Source: Pseudomonas protegens
GTDB lineage: Bacteria > Pseudomonadota > Gammaproteobacteria > Pseudomonadales > Pseudomonadaceae
Direction of reading: 5' to 3'
DNA length: 38,640 bases
Assembly: GCF_003732485.1 (NCBI RefSeq)
Contig: NZ_MOAK01000055.1
Span: forward strand, 108,707-147,346
The notes under the pieces are model-generated. The model was not told where the DNA came from. It saw only the letters and a program-made list of their open reading frames with translations, and did not search any database. Within the stretch, counting starts at the first letter, position 1. Each line of letters begins with the position of its first letter. Made by a program: the position numbers and the translations under genes. Positions 1-38,640 of this stretch are shown here, one piece after another.

Positions 1-2
1 CA

Positions 3-1445
3 GCGTCATTTCGCAACGCTGTTACGGTCCGACCTGGTTACACCTTTTCTGCCGGCAAGATACGCAACCAGGGCGCCAATGATGAGGACCAACCCTGGGT
101 GATTACCGGCACCGGCACCTGGAGCCTGAGTGAAAGCCTGACCGCTACTACCGGGCTGATGGCAGCCACCGACTATCAATCCACCGGATGGGGCGTGGAC
201 ACCAACCTCGCAAAGGACACCAGCCTGAGTGTGCGTAACCTCTACTCCCACACAGCCAAGGAAGACGTAAAAGGCACCCAGGCCAGTGTCACCTTGAGCA
301 CGCGTTTCACCGAGACCGTGTCGGGCAGTGTGTCGGCTACCCAGCAGACCACCGGCTATCGAGAACTGTCCGACACCACATTGCATGCTGATGACGATTG
401 GTACAACCGCCGCTACAAGAGCCAATACAGTGCCTCGCTGGGCTGGTCCAATAGCACGTTGGGCAGCTTCAACGTGTCCATTTCACCCAGCCGTACCTTC
501 AATGGCGACTCTACCAACCGCCTGGTGGGCTCCTGGGGGAAAACGTTCAAACATGCCACTGTGTCTGCCACCGTGGAAACCGCATTAAGCGGCTCTTCCA
601 ACAGTCCGGGTGACAGCGACGACGCAATCTACTTCAGCGTCAGCGTGCCCCTGGGTCAGTCCCGTAGCGTGCGCACCTATGCCAGCCGACGCGGCGACAA
701 CCAGCGTTTTGGTGCAACGTATTCCGAAACCATCAATGACCAGTTCAATTACCGCCTTAGCACCGAGAGCACTGGCGACCGGGGTGACAACTATTCTACC
801 GCCAACCTCTCGGCCATTCCTCGCTTCACCAGCGTGGACCTGGGTTATGCCCAAGGCCCGGACAGCAAGAACTACAACGCTCGAGTCTCCGGCGGCGCAG
901 TAGCACATCAAGATGGGGTGACCTTCTCGCCATATCCGGTGCAAGACACCTTCGGCATCGTGGACGTCGGCGACCTGTCCGGGGTCAAGGTGTCGACACC
1001 TTATGGCCCGGTATGGACTGACTACAAAGGCAAAGCAGTGGTGCCACAACTGAGTGCCTATCGAGATAGCCGCGTCGAGGTGCAAACAAAATCGCTGCCG
1101 AAACGGATCGACCTACAGAACGGCTTCCAGAGAATTGGCGCCGGCCGTGGTTCGGTGAGTCACCTCGACTTCAAGGTCATCAAGGTTCAACGCATCCTGA
1201 TTAACGCCTCCGACACAGCAGGACAACCGCTGCCCAAAGGTTCTTCGGTACTTGATGACAAAAACCACTTCCTTACGACGGTCCTGGACAAGGGCGTCAT
1301 CTTTCTTTCTGACCTGGCCCCTACTGAAGTACTGAGGGTTTCTCTCACTGATGAAAAGTCCTGCCTGCTGAAGATCGACTTCCCCAAGGAGACTGACTAT
1401 GACGCTTTTTACGATGTTGCACCGGCTGTTTGTCATGCGCCGTAG
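3..1445 (+). CDS. Fimbrial outer-membrane usher, C-terminal part (5' end outside window)
   Basis: The reading frame is open from the left edge to the stop at 1443-1445, giving about 480 residues without an N-terminus. The first half is rich in Ser, Thr, Tyr and alternating polar/hydrophobic residues, as in the beta-barrel of chaperone-usher ushers. The later part contains DVGDLSGVKVSTPYGPVWTD followed by a GKAVVP...Y..SRVEV pattern and a RGSVSHLDFKV segment, the order seen at the end of the barrel and in the C-terminal domains of FimD/PapC-type ushers. Ushers sit in the outer membrane, accept chaperone-subunit complexes and secrete the growing pilus. The next gene overlaps its 3' end by 47 bases, so the two are probably translated together. 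The chaperone and the rest of the usher should lie to the left. The usher call is firm; the exact fimbrial class (CS1-like or other) is not settled. Confidence 0.85.
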   Translation, partial: ASFRNAVTVRPGYTFSAGKIRNQGANDEDQPWVITGTGTWSLSESLTATTGLMAATDYQSTGWGVDTNLAKDTSLSVRNLYSHTAKEDVKGTQASVTLSTRFTETVSGSVSATQQTTGYRELSDTTLHADDDWYNRRYKSQYSASLGWSNSTLGSFNVSISPSRTFNGDSTNRLVGSWGKTFKHATVSATVETALSGSSNSPGDSDDAIYFSVSVPLGQSRSVRTYASRRGDNQRFGATYSETINDQFNYRLSTESTGDRGDNYSTANLSAIPRFTSVDLGYAQGPDSKNYNARVSGGAVAHQDGVTFSPYPVQDTFGIVDVGDLSGVKVSTPYGPVWTDYKGKAVVPQLSAYRDSRVEVQTKSLPKRIDLQNGFQRIGAGRGSVSHLDFKVIKVQRILINASDTAGQPLPKGSSVLDDKNHFLTTVLDKGVIFLSDLAPTEVLRVSLTDEKSCLLKIDFPKETDYDAFYDVAPAVCHAP

Positions 1446-1983
1446 CACCAGGGCAGATTGCGCGCGATGGCTTGGCACTGCGCTTACCCTGGTTGCCAGT
1501 AGTACGTTCGCGGCCGACTGCGAAATGCGTTTGAGCAACCCGGAGGTCGATTACGGCACACTTAACCGGAGCGATATGGATATCCGCGGGAGTGTTCCGA
1601 TTGCCCTCGGAAACCGGCAACTAAACCTGACGGTGGTCTGTCGCGAAGAAACCCGCTTTGGATTGCGGTTTGAGGGACAAGCGGCGGATTTGAATAGCTA
1701 CCGGTTTGCCGATAAAGGCCATTTCACAATAACGCTGAGTAACGCAACGCTGGATGGAAATACCGTGCAACTCGCTCAGGCTGGCAGTGCCAGGCCGTTA
1801 TCGCCAACGGAGCTACTGCGCCCAAATCAAGTGGTGACAACTATGGTTCAAGGTCAGCGGGCTGTTGGCAAAGTTTTTTTGGCTCAGGTTGAAATTCAAA
1901 CGTATATCAGTGACACAGAGACATATGCGCGCGACATCACCGTACTTGAAGGGCTCGGTAGGTTGACACTGGATACACAATAG
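1399..1983 (+). CDS. Fimbrial minor subunit-like exported protein (DUF1120-like)
   Basis: This 194-residue protein begins inside the usher gene. AAGGAG at 1386-1391 sits at good distance from the ATG at 1399; a second in-frame ATG at 1435 would give a shorter, more usual signal peptide. A hydrophobic stretch (GTALTLVASSTFAADC) reads as a Sec signal with cleavage near Ala-Ala. The mature part has a Cys near its start (ADC), a second Cys in LTVVCREE, and beta-rich sequence ending in LGRLTLDTQ. That is the layout of donor-strand-type subunits and of DUF1120 proteins found beside ushers in Pseudomonas. It is most likely a tip or minor subunit exported by the preceding usher. Similarity is structural and contextual; no catalytic role is expected. 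Confidence 0.6.
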   Translation: MTLFTMLHRLFVMRRSTRADCARWLGTALTLVASSTFAADCEMRLSNPEVDYGTLNRSDMDIRGSVPIALGNRQLNLTVVCREETRFGLRFEGQAADLNSYRFADKGHFTITLSNATLDGNTVQLAQAGSARPLSPTELLRPNQVVTTMVQGQRAVGKVFLAQVEIQTYISDTETYARDITVLEGLGRLTLDTQ

Positions 1984-2130
1984 AAGATTGCATATCGACT
2001 TTTATTTTTAGGCTTGTTCCTAGAGCTTCGCAAACATAATTAATAAGAAAATAGCATTCAGCTGGAATGGAAGCCAGCCACTCTGCCATTGGAGCAGACC
2101 TACCTAACTTTTCGTAACGGAGAAATAAAA

Positions 2131-2805
2131 ATGCGCTTCAATCCAAAACTCGCCGCATGGGCCTTCGCCACTACTGCGACAGCCTTTTCTTTGGGTGCAC
2201 ATGCTGCATCGGTTGAGGTAAAAGTAATTGGCACTATTATTCCGAACGCCTGCACTCCGACATTGGCGGGTGGTGGCACTATCGATTACGGCACACACAG
2301 CTCTACTGACTTGAGCACAAACGATTTTACCCTGTTGCCTGAAAAAAATGTTGCGTTCACTATTGTTTGCAATGCACCGACAAAAGTTGCGCTGAAGGCT
2401 ATAGATAATCGTGCGGGCACACGAGTCCCTGGAGCAGTAAAGAAAATCAGGCCAGCCTTGAATGAAATCGGTGCCTTTGGTTTGGGCAATGCGTCCGGAA
2501 AAAATATTGGTGTTTATGCGATGACCTTAGCCGTAAATGACTTCACTGCTGACGGCGCCCAAGTTGAATCAACCTTCAGCAAAGACTCCGGCACTACATG
2601 GCTAAACTCAAGTTCAGGAGGTATTGTAAATGATGGTTCTGTTCTCATGTCATGGTCGGCAACAACCGCTGGCGCTCCAATCGCATTCAAAACTCTGTCA
2701 GGTACTTTAAACGTGCAGGCCGCGTTGAATAAAGGTTCTGAACTGGATCTGAGCAGCGATGTGTCTCTGGACGGTTCAGCCACGCTAGAGTTAGTCTATT
2801 TGTAA
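2131..2805 (+). CDS. DUF1120 domain protein, probable fimbrial subunit
   Basis: The start at 2131 is chosen because CGGAG lies 8-12 bases upstream and a classic signal peptide follows (ending GAHAAS); an upstream ATG in frame lacks these. The mature protein opens with VEVKVIGTIIPNACTPTL, then IDYG and a second Cys in FTIVCNAPTKVALKAIDNRAG. The two Cys probably form the disulfide of DUF1120 proteins. The C-terminus ATLELVYL is a typical last beta strand of an exported subunit. DUF1120 proteins are common in Pseudomonas next to chaperone-usher genes; their exact role in the fibre is unknown. It follows the previous subunit by 147 bases and ends just before a strong terminator, so it closes the operon. 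Confidence 0.75.
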   Translation: MRFNPKLAAWAFATTATAFSLGAHAASVEVKVIGTIIPNACTPTLAGGGTIDYGTHSSTDLSTNDFTLLPEKNVAFTIVCNAPTKVALKAIDNRAGTRVPGAVKKIRPALNEIGAFGLGNASGKNIGVYAMTLAVNDFTADGAQVESTFSKDSGTTWLNSSSGGIVNDGSVLMSWSATTAGAPIAFKTLSGTLNVQAALNKGSELDLSSDVSLDGSATLELVYL

Positions 2806-2816
2806 TACAAAATCGG

Positions 2817-2846
2817 CCCGTAGCGTTTATTCGCTACGGGCTTTTG
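2817..2846 (+). terminator. Rho-independent terminator of fimbrial operon
   Basis: Nine-base perfect stem CCCGTAGCG / CGCTACGGG with a six-base loop, followed by CTTTT. It starts 12 bases after the DUF1120 stop codon. Confidence 0.9.
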
Positions 2847-3169
2847 CCCCACGCTATTTCTCTACTCATTATGTATTATCGATTGCGCAACGCCAGATAT
2901 TATCATGCCCGCGACATACAACATCGGTCGCAGTACCCCCCCTGCTTTTATTATCGTTCCGTCCCCGCTGACACCACTAAGACTCCAATCAGAAATTTGC
3001 AAAGCCATATCGCCATAGACAAACAAATGTCGCCTGGTACTGGATACAGGAAATCCGAGGCTGAAGAACCCTTCCTACTCAAGGGCAATGGCGTCTTTAC
3101 CACGATGCATTTTCCCCGCCGCATTCATGATGCTGTCGGCGTGAAATAATCCTAACGCTGCTTTGATGT

Positions 3170-3247
3170 CTAGCGAGGTAGACCATCTTCCATAATAGAG
3201 AAAAACTCCTCGCCGTTCTCGAGCCTCCGCTTTTTTTCTGACATCAT
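3170..3247 (-). CDS. Possible 25-residue peptide
   Basis: On the minus strand a 25-codon frame starts at 3247 after AAAAGGAAAATC, a good ribosome-binding site. The peptide is highly charged (MMSEKKRRLENGEEFFS...) and matches no family I know. It lies downstream of the response-regulator terminator, so it would need its own promoter. The rest of the 2847-3282 gap shows no other gene: a 101-codon plus-strand frame there has no signal, ribosome-binding site or recognisable motif. Weak call. Confidence 0.22.
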   Translation of the reverse strand: MMSEKKRRLENGEEFFSIMEDGLPR

Positions 3248-3282
3248 GATTTTCCTTTTACAGATTTCATGTAGCTGCCGCC

Positions 3283-3313
3283 AAAAAAAAACTCACAGGC
3301 AATAACTTGTGAG
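3283..3313 (-). terminator. Terminator of response-regulator gene
   Basis: Read on the minus strand: stem CTCACA / TGTGAG with a ten-base interior, followed by nine T. It lies 51 bases after the stop of the response-regulator gene. Confidence 0.85.
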
Positions 3314-3363
3314 CTTTCTCAAATTCAAGAATGAACCTACGGATATGCGTAAAACTTCACAGG

Positions 3364-4029
3364 CTACTCTAGTGCCTTCATTATCTTGAACAACCCATTG
3401 TTAGAGGTTATTCCTAGTTTGCGAAAAGCTGTGGCTTTCTGCGTACTGATGGTTTTTATACTGCGGTTGAACTTCTCGGCGATTTCCGTGATGGTCATGC
3501 CGTCGAGATAACAGCGGATAACCTCCTGCTCACGCGCCGACAGTAAAGCCAATTGCAGCACGTTAGTGTCACTGCTGATTAATTGAGGTGAACTGTCACT
3601 TTGCTGGATGCCATCGACTACTTTATAAGAAGCTTCTGCACTTAGGTAAACAACTCCGGAAGCCACCACCCGGATAGCCTTGGCGAGGTATGTCAGATCC
3701 TCATCCTTGCCAATGAATCCGCGCGCTCCAACTCGCAGGGCCAGCGAGACAGTGGCCGGATCGTGGTGAGTTGACAGCACAAGGATCCGGCAGGCAGGAA
3801 AGCGAACCCGCAAAGCGCGAATCAATGAAACACCATCAAGCTCGTCGCGACCGAGAACGAAGTCCAGCAAAAGCACATCGACGGGCACTGTAGACATGCC
3901 GCGCATCAGTTCCCGGCTGTTTTTATATATCCCGACGATCTCTATGCCGGGGGCGTCGCCTAGGTAACTGGCAAGACCTTGGCGAACGACAGCATGGTCG
4001 TCGAGTAATGCAACACGTATAGACTTCAT
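3364..4029 (-). CDS. NarL/RcsB-type response regulator (RocA-like)
   Basis: This 221-residue protein has an N-terminal receiver domain (about 1-120) and a C-terminal LuxR-type helix-turn-helix (about 155-215). The receiver keeps all expected residues: D10 and D11 in the acidic pocket, D56 as phospho-acceptor (DVLLLDF), S86 and K108. The DNA-binding part reads LSAREQEVIRCYLDGMTITE followed by IAEKFNRSIKTISTQK, typical of NarL-family regulators. It is the only protein in the locus with both an intact receiver and a DNA-binding domain, so it is the likely output of the hybrid kinase encoded 1.7 kb away. In the P. aeruginosa Roc systems the equivalent RocA proteins activate cup fimbrial operons; the fimbrial operon 560 bases beyond this gene is the obvious candidate target. 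That target is inference. Confidence 0.85.
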   Translation of the reverse strand: MKSIRVALLDDHAVVRQGLASYLGDAPGIEIVGIYKNSRELMRGMSTVPVDVLLLDFVLGRDELDGVSLIRALRVRFPACRILVLSTHHDPATVSLALRVGARGFIGKDEDLTYLAKAIRVVASGVVYLSAEASYKVVDGIQQSDSSPQLISSDTNVLQLALLSAREQEVIRCYLDGMTITEIAEKFNRSIKTISTQKATAFRKLGITSNNGLFKIMKALE

Positions 4030-4166
4030 GGCGTTCAGACGTCACTCGGTATGGACCAGGTAGCTCAAAGACTAAAATGAGAATAGTCAATACTGGTACC
4101 TGATTGAGAATTTTTTAAGTACAAACACACAGTTCTGGAAAGTCGCACCCAGGCTTTTGTCATGCA

Positions 4167-5495
4167 CTACCGCGCGACGAGTCTCAGGAAATCAGCCTGC
4201 TCCAATGGAGGGGCCAGAGCCAATCCTTGTCCGGCGCTGCAACCTAGACGGTTGAGCATCTCGATGCTGGATGGGTCCTCAATACCCTCGGTCACCAGAT
4301 TCAAGTTGAAGTAGCGGGCAAGGTTAACGATACCGGAAATGATCTCGCTCGATTGTGGCGATTGCTCAGCAATTCCAGCTAACTTTCCGTCGATTTTCAT
4401 CTCATCGAAGGGTATGTGCGTCAACAGAGCGAGCGTTGCGGCGCCGGCACCGAAGTCTCCGAGCGAAATCAGAAAACCCTTCGCTCGGAGTGCCATGATG
4501 GACGCTGACAACACCAGTTCGTTTCCAGGGGTGATTTGCTCAGTCAGCTCGATCTTCAATCGCCGGGCAGGCAAACCGGCCTTGTGCATCTTGATTGCCA
4601 ACCGGGTAGCCAGTCCGGTGGCACACAGCGTGCGGGCCGAGGCATTTATAGCGATGGGAATGTCTATACCCAGACGATCGAGCGTACCGAGGACTTCAAT
4701 CACCGCTCTCTCGACATGACTGAACAGCAAGAGGCCTAACCCTAACTGTTCGACCATCGGGATCAGGATCAACGGGGGGATGTCGCCGTGGATTGGGTGT
4801 TGCCAGCGTATCAGCGCTTCGGCACCGATCACTTGACGACTGGCCAAGTTATATTGCGGCTGCAGCACCACACGCAGATTTTCACCCGACGTTATCACTG
4901 ACACGACATCGTCTTCGCTGATCAATAACTCAAATCTGTTAGATTGCGACAGCTGCGGTAGCAAGTGTTCGGCAGTAGCAAGCTTTTCGAGTACTTGTAG
5001 AAGTTGAGTGGGATGATTCTCGGCAACGATCTCAACCCGTATGCCCGATGCTCTGGCGAGTCGGGCATACGAGGCCAAGGCTATACTGGAAATACCTTTG
5101 ACGATATCCGTACGGCCCTGCTCGATGGCAGCGGCCGACGAAGTCGCATCATCAAGCGCACTGGCCTTTATGGTCCAGACAATATGGGGAGCTCTGCATA
5201 CCCGGCCGTAGGCGTTAAGTTCACCGACCCAACACGGTAGCATCAGACTGTCGACATGATCAGCATGAATCTCGGCCATAACGATGTCCATAGGTTGCTT
5301 ACGCAGGCGCAGCCTGCTCAGCGATTCAACGTGCTCAATATGGAAAAGACCACTGCCGCTCAGACGCTCTGTCATGCGTAACACATATTGTTCATCGTGG
5401 CTTAATACGACCAGATTGACTCGGGGGGGAGGCGTTAGAGTAAGGGGCGAGTTTTTCAACTTGACGATCGCTTCATGAGTGTACTGACAACTCAT
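4167..5495 (-). CDS. EAL-domain protein with pseudo-receiver; one catalytic Asp lost (RocR-like)
   Basis: The 442-residue product has a receiver-like N-terminal half and a C-terminal EAL domain (about 200-442). EAL domains hydrolyse c-di-GMP. Conserved residues present are E226 (EALIRW), N284 (INAS), E316 (IELTEQ), K367 (MKIDG), E403/E406 (TEGIED) and Q423 (GQG). The usual DDFGTG loop reads GDFGAG: the first metal-binding Asp is G346 while D347 remains, so activity is probably weak or absent. The receiver-like part aligns around VVLSHDEQY and MDIVMAEIH. The phospho-acceptor position is E75 instead of Asp, and the acidic pocket is incomplete. RocR of P. aeruginosa has receiver plus EAL, which makes this a degenerate relative. 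It lies 137 bases upstream of the response-regulator gene on the same strand and diverges from the kinase gene. It may act as a c-di-GMP sensor or a protein-binding regulator rather than an enzyme. Confidence 0.8.
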   Translation of the reverse strand: MSCQYTHEAIVKLKNSPLTLTPPPRVNLVVLSHDEQYVLRMTERLSGSGLFHIEHVESLSRLRLRKQPMDIVMAEIHADHVDSLMLPCWVGELNAYGRVCRAPHIVWTIKASALDDATSSAAAIEQGRTDIVKGISSIALASYARLARASGIRVEIVAENHPTQLLQVLEKLATAEHLLPQLSQSNRFELLISEDDVVSVITSGENLRVVLQPQYNLASRQVIGAEALIRWQHPIHGDIPPLILIPMVEQLGLGLLLFSHVERAVIEVLGTLDRLGIDIPIAINASARTLCATGLATRLAIKMHKAGLPARRLKIELTEQITPGNELVLSASIMALRAKGFLISLGDFGAGAATLALLTHIPFDEMKIDGKLAGIAEQSPQSSEIISGIVNLARYFNLNLVTEGIEDPSSIEMLNRLGCSAGQGLALAPPLEQADFLRLVAR

Positions 5496-5573
5496 TTAAA
5501 CAACGCCTGATCATTTCACGCTATAAGACTGCTCTTAAAAATAATGTGAGATGGCAACCCGTATTCTTATCTC

Positions 5574-5603
5574 GCTCGTGGCGCGCGAGCAGTACAGTAT
5601 AAT
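5574..5603 (+). promoter_or_regulatory. Putative promoter region with inverted repeat between the divergent genes
   Basis: In the 270-base divergent gap a perfect TATAAT lies at 5598-5603, a good plus-strand -10 box for the kinase transcript. The -35 region is poor, suggesting an activator. Just upstream GCTCG / CGAGC forms an inverted repeat (5574-5590, seven-base loop) that could be an operator. Not tested. Confidence 0.4.
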
Positions 5604-5679
5604 TGACGGCCGCTCATGCCAGCGGTAGGGTTTCGATCAAAAGCGTGAGGTCATTCGCTGCTTTCCAGGAGGCATGGTC

Positions 5680-5769
5680 GTGAGAAAAAATGCAGAAAAA
5701 TCCGATAGGCCTGGTGTTATCTTCAATATTGATTTTTTACAACCTAAGTACCAGGTGAAAGCACCATGA
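5680..5769 (+). CDS. Small upstream ORF translationally coupled to the kinase gene
   Basis: A frame of 29 codons starts with GTG at 5680, seven bases after a perfect AGGAGG (5667-5672); an in-frame ATG at 5674 is too close to that site. The product contains VRKNAEKSDRPGVIFNIDF and ends QVKAP. Its TGA (5767-5769) overlaps the kinase ATG (5766) as ATGA. The kinase has its own weaker AGGTGA (5753-5758) inside this frame. The arrangement is typical of translational coupling: ribosomes leaving the small ORF would re-start on the kinase. The peptide matches no family I recognise. It may be a regulatory leader or a true small protein. Confidence 0.45.
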   Translation: MRKNAEKSDRPGVIFNIDFLQPKYQVKAP

Positions 5770-8141
5770 AGCGGGGAGCGGCGTTATGGCCTGCGGTTTT
5801 TCTTGTCTGGTTACCGTCAGTTTTCTCCCAGCCACTGGATCTTACTCCTGAGGAGCGCGCCTGGATTGCTGCACACCCAGTCCTTCATATAGCGGTCGAG
5901 CCTGAATGGAAACCGTTACAGTATGTGGAGGACGGTCAGGACATGGGGTTGGCCACTGAGTACATAGACTTCATCGAGCGCAGCACAGGCCTTCGATTTG
6001 AGTCTGTGCCCGACACGGGAGTTGGACAGGGGAGGATAGAGAAGTTTCAGCGGGGTGAAGTAGATGTACTTCCCGGGATCATGCAGATGTTTGCGGAGAA
6101 ATCGATTATCGATGCCGCCCTTTTTACCAATGTCTATTACACGGGGGCAACGATAGTTGTCACGCGTAAAAACAGTCAGCCGGTATTCGATCTACGCCGA
6201 CTGAACGGGCATGTTGTTGCTGTCAAGAAGGACAGTTCATATGAGAGCGCAATCAGAACGCTCTATCCTGCTATCAAAATTCTTGAAACGAAAACACCCG
6301 AAGACTCGCTGATTGCAGTCATTGAACGGCGTGCTGATGCGGCAGTAGACGTTGCACCTGCACTGCTACCCTTTTTACGCAGCAAATATGATGAAGAACT
6401 GTATGTCTCCGGCGGGATCGCCCGTTTGCCGATGGAGCTTTCCATGGCAGTACGACGTGATCTGCCGATTTTGCGCGATATCCTTGACAAGGTGCTGGCG
6501 TCCATGACTGCTGAACAAGTCGATGCAATGATACAGCGCGAGCTCGAGTCGGCCAACTATGGCAGACCATCGCTAACCGTACTGTTGCGCTATTACGGCC
6601 TGCAAATGGCGCTGATCTTGAGCGGCCTGTTGTTGATCGGAGGGTTTGCGATTCACGCAAGACAGCAACGGCGCCTGGCCATACTCAGCGAGAAAGAGAA
6701 AACCATGTTTCTGGCCGTGCTTACCCATGAGATTCGCTCGCCGATGAATGCCATTCTCGCCTCCATGGAGCTGCTGATGCAGCGTACCGAGCTGCCTGAA
6801 GAGTCTCATCGTTTGTTGGCGGTAGCTTCCAGCGGTGCGGAGAACTTGCTGTATTTGTTGGATGACGTTCTGGACATTTCCAAGCTCGAGGCCGGACGGC
6901 TTCAACTGGATCTGGGGCCCGTCGATATCATGGAGCTGACCCGCTCAGTTGTGGATTTGCTGGCGCTGAAAGCGAAGAACGGAGTTGAGCTTGAGCTGAT
7001 ACAAGAACACCCCATTGAACCCCATCTGATGCTGGATAGGTTTCGCGTTGAACAGGTGTTGCATAACCTCATCTCAAATGCGATCAAGTTCACGCCTGAA
7101 GGTGGCGTGACGATCAGTATACGGTTGGATCCCAGCCCTCCCCCGCTAAACCGGCATCAATTACAAATCCGCATAGTGGATACAGGTATCGGAATAGACG
7201 CCGACTCTCTTCAACGGCTTTTTCAACCATACACCCAAGCAAGCACGAATACTGCGCGCAAGTTTGGTGGCACCGGGCTTGGCTTGACCATCTGCAGGCA
7301 ACTGTTGGAATTGATGGGTGGTACTATAGATCTCGAGAGCGAGCCTGATAAAGGTACTGTCGCCAAAGTACTCCTACCCTGTGATATCTACGTTGCGCCG
7401 CCCCATCTACAAGAACAGAGCTTATCTAGGCAACAATTGGATGTGCCAGCGACAGAGCGAGTACTAAGGGTTTTGCTGGTAGAGGACATGCCCGCCAATC
7501 AAGCAGTCCTCCACGCTCAGCTCGAAGTCTTGGGCTGCAGCCCGACACTGGCACCGGATGGGGAAAAAGCTTTGCTTGCACTTGAGCAAAACACGTTTGA
7601 CATTGTGTTATTAGACTGCGATCTCCCGAGCATTTCCGGCTATGAAGTGGCCCGCCAGTGGCGAGCCATAGAGTCGTCCCTCGCCCTTGCACCTACGCCG
7701 ATCGTAGCGATCTCCGCATCGACCGATGATGAACACACCGCCACCTGTTTCGTCGCAGGCATGGACGGCGTACTGAAAAAGCCCATCAAACTGGGCAAGT
7801 TAAGAGATGCACTTCAACTCTGGACGGATTTGCCACTAGCACATATTGATGAAGAGGCCACATTCGATACAGGTGATCGAGCAGATATCGCACACCTCTG
7901 GAGCGACGTGCATGCGTTACGAGCTGCAGTTGAAATGGCTGACATGGAAGAAGCGACTCATTACGCGCATCGATTGTTTGGTGCCTTCGCAATATTGAAA
8001 CAACCAGATATGGCATCGTTGGCGAAATCAATGGAGGCCCGGTTCAAGGTCGGATCTTCAAGCTTTGCACAGGCGGATCTGGATATTCTGGAACAGTTAC
8101 TAGTGCAATATTCATTATCTACGGAAACAGATAGAACGTAA
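5766..8141 (+). CDS. Hybrid sensor histidine kinase with periplasmic binding domain, receiver and Hpt (RocS/BvgS-like)
   Basis: The 791-residue protein starts with a signal peptide (cleaved near residue 21). One periplasmic solute-binding type-3 domain (about 35-260) follows, then a membrane helix (about 277-297), HisKA with H321 (LTHEIRSPMNA), HATPase with N437 (HNLISNAIKF), DTGIGID and GGTGLGL, a receiver with D617 (FDIVLLD) and K672, and a C-terminal Hpt domain with H735 (YAHRLFGAF). All phosphorelay residues (His-Asp-His) are intact. BvgS and RocS kinases have this order; many carry two binding domains and a PAS domain, whereas this one has a single binding domain and no PAS, so it is a compact form. 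It probably senses a small periplasmic ligand or condition and passes phosphate from H735 to the NarL-type regulator. The EAL gene follows 100 bases downstream. Confidence 0.9.
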   Translation: MKRGAALWPAVFLVWLPSVFSQPLDLTPEERAWIAAHPVLHIAVEPEWKPLQYVEDGQDMGLATEYIDFIERSTGLRFESVPDTGVGQGRIEKFQRGEVDVLPGIMQMFAEKSIIDAALFTNVYYTGATIVVTRKNSQPVFDLRRLNGHVVAVKKDSSYESAIRTLYPAIKILETKTPEDSLIAVIERRADAAVDVAPALLPFLRSKYDEELYVSGGIARLPMELSMAVRRDLPILRDILDKVLASMTAEQVDAMIQRELESANYGRPSLTVLLRYYGLQMALILSGLLLIGGFAIHARQQRRLAILSEKEKTMFLAVLTHEIRSPMNAILASMELLMQRTELPEESHRLLAVASSGAENLLYLLDDVLDISKLEAGRLQLDLGPVDIMELTRSVVDLLALKAKNGVELELIQEHPIEPHLMLDRFRVEQVLHNLISNAIKFTPEGGVTISIRLDPSPPPLNRHQLQIRIVDTGIGIDADSLQRLFQPYTQASTNTARKFGGTGLGLTICRQLLELMGGTIDLESEPDKGTVAKVLLPCDIYVAPPHLQEQSLSRQQLDVPATERVLRVLLVEDMPANQAVLHAQLEVLGCSPTLAPDGEKALLALEQNTFDIVLLDCDLPSISGYEVARQWRAIESSLALAPTPIVAISASTDDEHTATCFVAGMDGVLKKPIKLGKLRDALQLWTDLPLAHIDEEATFDTGDRADIAHLWSDVHALRAAVEMADMEEATHYAHRLFGAFAILKQPDMASLAKSMEARFKVGSSSFAQADLDILEQLLVQYSLSTETDRT

Positions 8142-8241
8142 TCGCGAGAGGGGATGGCTCTCCTTTTAGTCCGAATCCGATATCTTGCTCTCTGCACGCT
8201 GCGTAGAGTCTTTGGCATTACTACTCGTATAGGTCGATACG

Positions 8242-9465
8242 ATGTCATCCAAGCCAAAGCAGAAAAAAAACTACAGCGCACTGCCAAAATTGCTGATCGT
8301 GGGGACAGTTGAAGATATCGGCTACAGCCTTTCGTTCGCCGGAGAAACGGAGGTCGTAAAAAACCTGAGTGCAGCGACAATCGCACTGGCCACGCGACGT
8401 TTTCATGCAGTGTTGAGTCATATCTCGACGGAGTGTGCCGAGGGGTTGGCCTTACCGTCATTACTGCTGGACCTCAAGCGGCAACGCATATTGTCGAATT
8501 TGCCTGTGGTCATATGGTACAGCGCGCAGAAACAGAGCTTCTTGGATTGGCATATAAGGCTGGCAGGGCGTGCGGGTGTAAAGGTCCTGCTTTTCGACTT
8601 GTCCAGTTCAAATGTCGAAATGAATATCGTCAGTGCTCTATTGGAAAATGTAGCCAGTGGCGAGTCCATCCAGCACGACGAAACACAGGTACCAAACACG
8701 CTTGAGCTGATGCGTGCCCTGTTGACCAATAATGATTTCAGAATAGTGCTGCAACCGCAAGTCAACCTGCAAACCGGCGAGATCGTAGGTGCCGAGGCGC
8801 TGGCGCGCTGGAGCCACGAATCCAAGGGCAACATTGCACCGTCGACCTTTGTGCCGTTGGCGCGCCAGGCCGGGATGGATCTGCTGCTTTTCCACATAGT
8901 GCTGACTAGAGTGATTGCGCTGTTGAGCGATTTGCACCGTCAGGGTGTTGCTGTGCCTATCGCAGTAAATGCATCAGCCTCGACTTTATCTACGGTTGGC
9001 ATCGGCCGATCACTCGCGCAAAGGCTTCGTGAAGCAGATGTGCCTACTTCCCTACTCATGATCGAATTGACCGAAGACGTGCCAGTTTATGATTGGCTTG
9101 CCTTGTCGAGGGAGTTGGGTTCTCTGCGCATGTGGGGCTTTCCGATTGCAATGGACGATTTTGGTTGTGGCTTTGCTTCGATAGACCTGTTGACTCAAAT
9201 GCCATTTTCCAAACTCAAAATTGATGGCCGCTTCGTACAAGGTATGGGCGATGACTGCGGCTGTTGTGCGGCAGTCTGCGCAGCGATTTCGATAGGCCAG
9301 ACCATGGAGCTGGATATCATCGCCGAAGGGATTGAATCTTCATCGCAGATTGATGCATTGCTCCAGCTTGGGTGCCGCACAGGACAAGGTTTTGCCCTGT
9401 CGACACCTTTGGAAGTGGACGAGTTCATGCGCCTGTTCCCCATCAGGATCAGGGATAGGCAGTAA
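8242..9465 (+). CDS. EAL-domain phosphodiesterase with degenerate receiver (RocR-like)
   Basis: The 407-residue protein resembles the other EAL protein of the locus in length and order: receiver-like region (about 15-140) then EAL domain (about 155-407). All catalytic positions visible in the family are kept: E185 (EALARW), N243, E275 (IELTED), D305-D306 (MDDFGCG), K326, E362/E365 and Q382. Active c-di-GMP hydrolysis is therefore expected. The receiver-like part has lost its acidic pair (IVGTVED) and has H60 where the phospho-acceptor Asp belongs (FHAVLSHI), so phosphorelay control through this domain is not possible. It shares direction with the kinase and may be co-transcribed. RocR in P. 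aeruginosa is phosphorylated on its receiver; this protein must be controlled differently, for example by direct protein contact. Confidence 0.85.
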   Translation: MSSKPKQKKNYSALPKLLIVGTVEDIGYSLSFAGETEVVKNLSAATIALATRRFHAVLSHISTECAEGLALPSLLLDLKRQRILSNLPVVIWYSAQKQSFLDWHIRLAGRAGVKVLLFDLSSSNVEMNIVSALLENVASGESIQHDETQVPNTLELMRALLTNNDFRIVLQPQVNLQTGEIVGAEALARWSHESKGNIAPSTFVPLARQAGMDLLLFHIVLTRVIALLSDLHRQGVAVPIAVNASASTLSTVGIGRSLAQRLREADVPTSLLMIELTEDVPVYDWLALSRELGSLRMWGFPIAMDDFGCGFASIDLLTQMPFSKLKIDGRFVQGMGDDCGCCAAVCAAISIGQTMELDIIAEGIESSSQIDALLQLGCRTGQGFALSTPLEVDEFMRLFPIRIRDRQ

Positions 9466-9473
9466 CCCGCAGA

Positions 9474-10154
9474 TCATGTTGGACAGGCTGACTCCCTATG
9501 GTCGAGGCCTTGGTGCAGACTTTGGCTGTGCAGTCTCGCTTTTCCATCGCGCCAAGTCAGGGTCAATACATATAGCGTGTCGAAATCATCACGCCTCCAA
9601 TCCTCGACGATCATTCGTTCCTCACCGAGGACCTTACCTGCTACGGCATTGATCAGTTCCGGCAGGTAGCCACGTGACCAAGCGGTGTAGACCGTCGCGT
9701 TATGATACTGCTCGCGCAGGAATTCGTCGGCCAGTTCGTCAGTGTCGTTGGCCCCAAAGTCGATATTCACTGGCAGGCCCAGGCGGATGGCACTAGGGCC
9801 AATAGTCATCAGCGGTCGGATATAGCTGTAGCGTTGATCCTGGCTGCCCTCCTCGACATGTCTTAAAGGGTTGGCGGCGAACACATAGTCAGCGTTGCCG
9901 AAACGCTCGGGCAACGTTGTGGAGAGGTCAAGAGCGCGATTGAGCCCTTGGCAGTTCAATTGGCCCATGCCTTGATCGGGTTTCTCGGCGTGGCGCAGGA
10001 ATACCAGAGTCTGAGTGCCGTCTATCGGTGTTACCTGTCGTTCAAAAAAGCCTAGGGAGAGCGGCATGGCTATGGTGGCAAACCCAAGTATCGGCACAAG
10101 GTAACGACGTGGTTGAAATACACGCTTAAGGTGGGGAGGCAAATTATCCAACAT
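9474..10154 (-). CDS. Membrane-anchored histidine-phosphatase-superfamily protein, second catalytic His not seen
   Basis: The 226-residue protein has an N-terminal membrane anchor (about 17-37) and the histidine phosphatase signature LRHAEKPD (R54, H55). The fold continues with FAANPLRH, a plausible second Arg. Where family members usually carry the second His (a W-x-H-G pattern in this part of the domain) the sequence reads AWSRG (158-162), so Arg may replace His. If real, phosphatase activity would be impaired. The gene converges with the second EAL gene (8-base gap) and lies at the left edge of the prophage region. Substrate unknown. Confidence 0.7.
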   Translation of the reverse strand: MLDNLPPHLKRVFQPRRYLVPILGFATIAMPLSLGFFERQVTPIDGTQTLVFLRHAEKPDQGMGQLNCQGLNRALDLSTTLPERFGNADYVFAANPLRHVEEGSQDQRYSYIRPLMTIGPSAIRLGLPVNIDFGANDTDELADEFLREQYHNATVYTAWSRGYLPELINAVAGKVLGEERMIVEDWRRDDFDTLYVLTLTWRDGKARLHSQSLHQGLDHRESACPT

Positions 10155-10309
10155 AAATTTCGCTCGAGGTTTAATAAGGCAGCAAACTTAAACAACAGAC
10201 CAACACTGGACTCTATAGGACTAGGCCTAATTTTTTCAGCTTGCTGCTTTGAACCGATATCGATGGATAAACAAACTGCTGCTCAGTTTGGGAGTTAATT
10301 TGAGGTTTT

Positions 10310-10509
10310 TGCTGAGTGCAGACGCACTTATCCCGTGGCAGGCGGCCTCGAGATCTAAATCTAGCCAGCCGTCGCAGTTTCTATACCGCCGCAGCCTGCG
10401 TGAATTCATCGATCCCGCTACTCATGCCACATAGTCCCAGGCGATCCAGTTTCAGGATGCGCTTGAGATGGGCAAACAATATCTCCGCCTTCTTACGTTC
10501 GCGGCGAGA
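10310..10509 (-). pseudogene. C-terminal remnant of an IS transposase (IS1182/IS5-like)
   Basis: Minus-strand translation gives RERKKAEILFAHLKRILKLD, then DEFTQAAAV, a TAG stop at 10381-10383, then KLRRLARF. This is the familiar end of DDE transposases (R-K-x-x-E..FAHLK ... A-x-x-QNLRRLA): the stop sits exactly where the Gln of QNLRR is expected (CAG to TAG). Only the last 60-65 codons remain. The first part is fused in frame to the phage tail gene K. The insertion probably removed the phage genes I and J that should follow. No terminal repeat could be identified. Confidence 0.65.
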
Positions 10510-10953
10510 GCGCACATAGTTCGGCAGCTCAATCCCATACTCGCGCTCGTAGTAGTCGCGACAAAGCGCGTAGCAGTCCAGTAGGCCGTGGCCAAACTCG
10601 CGCCCGATCAGCGGCGCCTGGTAGCCGCACGGCTTGAACTCGAAGTACTCCCCCGACGGCCAGCTGACAATGCCCCATGGTTTCTCGTGCAGCTCGCAGC
10701 TGACCCGATCAGCCATGCTCGGCGTGGGCGGCACGTCCGGATGAGAGTGAATGATCATCGTCACCTCGCCGCGGTCCTCAGCGTCGCACTTGTCGGCCGG
10801 GTTGATGATGAAGTGCTCGCTCGGGGTCTTGGCATCGTTGCGACAGGGAACGTACTTCAGGCGCCCAGCCTCACGGATCACAACACCACAGCTTTCCTTG
10901 GGAAACTCCGCCTGGGCGTGGGCCTGGATCTGTTTCAACATCGTCTTGTTCAT
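10381..10953 (-). CDS. Lambda gpK-like tail assembly protein, truncated and fused to transposase end
   Basis: Residues 1-148 are a gpK-type protein. A JAMM metallo-isopeptidase-like motif is complete (E20, H69-S-H71, S79, D82), followed by the start of an NlpC/P60 domain (GHGLLDCYAL with C127). The second half of the NlpC domain, with its catalytic His, is missing. From about residue 149 the sequence changes to the transposase end described separately, ending at 190. Family members are about 240-250 residues long. gpK acts at the tail tip of siphophages. It starts 8 bases past the end of gene L in the usual tail order H-M-L-K on the minus strand. Almost certainly non-functional. Confidence 0.8.
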   Translation of the reverse strand: MNKTMLKQIQAHAQAEFPKESCGVVIREAGRLKYVPCRNDAKTPSEHFIINPADKCDAEDRGEVTMIIHSHPDVPPTPSMADRVSCELHEKPWGIVSWPSGEYFEFKPCGYQAPLIGREFGHGLLDCYALCRDYYEREYGIELPNYVRSRRERKKAEILFAHLKRILKLDRLGLCGMSSGIDEFTQAAAV

Positions 10954-10960
10954 GAATTAC

Positions 10961-11647
10961 CTATCCAATGAGCGCGGCACCAGGTGCACCACCAAAAGGC
11001 AGTGGATTCCCCCGGCCATGCCGTATCTCGCAATCGCTCGGGCGGCCTCCGCAGCGATCTAGCGCAGGGTCGTCCACAGGCTTGCCATCCAGGTCGAACA
11101 TCTTTATGCCCGTGTAGTTGCAGTCAGGGCCGCGGTACTCACCCCAGAGACACCACTCACAGCGGTTCATGATCAGGCCGCCCGGCAACATCTGTCCTTT
11201 CACCGCCGTCGGCGGAGCCAAGGTGAACACCACTTCTTCGCGCCCCAAGCTGGTCACCTGGTTGATGTAGGAGATGTCCAGCCGCTCCATGGTGCTGGCC
11301 CCGGGGTTGCCCTCGGGGAAGTTCGCAGGGTCCAGGTACTTGGCGTAGGTCTGCCGGACCGTCAGCTTGACCCCGCTCATCCCCTGGAAGCGACGGCACA
11401 GGGCCGTGATCACGCCATCGATATTGCTGATCTTCAGCATGGGGGTTGAGCTGTTACCCTCGACACTCCGGCCGAAGCCGCCAGTCTCGTATGGCCTGGG
11501 CAGGTATTCCTCGCCTTTCCAGATAATCGGCGTCGACTGCTGGTGAGCGTGGTAGCGCAAGATCCCCATGCCCCGTGCCTCACCATCCAGCTCAATCAGT
11601 TGAATCAGCGCTCCTGGCTCAAGCTTCTGGTCGTCGAGCGTGATCAT
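10961..11647 (-). CDS. Phage minor tail protein L
   Basis: The 228-residue protein begins at the ATG overlapping the stop of gene M (ATGA), preferred over an upstream in-frame start inside M. It shows the gpL pattern: ITLDDQKLEPGALIQLIELD at the start, ISNIDG in the middle, and a C-terminal cysteine cluster C163, C166, C176, C199, C206 (MNRCEWCLWGEYRGPDC, then C-x6-C). In lambda gpL, C-terminal cysteines hold a [4Fe-4S] cluster; the same is expected here. It would form part of the tail tip. It looks intact, with its neighbours M and K in conserved order. Confidence 0.88.
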   Translation of the reverse strand: MITLDDQKLEPGALIQLIELDGEARGMGILRYHAHQQSTPIIWKGEEYLPRPYETGGFGRSVEGNSSTPMLKISNIDGVITALCRRFQGMSGVKLTVRQTYAKYLDPANFPEGNPGASTMERLDISYINQVTSLGREEVVFTLAPPTAVKGQMLPGGLIMNRCEWCLWGEYRGPDCNYTGIKMFDLDGKPVDDPALDRCGGRPSDCEIRHGRGNPLPFGGAPGAALIG

Positions 11648-11982
11648 GGGTTGAATACCTGCTGAAAAGTGGTGCTCAGGGTGTACTTCCTTTTGCCGTG
11701 GGTTTGCAGCTGCCAGCCACCGGTGGTGATGTAGGCGCCCTCGGGCTCGAGCGGTGGCGTCCATAGGAAGTGGTTTGCGCCCTTATGCCTGATGAAGAAC
11801 TCCTTGATCGGCTTGATGTACTCCTCGCTTCCGGTGAAGGAAACGGCGTAGGTGCCGGCAATGTTGTTGATCCCAACCGAAAGGCGCTGGCTGTAGCCGT
11901 TGCCATACTTCGACTCAAGGACCGCGGACTGGTCATCACCAGACGAGCCAACCCGTGGCGACCAGGTGAATACCTCTGCCAT
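11644..11982 (-). CDS. Phage minor tail protein M
   Basis: The 112-residue protein has the gpM layout: MAEVFTWSPRVGSSGDDQ at the start, FGNGYSQR-like KYGNGYSQRLSVG, and a C-terminal W-Q-L-Q...F..VF.P. gpM is a small tail-tip protein next to the tape measure. The start ATG overlaps the stop of the tape-measure remnant (TGATG), and the stop overlaps gene L. It looks intact. Confidence 0.88.
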   Translation of the reverse strand: MAEVFTWSPRVGSSGDDQSAVLESKYGNGYSQRLSVGINNIAGTYAVSFTGSEEYIKPIKEFFIRHKGANHFLWTPPLEPEGAYITTGGWQLQTHGKRKYTLSTTFQQVFNP

Positions 11983-12185
11983 CAGCTGTTTCTCCGATTG
12001 TTTGGATCGAGCAGGCCGTTCTGGCCTTTCTCCTGCTGTATCACCTGGCGGGCGATCTTCGGCATCTCAGAGCGAGCGGTGGCCAGCAGCGCCAGCCCCA
12101 TCTGCTCGTAGCCCTCTGGTGAGTTCGCAGTACCGCCAGAGCCATCGCCGTTAATGTGCAGGTGGATCGAGTACCACGCCTGACA
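11982..12185 (-). pseudogene. C-terminal remnant of tail tape-measure protein H
   Basis: Only the last 65 or so codons remain in frame: HINGDGSGGTANSPEGYEQM then LLATARSEMPKIARQVIQQE and ending PNNRRNS. This is a typical end of siphophage tape-measure proteins and lies in the correct place upstream of M. Near 12185 the phage homology stops and the frame runs into antisense of the next plus-strand gene. The bulk of the gene and everything upstream (head, portal, terminase, lysis) has been deleted. Confidence 0.7.
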
Positions 12186-12215
12186 CCTACCTGATTCCCA
12201 ATAGAGGAACTGCCA

Positions 12216-12500
12216 ATGCACCCAGCCATGCAAGCTCGTATCGACGGAATGAACGCCCTGCGCATCCGCGCAAATGTAGCCACCGCCGCCTTCTACGGGA
12301 TGATCAATAAGCCGGCCCCAGAACGCGCAGTGCGTTACCAGGTCGTGAACAAGGGCGTTAATGCCTATCACGTAATTGAGATCGAGACCGGTCGCGTGAA
12401 GGGTTTTCGCTTCAGCTGGAGGGCGGCGATCAACCTCGCGCAGGTGCTGGAAGCACGCGCCGACGGCGCAAAGGTCAACATCGAGGGCTGGGGCAAATGA
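12216..12500 (+). CDS. Small phage early-region protein, function unknown
   Basis: The 94-residue protein starts at 12216 after GAGGA (12204-12208). It has no membrane segment and no motif I know; the sequence contains AVRYQVVNKGVNAYHVIEIE and a basic patch near VKGFRF. It overlaps the next gene by four bases (ATGA), so the three small genes here form one translational unit. The set resembles the short early genes of Pseudomonas prophages. Confidence 0.6.
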   Translation: MHPAMQARIDGMNALRIRANVATAAFYGMINKPAPERAVRYQVVNKGVNAYHVIEIETGRVKGFRFSWRAAINLAQVLEARADGAKVNIEGWGK

Positions 12501-12811
12501 TCGGCCAACCACAACCAAATCCGCGGGACACGATCGTCAACGAGTTGAATCGCCAGCTCGACCAGTTCTTCAGCCGCGGCGGCACCGCGCAACAGGTCGC
12601 CCAGGGCGTCAGCGGGGAAAAGGTCGGGCTCGGCGCAACAGCACATCATGAGCGCCTGAAGGCCGAGCGTGCACGGCTGGCTCCCGAGGTGCGCAAGCAC
12701 GCCGAGAGCGGGCTTAACGCAACGCAGATCGGCACGAAGATGTCGGTTCGCGTCCAGCGCGTTCTGATGATCGCCGCCGAGAACAACATCCAGATTGAGG
12801 GTGTACCTTGA
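12497..12811 (+). CDS. Small phage protein with possible helix-turn-helix
   Basis: The 104-residue protein has a polar N-terminus, then a helical part ending in GLNATQIGTKMSVRVQRVLM, which could be a helix-turn-helix of the ATQIG-x-x-M-x-V-x-x-R type. No family is recognised. It is coupled to both neighbours by ATGA overlaps. A DNA-binding role is only suggested. Confidence 0.6.
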   Translation: MIGQPQPNPRDTIVNELNRQLDQFFSRGGTAQQVAQGVSGEKVGLGATAHHERLKAERARLAPEVRKHAESGLNATQIGTKMSVRVQRVLMIAAENNIQIEGVP

Positions 12812-13092
12812 AACCGGAGAAGACCGGAGCGGCGAAGCACTCAGCTGACTACCGCGACCGCAAGAAGGCCGAGGCGGATCGCCTGGGCATCGAGAAGATG
12901 TACTTCGATATGCCGGCTGGAATTCGCAAACAGCTTGCGGCAGACATGAAAGCTCACGGATACAGCCAGCTCCAGGAGCTATGGCAAGACCTTGCCCTGT
13001 CCTGGCTCGCCCAGTCTCCAGATGAGCGAGCGCGTCGACTGCTTAAACCTGACGCGCCAGCTTTTCGCATATCGCAAAGACTTGCGCGCTAG
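12808..13092 (+). CDS. Small phage protein, possible DNA-binding
   Basis: The 94-residue product is basic at its start (HSADYRDRKKAEADRLGIEK) and continues with MPAGIRKQLAADMKAHGYS and a helical LQELWQDLALSWL. The arrangement resembles short ribbon-helix-helix type phage proteins, but this is not certain. It is the last of the three coupled genes. Confidence 0.6.
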   Translation: MKPEKTGAAKHSADYRDRKKAEADRLGIEKMYFDMPAGIRKQLAADMKAHGYSQLQELWQDLALSWLAQSPDERARRLLKPDAPAFRISQRLAR

Positions 13093-13141
13093 TTCGAGGA
13101 TGCCTGCCAGGCAGAACTAAAGCGTGATCCAGGTGACGCGG

Positions 13142-13369
13142 TCAGCCCACTCTAGGAGTTCTGGTTGCCTCGATGCGACGACCAAATGGGGGATAAACAG
13201 ACATGCTGTCTTCAACATCCCAAGAGGCTACAACCTCCCCGGCGGCATTCAGCTCGTCATAATAATAAACATCAGTGTCCTCTCCACGCCGCGAACCTTT
13301 GGCTTCCATCCCTGTTTGCACAAGGGTATGCCCATCCGAAATCGGCATTTTTCTCAGGCGCTGCTCCAT
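13142..13369 (-). CDS. Small hypothetical protein on opposite strand
   Basis: The 75-residue frame begins after AAGGAGA, eight bases from the ATG, a strong ribosome-binding site. The product is acidic in the middle (RRGEDTDVYYYDELNAAGEV) and contains SWDVEDSMSVYPP. No known family. It is the only early-region gene here on the minus strand, so it is probably a separately transcribed prophage gene. Confidence 0.5.
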   Translation of the reverse strand: MEQRLRKMPISDGHTLVQTGMEAKGSRRGEDTDVYYYDELNAAGEVVASWDVEDSMSVYPPFGRRIEATRTPRVG

Positions 13370-13403
13370 CGTTTTCTCCTTAACCCGGCCCCATGCCGGT
13401 CAA

Positions 13404-13471
13404 CCGTAGTACCCCAATCCAAACCAAATTGCCACCACCGGTCACGGAGGGCGGCGCCTGCATTGGAGAGC
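13404..13471 (+). repeat. Dispersed 68-bp repeat, copy 1
   Basis: Matches 35124-35191 in the same orientation with about 59 of 68 bases identical; the core ACCGGTCACGGAGGGCGGC is perfect. Here it lies just upstream of a short ORF with a good ribosome-binding site (GGAGAG), so it may be a phage 5' leader or control region. Confidence 0.7.
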
Positions 13472-13474
13472 ACC

Positions 13475-13555
13475 ATGAGCAAGAAGCCAGAAGTCGATCC
13501 AGCGTCACGCAAGGTACTGGCCTACTCCGTGGAAACCAACCGCGCTCTCAGGTGA
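13475..13555 (+). pseudogene. Truncated phage ORF (26 residues)
   Basis: A frame of 26 codons follows GGAGAGCACC. The product reads MSKKPEVDPASRKVLAYSVE then TNRALR and stops. The stop overlaps the end of the HEPN gene on the other strand. The compact, well-initiated start suggests the 5' end of a longer phage gene cut off by the insertion of the neighbouring gene. Confidence 0.4.
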
Positions 13556-14792
13556 ACTTCAGATTTTCAAGATGGGCGCGCAGATCTTGCTGATTCTGGA
13601 AATCGTCTGTCTTGTCGATCAACGCCCTGATGACGTTCAAGACGATAATCGTCAACTGCCCCAGTTCGTTGTCGGTGATTGGCGATTTCCCCCCGTGTGC
13701 AATTGTGCTTCGCGTGTCATAGCACTTCTTAACCAGAGTTTTGATCTGAAGCCGGCCTGAAAGGGTATTATTAATTACCAGAGCCGATGACTCCGCGATC
13801 GTATTGGAGATAGGCTCGCCCTTTGGAGCTGTGAATAAGGCTTCCAGGGCAATTACCAGGTGCAAGTACTTGTTTTCTCTCTCGGTTTGGGTGATCGCTG
13901 ACGAAAGCCAGTGCACCGCCCGAAGTAGCGACTCTTTAAATTTCGAAAGGTTGGGGTCGAGGAGAAAATCTGCGAGCTTGAGTGCACCAATTTTGTCGAG
14001 GTTCGCCAGCCCTGATGCGTCAATGAAGTAGGGGAGTATGTTTCCTTCCGGGCTGAAGTCTCCGGTTGCAGACTCTTGGCTGGACACAAATGCAAAGCTG
14101 TCAACCAGCGACAGGTCCCCATCCAAGCCAAATTTCACGTTTCTACCGAAATTCGTTTGCACGCACGCAAATCGCAGAATCTCCAGCGAGCGCCTGGTTT
14201 CATCATGGGCGCGCTCAAAAGCTTTGAGTGGCTCGGCTACCACCTTAGTGATTGCTAGGCAGTTGTAACTGAAATACTCAGAAAACCTGTCAGATAACCG
14301 CTGGTCTCCGCTATGCAAGGGATAGTCAATTTTTTCGTAGATCTCAGCGATGTGTTTCTTTGCGACCTCAGCGGAGCACATCACGAACTCAACGTTGCCA
14401 AGCTTTAGAGGTTGCCCAAGGCGGAGCCCTCGCACCCGCAGGTATACGGTCTGCTCCACCTCGTACTGCTCCATTGTCTTCATGGCAGCAGCTATTTCAA
14501 CAGATGTGTCGTGCTCGCTTGGCTGGTCAGCTGAGATGACGCCCGCGAATATCTTTCGTGTCGTCTCGAAGGCGTATTTTTCAGAGATTTTTTTAGTAGC
14601 TTTTGACTTAACGATCAGGTCCTGAGAAAGCTTCCGCAAAGCGTTTTGCTGCTCTGGTGGGAGCGTATACATGATGCCATCGTGCATGTTGAACAAGGTC
14701 GATGACTGGGATCCGTCATTGCTCTCTTTCATTACGTGGCTGGCAATTTCGATCACCTGCCTTGCGAGTGCTTTTGCGGCATGATGGCTCAT
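13548..14792 (-). CDS. HEPN-domain protein (Apea-like), accessory gene
   Basis: The 414-residue protein starts at 14792, directly after a strong GGGAGGTC; a longer in-frame start is 26 codons upstream without such a site. The C-terminal third carries a HEPN-type motif R361-STIA-H366 (YDTRSTIAHGG), preceded by an EALF helix, as in Apea-like HEPN proteins. HEPN R-x4-6-H motifs are RNase active sites in many toxins and phage-defence effectors. The N-terminal 250 residues are not recognised and may sense a trigger or bind a partner. It lies between phage early genes and a methyltransferase remnant, on the opposite strand, as moron and defence cargo often does. A defence role is inference. Confidence 0.7.
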   Translation of the reverse strand: MSHHAAKALARQVIEIASHVMKESNDGSQSSTLFNMHDGIMYTLPPEQQNALRKLSQDLIVKSKATKKISEKYAFETTRKIFAGVISADQPSEHDTSVEIAAAMKTMEQYEVEQTVYLRVRGLRLGQPLKLGNVEFVMCSAEVAKKHIAEIYEKIDYPLHSGDQRLSDRFSEYFSYNCLAITKVVAEPLKAFERAHDETRRSLEILRFACVQTNFGRNVKFGLDGDLSLVDSFAFVSSQESATGDFSPEGNILPYFIDASGLANLDKIGALKLADFLLDPNLSKFKESLLRAVHWLSSAITQTERENKYLHLVIALEALFTAPKGEPISNTIAESSALVINNTLSGRLQIKTLVKKCYDTRSTIAHGGKSPITDNELGQLTIIVLNVIRALIDKTDDFQNQQDLRAHLENLKFT

Positions 14793-14880
14793 GAAGACCT
14801 CCCTGGAAAAATTAATATGGCACGCGTCGACGCGGCTGGCAGCATGCCACCCCGCTTGGGGAGGTGGCAAAGCTCAATGA

Positions 14881-15102
14881 ACAGAAACTCTGATCGTCGC
14901 CACATCCGCACCCGATCGCTGGGCCCTGGTCGACGGCGGCCGCATGCAGATGCTCAGCGCCAGCGAGGCCCTGGCCGCGATGTCATTCCCAGTCGACACC
15001 CGACGGCCGGACAACCACCGGCTGACTAAGCATATGGCCGGCAACGCGGTGCCACCGCTTGCGGGACAGCGGATTATCGAGGCGTTGATGACTGCTGCAT
15101 AG
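14881..15102 (+). pseudogene. C-terminal remnant of phage DNA cytosine-5 methyltransferase
   Basis: After a stop at 14878-14880 the frame reads RWALVDGGRMQMLSASEALA, then AMSFP, and ends with HMAGNAVPPLAGQRIIEAL. The GNAVPP motif with R-x-L-S/T-x-x-E-x-x-x-x-x-x-FP before it is the conserved C-terminal end (motifs IX-X) of C5 methyltransferases. The catalytic PC and ENV motifs are absent. About 73 codons remain. It was cut when the HEPN gene was inserted or by later deletion. Confidence 0.75.
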
Positions 15103-15134
15103 GTACATAATTCAGAAACTTAGCGAAGGTTTCC

Positions 15135-15896
15135 TTATATAGGTCCTTTAGCATTATTAATCGCTAAAGCAAGCTCGTGAAGCACACGCCGGCGATTACT
15201 AAATAGCTCTTCTAATAATAACTCCATGATTTCAAATGCTTGCAAAGCTTGCTCTTTCCCTATGCCGTCTCCTGGATGACTTCCGTGGTTACCAAGCCAC
15301 CTTATCGCATCAAACAAAACATTCGCTTTTTGAAGTTCAGCAGGAAGAAGATCAATCCTATCTTTAAAACTCAGCCGCCTCCCATCAGGAGTTGCTTTCT
15401 CTGGTATTCCTAACGAGCTTAAAACCTCCTCAGCAGCAATACGAATATTATTACAACACGTCGAAGGATTGGAGAAGTAGACGGCTGAAGCCTTTCCTAA
15501 CGATAGCGCGACCTCTTTTGGAGTTCCGCTTGCGAAGTCAATTAATTGAAGTGGTGGCTGGAAAAAACTCGGGGTAAACGACTTGACGAATTCGCGCCCC
15601 CAGCCGCCTGGAAGATTTTCATCGTCATAATAAAATTCAGTTACTTCCCCCTCACCTACAGCAAACACATTCTCCTGACAATTAGTGCAACGTAAAGTAC
15701 AGGCAAAATTAAGCCTAACATGTTCAACTTCGAACCAGTCTTCTGAATGAAAACCTTTAGTCTCAACTGACTCCTCAGACAGCAACTCTCCATGTAACTT
15801 CAATATACCAACCCCGCACGACGGACAGCGATACTCGTGCACAGAGTTAGATTGAAAGCTATGCAAGTACATTTCCTTATTCAAAAAAACCTCCAT
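15135..15896 (-). CDS. DUF4145 (HEPN-like) protein with N-terminal zinc ribbon
   Basis: The 253-residue protein has C24-x2-C27 and a C66/C70/C73 group, a probable zinc ribbon. Its C-terminal half follows the DUF4145 pattern: RIAAEEVLSSLGI, then IRWLGNHGSH and a helix LQAFEIMELLLEELF. DUF4145 belongs to the HEPN superfamily and occurs alone or fused to restriction or toxin domains; function is unsettled. The gene is clearly AT-richer than its surroundings, so it was probably acquired separately. It is the second HEPN-like gene flanking the methyltransferase remnant. Role in phage exclusion is possible but not shown. Confidence 0.75.
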   Translation of the reverse strand: MEVFLNKEMYLHSFQSNSVHEYRCPSCGVGILKLHGELLSEESVETKGFHSEDWFEVEHVRLNFACTLRCTNCQENVFAVGEGEVTEFYYDDENLPGGWGREFVKSFTPSFFQPPLQLIDFASGTPKEVALSLGKASAVYFSNPSTCCNNIRIAAEEVLSSLGIPEKATPDGRRLSFKDRIDLLPAELQKANVLFDAIRWLGNHGSHPGDGIGKEQALQAFEIMELLLEELFSNRRRVLHELALAINNAKGPI

Positions 15897-15988
15897 CCAT
15901 GAACACTATAAAGGCGCAAGTATAAACTAAGCCCCCTCCTCTCATACACCAACATTCAAGCTAGCCGCAGCAGCGGCAAGGACAAGTC

Positions 15989-16414
15989 ATGCCTGAAGAA
16001 AAGATCGTGTTCATCAACGGCGCGCCGGCGAAGTGCGGCTGCGAAATGAATTTCAGCTCCGGCGGTGGCGAATATTCCGACGTGCTCTACGTGATGCCCT
16101 GCGCGACGCACAGCCCCAATCGCTTCGGACCCGTGGAGGTCCAGCGCGACAAGGATGGCTGGTGGTATCACCCAAATATTCCGAGCTTTGGCGAAGGCGA
16201 AGACCCGGCGCCCTACATTGCCTGGGTCAAGGAGCAGGGGTTGGAGCTGAAGGGCTGGCACTCTGGCGACGAAGCCTACGACCTTCCAGATGAAGATGCT
16301 GCATGCACCGCCTGGAATCCCGAATCTCCAGGACCAGAGTGGTTCCTCATGGGTATCTTCGATACCGAGGACGGCCCCTATGTGCAATGGGCGCGCCGGG
16401 AGGTGCAGCCATGA
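15989..16414 (+). CDS. Conserved phage hypothetical protein
   Basis: The 141-residue acidic protein starts after AAGGACAAGTC. It has several aromatic-glycine patches (KDGWWYHPNIPSFGEGEDPA, then SPGPEWFLMGIFD) and no known domain. It resembles small proteins of Pseudomonas phage early regions. It overlaps the next tiny frame by ATGA. Function unknown. Confidence 0.6.
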   Translation: MPEEKIVFINGAPAKCGCEMNFSSGGGEYSDVLYVMPCATHSPNRFGPVEVQRDKDGWWYHPNIPSFGEGEDPAPYIAWVKEQGLELKGWHSGDEAYDLPDEDAACTAWNPESPGPEWFLMGIFDTEDGPYVQWARREVQP

Positions 16415-16470
16415 TCCTCCCCGCCCTGCTCTACCTCGCATGGAACATCTACACGGGGCCAAGGCCATGA
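16411..16470 (+). CDS. Possible 19-residue hydrophobic peptide
   Basis: ATGA overlap with the gene before and ATGA overlap with the frame after. The peptide (MILPALLYLAWNIYTGPRP) could span part of a membrane. Such chained tiny frames occur in phage early regions. Low certainty. Confidence 0.3.
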   Translation: MILPALLYLAWNIYTGPRP

Positions 16471-16580
16471 ATGACATTGCCGAACCTGCGCGGCCTAAAC
16501 CAAATCCAGCGTTACCCATAACCGTAAATGCACTTTTGGTTCATTGCCCGAGGTTAGGCGGGACGGGAATCAGATCCTGA
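16467..16580 (+). pseudogene. Truncated phage ORF (37 residues)
   Basis: Starts with an ATGA overlap and a plausible phage N-terminus (MNDIAEPARPKPNPALP). After about residue 26 the sequence loses protein character and stops, overlapping the end of the convergent gene. Likely the 5' part of a longer gene cut by rearrangement. Confidence 0.35.
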
Positions 16581-16858
16581 ACTTCTGCGCAAGAGTAGGT
16601 GTTGGAATAGTCGAAGAATTTCGGCCTTATTTCGGAGCCGTAGCTCATACATTGGAACGCAGACGAACCTTTTTGCAAGATTAGAAAGTGAACCGTGCCG
16701 ACTCTTGCTGGCGACTGGTAGGCGGCTTTGATCTCATAGCCACTGCTTAACAGATCGGTCACCTTTTGAGTTTCCGCCAAGGCCAATGTGCTAGTGACTA
16801 GTAGGCCCAGCAGCGAGATGCTCAGGGCATTTTTTGCAATACGATTCGTTCTTGGCAT
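16541..16858 (-). CDS. Small exported hypothetical protein
   Basis: The 105-residue product has a clear signal peptide (KNALSISLLGLLVTSTLALA) and a mature part with two Cys (FQCMSYG and TYSCAEVQ) that could form a disulfide in the periplasm. No family is recognised. No strong ribosome-binding site is seen. It is oriented against the phage genes and may be cargo. Confidence 0.55.
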   Translation of the reverse strand: MPRTNRIAKNALSISLLGLLVTSTLALAETQKVTDLLSSGYEIKAAYQSPARVGTVHFLILQKGSSAFQCMSYGSEIRPKFFDYSNTYSCAEVQDLIPVPPNLGQ

Positions 16859-17142
16859 GAATCAGTCATCCGTGAAGGGAAAATGCCAAGTTACCTAAGT
16901 TCAACAAAACCGTCACGGCCCAAGCCAACTGAGTCGTAAAACTCAGCGGACTGGTCACACTCCGACAGGACTGGTCCAGAAGAGTCCACCCGACCCGAGA
17001 GCCCAGGACTTGGAATGAAGGACTAGGCCGGGCGAACGCTGCAAACCATAGCCAGGCGCAACGCCGGCGACCATCAGCGCCATCTGAAACACCCCACTCA
17101 ACAATCGGAAAGCCTGCCGGCGATGGCGGGCAGGAGACACGC

Positions 17143-17298
17143 ATGCCCGACATAAAAGTTCAGTGCTGCCGCTGCAAGAACAAGCACATGGAAAGCGAGC
17201 GGCTAAAAGTGCCAAGCAAGAAGTACGGCTCGGGCGTCAGCGACATGATCTGCCCACGGTGCCGGTGCACCACCTACTACCGGCTACAGGCCGAATAA
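17143..17298 (+). CDS. Small zinc-ribbon phage protein (51 residues)
   Basis: Start ATG at 17143 follows CAGGAG. The product has C8-C9-x-C11 and C37-x2-C40-x-C42, two knuckles of a small zinc ribbon (QCCRCKNKH and MICPRCRCTT). Proteins of this size and pattern lie just before DUF4224 and integrase genes in Pseudomonas prophages. The 16859-17142 stretch before it shows nothing else. Confidence 0.6.
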   Translation: MPDIKVQCCRCKNKHMESERLKVPSKKYGSGVSDMICPRCRCTTYYRLQAE

Positions 17299-17331
17299 CC
17301 ACCCTTTGCCGCCACGCGGCGTGGATCGCTC

Positions 17332-17538
17332 ATGAACATACAATTTTTATCGCACGAAGAGGTTTGCGAGCTAACTGGCGCGCGGACCAAGGCAGGACAA
17401 ATCCTGAACCTGAAGAAGAACGGAATCCGGCACTCGATCAAGCGCAACGGCTGGCCAGCGGTTACGACCCAAGCCGTTACTGCTGTCGGATCATTCGAGC
17501 CCGAAAAACCTGTATGGACGCCAAGAAAGGCCAGTTGA
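17332..17538 (+). CDS. DUF4224 family phage protein
   Basis: The 68-residue protein matches the DUF4224 pattern: FLSHEEVCELTGARTKAGQI then LNLKKNGIRH and a short basic tail. It lies one base before the integrase gene, the usual place for this family; a role in excision or integrase control has been suggested from position only. The ELTG-x-x-x-x-x-x-Q segment is a likely helix-turn-helix. Confidence 0.75.
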   Translation: MNIQFLSHEEVCELTGARTKAGQILNLKKNGIRHSIKRNGWPAVTTQAVTAVGSFEPEKPVWTPRKAS

Positions 17539-17539
17539 G

Positions 17540-18571
17540 ATGGGAAGAAGACCAACCAAGCCGGGCTCCATTGCCCGGCTGCGTGAGCGCAAAAAGAGAA
17601 GCGGCCGCATCTACTATTACTACGACACCGGCGGAAAGGACCGCAAAGAGATAGCGCTGGGGAGCGACTACGGTTTGGCAATCATGGAATACGCGAAACT
17701 GGAGCGCGACCGTACCGCGGTAGACCTGGTCGCCAAGGTAGTAACGTTTCGCTACGTGGCCGAGAAGTACATGGTCGACGTGGTGCCCGACAAGGCGGAA
17801 AACACCCAAAAGGACAACGTGCGTGAGCTGAAAAACCTAATGGCGTTCTTCGACGACCCACCGGCTCCCCTAGAAACTATTGAACCGCTCCATGTCCGCC
17901 AGTATCTGACTTGGCGAAAATCCGCACCGGTCCGCGCAAACCGGGAAAAAGCTCTATTGAGCGCCATCTGGAATTACGCCAGGGACAAGGGCTACACATC
18001 GCTGGCCAACCCGTGCTCCGGCATTAAGGGCAACAAAGAAACCGGCCGAGACACCTATGTCGAGGACGAGCTGTTCAAGCGCGTGCATGACAAGGCCGAC
18101 GCCGGGCTGCACGATGCGATGGATTTAGCCTACTTGACCGGTCAACGAGTGACAGACACACGACTCATGGATGAGCGAGACGTGCGAGACGGTCAGATCT
18201 GGGTGCTCCAGGGCAAAACAAAGGCCAAGCGGCGTATCGAAGTAACGGGTGAGCTGAAGGTTTTAATTGATCGAATCAAGGCCCGGAAGTCAGGACACAA
18301 AGTCCGCTCGACGCGGCTGATCGTTGCAGAGGATGGCACCCCGATGACGGCGGCGATGTTGCGAAGGAGGTTTGATATGGCCAGAGAGGCCGCAGGAGTT
18401 GAGAAAGCCGACTTCCAGATGCGTGATTTGCGCGCCAAGGCTGGCACAGACAAGGCGGAATCGAGCGGCGATATCATGCAGGCCAAAGATCAACTTGGGC
18501 ATACCACCGTAGTGATGACCGAGCAGTACATCCGCAACCGCAAAGGCAAGAAGGTCTCACCGACAAAGTGA
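17540..18571 (+). CDS. int: Phage tyrosine-recombinase integrase
   Basis: The 343-residue protein has an arm-type basic N-terminus (GRRPTKPGSIARLRERKKRS), a core-binding domain (about 65-155) and a catalytic domain. Catalytic residues are R203 (TGQRVTDT), a Lys in QGKTKAK, R298 (RDLRAKAG, where Arg replaces the usual His of HxxR), H321 (LGHTT) and Y330 (TEQYIRN). The RDLR variant is normal in lambda-like Pseudomonas phages. It ends 82 bases from the 3' end of a tRNA-Leu gene, the probable attachment site. It appears intact and may still be able to act. Confidence 0.92.
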   Translation: MGRRPTKPGSIARLRERKKRSGRIYYYYDTGGKDRKEIALGSDYGLAIMEYAKLERDRTAVDLVAKVVTFRYVAEKYMVDVVPDKAENTQKDNVRELKNLMAFFDDPPAPLETIEPLHVRQYLTWRKSAPVRANREKALLSAIWNYARDKGYTSLANPCSGIKGNKETGRDTYVEDELFKRVHDKADAGLHDAMDLAYLTGQRVTDTRLMDERDVRDGQIWVLQGKTKAKRRIEVTGELKVLIDRIKARKSGHKVRSTRLIVAEDGTPMTAAMLRRRFDMAREAAGVEKADFQMRDLRAKAGTDKAESSGDIMQAKDQLGHTTVVMTEQYIRNRKGKKVSPTK

Positions 18572-18600
18572 ATTGCGGACCATTGGATTAATTGCGGACC
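18571..18600 (+). repeat. Pair of 11-bp direct repeats between integrase and tRNA
   Basis: AATTGCGGACC occurs at 18571-18581 and 18590-18600. Position between the integrase gene and the attachment site suggests arm-type integrase binding sites, by analogy with lambda-like attP regions. Confidence 0.45.
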
Positions 18601-18653
18601 GGAAAGATACAGGCATTTACACTGGCTATAGCCCGTAAACCCTTGATTTTAGA

Positions 18654-18740
18654 TGGTGCCCGAAGCCGGAATCGAACCGGCACGCCCTTACGAGCGGGGG
18701 ATTTTAAGTCCCATGCGTCTACCAGTTTCGCCATTCGGGC
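18654..18740 (-). tRNA. tRNA-Leu (anticodon UAA)
   Basis: The 87-nt minus-strand sequence folds as a class II tRNA. The acceptor stem is GCCCGAA / TTCGGGC, the anticodon loop CTTAAAA (anticodon TAA), the variable arm long, the T loop GGTTCGATTCC, and CCA is encoded. Its 3' end faces the integrase gene, so the prophage is inserted at the tRNA 3' end. The gene itself is complete. Confidence 0.97.
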
Positions 18741-18811
18741 GGTAGCGCGATCACGCGACACTGGAACAGTCGATCGGCATCAGGCCGGCCAGTGCTTAAA
18801 GCAGGGTGTGG

Positions 18812-18840
18812 AATATATACATCCAGTCCTTGTGAAGCAA
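18812..18840 (-). promoter_or_regulatory. Promoter of tRNA-Leu
   Basis: On the minus strand TTGCTT (18835-18840) and TATATT (18812-18817) are separated by 17 bases, a near-consensus sigma-70 promoter about 70 bases upstream of the tRNA. The remaining stretch to 19107 shows no gene. Confidence 0.6.
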
Positions 18841-19107
18841 GGTCGAAGCAGGCAAAAAAACCTCTCCCTCCACTCTGAATCCTGTGTAAAAAAACACAGT
18901 AAATCAGGAACCTACAGTAACGGCGTGATCATTCATGAGAGGGCTACCAAGCACTGCATCGACGTTTGCAACGGCGCCAAGACTAACATGGACAGATTAG
19001 CCAACCAACTGATTTATAAAGACTTATCATCAGCCCCAAGCTCCTTCGAGACTGACACCAGCCAAGCCACGCAAAACGTTCGGCGCGAAGTCGGCGACTG
19101 CCAGGCC

Positions 19108-19314
19108 TCAGGCTTCGGCCAGAAAACCCAACGATAGGTTGAGTTTGAGCCGGTCTTCCTGGGTGGCGGCCAACTCAGTCTCCAGATGAGTCGAAAACTC
19201 CTGCTCCACTGGCGCCTCAGGGCCCTTGACCTGCGCAACTGTACGGTTGTTTTCCAGCACCTTGGAAAGTTGCGCGTAGGTGTAATTGGCGGGGGGCGTA
19301 TTGCCTATATTCAT
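19108..19314 (-). CDS. Small hypothetical protein (68 residues)
   Basis: The start at 19314 follows AAGGAAG. The product (MNIGNTPPANYTYAQLSKVL then ENNRTVAQVKG) is polar with no signal or membrane segment and ends LSLGFLAEA. No family is recognised. It stands alone, so function cannot be guessed. Confidence 0.5.
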   Translation of the reverse strand: MNIGNTPPANYTYAQLSKVLENNRTVAQVKGPEAPVEQEFSTHLETELAATQEDRLKLNLSLGFLAEA

Positions 19315-19592
19315 GGAGGTCTTCCTTGATATCGAGCCAATCCGCAAGGACAGGTCGAAGAGTAAAAATTCATGGCATGCCACGCCCGGGTCAGTGACCA
19401 GGTGCCGACACTACGATGGAAGACTATAGGCCCAGGCAGGAAATAAGCTCGCCGATAGCCAACGGAGTTCGCCCAGTACGCATGACCTCGCCATCCATGA
19501 ACCGGTAAAGAGTCATAGATACCGGGCGAACGACACAAAGCTAGGCGTTCAGCATGACATGTTCAACTGTCACCAATGACAGCCGGATGGCC

Positions 19593-19856
19593 TTATCCGG
19601 CGTAGTGGGTAAAACCACCGGCAAAGGCTCTGCGTCCAGCCCGGAGTTCGGTGCGCAACTCGCCGATCAGGTTGGAGATGTCGCGCACACTGGTGAGTTC
19701 AGCCGTCGAGACACCGGTCAGCAACAAGTCCACTCGACCAGAATCGGCATCGTAGATCTTGATCGTCAAGGAACCATTGGGATGCACGCTGCAGACGCAG
19801 GAAAGCGGGAGAAAGCCGGACTCCAATATGTGACACAGCTCGCTGGTGGAGAGCAT
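19593..19856 (-). CDS. DUF1652 family protein
   Basis: The 87-residue protein begins at 19856 (MLSTSELCHILESGFLPLSC), the usual start of DUF1652 proteins, which occur mainly in Pseudomonas. The middle shows the family's SLTIKIYD and VDLLLTGVS; the end is rich in Arg and Leu (IGELRTELRAGRRAF). Longer in-frame starts lack protein character. Function of the family is unknown; the gene stands alone. Confidence 0.8.
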   Translation of the reverse strand: MLSTSELCHILESGFLPLSCVCSVHPNGSLTIKIYDADSGRVDLLLTGVSTAELTSVRDISNLIGELRTELRAGRRAFAGGFTHYAG

Positions 19857-20162
19857 GGCTTCTCGCTCTGTGTGGGATTTTGTGGATTTTTCCTGTTCAG
19901 AATAGGTCAGCGCCTGATCCTGTGTATCGAAAAACACACAAAAATGTTAACCACCTCGCAGTTCTGCTAAGCAGTTTCTGAGTCAGGCCACTCTCTGATC
20001 GTCAGGGCGCCGCTGCTACTCCTGCGTTATTCTGCTCTGTGCTTTTTTCCGTCAGTTGTGTAAGTTTCAAGCCTATGAACCTGAATCTTCAGTCCCGTCC
20101 CACCGCGATTATTACCGCCTTCATCAGCAAGGTGGGCTAGCGGTCGTTCAAACCCTAAACAA

Positions 20163-20183
20163 CCCGCCTCGAAGGCGGGGTTT
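20163..20183 (+). terminator. Terminator-like hairpin
   Basis: CCCGCCT / AGGCGGG with a three-base loop followed by GTTT. No plus-strand gene directly precedes it, so it may end a small transcript from the 19938-20160 gap, which otherwise shows no gene, or attenuate the next gene. Confidence 0.5.
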
Positions 20184-20222
20184 ATCACCAGTCTTCTGAG
20201 GCGCAAACCCCAGGAGAAAAGC

Positions 20223-20711
20223 ATGAACCCCTCATCCCCTGCTGTTCTACACCTGCTGTGCGGCAAGATCGCCGCGGGTAAATCCACACTGGCCAAGCGA
20301 CTGGCCGAAGCTCCCGGCAGTGTGTTGATCTGTGAGGACCAATGGCTGGCGCAGCTATACCCGGGACTGATTCATTCAGTGGCTGACTATATGCTGCATG
20401 CCCAGCGCCTGAAAAACGCGCTGGAGCCTTTGGTCATCAACCTGTTGCGTGGGGGAACCAATGTCGTGCTGGACTTCCCCGCCAATACCCTGGCCCAGCG
20501 CGCCTGGTTGCGAGCCTTGGCAGACCAGGCCCAGGTCGAGCATCGACTGCACCTGTTGAATGTCGATGAATATGTCTGCCTGACAAGGCTGCGCGAACGC
20601 AACAGCCAAGGTGATCACCCTTTCAGTACCAGTGAGGAACAATTCGAGCTGATCTGCCGTTACTTCGTGCCTCCACAGGCGGAGGAAGGACTGCACATCC
20701 TGGAGCACTGA
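20223..20711 (+). CDS. P-loop ATP-binding kinase-like protein
   Basis: The 162-residue protein starts after AGGAGAAAAGC. A Walker A motif GKIAAGKST lies at 14-22. LICEDQWLAQLYPG then gives a substrate-side Asp, NVVLDFPAN a Walker B-like strand, and RLRERNSQGDHPF a lid with two Arg. This matches small AAA/zeta-toxin-like kinases of the P-loop type (Pseudomonas proteins annotated as ATP-binding protein). It probably phosphorylates a small molecule; the substrate is unknown. It stands as a single gene. Confidence 0.75.
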   Translation: MNPSSPAVLHLLCGKIAAGKSTLAKRLAEAPGSVLICEDQWLAQLYPGLIHSVADYMLHAQRLKNALEPLVINLLRGGTNVVLDFPANTLAQRAWLRALADQAQVEHRLHLLNVDEYVCLTRLRERNSQGDHPFSTSEEQFELICRYFVPPQAEEGLHILEH

Positions 20712-20810
20712 ATTCCGGGGTTGCTGGCTGCCGGGCCCTGAGCTGGGCCCGATTCTGAATCTTGCGTGGGAAAAGTGCGTCGAGAATGGGGACGGAGGCA
20801 AATTTCAGGC

Positions 20811-20877
20811 AAAAAAAAGCCCAAGTAGCTGATGGACACTTGGGGCTAAAAATGCATAAACCGTGGTAGGTGAACGC
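20811..20877 (-). ncRNA. Candidate small RNA of about 67 nt
   Basis: A minus-strand transcript would start near 20877, seven bases after a good -10 box. It would end at a strong intrinsic terminator: nine-base stem AGCCCAAGT (20818-20826) with its partner at 20838-20847 and eight T (20811-20818). No coding frame lies between promoter and terminator and no minus-strand gene lies upstream for 450 bases, so the terminator needs another explanation. The 5' part is unstructured and pyrimidine-rich (CACCTACCACGG). I do not recognise the RNA. Confidence 0.5.
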
Positions 20878-20883
20878 GGAGCT

Positions 20884-20913
20884 ATAGTAACGGAACAGTA
20901 CATTCTGTAACAA
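20884..20913 (-). promoter_or_regulatory. Promoter of candidate small RNA
   Basis: TTGTTA (20908-20913) and TACTAT (20884-20889) on the minus strand, spaced by 18 bases. Confidence 0.45.
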
Positions 20914-21171
20914 GATGTTTGAAGAAAAAAACGTAAATAAAATCACCTAAGTCATTAAATATCCACACTTTTTTTGAGTATTTTAATTTCAGGGCAGGCC
21001 TTTCCGAAGCTTTCCGGGCTCCATGGCGATAGGCCTGAGTTACCCATCGCTGGACCGCGAGCAGCCCTCCAGCTTTAAACGAAAAAACGCTGAAAATTCA
21101 CAGAATCGCAACAGACAGACAATATTGCTCACCTTAAATTGCCGGCACTTGCCTGAATGGAATGTGTTGGT

Positions 21172-21288
21172 ATGAATGACTTTCTCGACGCCCTGCCCCT
21201 GATGCTATGCCTGACCACCTTTGCCTGGTGTTGCTGGGGCTAGAAACTGGAACCGGCCCCTCCCGAAGCGGACCTTGAAGCCAAGTAA
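21172..21288 (+). pseudogene. Small membrane protein ORF interrupted by an amber codon
   Basis: From the ATG at 21172 the frame gives MNDFLDALPLMLCLTTFAWC, CWG and a TAG at 21241. It then continues KLEPAPPEADLEAK to a TAA at 21286. The part after the TAG is acidic and Pro-rich, as in the tails of small Pseudomonas membrane proteins. Changing TAG to TGG would give a 38-residue single-span protein. Either a point mutation has broken it, or the 23-residue version is the true product. Apart from this and the small RNA, the 20712-21332 gap shows nothing. Confidence 0.35.
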
Positions 21289-21332
21289 GAAATCTCGCTG
21301 AAAAACTGTTCCAACCTCCCTTATCCCCCCTC

Positions 21333-21940
21333 TCACGCCGACTCGACGACCGCGGCAGGACTGAACAGTGCCTGGCCTAGCGATAGTGCCCGCTCCAGGC
21401 AAGGCGCCACATCCCCGCTCTCCGAGTCAAAGATCAGTTGCGAGGTCAACACACTGGCTCCGCAGTAGTCGAAGATCCCATGGTCGATCTGGGTCTGCAT
21501 CGCGCCGAGATAACCATGTCGCTCATAAGTGCCAGCGTCGGCCCCGGCAACCCCCACCAGGTGCACGCGCAGACGTCCAAGCTTTTTCTCCAGCTTGGCA
21601 TCGGGGCGAAAATCGAAGGCCCAACCGTTGGAGAACACGCGATCGATCCAGCCCTTGAGCAGCGCCGGCATGGACCACCAGTAAACCGGGTAGACCAGCA
21701 CTAGGGCATCGGCGCGGTCGATGCGTGCCTGTTCGGCGAGCACATCGGCGGGAGGAAGCGCCAGGGTTCGATGCACTGCGATATCGGCAGCACCGAATCG
21801 TGGTTCGAACCCTTCGGCCCAGAGATCGGCAATCTCGAATGAATGCCCGGAACCGCCCCCAGCCCCTCGGCAATCTGCGACGCAAGGCTATGGGTGAGAG
21901 ACTTGGGATCATGATGAGCGACAACAATAAGTGCATGCAC
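21333..21940 (-). pseudogene. NAD(P)H-dependent quinone oxidoreductase, frameshifted
   Basis: The flavodoxin-fold protein is complete when two frames are joined. The first reads MHALIVVAHHDPKSLTHSLA up to QIAEGLG, the second resumes HSFEIADLWAEGFEPRFGAA and runs through VLVYPVYWWSMPALLKGWID to the end. That is the KefF/MdaB/NQO family order: FMN-binding AHHDPKSL start and the YPVYWWSMPA-x-LKGWIDRV motif. The frames meet at a run of five C (21856-21860; G on the coding strand) where six would keep the frame. It diverges from a TetR regulator and should be its target: such enzymes reduce quinones and are induced by electrophiles. Real loss, phase variation or a sequencing error are all possible. 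Confidence 0.8.
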
Positions 21941-21983
21941 GGCGAGTACTCCTGCGGACGGATTGTGCTAGGGGATCGAGCTT

Positions 21984-22030
21984 TATATACTTTTAGTAAG
22001 TTAATGTCGGTAAGTTACTTTTGGTATATA
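21984..22030. promoter_or_regulatory. Operator dyad for the TetR-type regulator
   Basis: A 47-base imperfect palindrome: TATATACTTTTAGTAAGTTA (21984-22003), a seven-base spacer, and TAAGTTACTTTTGGTATATA (22011-22030); 15 of 20 positions are complementary. It ends three bases before the regulator start codon and covers the divergent promoter region. TetR regulators bind such dyads and repress both genes. Confidence 0.7.
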
Positions 22031-22033
22031 GCC

Positions 22034-22666
22034 ATGTCAAGCAGTCAGAAAACCGATTCCGTTTCATCGCCGCGACGGCGCCTATCACGGGAGCAACGTC
22101 TGCAACAACTGATGGCCGTGGCCTGGCAGATTGTCCGCGAGCACGGCACTGAGGCGCTGACCCTGGGGCATCTGGCGGAACAGGCCGGCGTCACCAAGCC
22201 GGTGGTCTACGACCATTTCGGTACTCGAGCGGTGCTCCTGGCGGCGCTGTATCAGGACTTTGACCAGCGCCAGACTCTGCTGATGGAACAGGCCCTGCAA
22301 ACCAGCGAACCGACCCTTGCCGCCCGCGCAGCGGTCATCGCCACGTCCTATGTCGACTGTGTGTTGCTGCAGGGCCGCGAAATCCCGGGGGTGATTGCCG
22401 CCCTGGCCAGTTCACCGGAGCTTGAAATCATCAAGCGCGACTACCAGGCGATATTCCTGGAAAAGTGCCGCAATACTCTGGAACCTTTCGCCGCCGGAGC
22501 CATGATCCCAAGGGCCGGGCTGCGCGCCATGCTCGGTGCGGCGGAAGCGGTTTCCCACGCGGCGGCGCTGGGGGAAATCACTCCCGCACAAGCCCAGGAA
22601 GAACTCTGCGCCACCATAGTGGCCATGGTTGAAAGAGCACGCGTCAGCACCTCTGCAAGCCAATGA
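22034..22666 (+). CDS. TetR-family transcriptional regulator
   Basis: The 210-residue protein starts at 22034 (MSSSQKTDSVSS); longer frames upstream cross the oxidoreductase gene and the operator. The DNA-binding part is about residues 20-66: LMAVAWQIVREHGTEALTLG, HLAEQAGVTKPVVYDHF, the canonical TetR helix-turn-helix. The ligand domain has no recognisable specificity. It probably represses the divergent oxidoreductase and itself through the dyad at 21984-22030. Its stop overlaps the next gene's ATG (ATGA), so the HD protein may be co-translated. Confidence 0.9.
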   Translation: MSSSQKTDSVSSPRRRLSREQRLQQLMAVAWQIVREHGTEALTLGHLAEQAGVTKPVVYDHFGTRAVLLAALYQDFDQRQTLLMEQALQTSEPTLAARAAVIATSYVDCVLLQGREIPGVIAALASSPELEIIKRDYQAIFLEKCRNTLEPFAAGAMIPRAGLRAMLGAAEAVSHAAALGEITPAQAQEELCATIVAMVERARVSTSASQ

Positions 22667-23259
22667 GCCCCAGCCTGGATATAGACGACCGGCCCCTGCC
22701 CCGGCCCCGCAAGGAAGAAGCAATGCTGCTGACCCGATTGGAACCGCTGGATGAATTGCTGCAACGCTATCAACAAGAGTTGGGCAAGGACTTCACCGGC
22801 TATCGCAACCATGTGTACCGGGTGCTCAACTTCTGCAACCTGCTCATCAGTGCCGATGCCCAGCAGTTGCAGAAACTGGCCATTGCCGGCGCCTTCCACG
22901 ACCTGGGCATCTGGACCGCCAGGACGTTCGACTATCTACCGCCGTCGCTGCGCCTGGCTGAAGCCCACCTGGATGAAATCCATAGGCCCGAGTGGAAAAC
23001 CGAAGTACTGACAATGATCGAACAACACCACAAGATCACTGCCGCCGCCCCACGCCCAGACAGCCTGGTGGAAGGCTTTCGCCGAGCCGACTGGATAGAT
23101 GTGTCGCTGGGAATGTTGAGTTTCGGCATCTCGCGAGACGATCGTCGCCGGGTATTTTCAGCCTTTCCTGATGCGGGCTTTCATCTGCGCCTGGTTCAGC
23201 TGTCTTTCAAACAACTGCTGATCCGCCCCTGGAAGCCGTTGCCCATGCTGCGCCTCTGA
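22663..23259 (+). CDS. HD-domain protein
   Basis: The 198-residue protein has the HD metal-binding set: H50 (YRNHVYRVL), H79-D80 (GAFHDLGIW), a later HH (EQHHKI) and an Asp in FRRADWIDVS. HD proteins are metal-dependent phosphohydrolases acting on nucleotides or other phosphoesters; no narrower family is evident. A second start at 22723 has a better ribosome-binding site (AAGGAAG) and would remove 20 residues not needed for the fold. It overlaps the TetR gene by ATGA. Confidence 0.8.
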   Translation: MSPSLDIDDRPLPRPRKEEAMLLTRLEPLDELLQRYQQELGKDFTGYRNHVYRVLNFCNLLISADAQQLQKLAIAGAFHDLGIWTARTFDYLPPSLRLAEAHLDEIHRPEWKTEVLTMIEQHHKITAAAPRPDSLVEGFRRADWIDVSLGMLSFGISRDDRRRVFSAFPDAGFHLRLVQLSFKQLLIRPWKPLPMLRL

Positions 23260-23363
23260 TCCGCCGGCTGCCCGGCCAGCCGCTAAAGGCTGGAGCGCGT
23301 AAACTGCATTCATTAATGGCAACACCGGCGCGAATCAGCCGGTTGCAAGCACTGAGAACACCT

Positions 23364-24080
23364 ATGTCGCCCCAACCCCCTACGGCCCTGCCACCCCTGA
23401 GTGCAGAGGCTGAAACACAGCCGCTCCCCCCGGACACCGTTGGACTCAACGCCGATGCCAACCGAGTGCTTTCAGTATTTGACTTCGACGGCACCCTCAC
23501 CCACCACGACAGCTTCGTGCCCTTTCTGAAGTTTGCCTTCGGGCAACGGGAGTTCAACCAACGGATACTCAAGCTGGCACTGCCCAGCCTGGGCTATCTG
23601 ACTCGGCGCGTTGACCGCGACCAACTCAAGGCACAGCTGATCAGCACCTTTCTCAAGGGCATCGAGACGGCATGGCTCCAGCAACAGGCGCAAGCCTTCT
23701 GCCTGAAGTCCTGGACCCGGCTCATGCGCCCGAGTGGACTGCAAGCCGTAGCCGGGGAACTGCGCTCCGGAGCGCTGGTAACCCTGTGCTCGGCGTCGCC
23801 GGCCCTGGTCCTGCAGCCTTTTGCCACACGCCTGGGCGTCAGGCTGATCGGAACCGAACTGGAGGTGGTCGATGGCGTGCTGACCGGCCGCATCGCCGGC
23901 CACAACTGCCGTTGCGAGAACAAGGTGCTACGCCTGGAAAGTGTCTACGGCCCATTGAGCCAATACCGACTCAGGGCCTGGGGCGATACCCGGGGTGACC
24001 GCGAGCTCCTGGCTGCGGCACAGGACGCCCACTGGCGACACTTCCACCCGGCCTGGCGCCGCGGGCTTGGCGCTCGCTGA
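23364..24080 (+). CDS. HAD-superfamily IB hydrolase (SerB-like)
   Basis: With the start at 23364 the product has 238 residues; an in-frame ATG at 23316 has no better signal. Motif I is D40-F-D42-GTLT, with D40 the nucleophile. Motif II is the Ser in TLCSASPALVL, motif III the Lys in CENKVLRLES and motif IV WGDTRGDRELL. The helical cap between residues 45 and 130 fits subfamily IB, which includes phosphoserine phosphatase and related enzymes. Substrate unknown. It follows the HD gene by 104 bases, so a shared transcript is possible. Confidence 0.85.
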   Translation: MSPQPPTALPPLSAEAETQPLPPDTVGLNADANRVLSVFDFDGTLTHHDSFVPFLKFAFGQREFNQRILKLALPSLGYLTRRVDRDQLKAQLISTFLKGIETAWLQQQAQAFCLKSWTRLMRPSGLQAVAGELRSGALVTLCSASPALVLQPFATRLGVRLIGTELEVVDGVLTGRIAGHNCRCENKVLRLESVYGPLSQYRLRAWGDTRGDRELLAAAQDAHWRHFHPAWRRGLGAR

Positions 24081-24270
24081 CACCCGCCGCCCCCACACAA
24101 AGCACCCGACCAACGGCAAACGGCCAGGAAAAAGATTCGCTATACCCAACAGCAGGCGCCCCGGCGGCCATAGGCCACAGGGCGCTCGCGACGGTAAATA
24201 GCCTGAGAACAAGAGCAGCCTCGCAGACCAGGGACAAAGAACCGCCTACACAAGGAGAGGGTCTGCCACG

Positions 24271-25176
24271 ATGAAAACCAATGGCTATCTGCTGCGTACG
24301 CTGGGCGTGTTGCTCGCGACCGGAGCACCCGCCGCCCTACTTCTGAGTCACCCCAATCCTCCCCCTTACCTGGCAGTTGCACCTGCATTCGATTGGCCGC
24401 GCCTAAGCGCCTGGGCCAGTTGCCTGGCCGGCCTGTTCGTCTTGTTCGTCCTCGCCGGCCTGCGAATTCGCGGCCGGGTACTAGGAGTGCTGATCGACGA
24501 GCGCAACCGCTACTCGCTGTCACGCCTGCAAATGACCCTGTGGACCCTGCTGGTGCTGGCCACCCTGTATACGGTGTATATCGGCAACATTGTCCGGGGG
24601 AATGCCACTACAGCGCTGATGGTGGACTTGGACTACAACCTGATCGCGTTGATGGGCTTCAGCCTGGCCAGCTTCGTCACTGCCCCCATGGCCTTGAACC
24701 GCAAGGCCGAGCAACCCGCAGACAATAGCGCTCTGGCAGCCACCGGGCAGCAGTTGCTCGACAGCCAGAGCCTGGTCGCACTGCCATCGGCCAAGGGACA
24801 GGTACTGATGAAGAGCGACCCGAAGGATGCACGATTGGCCGACCTGATTCGCGGCGAGGACGTGACCAATGGCGCCATCGTCGATCTGCCGCGCCTGCAG
24901 ATGCTGCTGATCACCATGGTGGTGGTGTTTGTCTATGGCGCCGCCGTCGGCCATAGCCTGGGCTCCGGCAGTTGGGTGCTGGAGGTGTTGCCGAAACTGC
25001 ACAACACACTGCTGTTGCTGGCCCTGATCAGCCACAGCGGCTACGTGGCGGGCAAATTGATCCCCAGTAACCTCAATCCTTCCGCCCTTCTTCCGGGGCC
25101 TACCGTCCAGAGCGACCCGCCAGGCAGCGTAGCCGCTCCACGGAGCCAGCCCCAAGCCGGACTCACTCCGCCATAG
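24271..25176 (+). CDS. Multi-span inner-membrane protein, function unknown
   Basis: The 301-residue protein starts after AAGGAGAGG. Hydrophobic segments lie near residues 8-25, 47-65, 86-105, 120-140, about 213-230 and 240-258. The loop between the fourth and fifth is long and polar, and the C-terminus is Pro-rich (SNLNPSALLPGPTVQSDP). A conserved-looking RYSLSRLQMTLWTLLVL segment is present, but I do not recognise the family. Its 3' end overlaps the HxlR gene by 14 bases on the opposite strand. Confidence 0.7.
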   Translation: MKTNGYLLRTLGVLLATGAPAALLLSHPNPPPYLAVAPAFDWPRLSAWASCLAGLFVLFVLAGLRIRGRVLGVLIDERNRYSLSRLQMTLWTLLVLATLYTVYIGNIVRGNATTALMVDLDYNLIALMGFSLASFVTAPMALNRKAEQPADNSALAATGQQLLDSQSLVALPSAKGQVLMKSDPKDARLADLIRGEDVTNGAIVDLPRLQMLLITMVVVFVYGAAVGHSLGSGSWVLEVLPKLHNTLLLLALISHSGYVAGKLIPSNLNPSALLPGPTVQSDPPGSVAAPRSQPQAGLTPP

Positions 25177-25648
25177 CCATCAGTCGCTGACGCATGCCGG
25201 CGCTGGCGGCGGGCCCCGCCTGCACCGTACACGCCTGCAACGGCACCAGATGACCATCGGCAACATCCACCATCACTGGCTGCACAGGTCGTCCGCTTTC
25301 ACGTTCGACCAGTTGCACGCTTTCGCCCTCGGGCGCGTAGTGAAGATTGCCCCAAGCTACGAAGGCCATGAGCACGACACGGAAATCCTCGCCCTTGGCA
25401 GTGGGCACATATTGATAGCGCAAGGGCCGTTCACTGTAGGCCTGACGTTCCAGCAGCCCCGCTTCCACCAGGGAGTTCAGGCGCCGGGTCAGCATGTTCG
25501 GGGCGATCTCCAGGCTGCGGGAAAATTCGTCGAAGCGTCTCAGGCCGTGCAGCGCGTCGCGCATGATCAAGATGCTCCACCATTCGCCGACTCGCTCCAG
25601 GCTGCGGGCAATGGGACATTCAGCGTCGATCAGACTTTTTCGTTGCAT
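25163..25648 (-). CDS. HxlR-family transcriptional regulator
   Basis: The 161-residue protein has the HxlR winged helix: CPIARSLERVGEWWSILIMR, DALHGLRRFDEF and RSLEIAPNMLTRRLNSLVEAGLLER in the first 75 residues (all with the family's spacing), including the N-terminal Cys that senses oxidants or electrophiles in some members. The C-terminal 60 residues are an extension. It diverges from the FabF-type gene across a 116-base gap and probably controls it. The inducing signal is unknown. Confidence 0.9.
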   Translation of the reverse strand: MQRKSLIDAECPIARSLERVGEWWSILIMRDALHGLRRFDEFSRSLEIAPNMLTRRLNSLVEAGLLERQAYSERPLRYQYVPTAKGEDFRVVLMAFVAWGNLHYAPEGESVQLVERESGRPVQPVMVDVADGHLVPLQACTVQAGPAASAGMRQRLMAMAE

Positions 25649-25764
25649 GACGGGCTCCTGCGATGCACCTCGGTATTTGTGGATTCGGATGTTACTTTCA
25701 TGATGATAGTATCGTCCACGTTTCGTTGTTCCCCACGCAAACCAACTGAAGGAGCAGGACCCGC

Positions 25765-27033
25765 ATGAGTAAACGCATCGTAGTCACCGGTATGGGCGCA
25801 ATCACTCCACTGGGTTGTGGGGTCGAGCAGGTCTGGCAGCGCTTGCTGGCGGGACAATCCGGAATTCGTCAATTGCCGGAAGAGTTTATCCAGGATCTGC
25901 CCACCACCATTGGCGGCCAGGTGCCCGACGCGCTCGAGGACCCCCAGGCCGGCTTCAACCCGGACCAGCTGCTGGCTCCCAAGGAACAGCGCAAGATGGA
26001 CCGTTTCATCCTCTTCGCCCTGGCAGCGGCGGAAGAAGCCCTGGCCCAGGCCCACTGGAAACCCGATACCCCCAAGGCCCAGGAACGTACAGCCACCATC
26101 ATTGCCTCGGGTGTAGGGGGCTTCCCGGCCATCGCCGATGCCGTGCGAACCACCGACAACAAGGGCCCGCGGCGTCTATCACCGTTCACCATTCCTTCAT
26201 TCCTGAGCAATATGGCCGCAGGTCATGTTTCGATCCGCCACGGCCTCAAGGGCCCACTGGGAGCGCCGGTCACCGCTTGTGCTGCCGGGGTCCAGGCCAT
26301 TGGCGACGCCGCGCGGATGATCCGCGCCGGTGAAATCGACATCGCCGTCTGTGGCGGAGCTGAGGCGGCGATTCATCGGGTCAGCCTGGGTGGCTTCGCC
26401 GCAGCTCGGGCCCTGTCCAGCGAGTACAACGACACCCCGGAACGGGCTTCACGCCCCTTCGATCAGGCACGGGATGGCTTTGTCATGGGTGAAGGGGCCG
26501 GGCTGCTGGTCATCGAGGAACTGGAACATGCCCTGGCTCGGGGCGCACAACCCATTGCGGAGCTGGTGGGCTATGGCACCAGCGCCGACGCCTACCACAT
26601 GACCGCGGGCCCGGAAGATGGTGACGGCGCCCGGCGGGCCATGCAGCAGGCCCTGCGCCAGGCCGGCGTACAAGCCTCCCAGGTCCAGCACCTGAATGCC
26701 CATGCCACCTCCACGCCGGTGGGCGACAAGGGCGAACTCGCCGCCATCAGGACTGTATTCGGCAGCGGCAGCGGCCTGGCCATCAGCGCCACCAAGTCTG
26801 CTACGGGCCATCTGCTGGGTGCCGCCGGAGGGATCGAGGCGATCTTTGCCATCCTTGCCCTGCGTGACCAGATCGCGCCTGCGACCCTCAATCTGGACAA
26901 CCCGGACAGCGCCGCCGAGGGCCTTGACCTGGTGCGCGGCGAGGCACGCAAAGTGGCCATGGAATATGCACTGTCCAATGGTTTCGGCTTTGGTGGGGTC
27001 AATGCCAGCGTGCTGTTCAAGCGCTGGCAATAA
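25765..27033 (+). CDS. Beta-ketoacyl-ACP synthase II (FabF-type), stand-alone copy
   Basis: The 422-residue thiolase-fold condensing enzyme has its catalytic set intact: C172 (TACAAGVQ), H313 (NAHATSTPVGD), K344 and H349 (KSATGHLLGAAGG). The glycine-rich NGFGFGGVNAS end is also normal. FabF elongates acyl-ACP with malonyl-ACP in the cytoplasm. Length and order fit KAS II, not KAS III or a polyketide synthase. It is not beside acpP/fabG/fabD, so it is an extra copy; its divergent HxlR neighbour suggests conditional use. AAGGAG lies 12 bases before the ATG. Confidence 0.92.
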   Translation: MSKRIVVTGMGAITPLGCGVEQVWQRLLAGQSGIRQLPEEFIQDLPTTIGGQVPDALEDPQAGFNPDQLLAPKEQRKMDRFILFALAAAEEALAQAHWKPDTPKAQERTATIIASGVGGFPAIADAVRTTDNKGPRRLSPFTIPSFLSNMAAGHVSIRHGLKGPLGAPVTACAAGVQAIGDAARMIRAGEIDIAVCGGAEAAIHRVSLGGFAAARALSSEYNDTPERASRPFDQARDGFVMGEGAGLLVIEELEHALARGAQPIAELVGYGTSADAYHMTAGPEDGDGARRAMQQALRQAGVQASQVQHLNAHATSTPVGDKGELAAIRTVFGSGSGLAISATKSATGHLLGAAGGIEAIFAILALRDQIAPATLNLDNPDSAAEGLDLVRGEARKVAMEYALSNGFGFGGVNASVLFKRWQ

Positions 27034-27056
27034 CGCTTCGAGAAGACGGACTCAAT

Positions 27057-27092
27057 GTTGAGGTTTCAGCCGCAACAGGCTGAAACCTCAAC
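27057..27092. terminator. Perfect 15-bp inverted repeat between convergent genes
   Basis: GTTGAGGTTTCAGCC and its exact complement, six-base loop, between the FabF gene and the convergent CigR gene. No T run follows, so it may be a bidirectional terminator without tract or an RNA-stabilising hairpin. Confidence 0.65.
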
Positions 27093-27103
27093 AGGCCCGT
27101 CAA

Positions 27104-27556
27104 TCAGTTGAGGACGTCATTGAGCACTTCGTAGATGATCCCGCTGGCGATGGCCACCAGAATCAGGTCAGTTCCGGCCTGCCGCCATTCATAACCGTCA
27201 TAGCGAGGAAGCTGTCCCAGCAGTCGATGGTCCAGCTTCTTGGCAATGCCCGGGGGCAGAGGTTTGCCCCGGGCCAGGTTTTTCTGGATGCCTGGGGGCA
27301 ATGCCGGCCCCGGGCTCCAATAGTCACGGTGCCCACCCAATATGCCCAGGACACTGCCGCGGTCGACACTGGGACCATGACTCCAGTCATCGGCGCCTGA
27401 CTTCTTGCCCTTGCCATGCCCACCCTGATCATCCTGCGAGCTGTGTTTGGAGTGCCCCTGCCCCTTGCCATTTCCAGGGTCGGCCAACGCCATAGGGGAA
27501 GCGCCAGCCAGGAGCAAGCCGGCAAGAACAACGATCAACGAACGGGACTTGAGCAT
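27104..27556 (-). CDS. CigR-like exported protein
   Basis: The 150-residue protein has a signal peptide (SLIVVLAGLLLAGASPMALA) and a Gly/His/Lys-rich stretch. The C-terminal part carries LPPGIQKNLARGKPLPPGIA then a hydrophobic LILVAIASGIIYEVLNDVL. The duplicated LPPGI..L..GKPLPPG segment and the end match the CigR/RcnB-like family. CigR is an anti-virulence regulator in Salmonella; in Pseudomonas the role is unknown. It stands alone. Confidence 0.8.
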   Translation of the reverse strand: MLKSRSLIVVLAGLLLAGASPMALADPGNGKGQGHSKHSSQDDQGGHGKGKKSGADDWSHGPSVDRGSVLGILGGHRDYWSPGPALPPGIQKNLARGKPLPPGIAKKLDHRLLGQLPRYDGYEWRQAGTDLILVAIASGIIYEVLNDVLN

Positions 27557-27674
27557 GCCGGTTCTCCTTGGGAAGCCAAGTTCACACTCAACTGTAGACG
27601 TTAGTTTCTGTCATTGATCGAAGATCAGGCACATAGCGCCCCGCCGCCATCAGTGCTCATCAGCCAGCTGAAGA

Positions 27675-27908
27675 TCAAAGTGTGCAGCTGTACTGATACT
27701 CCAAGGGAAACATCAGCGTATCCACCACGCCGGAAAATGGAGCATCCAACGCCAGAAACGGCCAGAGCACACCGTTGTTCTCCTTAGCCAATGCCCAATC
27801 CATGCGCACGCCGATATAGGGGCAGCTCAAGGGTGTAGTGCGAGTAATCAGGGCCGTGCATCCATTCAAGACAAAGATCAACACCAGCAACAACAGGCTT
27901 CGCAACAC
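27675..27908 (-). CDS. YceK/YidQ-family lipoprotein
   Basis: The 77-residue product has a lipoprotein signal with lipobox LNGC. The short mature part (PYIGVRMDWAL, then LDAPFSGVVDTLMFPLEY) is characteristic of the YceK/YidQ family, whose D-x-P-x-S-x-x-x-D-T-x-x-x-P motif is present. Outer- or inner-membrane lipoprotein of unknown role. It is a single gene. Confidence 0.85.
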   Translation of the reverse strand: MLRSLLLLVLIFVLNGCTALITRTTPLSCPYIGVRMDWALAKENNGVLWPFLALDAPFSGVVDTLMFPLEYQYSCTL

Positions 27909-27983
27909 ACAACTTCCTTATTACATTCATGGCATGAGCGCTATGGACTCGGCGCCAGAGGCCGAGACTGCGGCTCCTGGCTA

Positions 27984-28523
27984 TCAGGCCTTGTAGTCGC
28001 AATGGATTTGCAGGCTTTCCGTGTGATTGCGATGAATCTCGAAACCGTAGCGCTGCAGAAGGCCCTTGACCTCATCAACGACCGCCGCGTATCGCCCTTG
28101 CAACTGACGTTGCCGCGCCGGCGAGGTAAACACTCCCAGTGGCAGAAAGCGCAGGCGCTTGCCATCCAAGACAATGGACACATCGATATGAGTGCCATCC
28201 ACATCATGGCCATTGGAACCGAAGATATCCTCCAGCTCCTCTTTACGCCCCGGATAACACAGGCAGAACAACCTGATCCCCAGCCAGCGTGACAGCGTCC
28301 TGAAAAAACCCAGGTAACTGCTTTTGCTCTCGTAGCCCCGGGTCACCAGCAACTGTACCGAACGCGGCAGGCTGGACTGGACCTTGAGCAGCTGCACAAA
28401 GACTTCGCGCTCCATCAACACCTTTGCAGACGGCCAGCGCGGCCCCACCCTCAAGCCTTGGTTGTCGCCCTTCTTGAGTATCAGCATGCAGGTTGCCCCT
28501 GGTCCTTTTTTCACGGGCCGCAA
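27984..28523 (-). CDS. Conserved protein, possible M15-like peptidase fold
   Basis: The 179-residue protein has no signal peptide. It contains VTRGYESKSSYLGFFRTLSR, then FGSNGHDVDGTHIDVSIV and near the end ESLQIHCDY. The S-N-G-H-x6-D spacing and a later His resemble the zinc site of M15 D-Ala-D-Ala peptidases (S-x-H-x-x-G-x-A-x-D ... H). The match is short, and without a signal peptide a cell-wall role is doubtful. Treat it as a conserved unknown with a possible metal site. It follows the YceK-like gene on the same strand order but 75 bases apart. Confidence 0.5.
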   Translation of the reverse strand: MRPVKKGPGATCMLILKKGDNQGLRVGPRWPSAKVLMEREVFVQLLKVQSSLPRSVQLLVTRGYESKSSYLGFFRTLSRWLGIRLFCLCYPGRKEELEDIFGSNGHDVDGTHIDVSIVLDGKRLRFLPLGVFTSPARQRQLQGRYAAVVDEVKGLLQRYGFEIHRNHTESLQIHCDYKA

Positions 28524-28637
28524 TGGTACACAGAGCTGCCGCAGGCGTGCTGAAAATTCAAAACCGCAAACCGTTGTCCGCCCGAGTGCGCGCCATCTTC
28601 TCCCAGTGACAGCGCACCCGCCGTTTAGTTAAACTGA

Positions 28638-28656
28638 TAATGGCTCATAGCCATTA
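28638..28656. promoter_or_regulatory. Inverted repeat upstream of the small gene at 28686
   Basis: TAATGGC / GCCATTA with a five-base spacer, 30 bases before the start codon. Size and place suit an operator. Confidence 0.4.
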
Positions 28657-28685
28657 CTTATAAGCACAGTGACCACAGGGGCTGT

Positions 28686-28931
28686 ATGTACGATTTAACG
28701 AATCTGGTCATAGTCGATAGCCGCTTTGGATTGAATGTCCTGCAAGTCACCGCAGACCTGGTGGCGGGCGCCCTGGATGAACTCCTGGCCAATTGCGCAG
28801 GCGGCGCCAACATCACCCAAAAGCTGGATTACTCCATCCTGACGATCTATCAGGACAAGCTTGCAGCCGCCATTCGCGACATGAGCCTTCCGCCCCTGTC
28901 ATCGCCTTCCCCGACCGATAGCCTTTGCTGA
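28686..28931 (+). CDS. Small hypothetical protein (81 residues)
   Basis: The product reads MYDLTNLVIVDSRFGLNVLQ then VTADLVAGALDELLANC and ends in a Ser/Pro tail. It has no signal peptide and no recognised motif. Codon use is normal for the genome and an inverted repeat lies upstream, so it is probably real. The 28932-29260 stretch after it shows no gene. Confidence 0.5.
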   Translation: MYDLTNLVIVDSRFGLNVLQVTADLVAGALDELLANCAGGANITQKLDYSILTIYQDKLAAAIRDMSLPPLSSPSPTDSLC

Positions 28932-29260
28932 AGCTGTTGGTATCCACCAGGGAAACGGCATGAGCTGCTCCGTCACCTAGGCCTTCACCTCAGGCAGCGC
29001 TTGCGAGTCGATACAAAGGACTCCCGATTCCGCAAAGTGGCCGCTGCAATCCGCTGTCGCGGCCTGGGTCCGAATCACTGTCAATGGAACACCAGCATCA
29101 GGTACCCGCTTGGCAGACAACATCCAGGTTCCGCACTAACCGATGGCCGGGCTTGCGGCGCCCCCCGCGGGAAACGCGCAACATCGGTCACCTGGAACCT
29201 TTTCCCTCAATGAGGATCAGTGCTGCACATTTTCCAATCACACAGTGAGCGAGTGCCAGC

Positions 29261-29410
29261 ATGGCCCTGAGAAAAACCGTCCTCTACATTGCATTGGTCT
29301 GCGTCGGCTTCTTTGCCGGGTACGCGGCAAAACCAACAAGCGGACTGCAGGTCACCGCCGGACAACTGATAAGTTGCGGCAAAAGCACCATGCCGACTAT
29401 TGAGATGTGA
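29261..29410 (+). CDS. Small single-span membrane protein (49 residues)
   Basis: A 49-codon frame starts at 29261 after GAGCGA. A basic start (MALRKTVLY) is followed by a membrane span (IALVCVGFFAGYAA) and a polar tail with one more Cys (QLISCGKSTM). This is a normal layout for a small inner-membrane or secreted protein. No family known. Confidence 0.45.
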   Translation: MALRKTVLYIALVCVGFFAGYAAKPTSGLQVTAGQLISCGKSTMPTIEM

Positions 29411-29508
29411 TTGCCAGGCAACTCAGCACTCGATGACAGAGCATCCGAGACTCAGCAATACCGGCTCGATCCACAGCGACAGTCGCCAGCATCAGGCCGT
29501 CGGAAACG

Positions 29509-29532
29509 AAAAAGCCCGGCAAGCGAGCCGGG
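29509..29532 (-). terminator. Terminator of the minus-strand HEPN-like gene
   Basis: Seven-base stem GCCCGGC / GCCGGGC (minus strand) followed by five T, 20 bases after the stop at 29553. Confidence 0.9.
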
Positions 29533-29552
29533 CCATACACAAATCTGAAGAC

Positions 29553-29966
29553 TTACTTGGAAGACATGAACAGCCAAGCTACAACAGCCGCGCCGGCCAC
29601 CATATAGGTACCGACCGTCCTGGTCTTCTCCCAGCCATCCTTCTCGGCCCAGGGCTTGCCTGGCTCAGGAGCAACCTTCGGGTCTTTGTGCTTGGCCTGC
29701 TTGGCTGTAATCGAAGCCACAAGCTGCTTCAAGTAAGCGACTACTTCAGCCCCGCCCTTGCAGAAGCCTTGAAGATCCACCTCAACCACGCTCTCATGAA
29801 CCGCCTTGTTGCGTACGCTGGCAATCCAGCGGATCTTTTTCGCCATCGGCGGGCTGATCATTCCCTCAATGGAACTGAGTTTTTCATGCAGCCCTCGACC
29901 AGTTGCTCCCAATTGCACAAGCAATGATTCGACCTCTGTCGAGATATCCAGTATCTGGCCCCGCAT
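29553..29966 (-). CDS. Small HEPN/DUF4145-like protein with C-terminal membrane span
   Basis: The 137-residue protein starts at 29966 after AAGGGAGAG; longer in-frame starts lack a site. A helical N-terminal half ends in KIRWIASVRNKAVHES, the R-N-x-x-V-H signature of DUF4145/HEPN-like helical bundles. A polar linker (QAKHKDPKVAPEPGKPW) and a membrane span (TYMVAGAAVVAWLFMSSK) follow. The C-terminal anchor is unusual for the fold. It is a single gene with its own terminator. Role unknown; a membrane-bound HEPN effector is conceivable. Confidence 0.6.
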   Translation of the reverse strand: MRGQILDISTEVESLLVQLGATGRGLHEKLSSIEGMISPPMAKKIRWIASVRNKAVHESVVEVDLQGFCKGGAEVVAYLKQLVASITAKQAKHKDPKVAPEPGKPWAEKDGWEKTRTVGTYMVAGAAVVAWLFMSSK

Positions 29967-30194
29967 CCCGCTCTCCCTTTTGAGTGGCGGCACTTTAACA
30001 CCGGGATTGTGCACGCCCAAGGTACTGATCGTGCAGACGGCCATCCTTCGCAGGCTTCGCGCCCCCAATCGATAACGGCAATGAGCCATTAGCACATCCG
30101 CCCTAATCGACCATCGTTGCCGGCCACACCTATATTCATTCCTCTGAACGGCCCCACGCGGCCGAGGACAATATCCCTCAAGGAACGAAATACC

Positions 30195-30755
30195 ATGGCG
30201 ATATCCTTCCCCTCCGCCAGGTGGCTGCCACTATCCCTGATTCTGCTATGTACCAGCGCCATGGCGCAAAACAGCCCTCAAGGTGATTACTGGATCGTCT
30301 ACGGCAAGGGCGAGCGTTATCACAACGAGGTATTCGTTGCCGATGCCGCCGGCATCCTGCAAAAGCCCCAGGGGGTGCAGTCGGCCATGATCATGCAGAT
30401 CTTCGAAGACCCGGCGATGCCCGTGCTGGTGGCCTACGAGATCCAGTACAAGTGCAAGGAGCGCAAGGTGCGCTTCGACAGCGCCCGAGCCATGCGCCGC
30501 TTCGACCACGCCATGAAAGACGTGACCACCGCCCAGGGCTGGATCGCCCCGAAAGACTACTGGCTGCAGCGCAGCTTCGCCTTCGTCTGCGCAGCAGGCA
30601 ACCGCGAAAACAACCAGATGCTGCCAATGGGCAAAATGGCCGCCGGCCGCATGGTCGAGACCGTCCAGGCCATGTTCCAGCAACTGTATGGCATACAGGC
30701 CAACAGCGAGGCCGTGCAGAGCCTGGACGCAATGCTCGGCAACAGCCCGCAATGA
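30195..30755 (+). CDS. Exported hypothetical protein, first of a three-gene set
   Basis: The start at 30195 follows AAGGA (30179-30183) and gives a signal peptide ending SAMAQN. The mature protein (about 160 residues) contains [20 protein letters not shown] and two Cys in IQYKCKERK and FAFVCAAG. No family is recognised. The stop lies 11 bases before the next gene's ATG, whose AAGGAGG overlaps it, so the two are co-expressed. Confidence 0.7.
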
Positions 30756-30766
30756 AGGAGGCCGTC

Positions 30767-31156
30767 ATGACCCGGCACCTACTTGCCCTCGGCCTGCTGT
30801 TGCCTTTGCTGAGCGGCTGCATTCCCACCCTCCCGGAATACATGGCCGGCCAGCAATGGAAGGGACGCGATGCCAAGGAAGCCATCGACTTCTTCGGCCC
30901 GCCCGGACGCATGCAGCCCTCCCCCGACCGCAGCGAGGTGCAAATGCAGTGGTACCGCGACACCTCCTACGTGAAAAAGGAAGTGGTCGGCAGCTCCAGC
31001 GAGATGCAGGGCGGCGTGATGGTCCACACCAACTACTGGGACGACGTCACCCACACCAGCGGCTGCACCCTCTCCATGACTGTCGACAAGGCCAGACAGA
31101 TCAAGGACTTCTCCATTCGTGGCCGCTGCACCGGCGTGGCCCTGGCGCCGCAGTGA
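30767..31156 (+). CDS. Small lipoprotein
   Basis: The start at 30767 follows AAGGAGG by five bases. The 129-residue product has a lipobox (LLPLLSGC) and a beta-rich mature part: KGRDAKEAIDFFGPPGRMQP, YRDTSYVKKE and two Cys (SGCTLSM and GRCTGVA). The DAKEAIDFFGPP-x-R segment recalls SmpA/BamE-like lipoproteins but is too short to assign. Second gene of the set. Confidence 0.7.
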   Translation: MTRHLLALGLLLPLLSGCIPTLPEYMAGQQWKGRDAKEAIDFFGPPGRMQPSPDRSEVQMQWYRDTSYVKKEVVGSSSEMQGGVMVHTNYWDDVTHTSGCTLSMTVDKARQIKDFSIRGRCTGVALAPQ

Positions 31157-31215
31157 CTGGCCCGACATAGATCGCCCGCAGAGTACGATCGCCCATGGCT
31201 TTCAAGGATTGCTAC

Positions 31216-32259
31216 ATGAAACTGTTTCGGCCGCGTATGGCCCTACCCGCTGCGTTACTTCTCTCTCTTTCCCTCTCCGGCTGCATGTCCAATCTTGATT
31301 CGGGTGCGTACGGCAGCATGGACGATCCGCGTTACGCGCAGTTGCTGGACCTAATGGACGCAGCACTCAAGGGGAACATGGCGGTGGTACTGGTGGCCGA
31401 CGTAATGCCACACAAGTCGCTAAGCGACGCGCTGACCATGACTCAATGGACGCCGACGGTAATCTGGGAATACGAGAAAGATCCGAAGATCACCTTCGGC
31501 CGCAAATTCCAGACCAATGCCCTGCAGAGAAAGCCTGACGAAACCTATCTGTTCAAGGCCTTCGAGGTGCATATCCTGCCGCCCGGCAAATACCTGCTGA
31601 CCGGCGGCGATGACTACCAGATCAAAGGATTGCTCGACCAGGTCGGCGCCCGCAGCGGCCCGCCCGGTTCGGGTCGTGGGGCCAACGGCACTGCGTACCT
31701 GTCCCCCGAGCTGTATCGCGAGTACTACAGGGAAGAGGTCTGGAAGGACGCCACCTATGGCAGCGAGACCAAGACCCAGAGTGTCTGTACCGCCGTGCTC
31801 AGGGCTTCGGGCGCCTGCGTGAGCTGGGGTGAACAGCAATATACCCAGACGACGGCGGGCTCCCCGGCCGGCTATTACCAACAGACCGACTCTCGCGACG
31901 TTCCCGCGATCAAGGTCCAGGCGCGCCTGCCGGTCGACAAGGCGCTCGCCAGCTTCACCATCCAGGGCGGGCAATTGCTGCTGGCCCCACGCATGCATCT
32001 GAAGACCCCTGGCTACAAGTACCAGCAGTCGAAGTGCCGGGCGATCGATCCGAAGAAAATCGAGTGTCCGCTCGACAACCTGACCGTCTATACCTGGCCG
32101 GCGCCCATGAGCTTTACGCAGAACCTCATTGAGCAACGCAACCTGAGCGAGAAGCACCGACAACTGCTGTCCAGGCTCCAGCCCATGCAGATCACCCCAC
32201 TGGGCAAGCAAGGCATGGAAGATCCCATCTGGGGCGTGCCGTTGTCGCTGCCCAAGTAA
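31216..32259 (+). CDS. Large lipoprotein, function unknown
   Basis: The start at 31216 follows AAGGA by eight bases and gives a lipobox (LSLSLSGC); an earlier in-frame ATG at 31195 has no site. The 347-residue product has no known domain. Features are WTPTVIWEYEKDPKITFGRK, a HILPPGKYLLTGGDDYQIKG segment typical of extracytoplasmic beta domains, and four Cys in two likely pairs. It follows the small lipoprotein by 59 bases, so all three probably form one cell-envelope operon. The following 32260-32565 stretch shows no gene. Confidence 0.7.
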   Translation: MKLFRPRMALPAALLLSLSLSGCMSNLDSGAYGSMDDPRYAQLLDLMDAALKGNMAVVLVADVMPHKSLSDALTMTQWTPTVIWEYEKDPKITFGRKFQTNALQRKPDETYLFKAFEVHILPPGKYLLTGGDDYQIKGLLDQVGARSGPPGSGRGANGTAYLSPELYREYYREEVWKDATYGSETKTQSVCTAVLRASGACVSWGEQQYTQTTAGSPAGYYQQTDSRDVPAIKVQARLPVDKALASFTIQGGQLLLAPRMHLKTPGYKYQQSKCRAIDPKKIECPLDNLTVYTWPAPMSFTQNLIEQRNLSEKHRQLLSRLQPMQITPLGKQGMEDPIWGVPLSLPK

Positions 32260-32565
32260 GACAAGTCCGGGGGTATTGGCTGCTCATCGAACATCGTGTT
32301 GAGCATGGGCAGCCTGCCGATCAACGGTGGATGCCTTGGCTCAGTTCGACGCAGTTGCATCCGCGAGCCACGCTCAATGAAGTTGCAAGGCAGCTAAATA
32401 ACCGCCCTCGGAAAACACTAGACTACGAAACACCCGCCGAACGATTTAGCCAATCTGTTGCATCGACCGGTTGAATCCACAGCCAGAAGCGGTCACTGCA
32501 TAAACTCGGCGCACGCGAACCGGCAAACCGGAACGCCTGCGGTGTCCACGCTCCTGAAACAAGAC

Positions 32566-32925
32566 TCAGTTGCCCAAGCACTTTAACAATAGGGCCAACA
32601 CCCAGTCTTCTTGCGAAGCCAATGCCGTGCTGATCTCCTCGCATCTCCCATTCAGAGACAGCAGGTTGCCAGCCAGTACTTCTCCACTGGACATGCACAT
32701 ATCCAAAACAATACTAAAAACCCCGTTACCTACCTGCTTGCTTTCAAAAACAAGCTCAACCTCTTTAGGGAAGATCGTCACGTAGACGAAGAGTATTCCA
32801 TTCGCGTATGTGTAGTGGCCATGATTTCTTTTGAGTAAAACATTCTGGCTTTGCGAAGCCTTCACATAAACATTATCTAGAAACCTTTGAAGGATGAGCA
32901 AAGGCTCTGGCTTTTCAGTGCTCAT
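32566..32925 (-). CDS. Small hypothetical protein (119 residues)
   Basis: The start at 32925 follows AAGGAA. The product (MSTEKPEPLLILQRFLDNVY, then IFPKEVELVFESKQVGNGVF) is probably soluble, with a conserved-looking C-terminus (ASQEDWVLALLLKCLGN). No family known. It ends against the gap and stands alone, near the start of the patchwork region. Confidence 0.5.
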   Translation of the reverse strand: MSTEKPEPLLILQRFLDNVYVKASQSQNVLLKRNHGHYTYANGILFVYVTIFPKEVELVFESKQVGNGVFSIVLDMCMSSGEVLAGNLLSLNGRCEEISTALASQEDWVLALLLKCLGN

Positions 32926-33025
32926 TGGGTTTCCTTGCGAGCAATAGACTTCAACACGCCATTCTAACCAACATCGACGGTGCCCGAGCTGCACGATGCG
33001 CAGGGGCGATTCAGTTTGGCGTATG

Positions 33026-33149
33026 GATTGCTCCATTTTTGCCCCACAACCTCACCTCCCTAGCCAACAACCAGTTCGCCAAATGCAGCCAGGGTTGCGA
33101 AAATAGGGATTCGAACCCCTTCCCGAATCTGCACAGGCCGCTTTAGGCC
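33026..33149 (+). repeat. 124-bp direct repeat, copy A (tRNA T-arm-like core)
   Basis: Matches 37927-38050 in the same orientation across its length, with the longest exact stretch CCTAGCCAACAACCAGTT. It contains AGGGATTCGAACCCCT, which on the minus strand has the form of a tRNA T arm (AGGGGTTCGAATCCCT). Ends in a GGCCGCTTTAGGCC near-palindrome. It looks like the attachment-site end of an integrated element. Confidence 0.7.
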
Positions 33150-33190
33150 GATTGCTGCTGCACGATGAGAGTAAAAAATGGAGCTGTATA

Positions 33191-33598
33191 ATGATTGATA
33201 GCCTGGAGGTTCAAGAGTTCGATTGCCTTGAAGAGGCGTTACTTGAAGCGAGCGTGTCTTTGAGTGAAGTGACACGTCAGTACGCTCGCTATTTGCTCAG
33301 TCTTTTTGACGGCGGTGTACTTGCTAGCATTTCTGTTTCTAAGTTAAACATGCTGATTCCATATATCGAAGAAAGTATCCTGCGAGAACGTATAGAAAGC
33401 GATGGAGATCTCCGGAGAAAGCTTGCACTAGAACTCTGGGCGATAGAGAAACAGCACCGTAAAACAGATGAAGACTTTGCGAATCTCATACGCTGTGTAC
33501 TTTTTTGCTTTGCAACACAAGAGCGTTGGACAGAGGAAGGAACTGGAGATGCAACACCTATCTATCTTTATTTTCTAATTCTAAAAAAAACTACCTGA
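33191..33598 (+). CDS. AT-rich hypothetical protein (135 residues)
   Basis: Starts at 33191 (MIDSLEVQEFDCLEEALLEA) with GGAG eight bases upstream. The product is acidic and all-helical, with CFATQERWTEEG near the end. No domain is recognised. Its base composition is lower in GC than neighbouring genes, and it lies right after repeat copy A, so it is probably part of an imported element. Confidence 0.5.
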   Translation: MIDSLEVQEFDCLEEALLEASVSLSEVTRQYARYLLSLFDGGVLASISVSKLNMLIPYIEESILRERIESDGDLRRKLALELWAIEKQHRKTDEDFANLIRCVLFCFATQERWTEEGTGDATPIYLYFLILKKTT

Positions 33599-34021
33599 CA
33601 TAAGACAAGGTTTTATTAAAAGCTTTTAAGACCTTATTGCCACCAACGGAAAACATGCGTTCAGCGAATAGATCGGCCCGACCGGACATCTCCAGGCGCA
33701 CATCGGCAGTGCTGCGCTGAAACGCAGCCAGACGGACCTTTGCGGCCAGAAACACTCGAAACCACCCCCAAAGCGGGTTCGGACACATTATCTAAAGCAC
33801 TAAAACCGTTCACCCAGTAATGCCACGACATCCACGTACATTTGATGGAGCCGCTTGCGGCGAACCTCTGGGTCGGATCAAGAGGCAGAACGATGATTTC
33901 CTCGAACTCGCAGGGATGTTCGCCATTATTCACGGTATATCTTAGAATGGCCGGCTGCCGACAAACCGTAATGACCATAGCCATGGAGGGCTTCCATTCT
34001 TTACAAATAAGTGTGGTTAAG
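33599..34021. other. No gene seen in this gap
   Basis: A minus-strand frame between 33661 and 33984 has protein-like stretches (VNNGEHPCEFEEIIVLPLDP) but no ribosome-binding site and no recognised family. It may be the relic of a gene. No hairpin or promoter stands out. Confidence 0.3.
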
Positions 34022-34933
34022 ATGAACAAGCCTTTCATTTCGCTGTGCCCTGAAATTACTCGGGCGCACGCGCTGACATTGATGGATTGGTTGGAGGATG
34101 AGCGCGTTACCTGCTATCTGAGCGATTCACGCGATGTCTCCCGCTCCATCGAGCAAGTCATCGATCGAACTCAATTGCCGATCCTGACCCATCTGTTCAA
34201 CCGGGGCGGTCGATTCTTCATGGCTTATGACCGGCATGACGCCCCGGTGGGCTTTGTCCGTCTGATCAAGACCGGCTCCAATTGCGAGATAGTTCTGGTC
34301 ATCGGAGACAGCGACAAATGGGGCCGAAACCTTGGCGCTCGCACCATCCGCGAAGGCATGAAACTGGCCTTCCTCGACATGCGGGCCGAGAAGCTCATCG
34401 CCAAGATCCACCCGGACAACACGCGCTCGCTGAAAGCCTTTCAACGCAGCGGCTTTGTGCTTGAAAGCGAAACGCCGACATTGAAATCATTGTCCATGAC
34501 GGCGGGGCGCTATCTCCAGCTCTTGCGCGAAGGTACCGTTGCCGACTCCACTGAGATCTACATCACTGAAATCGACAAGGCCAGGCTCGAGAGCCTGATC
34601 GCGCTCGAGCAAGGCCCGGCCGTTTTTGAACTCGAACATGAGCTTGAGCGAGCCATTGTCGTCAAGCCGCAGCAGGTGGCGCGCAATGTCGTCACGATGA
34701 ACTCCAAGGCCTTGCTGCAACTGGACGACGAAGAGATCGAAGTGGCCTTGGTCTACCCTGAAGACGCGGACAGCACCGCAGGGAAGCATTCCGTGTATTC
34801 CGATATAGGCGCCGCCATCCTTGGCTATCAGGAGGGGGACGCCATCGACTGGCGAATTTCTGATCGGACCCGCCGGATTGAGATCAGGAAAGTGCTTTAC
34901 CAGCCGGAGGCTGCGGGCGATTTCCACCTCTAA
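34022..34933 (+). CDS. Bifunctional GNAT acetyltransferase / nucleoside diphosphate kinase regulator (Rnk-like)
   Basis: The 303-residue protein has two parts. Residues 1-165 form a GNAT acetyltransferase of the RimJ/RimL type, with the acetyl-CoA region IGDSDKWGRNLGARTIREGM and the later IHPDNTRSLKAFQRSGF. Residues 175-303 match the C-terminal domain of GreA/Rnk (IYITEIDKARLESLI, LVYPEDADS, YSDIGAAILGYQEGDAIDW). Rnk binds RNA polymerase near the secondary channel and influences nucleoside diphosphate kinase. The combination is known in Pseudomonas. It may acetylate a target linked to transcription; the substrate is unknown. No strong ribosome-binding site precedes the ATG. Confidence 0.85.
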   Translation: MNKPFISLCPEITRAHALTLMDWLEDERVTCYLSDSRDVSRSIEQVIDRTQLPILTHLFNRGGRFFMAYDRHDAPVGFVRLIKTGSNCEIVLVIGDSDKWGRNLGARTIREGMKLAFLDMRAEKLIAKIHPDNTRSLKAFQRSGFVLESETPTLKSLSMTAGRYLQLLREGTVADSTEIYITEIDKARLESLIALEQGPAVFELEHELERAIVVKPQQVARNVVTMNSKALLQLDDEEIEVALVYPEDADSTAGKHSVYSDIGAAILGYQEGDAIDWRISDRTRRIEIRKVLYQPEAAGDFHL

Positions 34934-35123
34934 ATTGCGCCTCTTGCTCGGTGGTCGTCCATCAGGCACGAGGATTCCCCAAAGGACGGTGCCTCGCTTT
35001 CCGTGCCTGAGCGGCCCGTTGTAGGGTCAAGGGTGGGAACGAAGCCCGTTGCGAAAGCAGGAGACGGTAGAACAGACTTAGCCGGCTCCTGCGACAATTT
35101 TAGTTCTCTAAATCCACGGTTTC

Positions 35124-35191
35124 CCGTAATACCCCAACCCAAATCAAATGGCCATCACCGGTCACGGAGGGCGGCTGCAGCATTGAAGAGC
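35124..35191 (+). repeat. Dispersed 68-bp repeat, copy 2
   Basis: Second copy of 13404-13471. Here no ORF follows, so it is probably left from a phage-like element. It lies in a gene-free stretch (34934-35772) that also holds an inverted repeat, a terminator and the tRNA fragment. Confidence 0.7.
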
Positions 35192-35216
35192 AAATAGGAA
35201 ACTGACTAATTTAATA

Positions 35217-35243
35217 CTTTCGGTCTCCTCCTAAGACCGAAAG
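35217..35243. repeat. Ten-base inverted repeat
   Basis: CTTTCGGTCT / AGACCGAAAG with a seven-base loop. No gene precedes or follows directly, and there is no T run. Possibly the remains of a terminator. Confidence 0.5.
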
Positions 35244-35519
35244 CACCGCCGCCGATAGTGATCACGCTGCGACCTTTCTTCTTTTTTGGGCTGAATAAGA
35301 GTCGCAGGCATCTGGCTCTGGCGGCCCCTGAACTCTCATGCCTTCAGGGCCTTTGCATGTTTGCATAAGCGCTTAAAATTCTCGATCTAGGCGATGCAAG
35401 CCGGCTTCTCGGACACTCAAAACAGGAGACTACGAAGAAGATTTACGTTCGCGTCCGAGCCATTGCGAACCCGAGGAAATAGGAAAGTTTTGGTACGCCA
35501 GCACTTTCACCCAGGCAAT

Positions 35520-35550
35520 AAAAACCCCCGCAGACGTTAATCCACGGGGG
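35520..35550 (-). terminator. Terminator downstream of the tRNA-Cys fragment
   Basis: On the minus strand CCCCCG / CGGGGG encloses 14 bases and is followed by five T. It lies 10 bases past the tRNA fragment and is probably the tRNA's native terminator. Confidence 0.8.
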
Positions 35551-35559
35551 ATTCAAGGG

Positions 35560-35600
35560 TGGAGGCCGAAATCGAACCGGCGCAGGCGGATTTGCAATCC
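35560..35600 (-). pseudogene. 3' fragment of tRNA-Cys (attachment-site scar)
   Basis: The 41-nt minus-strand sequence begins in the anticodon stem (GGATTGCAAATCC, anticodon GCA), continues with CGCCGGTTCGATTTCGGC (T arm) and ends TTCGGCC-T-CCA. U73 fits tRNA-Cys. The D arm and the 5' acceptor strand are missing. Such 3' halves are left when an element integrates into a tRNA gene; the adjoining terminator marks the chromosomal side, so the element would lie at higher coordinates. Confidence 0.75.
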
Positions 35601-35772
35601 ATAAATAACTTCAATCTACATATAGATAAAGCATCTGTCCTGAGCGTCCGAGGGCTACCAATGCACCTGTGATAGCGCTGTCGCGACAGATGGAGGACGG
35701 CCCATAGCTGTCCTTCGTGAAGGGCTGCTCACGGCCAAACGCGTATGCTCGCACACGTTTACATCAATAGGG

Positions 35773-36303
35773 TCATGCAGCAACGTAGACAAGAACCGGC
35801 TGTAGGCAAGTGAGCGGCGGTGCCGAATCAAGCATGTCGGCAGATTCGCACCATGGATAGCTGCGACCTTGAAGCCAATCCATTACTTCCCGCATATGCT
35901 GGGAAGGGCACTCCAACATGTGGTCGATCGTAATGGAAAGTTGAATGGCCAGGCCACTTTGCGGTGAAAAGACCCAATGATAATCCCCGCAGCCTAAACG
36001 TAACTCTCCAGTCGCTTTTGTTGACATGCCCACTAACCATTTGCACTTATGAACATTAGCTTCGGGCTTTGGAGGGTCTCCAATGCAGAATGTATAAACG
36101 TTCTCATATTGCAGGCTAAAGCGGCGTACCAGTACTTCAGCAATTTCTTCGCGCCCCTGGACGCTGGGAGGAAACAGGATAGTGTTTGTCTTCACTAGCA
36201 CGTTAAGAGTTGCGTCTGGACTGAAAGCATACCGCAATAAGTCTGGCCGATTTCCGTCCTTGCCGAATATGTAGTTCTCAATCGCCTTGATCGCATTTTT
36301 CAT
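35773..36303 (-). CDS. NTF2/SnoaL-like fold protein
   Basis: The 176-residue protein has the NTF2-like order: MKNAIKAIENYIFGKDGNRP, LLRYAFSPDATLNVLVK, the helix VQGREEIAEVLVRRF and strands ending in LSITIDHMLECP. Members bind or isomerise small molecules or act as association modules; no catalytic residues identify a reaction. It is a single gene at the right of the tRNA-Cys fragment. Confidence 0.65.
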   Translation of the reverse strand: MKNAIKAIENYIFGKDGNRPDLLRYAFSPDATLNVLVKTNTILFPPSVQGREEIAEVLVRRFSLQYENVYTFCIGDPPKPEANVHKCKWLVGMSTKATGELRLGCGDYHWVFSPQSGLAIQLSITIDHMLECPSQHMREVMDWLQGRSYPWCESADMLDSAPPLTCLQPVLVYVAA

Positions 36304-36353
36304 TCAAAAATCCTAGTGCTGCTGCAGGTAGGCTAATCGGAGTTTCGGGCGAA

Positions 36354-36794
36354 TTATGGGTTAACCGAAACCTCCCCCTTCGCTGACTTTGGTACATCAA
36401 ACACCCTATCGAAGACCCACTGAAACGCCAGCGCGTAAAAGAAGAAGAAAACGAACAACCCCAGATCGGTGACCAGTGCAGCCCACCAAGAAATCTCCAG
36501 CCACCATGCCACCAGTGGCACCAACAGTAGAACTAGCCCGCCCTCAAAACCCAGTGAGTGGAGCAAGCGCCTGCCCAACGTGCGAGCGCGCTGCTGCTGA
36601 TGCGCTTCCCAGAATTCAAAAACGTAGTTAAACAGCACGTTCCACAGCAGCGCGCAGACAGACAACATCAACGACAGCGCACCCGAATGAGCCAGACCTT
36701 CGTCGTATATCAACGAGATGCTGGGCGATAGCACCGCAATAGCGATTGACTCATAGAGGATGGCTTGAAGAATTTTTCGCGAAGGTCCTTGCAT
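36354..36794 (-). CDS. PACE-family efflux transporter
   Basis: The 146-residue protein has four membrane helices in two tandem pairs, each with the bacterial transmembrane-pair motif. Residues 8-40 include the conserved Glu15 (ILYESIAIAVLSP), followed by LLWNVLFNYVFEFWEA, RRLLHSLGFEGG and ALAFQWVFDRVFD. PACE proteins such as AceI export biocides like chlorhexidine and polyamines using the proton gradient. It diverges from a LysR regulator, as aceI does from aceR. Confidence 0.88.
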   Translation of the reverse strand: MQGPSRKILQAILYESIAIAVLSPSISLIYDEGLAHSGALSLMLSVCALLWNVLFNYVFEFWEAHQQQRARTLGRRLLHSLGFEGGLVLLLVPLVAWWLEISWWAALVTDLGLFVFFFFYALAFQWVFDRVFDVPKSAKGEVSVNP

Positions 36795-36860
36795 GGTGTT
36801 TTCCGAAGGTTGAGTAGATCGAATATCCGCGACGGTATCGCTCCGTACACACCAAGAAAA

Positions 36861-36895
36861 ATGAGATAAATTGAATACTCATTAATTCAACTCAT
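36861..36895. promoter_or_regulatory. Dyad between PACE gene and LysR regulator
   Basis: ATGAG (36861) and CTCAT (36895) frame a 35-base dyad with TTGAAT / ATTCAA inside (36871-36876 and 36884-36889). It fits a LysR-type binding site and ends 14 bases before the regulator start. Confidence 0.55.
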
Positions 36896-36909
36896 CTAGG
36901 GAACGATGC

Positions 36910-37800
36910 GTGTTTTCGACTCTTCCGCTTAACGCGTTGCGCACCTTCGAGGCGGCTGCGCGACTGGGTAGCTTTAAAGCGGCAGCAGAGGAACTCTCTG
37001 TTACCCCCGCGGCCATTTCCCACCAGGTCAAGACGTTGGAAACCCGCCTCGGAGCGACGCTATTCAAACGATCTGGACAAGGTGTGGCATTGACCGAAGA
37101 GGGCGAGTTGCTATATCGCCAGACTCATTGCGCATTATTGGACATTCGCAGCAGCCTGGAGACCTTCTATCCGGACACTGTTCCCCAAACCCTGACCATT
37201 TCCACTACTCCGGGCTTGGCCGCAGCCTGGCTGATTCCACGGCTGGGTGGTTTCTATCGGAGCTTTCCGCAATTCAATGTGCGGGTCGATACCCGTAACG
37301 AACTAGTCGATCTGCTGCGTGATTCCAGTGTCGATCTTGCTATTCGCTCGGTCAGCCGCGATGACCCGAAGTTGTTCTGCCAGGAGCTAATGAACGAGCA
37401 CTTCTCGGTTTACGGCGCCCCCGGCCTGGTGGCCTCGCTGAACGTAAATCAGATCGAACTGATCAACCTACACTGGAAAATTCCGGGAGCATTTTCAATA
37501 AACTGGGAGAGCTGGTGCGCGGCCGCAGAATGCCAGGCCTGGCTTGAAACCGCGCAGATGCGTGAGTTCGACGATGAGCATTTTGCTTTGAGCGCTGCGA
37601 TTGCGGGTCATGGGCTGGTGCTGGCAAGCAATGTACTGGTAGCCGACAGCCTCAGGCTTGGAGAATTAGTGGCCTATAGACCAGAAGTAAGCCTGCTTGG
37701 TCCGCGTTACATTGCGGTGTGCGTGCCAGGGCGGGAGCGGCAGGTGCATGTGAGCGCGTTCCTTATGTGGCTGGCAGTTGCCGCTCTACAGGATGGATAA
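36910..37800 (+). CDS. LysR-family regulator (GcvA-like)
   Basis: The 296-residue protein starts with GTG at 36910 after AGGGA. The DNA-binding domain (PLNALRTFEAAARLGSFKAA, then EELSVTPAAISHQVKTLETR) is of the GcvA type; the effector domain (about 90-296) is intact. As the divergent neighbour of a PACE transporter gene, it is the likely activator of that gene in response to the exported compound. A terminator follows. Confidence 0.9.
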   Translation: MFSTLPLNALRTFEAAARLGSFKAAAEELSVTPAAISHQVKTLETRLGATLFKRSGQGVALTEEGELLYRQTHCALLDIRSSLETFYPDTVPQTLTISTTPGLAAAWLIPRLGGFYRSFPQFNVRVDTRNELVDLLRDSSVDLAIRSVSRDDPKLFCQELMNEHFSVYGAPGLVASLNVNQIELINLHWKIPGAFSINWESWCAAAECQAWLETAQMREFDDEHFALSAAIAGHGLVLASNVLVADSLRLGELVAYRPEVSLLGPRYIAVCVPGRERQVHVSAFLMWLAVAALQDG

Positions 37801-37855
37801 CAATACTCGGTTGCTGTCATACCTCTATTGTGCTCGGGCATTAACGCAAAAAAGC

Positions 37856-37893
37856 CCTACAGCCCCGAAGTACAAGCGCTGTAGGACTTTTTT
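37856..37893 (+). terminator. Terminator of the LysR gene
   Basis: CCTACAGC / GCTGTAGG with a 14-base interior and six T; an A run on the left side makes it bidirectional. Confidence 0.88.
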
Positions 37894-37926
37894 GACAAAG
37901 CTAGATAGATCGTTGACGGGCGTACA

Positions 37927-38050
37927 GATTGCCCCATTTTACCCCACAACCTCGTATCCCTAGCCAACAACCAGTTTGGCAAATGCAAACCAGGGTAGCG
38001 AGGATAGGGATTCGCCCCCCTTCACCTACAACCTCAGGCCGCTATAGGCC
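37927..38050 (+). repeat. 124-bp direct repeat, copy B
   Basis: Second copy of 33026-33149. The T-arm-like core is damaged here (GGGATTCGCCCCC). It ends in GGCCGCTATAGGCC. Confidence 0.7.
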
Positions 38051-38105
38051 ATAAAACACTGACTAGACGATGGCCCGTTATGGCCTGCGGCAGCCTATAG
38101 CGGCC
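38037..38105. repeat. 12-bp inverted repeat
   Basis: GGCCGCTATAGG (38037-38048) and its exact complement CCTATAGCGGCC (38094-38105), 45 bases apart. It overlaps the end of repeat copy B. The stretch 38106-38496 shows no gene. Confidence 0.55.
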
Positions 38106-38496
38106 CCGGTTATGCCCTAAATTTGCCCTAAGCCCACGACCAACCCCACAGGGGTCAATACGGTGAACATCGGCTGATCATTGACAGACTACGACCAAAA
38201 GCCGCTCGTACCCGATCCACCACGGCGTCCTGCCCGCCGAACACAACTCACCACCAAATAAGCTTCACGATGACCAAAATGAGATCTAAAAATAGCCTGC
38301 CCTCGGGCAAAAAAGCCTCCGCAGCTCATTGAGAATGACCCCATAGCTGAAGCCGCAAGAAAATCCAGAATTGTCTTGTATTCACAAGCCAAAGCAGTCA
38401 CTAAAACTTTCTAATCTCAACTTAAAAAAGGTGAAAGCCTTGTTATTCATCTACGAACCACATAACAGCATCCAGCAACGTCTACAATTCAAACCG

Positions 38497-38640
38497 ATGA
38501 AAACTAGTATTATCGCCACGATAATTTTCTCTACTCCACTCTTGGTTTCGCGGCGGAATGCACTACACAAACCGAGACTAGCACTGTAAACATTCCTGAT
38601 ATAACAATACCACGAGACGTGCCTGTAGGAACAGAGATCG
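38497..38640 (+). pseudogene. Fimbrial-subunit-like gene, frameshifted in signal peptide (3' end outside window)
   Basis: From the ATG at 38497 the frame gives MKTSIIATIIFSTPLL, a signal-peptide start. A shift near 38541 moves to the next frame, which reads GFAAECTTQTETSTVNIPDI then TIPRDVPVGTEI to the window end. The Ala-Glu-Cys after a hydrophobic run and the IPDITIPRDVPVGT pattern are typical of type-1 fimbrial subunits. In its own frame the start yields only 30 residues. Missing one base would explain it. It is probably a fimbrial gene of another cluster; no good ribosome-binding site is seen. Confidence 0.45.

Follow-up and report, generated by a model that had tools for sequence, protein, structure and literature searches.

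The locus analyzed here raises the question of how c-di-GMP hydrolysis could stay tied to a phosphorelay when the EAL proteins encoded beside the kinase have no phosphate acceptor. It lies in a window (the whole stretch of Pseudomonas protegens DNA analyzed, 38,640 nucleotides) taken from a 7.2-Mb draft genome of 92 contigs.

Gene content and phosphorelay

The cassette consists of a NarL-type regulator, EAL1, a kinase of SBP-HisKA-HATPase-REC-Hpt architecture and EAL2, with fimbrial genes adjoining (Table 1). The gene content and chaperone-usher neighbor given in the initial annotation were borne out, as all four open reading frames are in place with the Pfam domains stated and usher, DUF1120 and chaperone genes are present. 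The fimbrial chaperone gene lies directly upstream of the window start, which coincides with the end of a 55-N assembly gap that interrupts the usher. A second DUF1120 subunit, at 1399-1983, scored under the Pfam cut-off. The adjoining chaperone-usher operon is presumed to be the target of the cassette. Gly346 of EAL1, the box at 5524-5537 and the element common to EAL2 and the fimbrial operon had no place in the initial annotation.

Table 1. Features of the cassette and its surroundings, in window coordinates.
Feature	Position	Strand	Remarks
Usher C-terminal part (chaperone-usher outer-membrane usher)	99..1445	+	Pfam Usher, PapC_C
DUF1120 fimbrial-type subunit, chaperone-usher group	2089..2805	+	Pfam DUF1120
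NarL/RcsB-type response regulator, 221 aa	3364..4029	-	Pfam Response_reg + GerE
EAL1, 442 aa: receiver-like N-terminus + EAL domain	4167..5495	-	Pfam EAL
EAL1 codon 346 (Gly)	4458..4460	-	column of RocR Asp295
RcsAB-like box TAAGACTGCTCTTA	5524..5537		divergent EAL1/kinase promoter region
Possible second, weaker box GCAGAAAAATCCGA, one mismatch	5692..5705		60 bp upstream of kinase; weak alone
BvgS/EvgS-type unorthodox kinase, 791 aa	5766..8141	+	Pfam SBP_bac_3-HisKA-HATPase_c-Response_reg-Hpt
27-bp element upstream of EAL2	8163..8189	+	common to chaperone-usher promoter region, C85:106730-106756
EAL2, 407 aa: receiver-like N-terminus + EAL domain	8242..9465	+	Pfam EAL

The gene set of the Roc type is present, with an unorthodox SBP_bac_3 kinase carrying H1-D1-H2, a NarL-type regulator, an EAL protein and an adjoining chaperone-usher operon. 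The phosphorylatable EAL receiver of the Roc type (Asp, acid pair and Lys) is absent. In the window kinase His321, Asp617 and His735 (H1/D1/H2) are all intact, and the H1 His is intact in 27/27 kinases of aligned cassettes. The regulator has its acceptor Asp56, a residue that is Asp in all 27 aligned partner regulators; its best NCBIfam model was the RcsB equivalog NF008098, at 106 bits, under the cut-off of 235. The relative G130 carries the kinase (81%) and the regulator (83%) in divergent orientation, adjoining a CS1-type fimbrial operon, and a search there for an EAL gene of this clade found none, so the relay can do without the EAL proteins. A kinase search of 115 relatives at E<=1e-180 returned only the source genome itself.

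Receiver-like domains

In an alignment to RocR-type REC-EAL proteins the acceptor column is occupied by Glu75 in EAL1 and by His60 in EAL2, exactly as annotated initially. Across the EAL clade, comprising EAL1 and 14 orthologues (EAL1-type, n=15) together with EAL2, Asp occupied this column in 0/16 proteins (12 Glu, 3 Gln, 1 His), and among eight aligned RocR-like rows the acceptor Asp was kept in five. A rare mutation in homologues that otherwise have Asp was ruled out as the source of the loss, Asp being found in 0/14 EAL1 orthologues. The acid-pair columns hold Ser32/His33 in EAL1 and Gly21/Thr22 in EAL2, and the beta-5 Lys column His161 and Ser122, respectively. Since Asp and the greater part of the acid pocket are missing from both N-terminal halves, ordinary receiver phosphorylation of EAL1 and EAL2 is very unlikely. 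From the acceptor column onward a signature, [EQH]-x(6)-[DE]-x-L-x-L-P, is conserved.

Predicted models of EAL1 and EAL2 showed a five-strand receiver topology ahead of the EAL domain, with RocR as the nearest structure, in predictions whose input alignments included true receivers. RocR (3SY8) was the first-listed match of the EAL1 model in VIA-align and of the EAL2 model in Foldseek, aligned across both domains in each case. The VIA-align match of EAL2 to RocR covers the EAL domain only, and for both models the VIA-align rows of RocR and of plain EAL domains are tied, their Z scores lying within 1 of each other. The last receiver helix of the EAL2 model falls within a stretch of pLDDT under 50. 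No Pfam Response_reg was found in EAL1 or EAL2 at E<=0.1. By hhalign, EAL1-type N-termini gave 23% against RocR-type receivers and 0.8% against receivers of the cassette regulators, and the EAL2 N-terminus gave 1.1% against RocR-type receivers. EAL1-type and EAL2 N-termini proved homologous to each other (93%, E 2.9e-7). EAL1 and EAL2 are 15% identical in the N-terminal domain versus 41% in the EAL domain, the N-terminus being the least conserved part. The models thus predict a (beta-alpha)5 receiver fold in both N-terminal halves, with weak sequence profiles. An unrelated N-terminal fold is unsupported, both models being receiver-like, though sequence profiles alone could not reveal a receiver. 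The proposal that ordinary receiver phosphorylation does not operate here therefore gains support from the missing acidic residues, in N-termini that the models make receiver-like.

Catalytic residues

In EAL1 the first Asp of DDFG is replaced by Gly346, at the position of the metal ligand Asp295 of RocR, a column that holds Asp in 14/14 EAL1 orthologues and in EAL2. The other 10 active-site residues checked are all retained in EAL1, as are the columns Q212 and R230, whose Gln and Arg contact the substrate. Of 30 columns that do not vary among 22 other aligned EAL proteins, EAL1 departs at Gly346 alone, in a comparison from which c59deg, itself degenerate, was set aside. EAL2 has 11/11 checked active-site residues intact. 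Set against the metal and catalytic residues given by RocR numbering in the accessible text of PMC7911125 (E175, N233, E265, D295, D296 and E352), EAL2 has the full list and EAL1 fails at the D295 column only. The EAL domains are 29-30% identical to that of the RocR-like G089c, whose numbering equals RocR's. On sequence grounds, EAL2 is probably an active phosphodiesterase, and EAL1 probably does not hydrolyze c-di-GMP but binds it or acts as a partner protein. The loss of the catalytic residue in EAL1, as read from the alignment, is new here and makes the pair asymmetric.

Phylogeny and distribution

In a midpoint-rooted tree the EAL1 clade was closed without EAL2 (100/99), which joined from outside (98/99), and the 14 other genomes with the EAL1 clade each had one such gene. 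Because of this topology and the single gene in those 14 genomes, a recent local duplication was ruled out. The suggestion that the EAL proteins are a diversified duplicate pair thus holds in a deep sense only.

EAL2, and with it the EAL1/EAL2 pair, was found in one draft genome only. The EAL2 N-terminus, searched in 249 genus genomes, returned the source genome alone. Whole EAL2 was searched in 249 and 398 genus genomes (overlapping draws that take in part of the genus's species), with 7 and 4 candidates per genome scored, respectively, and no other EAL2 appeared. A search of 115 relatives added a single match, which fell in the EAL domain of a protein from another family. When genome contigs were searched with two short peptide patterns, only P. 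lactis/P. paralactis matched from residue 39 onward among the best 80 matches. Among the papers listed by a literature search, none dealt with this EAL pair or with EAL proteins of the clade that lack Asp.

Promoter regions

The start of EAL1 is 28 bp from the RcsAB-like box at 5524-5537. The window contains 1 match to the box versus 0.06 expected, and 5/100 shuffles contain one. In comparison with G130 a 24-bp footprint lies over the box; the counterpart there, TAGGACTGCTCCTA, has both arms changed, and the arms covary between the window and G130. A wider form of the box was present in 16/16 cassettes compared, many of them near relatives. With this pattern, which was widened after inspection of some of the same loci, 41 sites fell in 18,697 intergenic bp versus 1 in 120,977 genic bp. 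Taking one representative for each of the four arrangements gave 9 versus 0 sites (Fisher p 2e-7). The EAL2 and fimbrial promoters of the window lack a perfect box, the best candidate in either having two mismatches; upstream of the regulator no box appeared even when two mismatches were allowed.

The local alignment score of the 27-bp element shared by the EAL2 and chaperone-usher promoter regions, 31, was matched by 0/1000 Markov-simulated sequence pairs. A pattern derived from its two known copies found no third copy with up to 3 mismatches in the draft genome. A 13-bp piece upstream of the regulator resembles part of the EAL2 element (12/13), a likeness reached by about 1/300 simulated pairs and seen among 20 comparisons. 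Scans for sigma-70 promoters (3 versus 6.1 expected) and terminators (5 versus 5.3 expected) were not above shuffled sequence.

Discussion

On balance we lean toward a PvrR/RcsB-like (Roc-like) adhesin module in which the phosphorelay ends at the regulator and c-di-GMP hydrolysis is coupled to it by transcription. Judging from the intact residues, phosphate would pass along the kinase from His321 to Asp617 to His735 and on to Asp56 of the regulator. The regulator would bind RcsAB-like boxes, as their conservation suggests, and drive the adhesin genes and the cassette, including EAL1. The EAL proteins would not be phosphate outputs, and the c-di-GMP arm would therefore be coupled by transcription; their N-terminal halves, from which Asp is absent, may persist as pseudo-receivers that serve folding or oligomer contacts. 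EAL2 would be co-made with the fimbrial operon through the shared promoter element and would lower c-di-GMP as a brake, and EAL1, its metal-binding DDFG Asp replaced, would probably bind c-di-GMP or a partner. Since the phosphate site is gone in both EAL proteins and a catalytic residue in one, the second-messenger arm is probably under gene-expression rather than phosphorylation control.

The pair could also have arisen by replacement and decay, EAL2 having assumed the phosphodiesterase role and EAL1 being a relict that loses function, with no special mechanism between them. We consider this possible though rather unlikely. The catalytic Asp was lost in EAL1 alone of 15, EAL2 was seen in this genome only, and private changes of EAL1 at conserved columns exceed those of its sister trio both in the EAL domain (15 vs 5) and before it (14 vs 6). 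However, the EAL1 frame is open over its full length, 160/236 of its EAL positions are identical to G140, the other 10 active-site residues are kept, the box lies close to its start, and functional EAL proteins that do not hydrolyze c-di-GMP are known (LapD, FimX, YdiV). Reading Gly346 as a sequencing or assembly error, which would leave simply two active phosphodiesterases, would suit a 92-contig draft of one strain, but codon 346 is two bases, not one, from the codon of the three nearest orthologues and the frame around it is intact, which makes this quite improbable.

A RocR-type phospho-switch with Glu or His as the substitute phosphate acceptor is scarcely credible: Glu occupies the position in 12/15 EAL1-type proteins and is able to mimic phosphorylated Asp, but the acid pair and Lys of the pocket are gone too, and three relatives have Gln at this position while EAL2 has His. 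Signaling by contact, in which docking of the kinase/Hpt or of the phosphorylated regulator onto the pseudo-receivers, with no phosphotransfer, switches EAL2 activity directly, would fit the receiver-like fold retained in the models, its conserved signature and the homology of the two kinds of N-terminus. We nevertheless hold it to be unlikely, given that conservation is lowest in the N-terminal domain and that PvrR made no two-hybrid contact with either sensor, as far as the accessible text of PMC3842833 describes. Just as doubtful is a pseudo-enzyme/enzyme pair in which a non-hydrolytic EAL1 senses c-di-GMP and controls EAL2 through paired pseudo-receivers. Were it true, a receiver family without phosphate signaling would have become a protein-contact device giving local c-di-GMP control at one adhesin operon.

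The clade offers a clean natural case of a response-regulator-type phosphodiesterase that lost its phosphate input and a partner transcription factor that kept it. The link between a phosphorelay and c-di-GMP output can thereby be put to the test; here it probably consists in co-transcription by way of RcsAB-like boxes. Adhesins of quite unlike kinds adjoin the cassette across species (chaperone-usher, CS1 fimbriae, YadA-type autotransporter), and the box is what these settings have in common.

EAL1 resembles LapD, FimX and YdiV in that its EAL fold is missing a catalytic residue. Those proteins are without several EAL motifs; unlike them, EAL1 misses one residue only. RocR (PDB 3SY8), the first-listed structural match, has the acceptor Asp and pocket that are missing in EAL1 and EAL2. 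The Roc1, Roc2 and Roc3 systems of P. aeruginosa and P. paraeruginosa, as the accessible text of PMC12051241 presents them, are like the window in their SBP_bac_3-type kinase, NarL-type RocA, RocR-type EAL protein and divergent layout beside cup genes, whereas the acceptor Asp is absent throughout the window's clade. The same text reports that in P. aeruginosa the Roc kinase makes contact with the regulator as well as with the EAL protein, and that the active site of RocR3 may be compromised and overproduced RocR3 still lowers cupB and cupC expression; the active-site loss is at the E357 column in RocR3 and at the Asp295 column in EAL1.

The initial annotation had taken as its yardstick P. aeruginosa Roc loci with one RocR and a phosphorylated receiver. 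This yardstick is unsafe because, in the accessible text of PMC3842833, PvrR D57N, when overproduced, reduces transcription of cupD to the same extent as the wild-type protein. PvrSR/RcsCB of P. aeruginosa PA14 (cupD, PAPI-1), as described there, shares with the window an unorthodox kinase, an RcsB-type regulator, a receiver-EAL protein and an adjoining chaperone-usher operon. An RcsAB-like box stands at the cup operon there, where the site at cupD1 is functional, and in the cassette here. The PvrR equivalog NF052596 was the best NCBIfam model for EAL1 (135 bits) and EAL2 (169), both far under its cut-off of 580. In PvrSR/RcsCB the EAL effect is independent of the receiver Asp and the EAL gene is induced by RcsB, whose overproduction raises pvrR nearly fourfold (PMC3842833, accessible text); by analogy, the dispensable Asp of PvrR suggests a precedent for transcriptional coupling. 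That system combines two sensors with a single EAL protein, whose receiver is non-degenerate, whereas in the window a single kinase stands beside two EAL proteins that both lack the Asp, one of them also having an altered active site.

Gene content of the cassette

The window lies on contig C85 of a 7.2-Mb draft genome and carries a four-gene cassette, in which the genes for a NarL-type regulator and EAL1 are followed by the divergent kinase and EAL2 genes (see table). Genes for a fimbrial chaperone, an usher and a DUF1120 subunit flank the other side of the regulator. A phage minor-tail gene, the tail-like reading frames beside it and an integrase at tRNA-Leu(taa) form the remnant of an integrated element near the cassette.

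Coordinates of features in the window and, where an L number is given, in fetched loci
Feature	Location	Strand	Remarks
NarL-type regulator	3364..4029	-	
EAL1	4167..5495	-	
Strict box	5524-5537		EAL1/kinase gap
Unorthodox kinase	5766..8141	+	divergent from EAL1; SBP_bac_3, HisKA, HATPase_c, receiver, Hpt
27-bp element	8163-8189		upstream of EAL2
EAL2	8242..9465	+	
Phage minor-tail gene (L family)	10381-11982		tail-like reading frames alongside
Tyrosine integrase with adjoining tRNA-Leu(taa)	17540-18740		tRNA at 18654-18740
RcsAB-like boxes	L017:6408-6421, 6761-6774		upstream of window
PAP2-domain autotransporter	L017:6920-10321		
Assembly gap, 55 N	L017:12653-12707		inside usher gene; ends directly before window start
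Boxes just behind kinase and adhesin, G140-type loci	L034:6288, 16362; L166:13955, 3882; L167:6155, 16231		no obvious gene served
Second Roc-like locus, own genome	L009:4093-15349		contig C59
157-158 aa proteins, two other fimbrial loci, own genome	L013:4037-4513; L009:3501-3974		receiver-like start; directly downstream of EAL genes

Loss of the phospho-acceptor

When aligned to RocR-type REC-EAL proteins, EAL1 and EAL2 carried Glu75 and His60, respectively, at the acceptor column, and both were missing the acid pair and the Lys. A search with EAL2 (E<=1e-50) matched 15 of 398 genomes of the genus, own genome counted, and EAL1-type proteins were present in 14 genomes besides this one. Among the 15 EAL1-type proteins the acceptor column held Glu in 12, Gln in three and Asp in none, so that Asp was found in 0/16 once EAL2 was added. 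In contrast, Asp was kept in all 27 NarL-type regulators of the same cassettes and of G130, a relative's genome, as was the first His in 27/27 kinases of that set. Loss of the phosphate site is therefore fixed in the EAL branch, not in the regulators. The initial annotation had ruled out ordinary receiver phosphorylation for both EAL proteins, and that inference holds, while its yardstick of Roc loci was too narrow a premise. Further EAL proteins encoded in this set of genomes have likewise lost the receiver Asp (Asn80 in c59deg, Asn62 in G236b, Pro70 in c15).

AlphaFold2 models from eight-row alignments (mean pLDDT 75.5 for EAL1, 78.4 for EAL2) predicted five strands alternating with helices in both N-terminal halves; as true receivers were in these alignments, the models are not independent of the receiver idea. 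In the models, Glu75 closes strand 3 of EAL1 (69-75) and His60 lies within strand 3 of EAL2 (56-61); the last helix of the EAL2 N-terminal domain falls in a stretch with pLDDT <50. For EAL1, VIA-align listed RocR (3SY8) first (Z 32.8, tied with EAL-only rows; 355 residues over 24-442), with an rmsd of 18.2 which indicates a different domain orientation. For EAL2, Foldseek listed RocR 3SY8 first (E 1.4e-28, 403 columns, rmsd 15.1; best non-RocR row, E 6.9e-24), and VIA-align covered the EAL domain alone (Z 32.2). Profile comparison found the EAL1-type and EAL2 N-termini homologous (93%, E 2.9e-7) and weakly matched to true receivers (23%, 0.8% and 1.1%).

Asymmetry of the EAL active sites

EAL2 retains all 11 EAL-site columns tabulated. 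EAL1 deviates at one, Gly346, which occupies the column of RocR Asp295, a metal ligand according to PMC7911125; that paper also gives the Gln212 and Arg230 columns, both kept in EAL1, as substrate-contacting residues. Asp was present at the Gly346 column in 14/14 orthologues, and the Gly codon is two bases apart from that of the three nearest. At 30 alignment columns where 22 other proteins show no variation, EAL1 likewise deviated at Gly346 alone; the degenerate c59deg was excluded from this count. This more surprising asymmetry was overlooked in the initial annotation. EAL1 may be a partner of EAL2, a c-di-GMP receptor or a relict.

At the second Roc-like locus of this genome, one EAL protein is of the canonical RocR type, and a further one has Asn80 in its receiver and EAL-domain changes in DDFG, KLD and EGIE.

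RcsAB-like box and shared promoter element

The EAL1/kinase gap of the window and the kinase/regulator gap of G130 have a 24-bp footprint in common, containing TAAGACTGCTCTTA in the window and TAGGACTGCTCCTA in G130, a palindrome with both arms changed. It is alike in form to the enterobacterial RcsAB box, TAAGAATATTCCTA. The strict form occurred once in the window (0.06 expected; present in 5/100 shuffles) and at 20 places genome-wide versus eight for the reversed control, with five of the 20, by position, at the EAL- or adhesin-linked stretches examined (L009, L013, L014, L017 and the window). Across 16 cassettes, TMRGA-N4-TCYKA was found 41 times in 18,697 intergenic bp versus once in 120,977 genic bp, genic being frames with a cassette match or >=180 aa, so that small genes counted as intergenic. 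The p-values for this enrichment (6e-35 overall; 2e-7 with one representative for each of four arrangements) are only a guide, since the cassettes are related and the box pattern was settled with some of these loci already in view.

Boxes were found in front of EAL1-type genes, regulators, the CS1 subunit in G130 and, in two-kinase loci, a small reading frame preceding the chaperone, probably the fimbrial subunit. In the relative G140 a box lies between EAL1 and the YadA-type adhesin, where G305 and G383 have a same-length frame. Two boxes precede a PAP2-domain autotransporter, which may belong to the cassette's regulon. A perfect box was absent from the EAL2 and chaperone promoters of the window; these have a common element, 27 bp in pattern, of which no third copy was found genome-wide at <=3 mismatches.

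History and distribution

In a tree of EAL domains (40 rows), the EAL1 clade closed without EAL2 (support 100/99) and EAL2 was its sister (98/99). No EAL2 orthologue was found in other genomes searched (genus draws of up to 398 genomes, 115 relatives, and a contig scan among the matches listed). G130 has the kinase (81%) and regulator (83%), and no EAL gene of the EAL1/EAL2 clade was found there. Each of the 14 other genomes with an EAL1-type gene has a single copy of it, accompanied by a single kinase and a single regulator in G140, G305 and G383 and by two of each in the remaining 11.

The same kinase-regulator cassette accompanies different adhesins, namely CS1-type fimbriae (G130, locus L067), a YadA-type trimeric autotransporter (G140, locus L034; frames of equal length in G305 and G383) and chaperone-usher genes with DUF1120 (window).

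In the 11 two-kinase loci (L035-L039, L168-L173), the proximal kinase always had H1, D1 and H2. The distal kinase had lost its Hpt His in 7/11 (Gln, Arg or Tyr) and its receiver Asp was replaced by Ser or Ala in two loci, in one of which the Hpt His was missing as well. Judged by sequence, these changes may reflect division of labour or decay.

Comparison with known systems

The cassette is a real, well-bounded variant of the PvrR/Roc type. In the simplest account, the phosphorelay would terminate at the regulator, which would turn on the adhesin genes and the cassette, and the phosphodiesterase arm would follow via dosage. PvrR/RcsB of PA14 offers a worked precedent: according to PMC3842833, overproduced PvrR D57N equalled wild type in its effect on cupD, pvrR was induced nearly fourfold by RcsB overproduction, and PvrR was required for RcsB-dependent dispersal. 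In P. paraeruginosa, RocR3 may be compromised in catalysis, and yet its overproduction reduces the expression of cupB and cupC (PMC12051241); damage to the active site of an EAL protein in such a locus thus need not abolish its function. The two-kinase loci, with their altered distal kinase, are reminiscent of the PvrS/RcsC pair.
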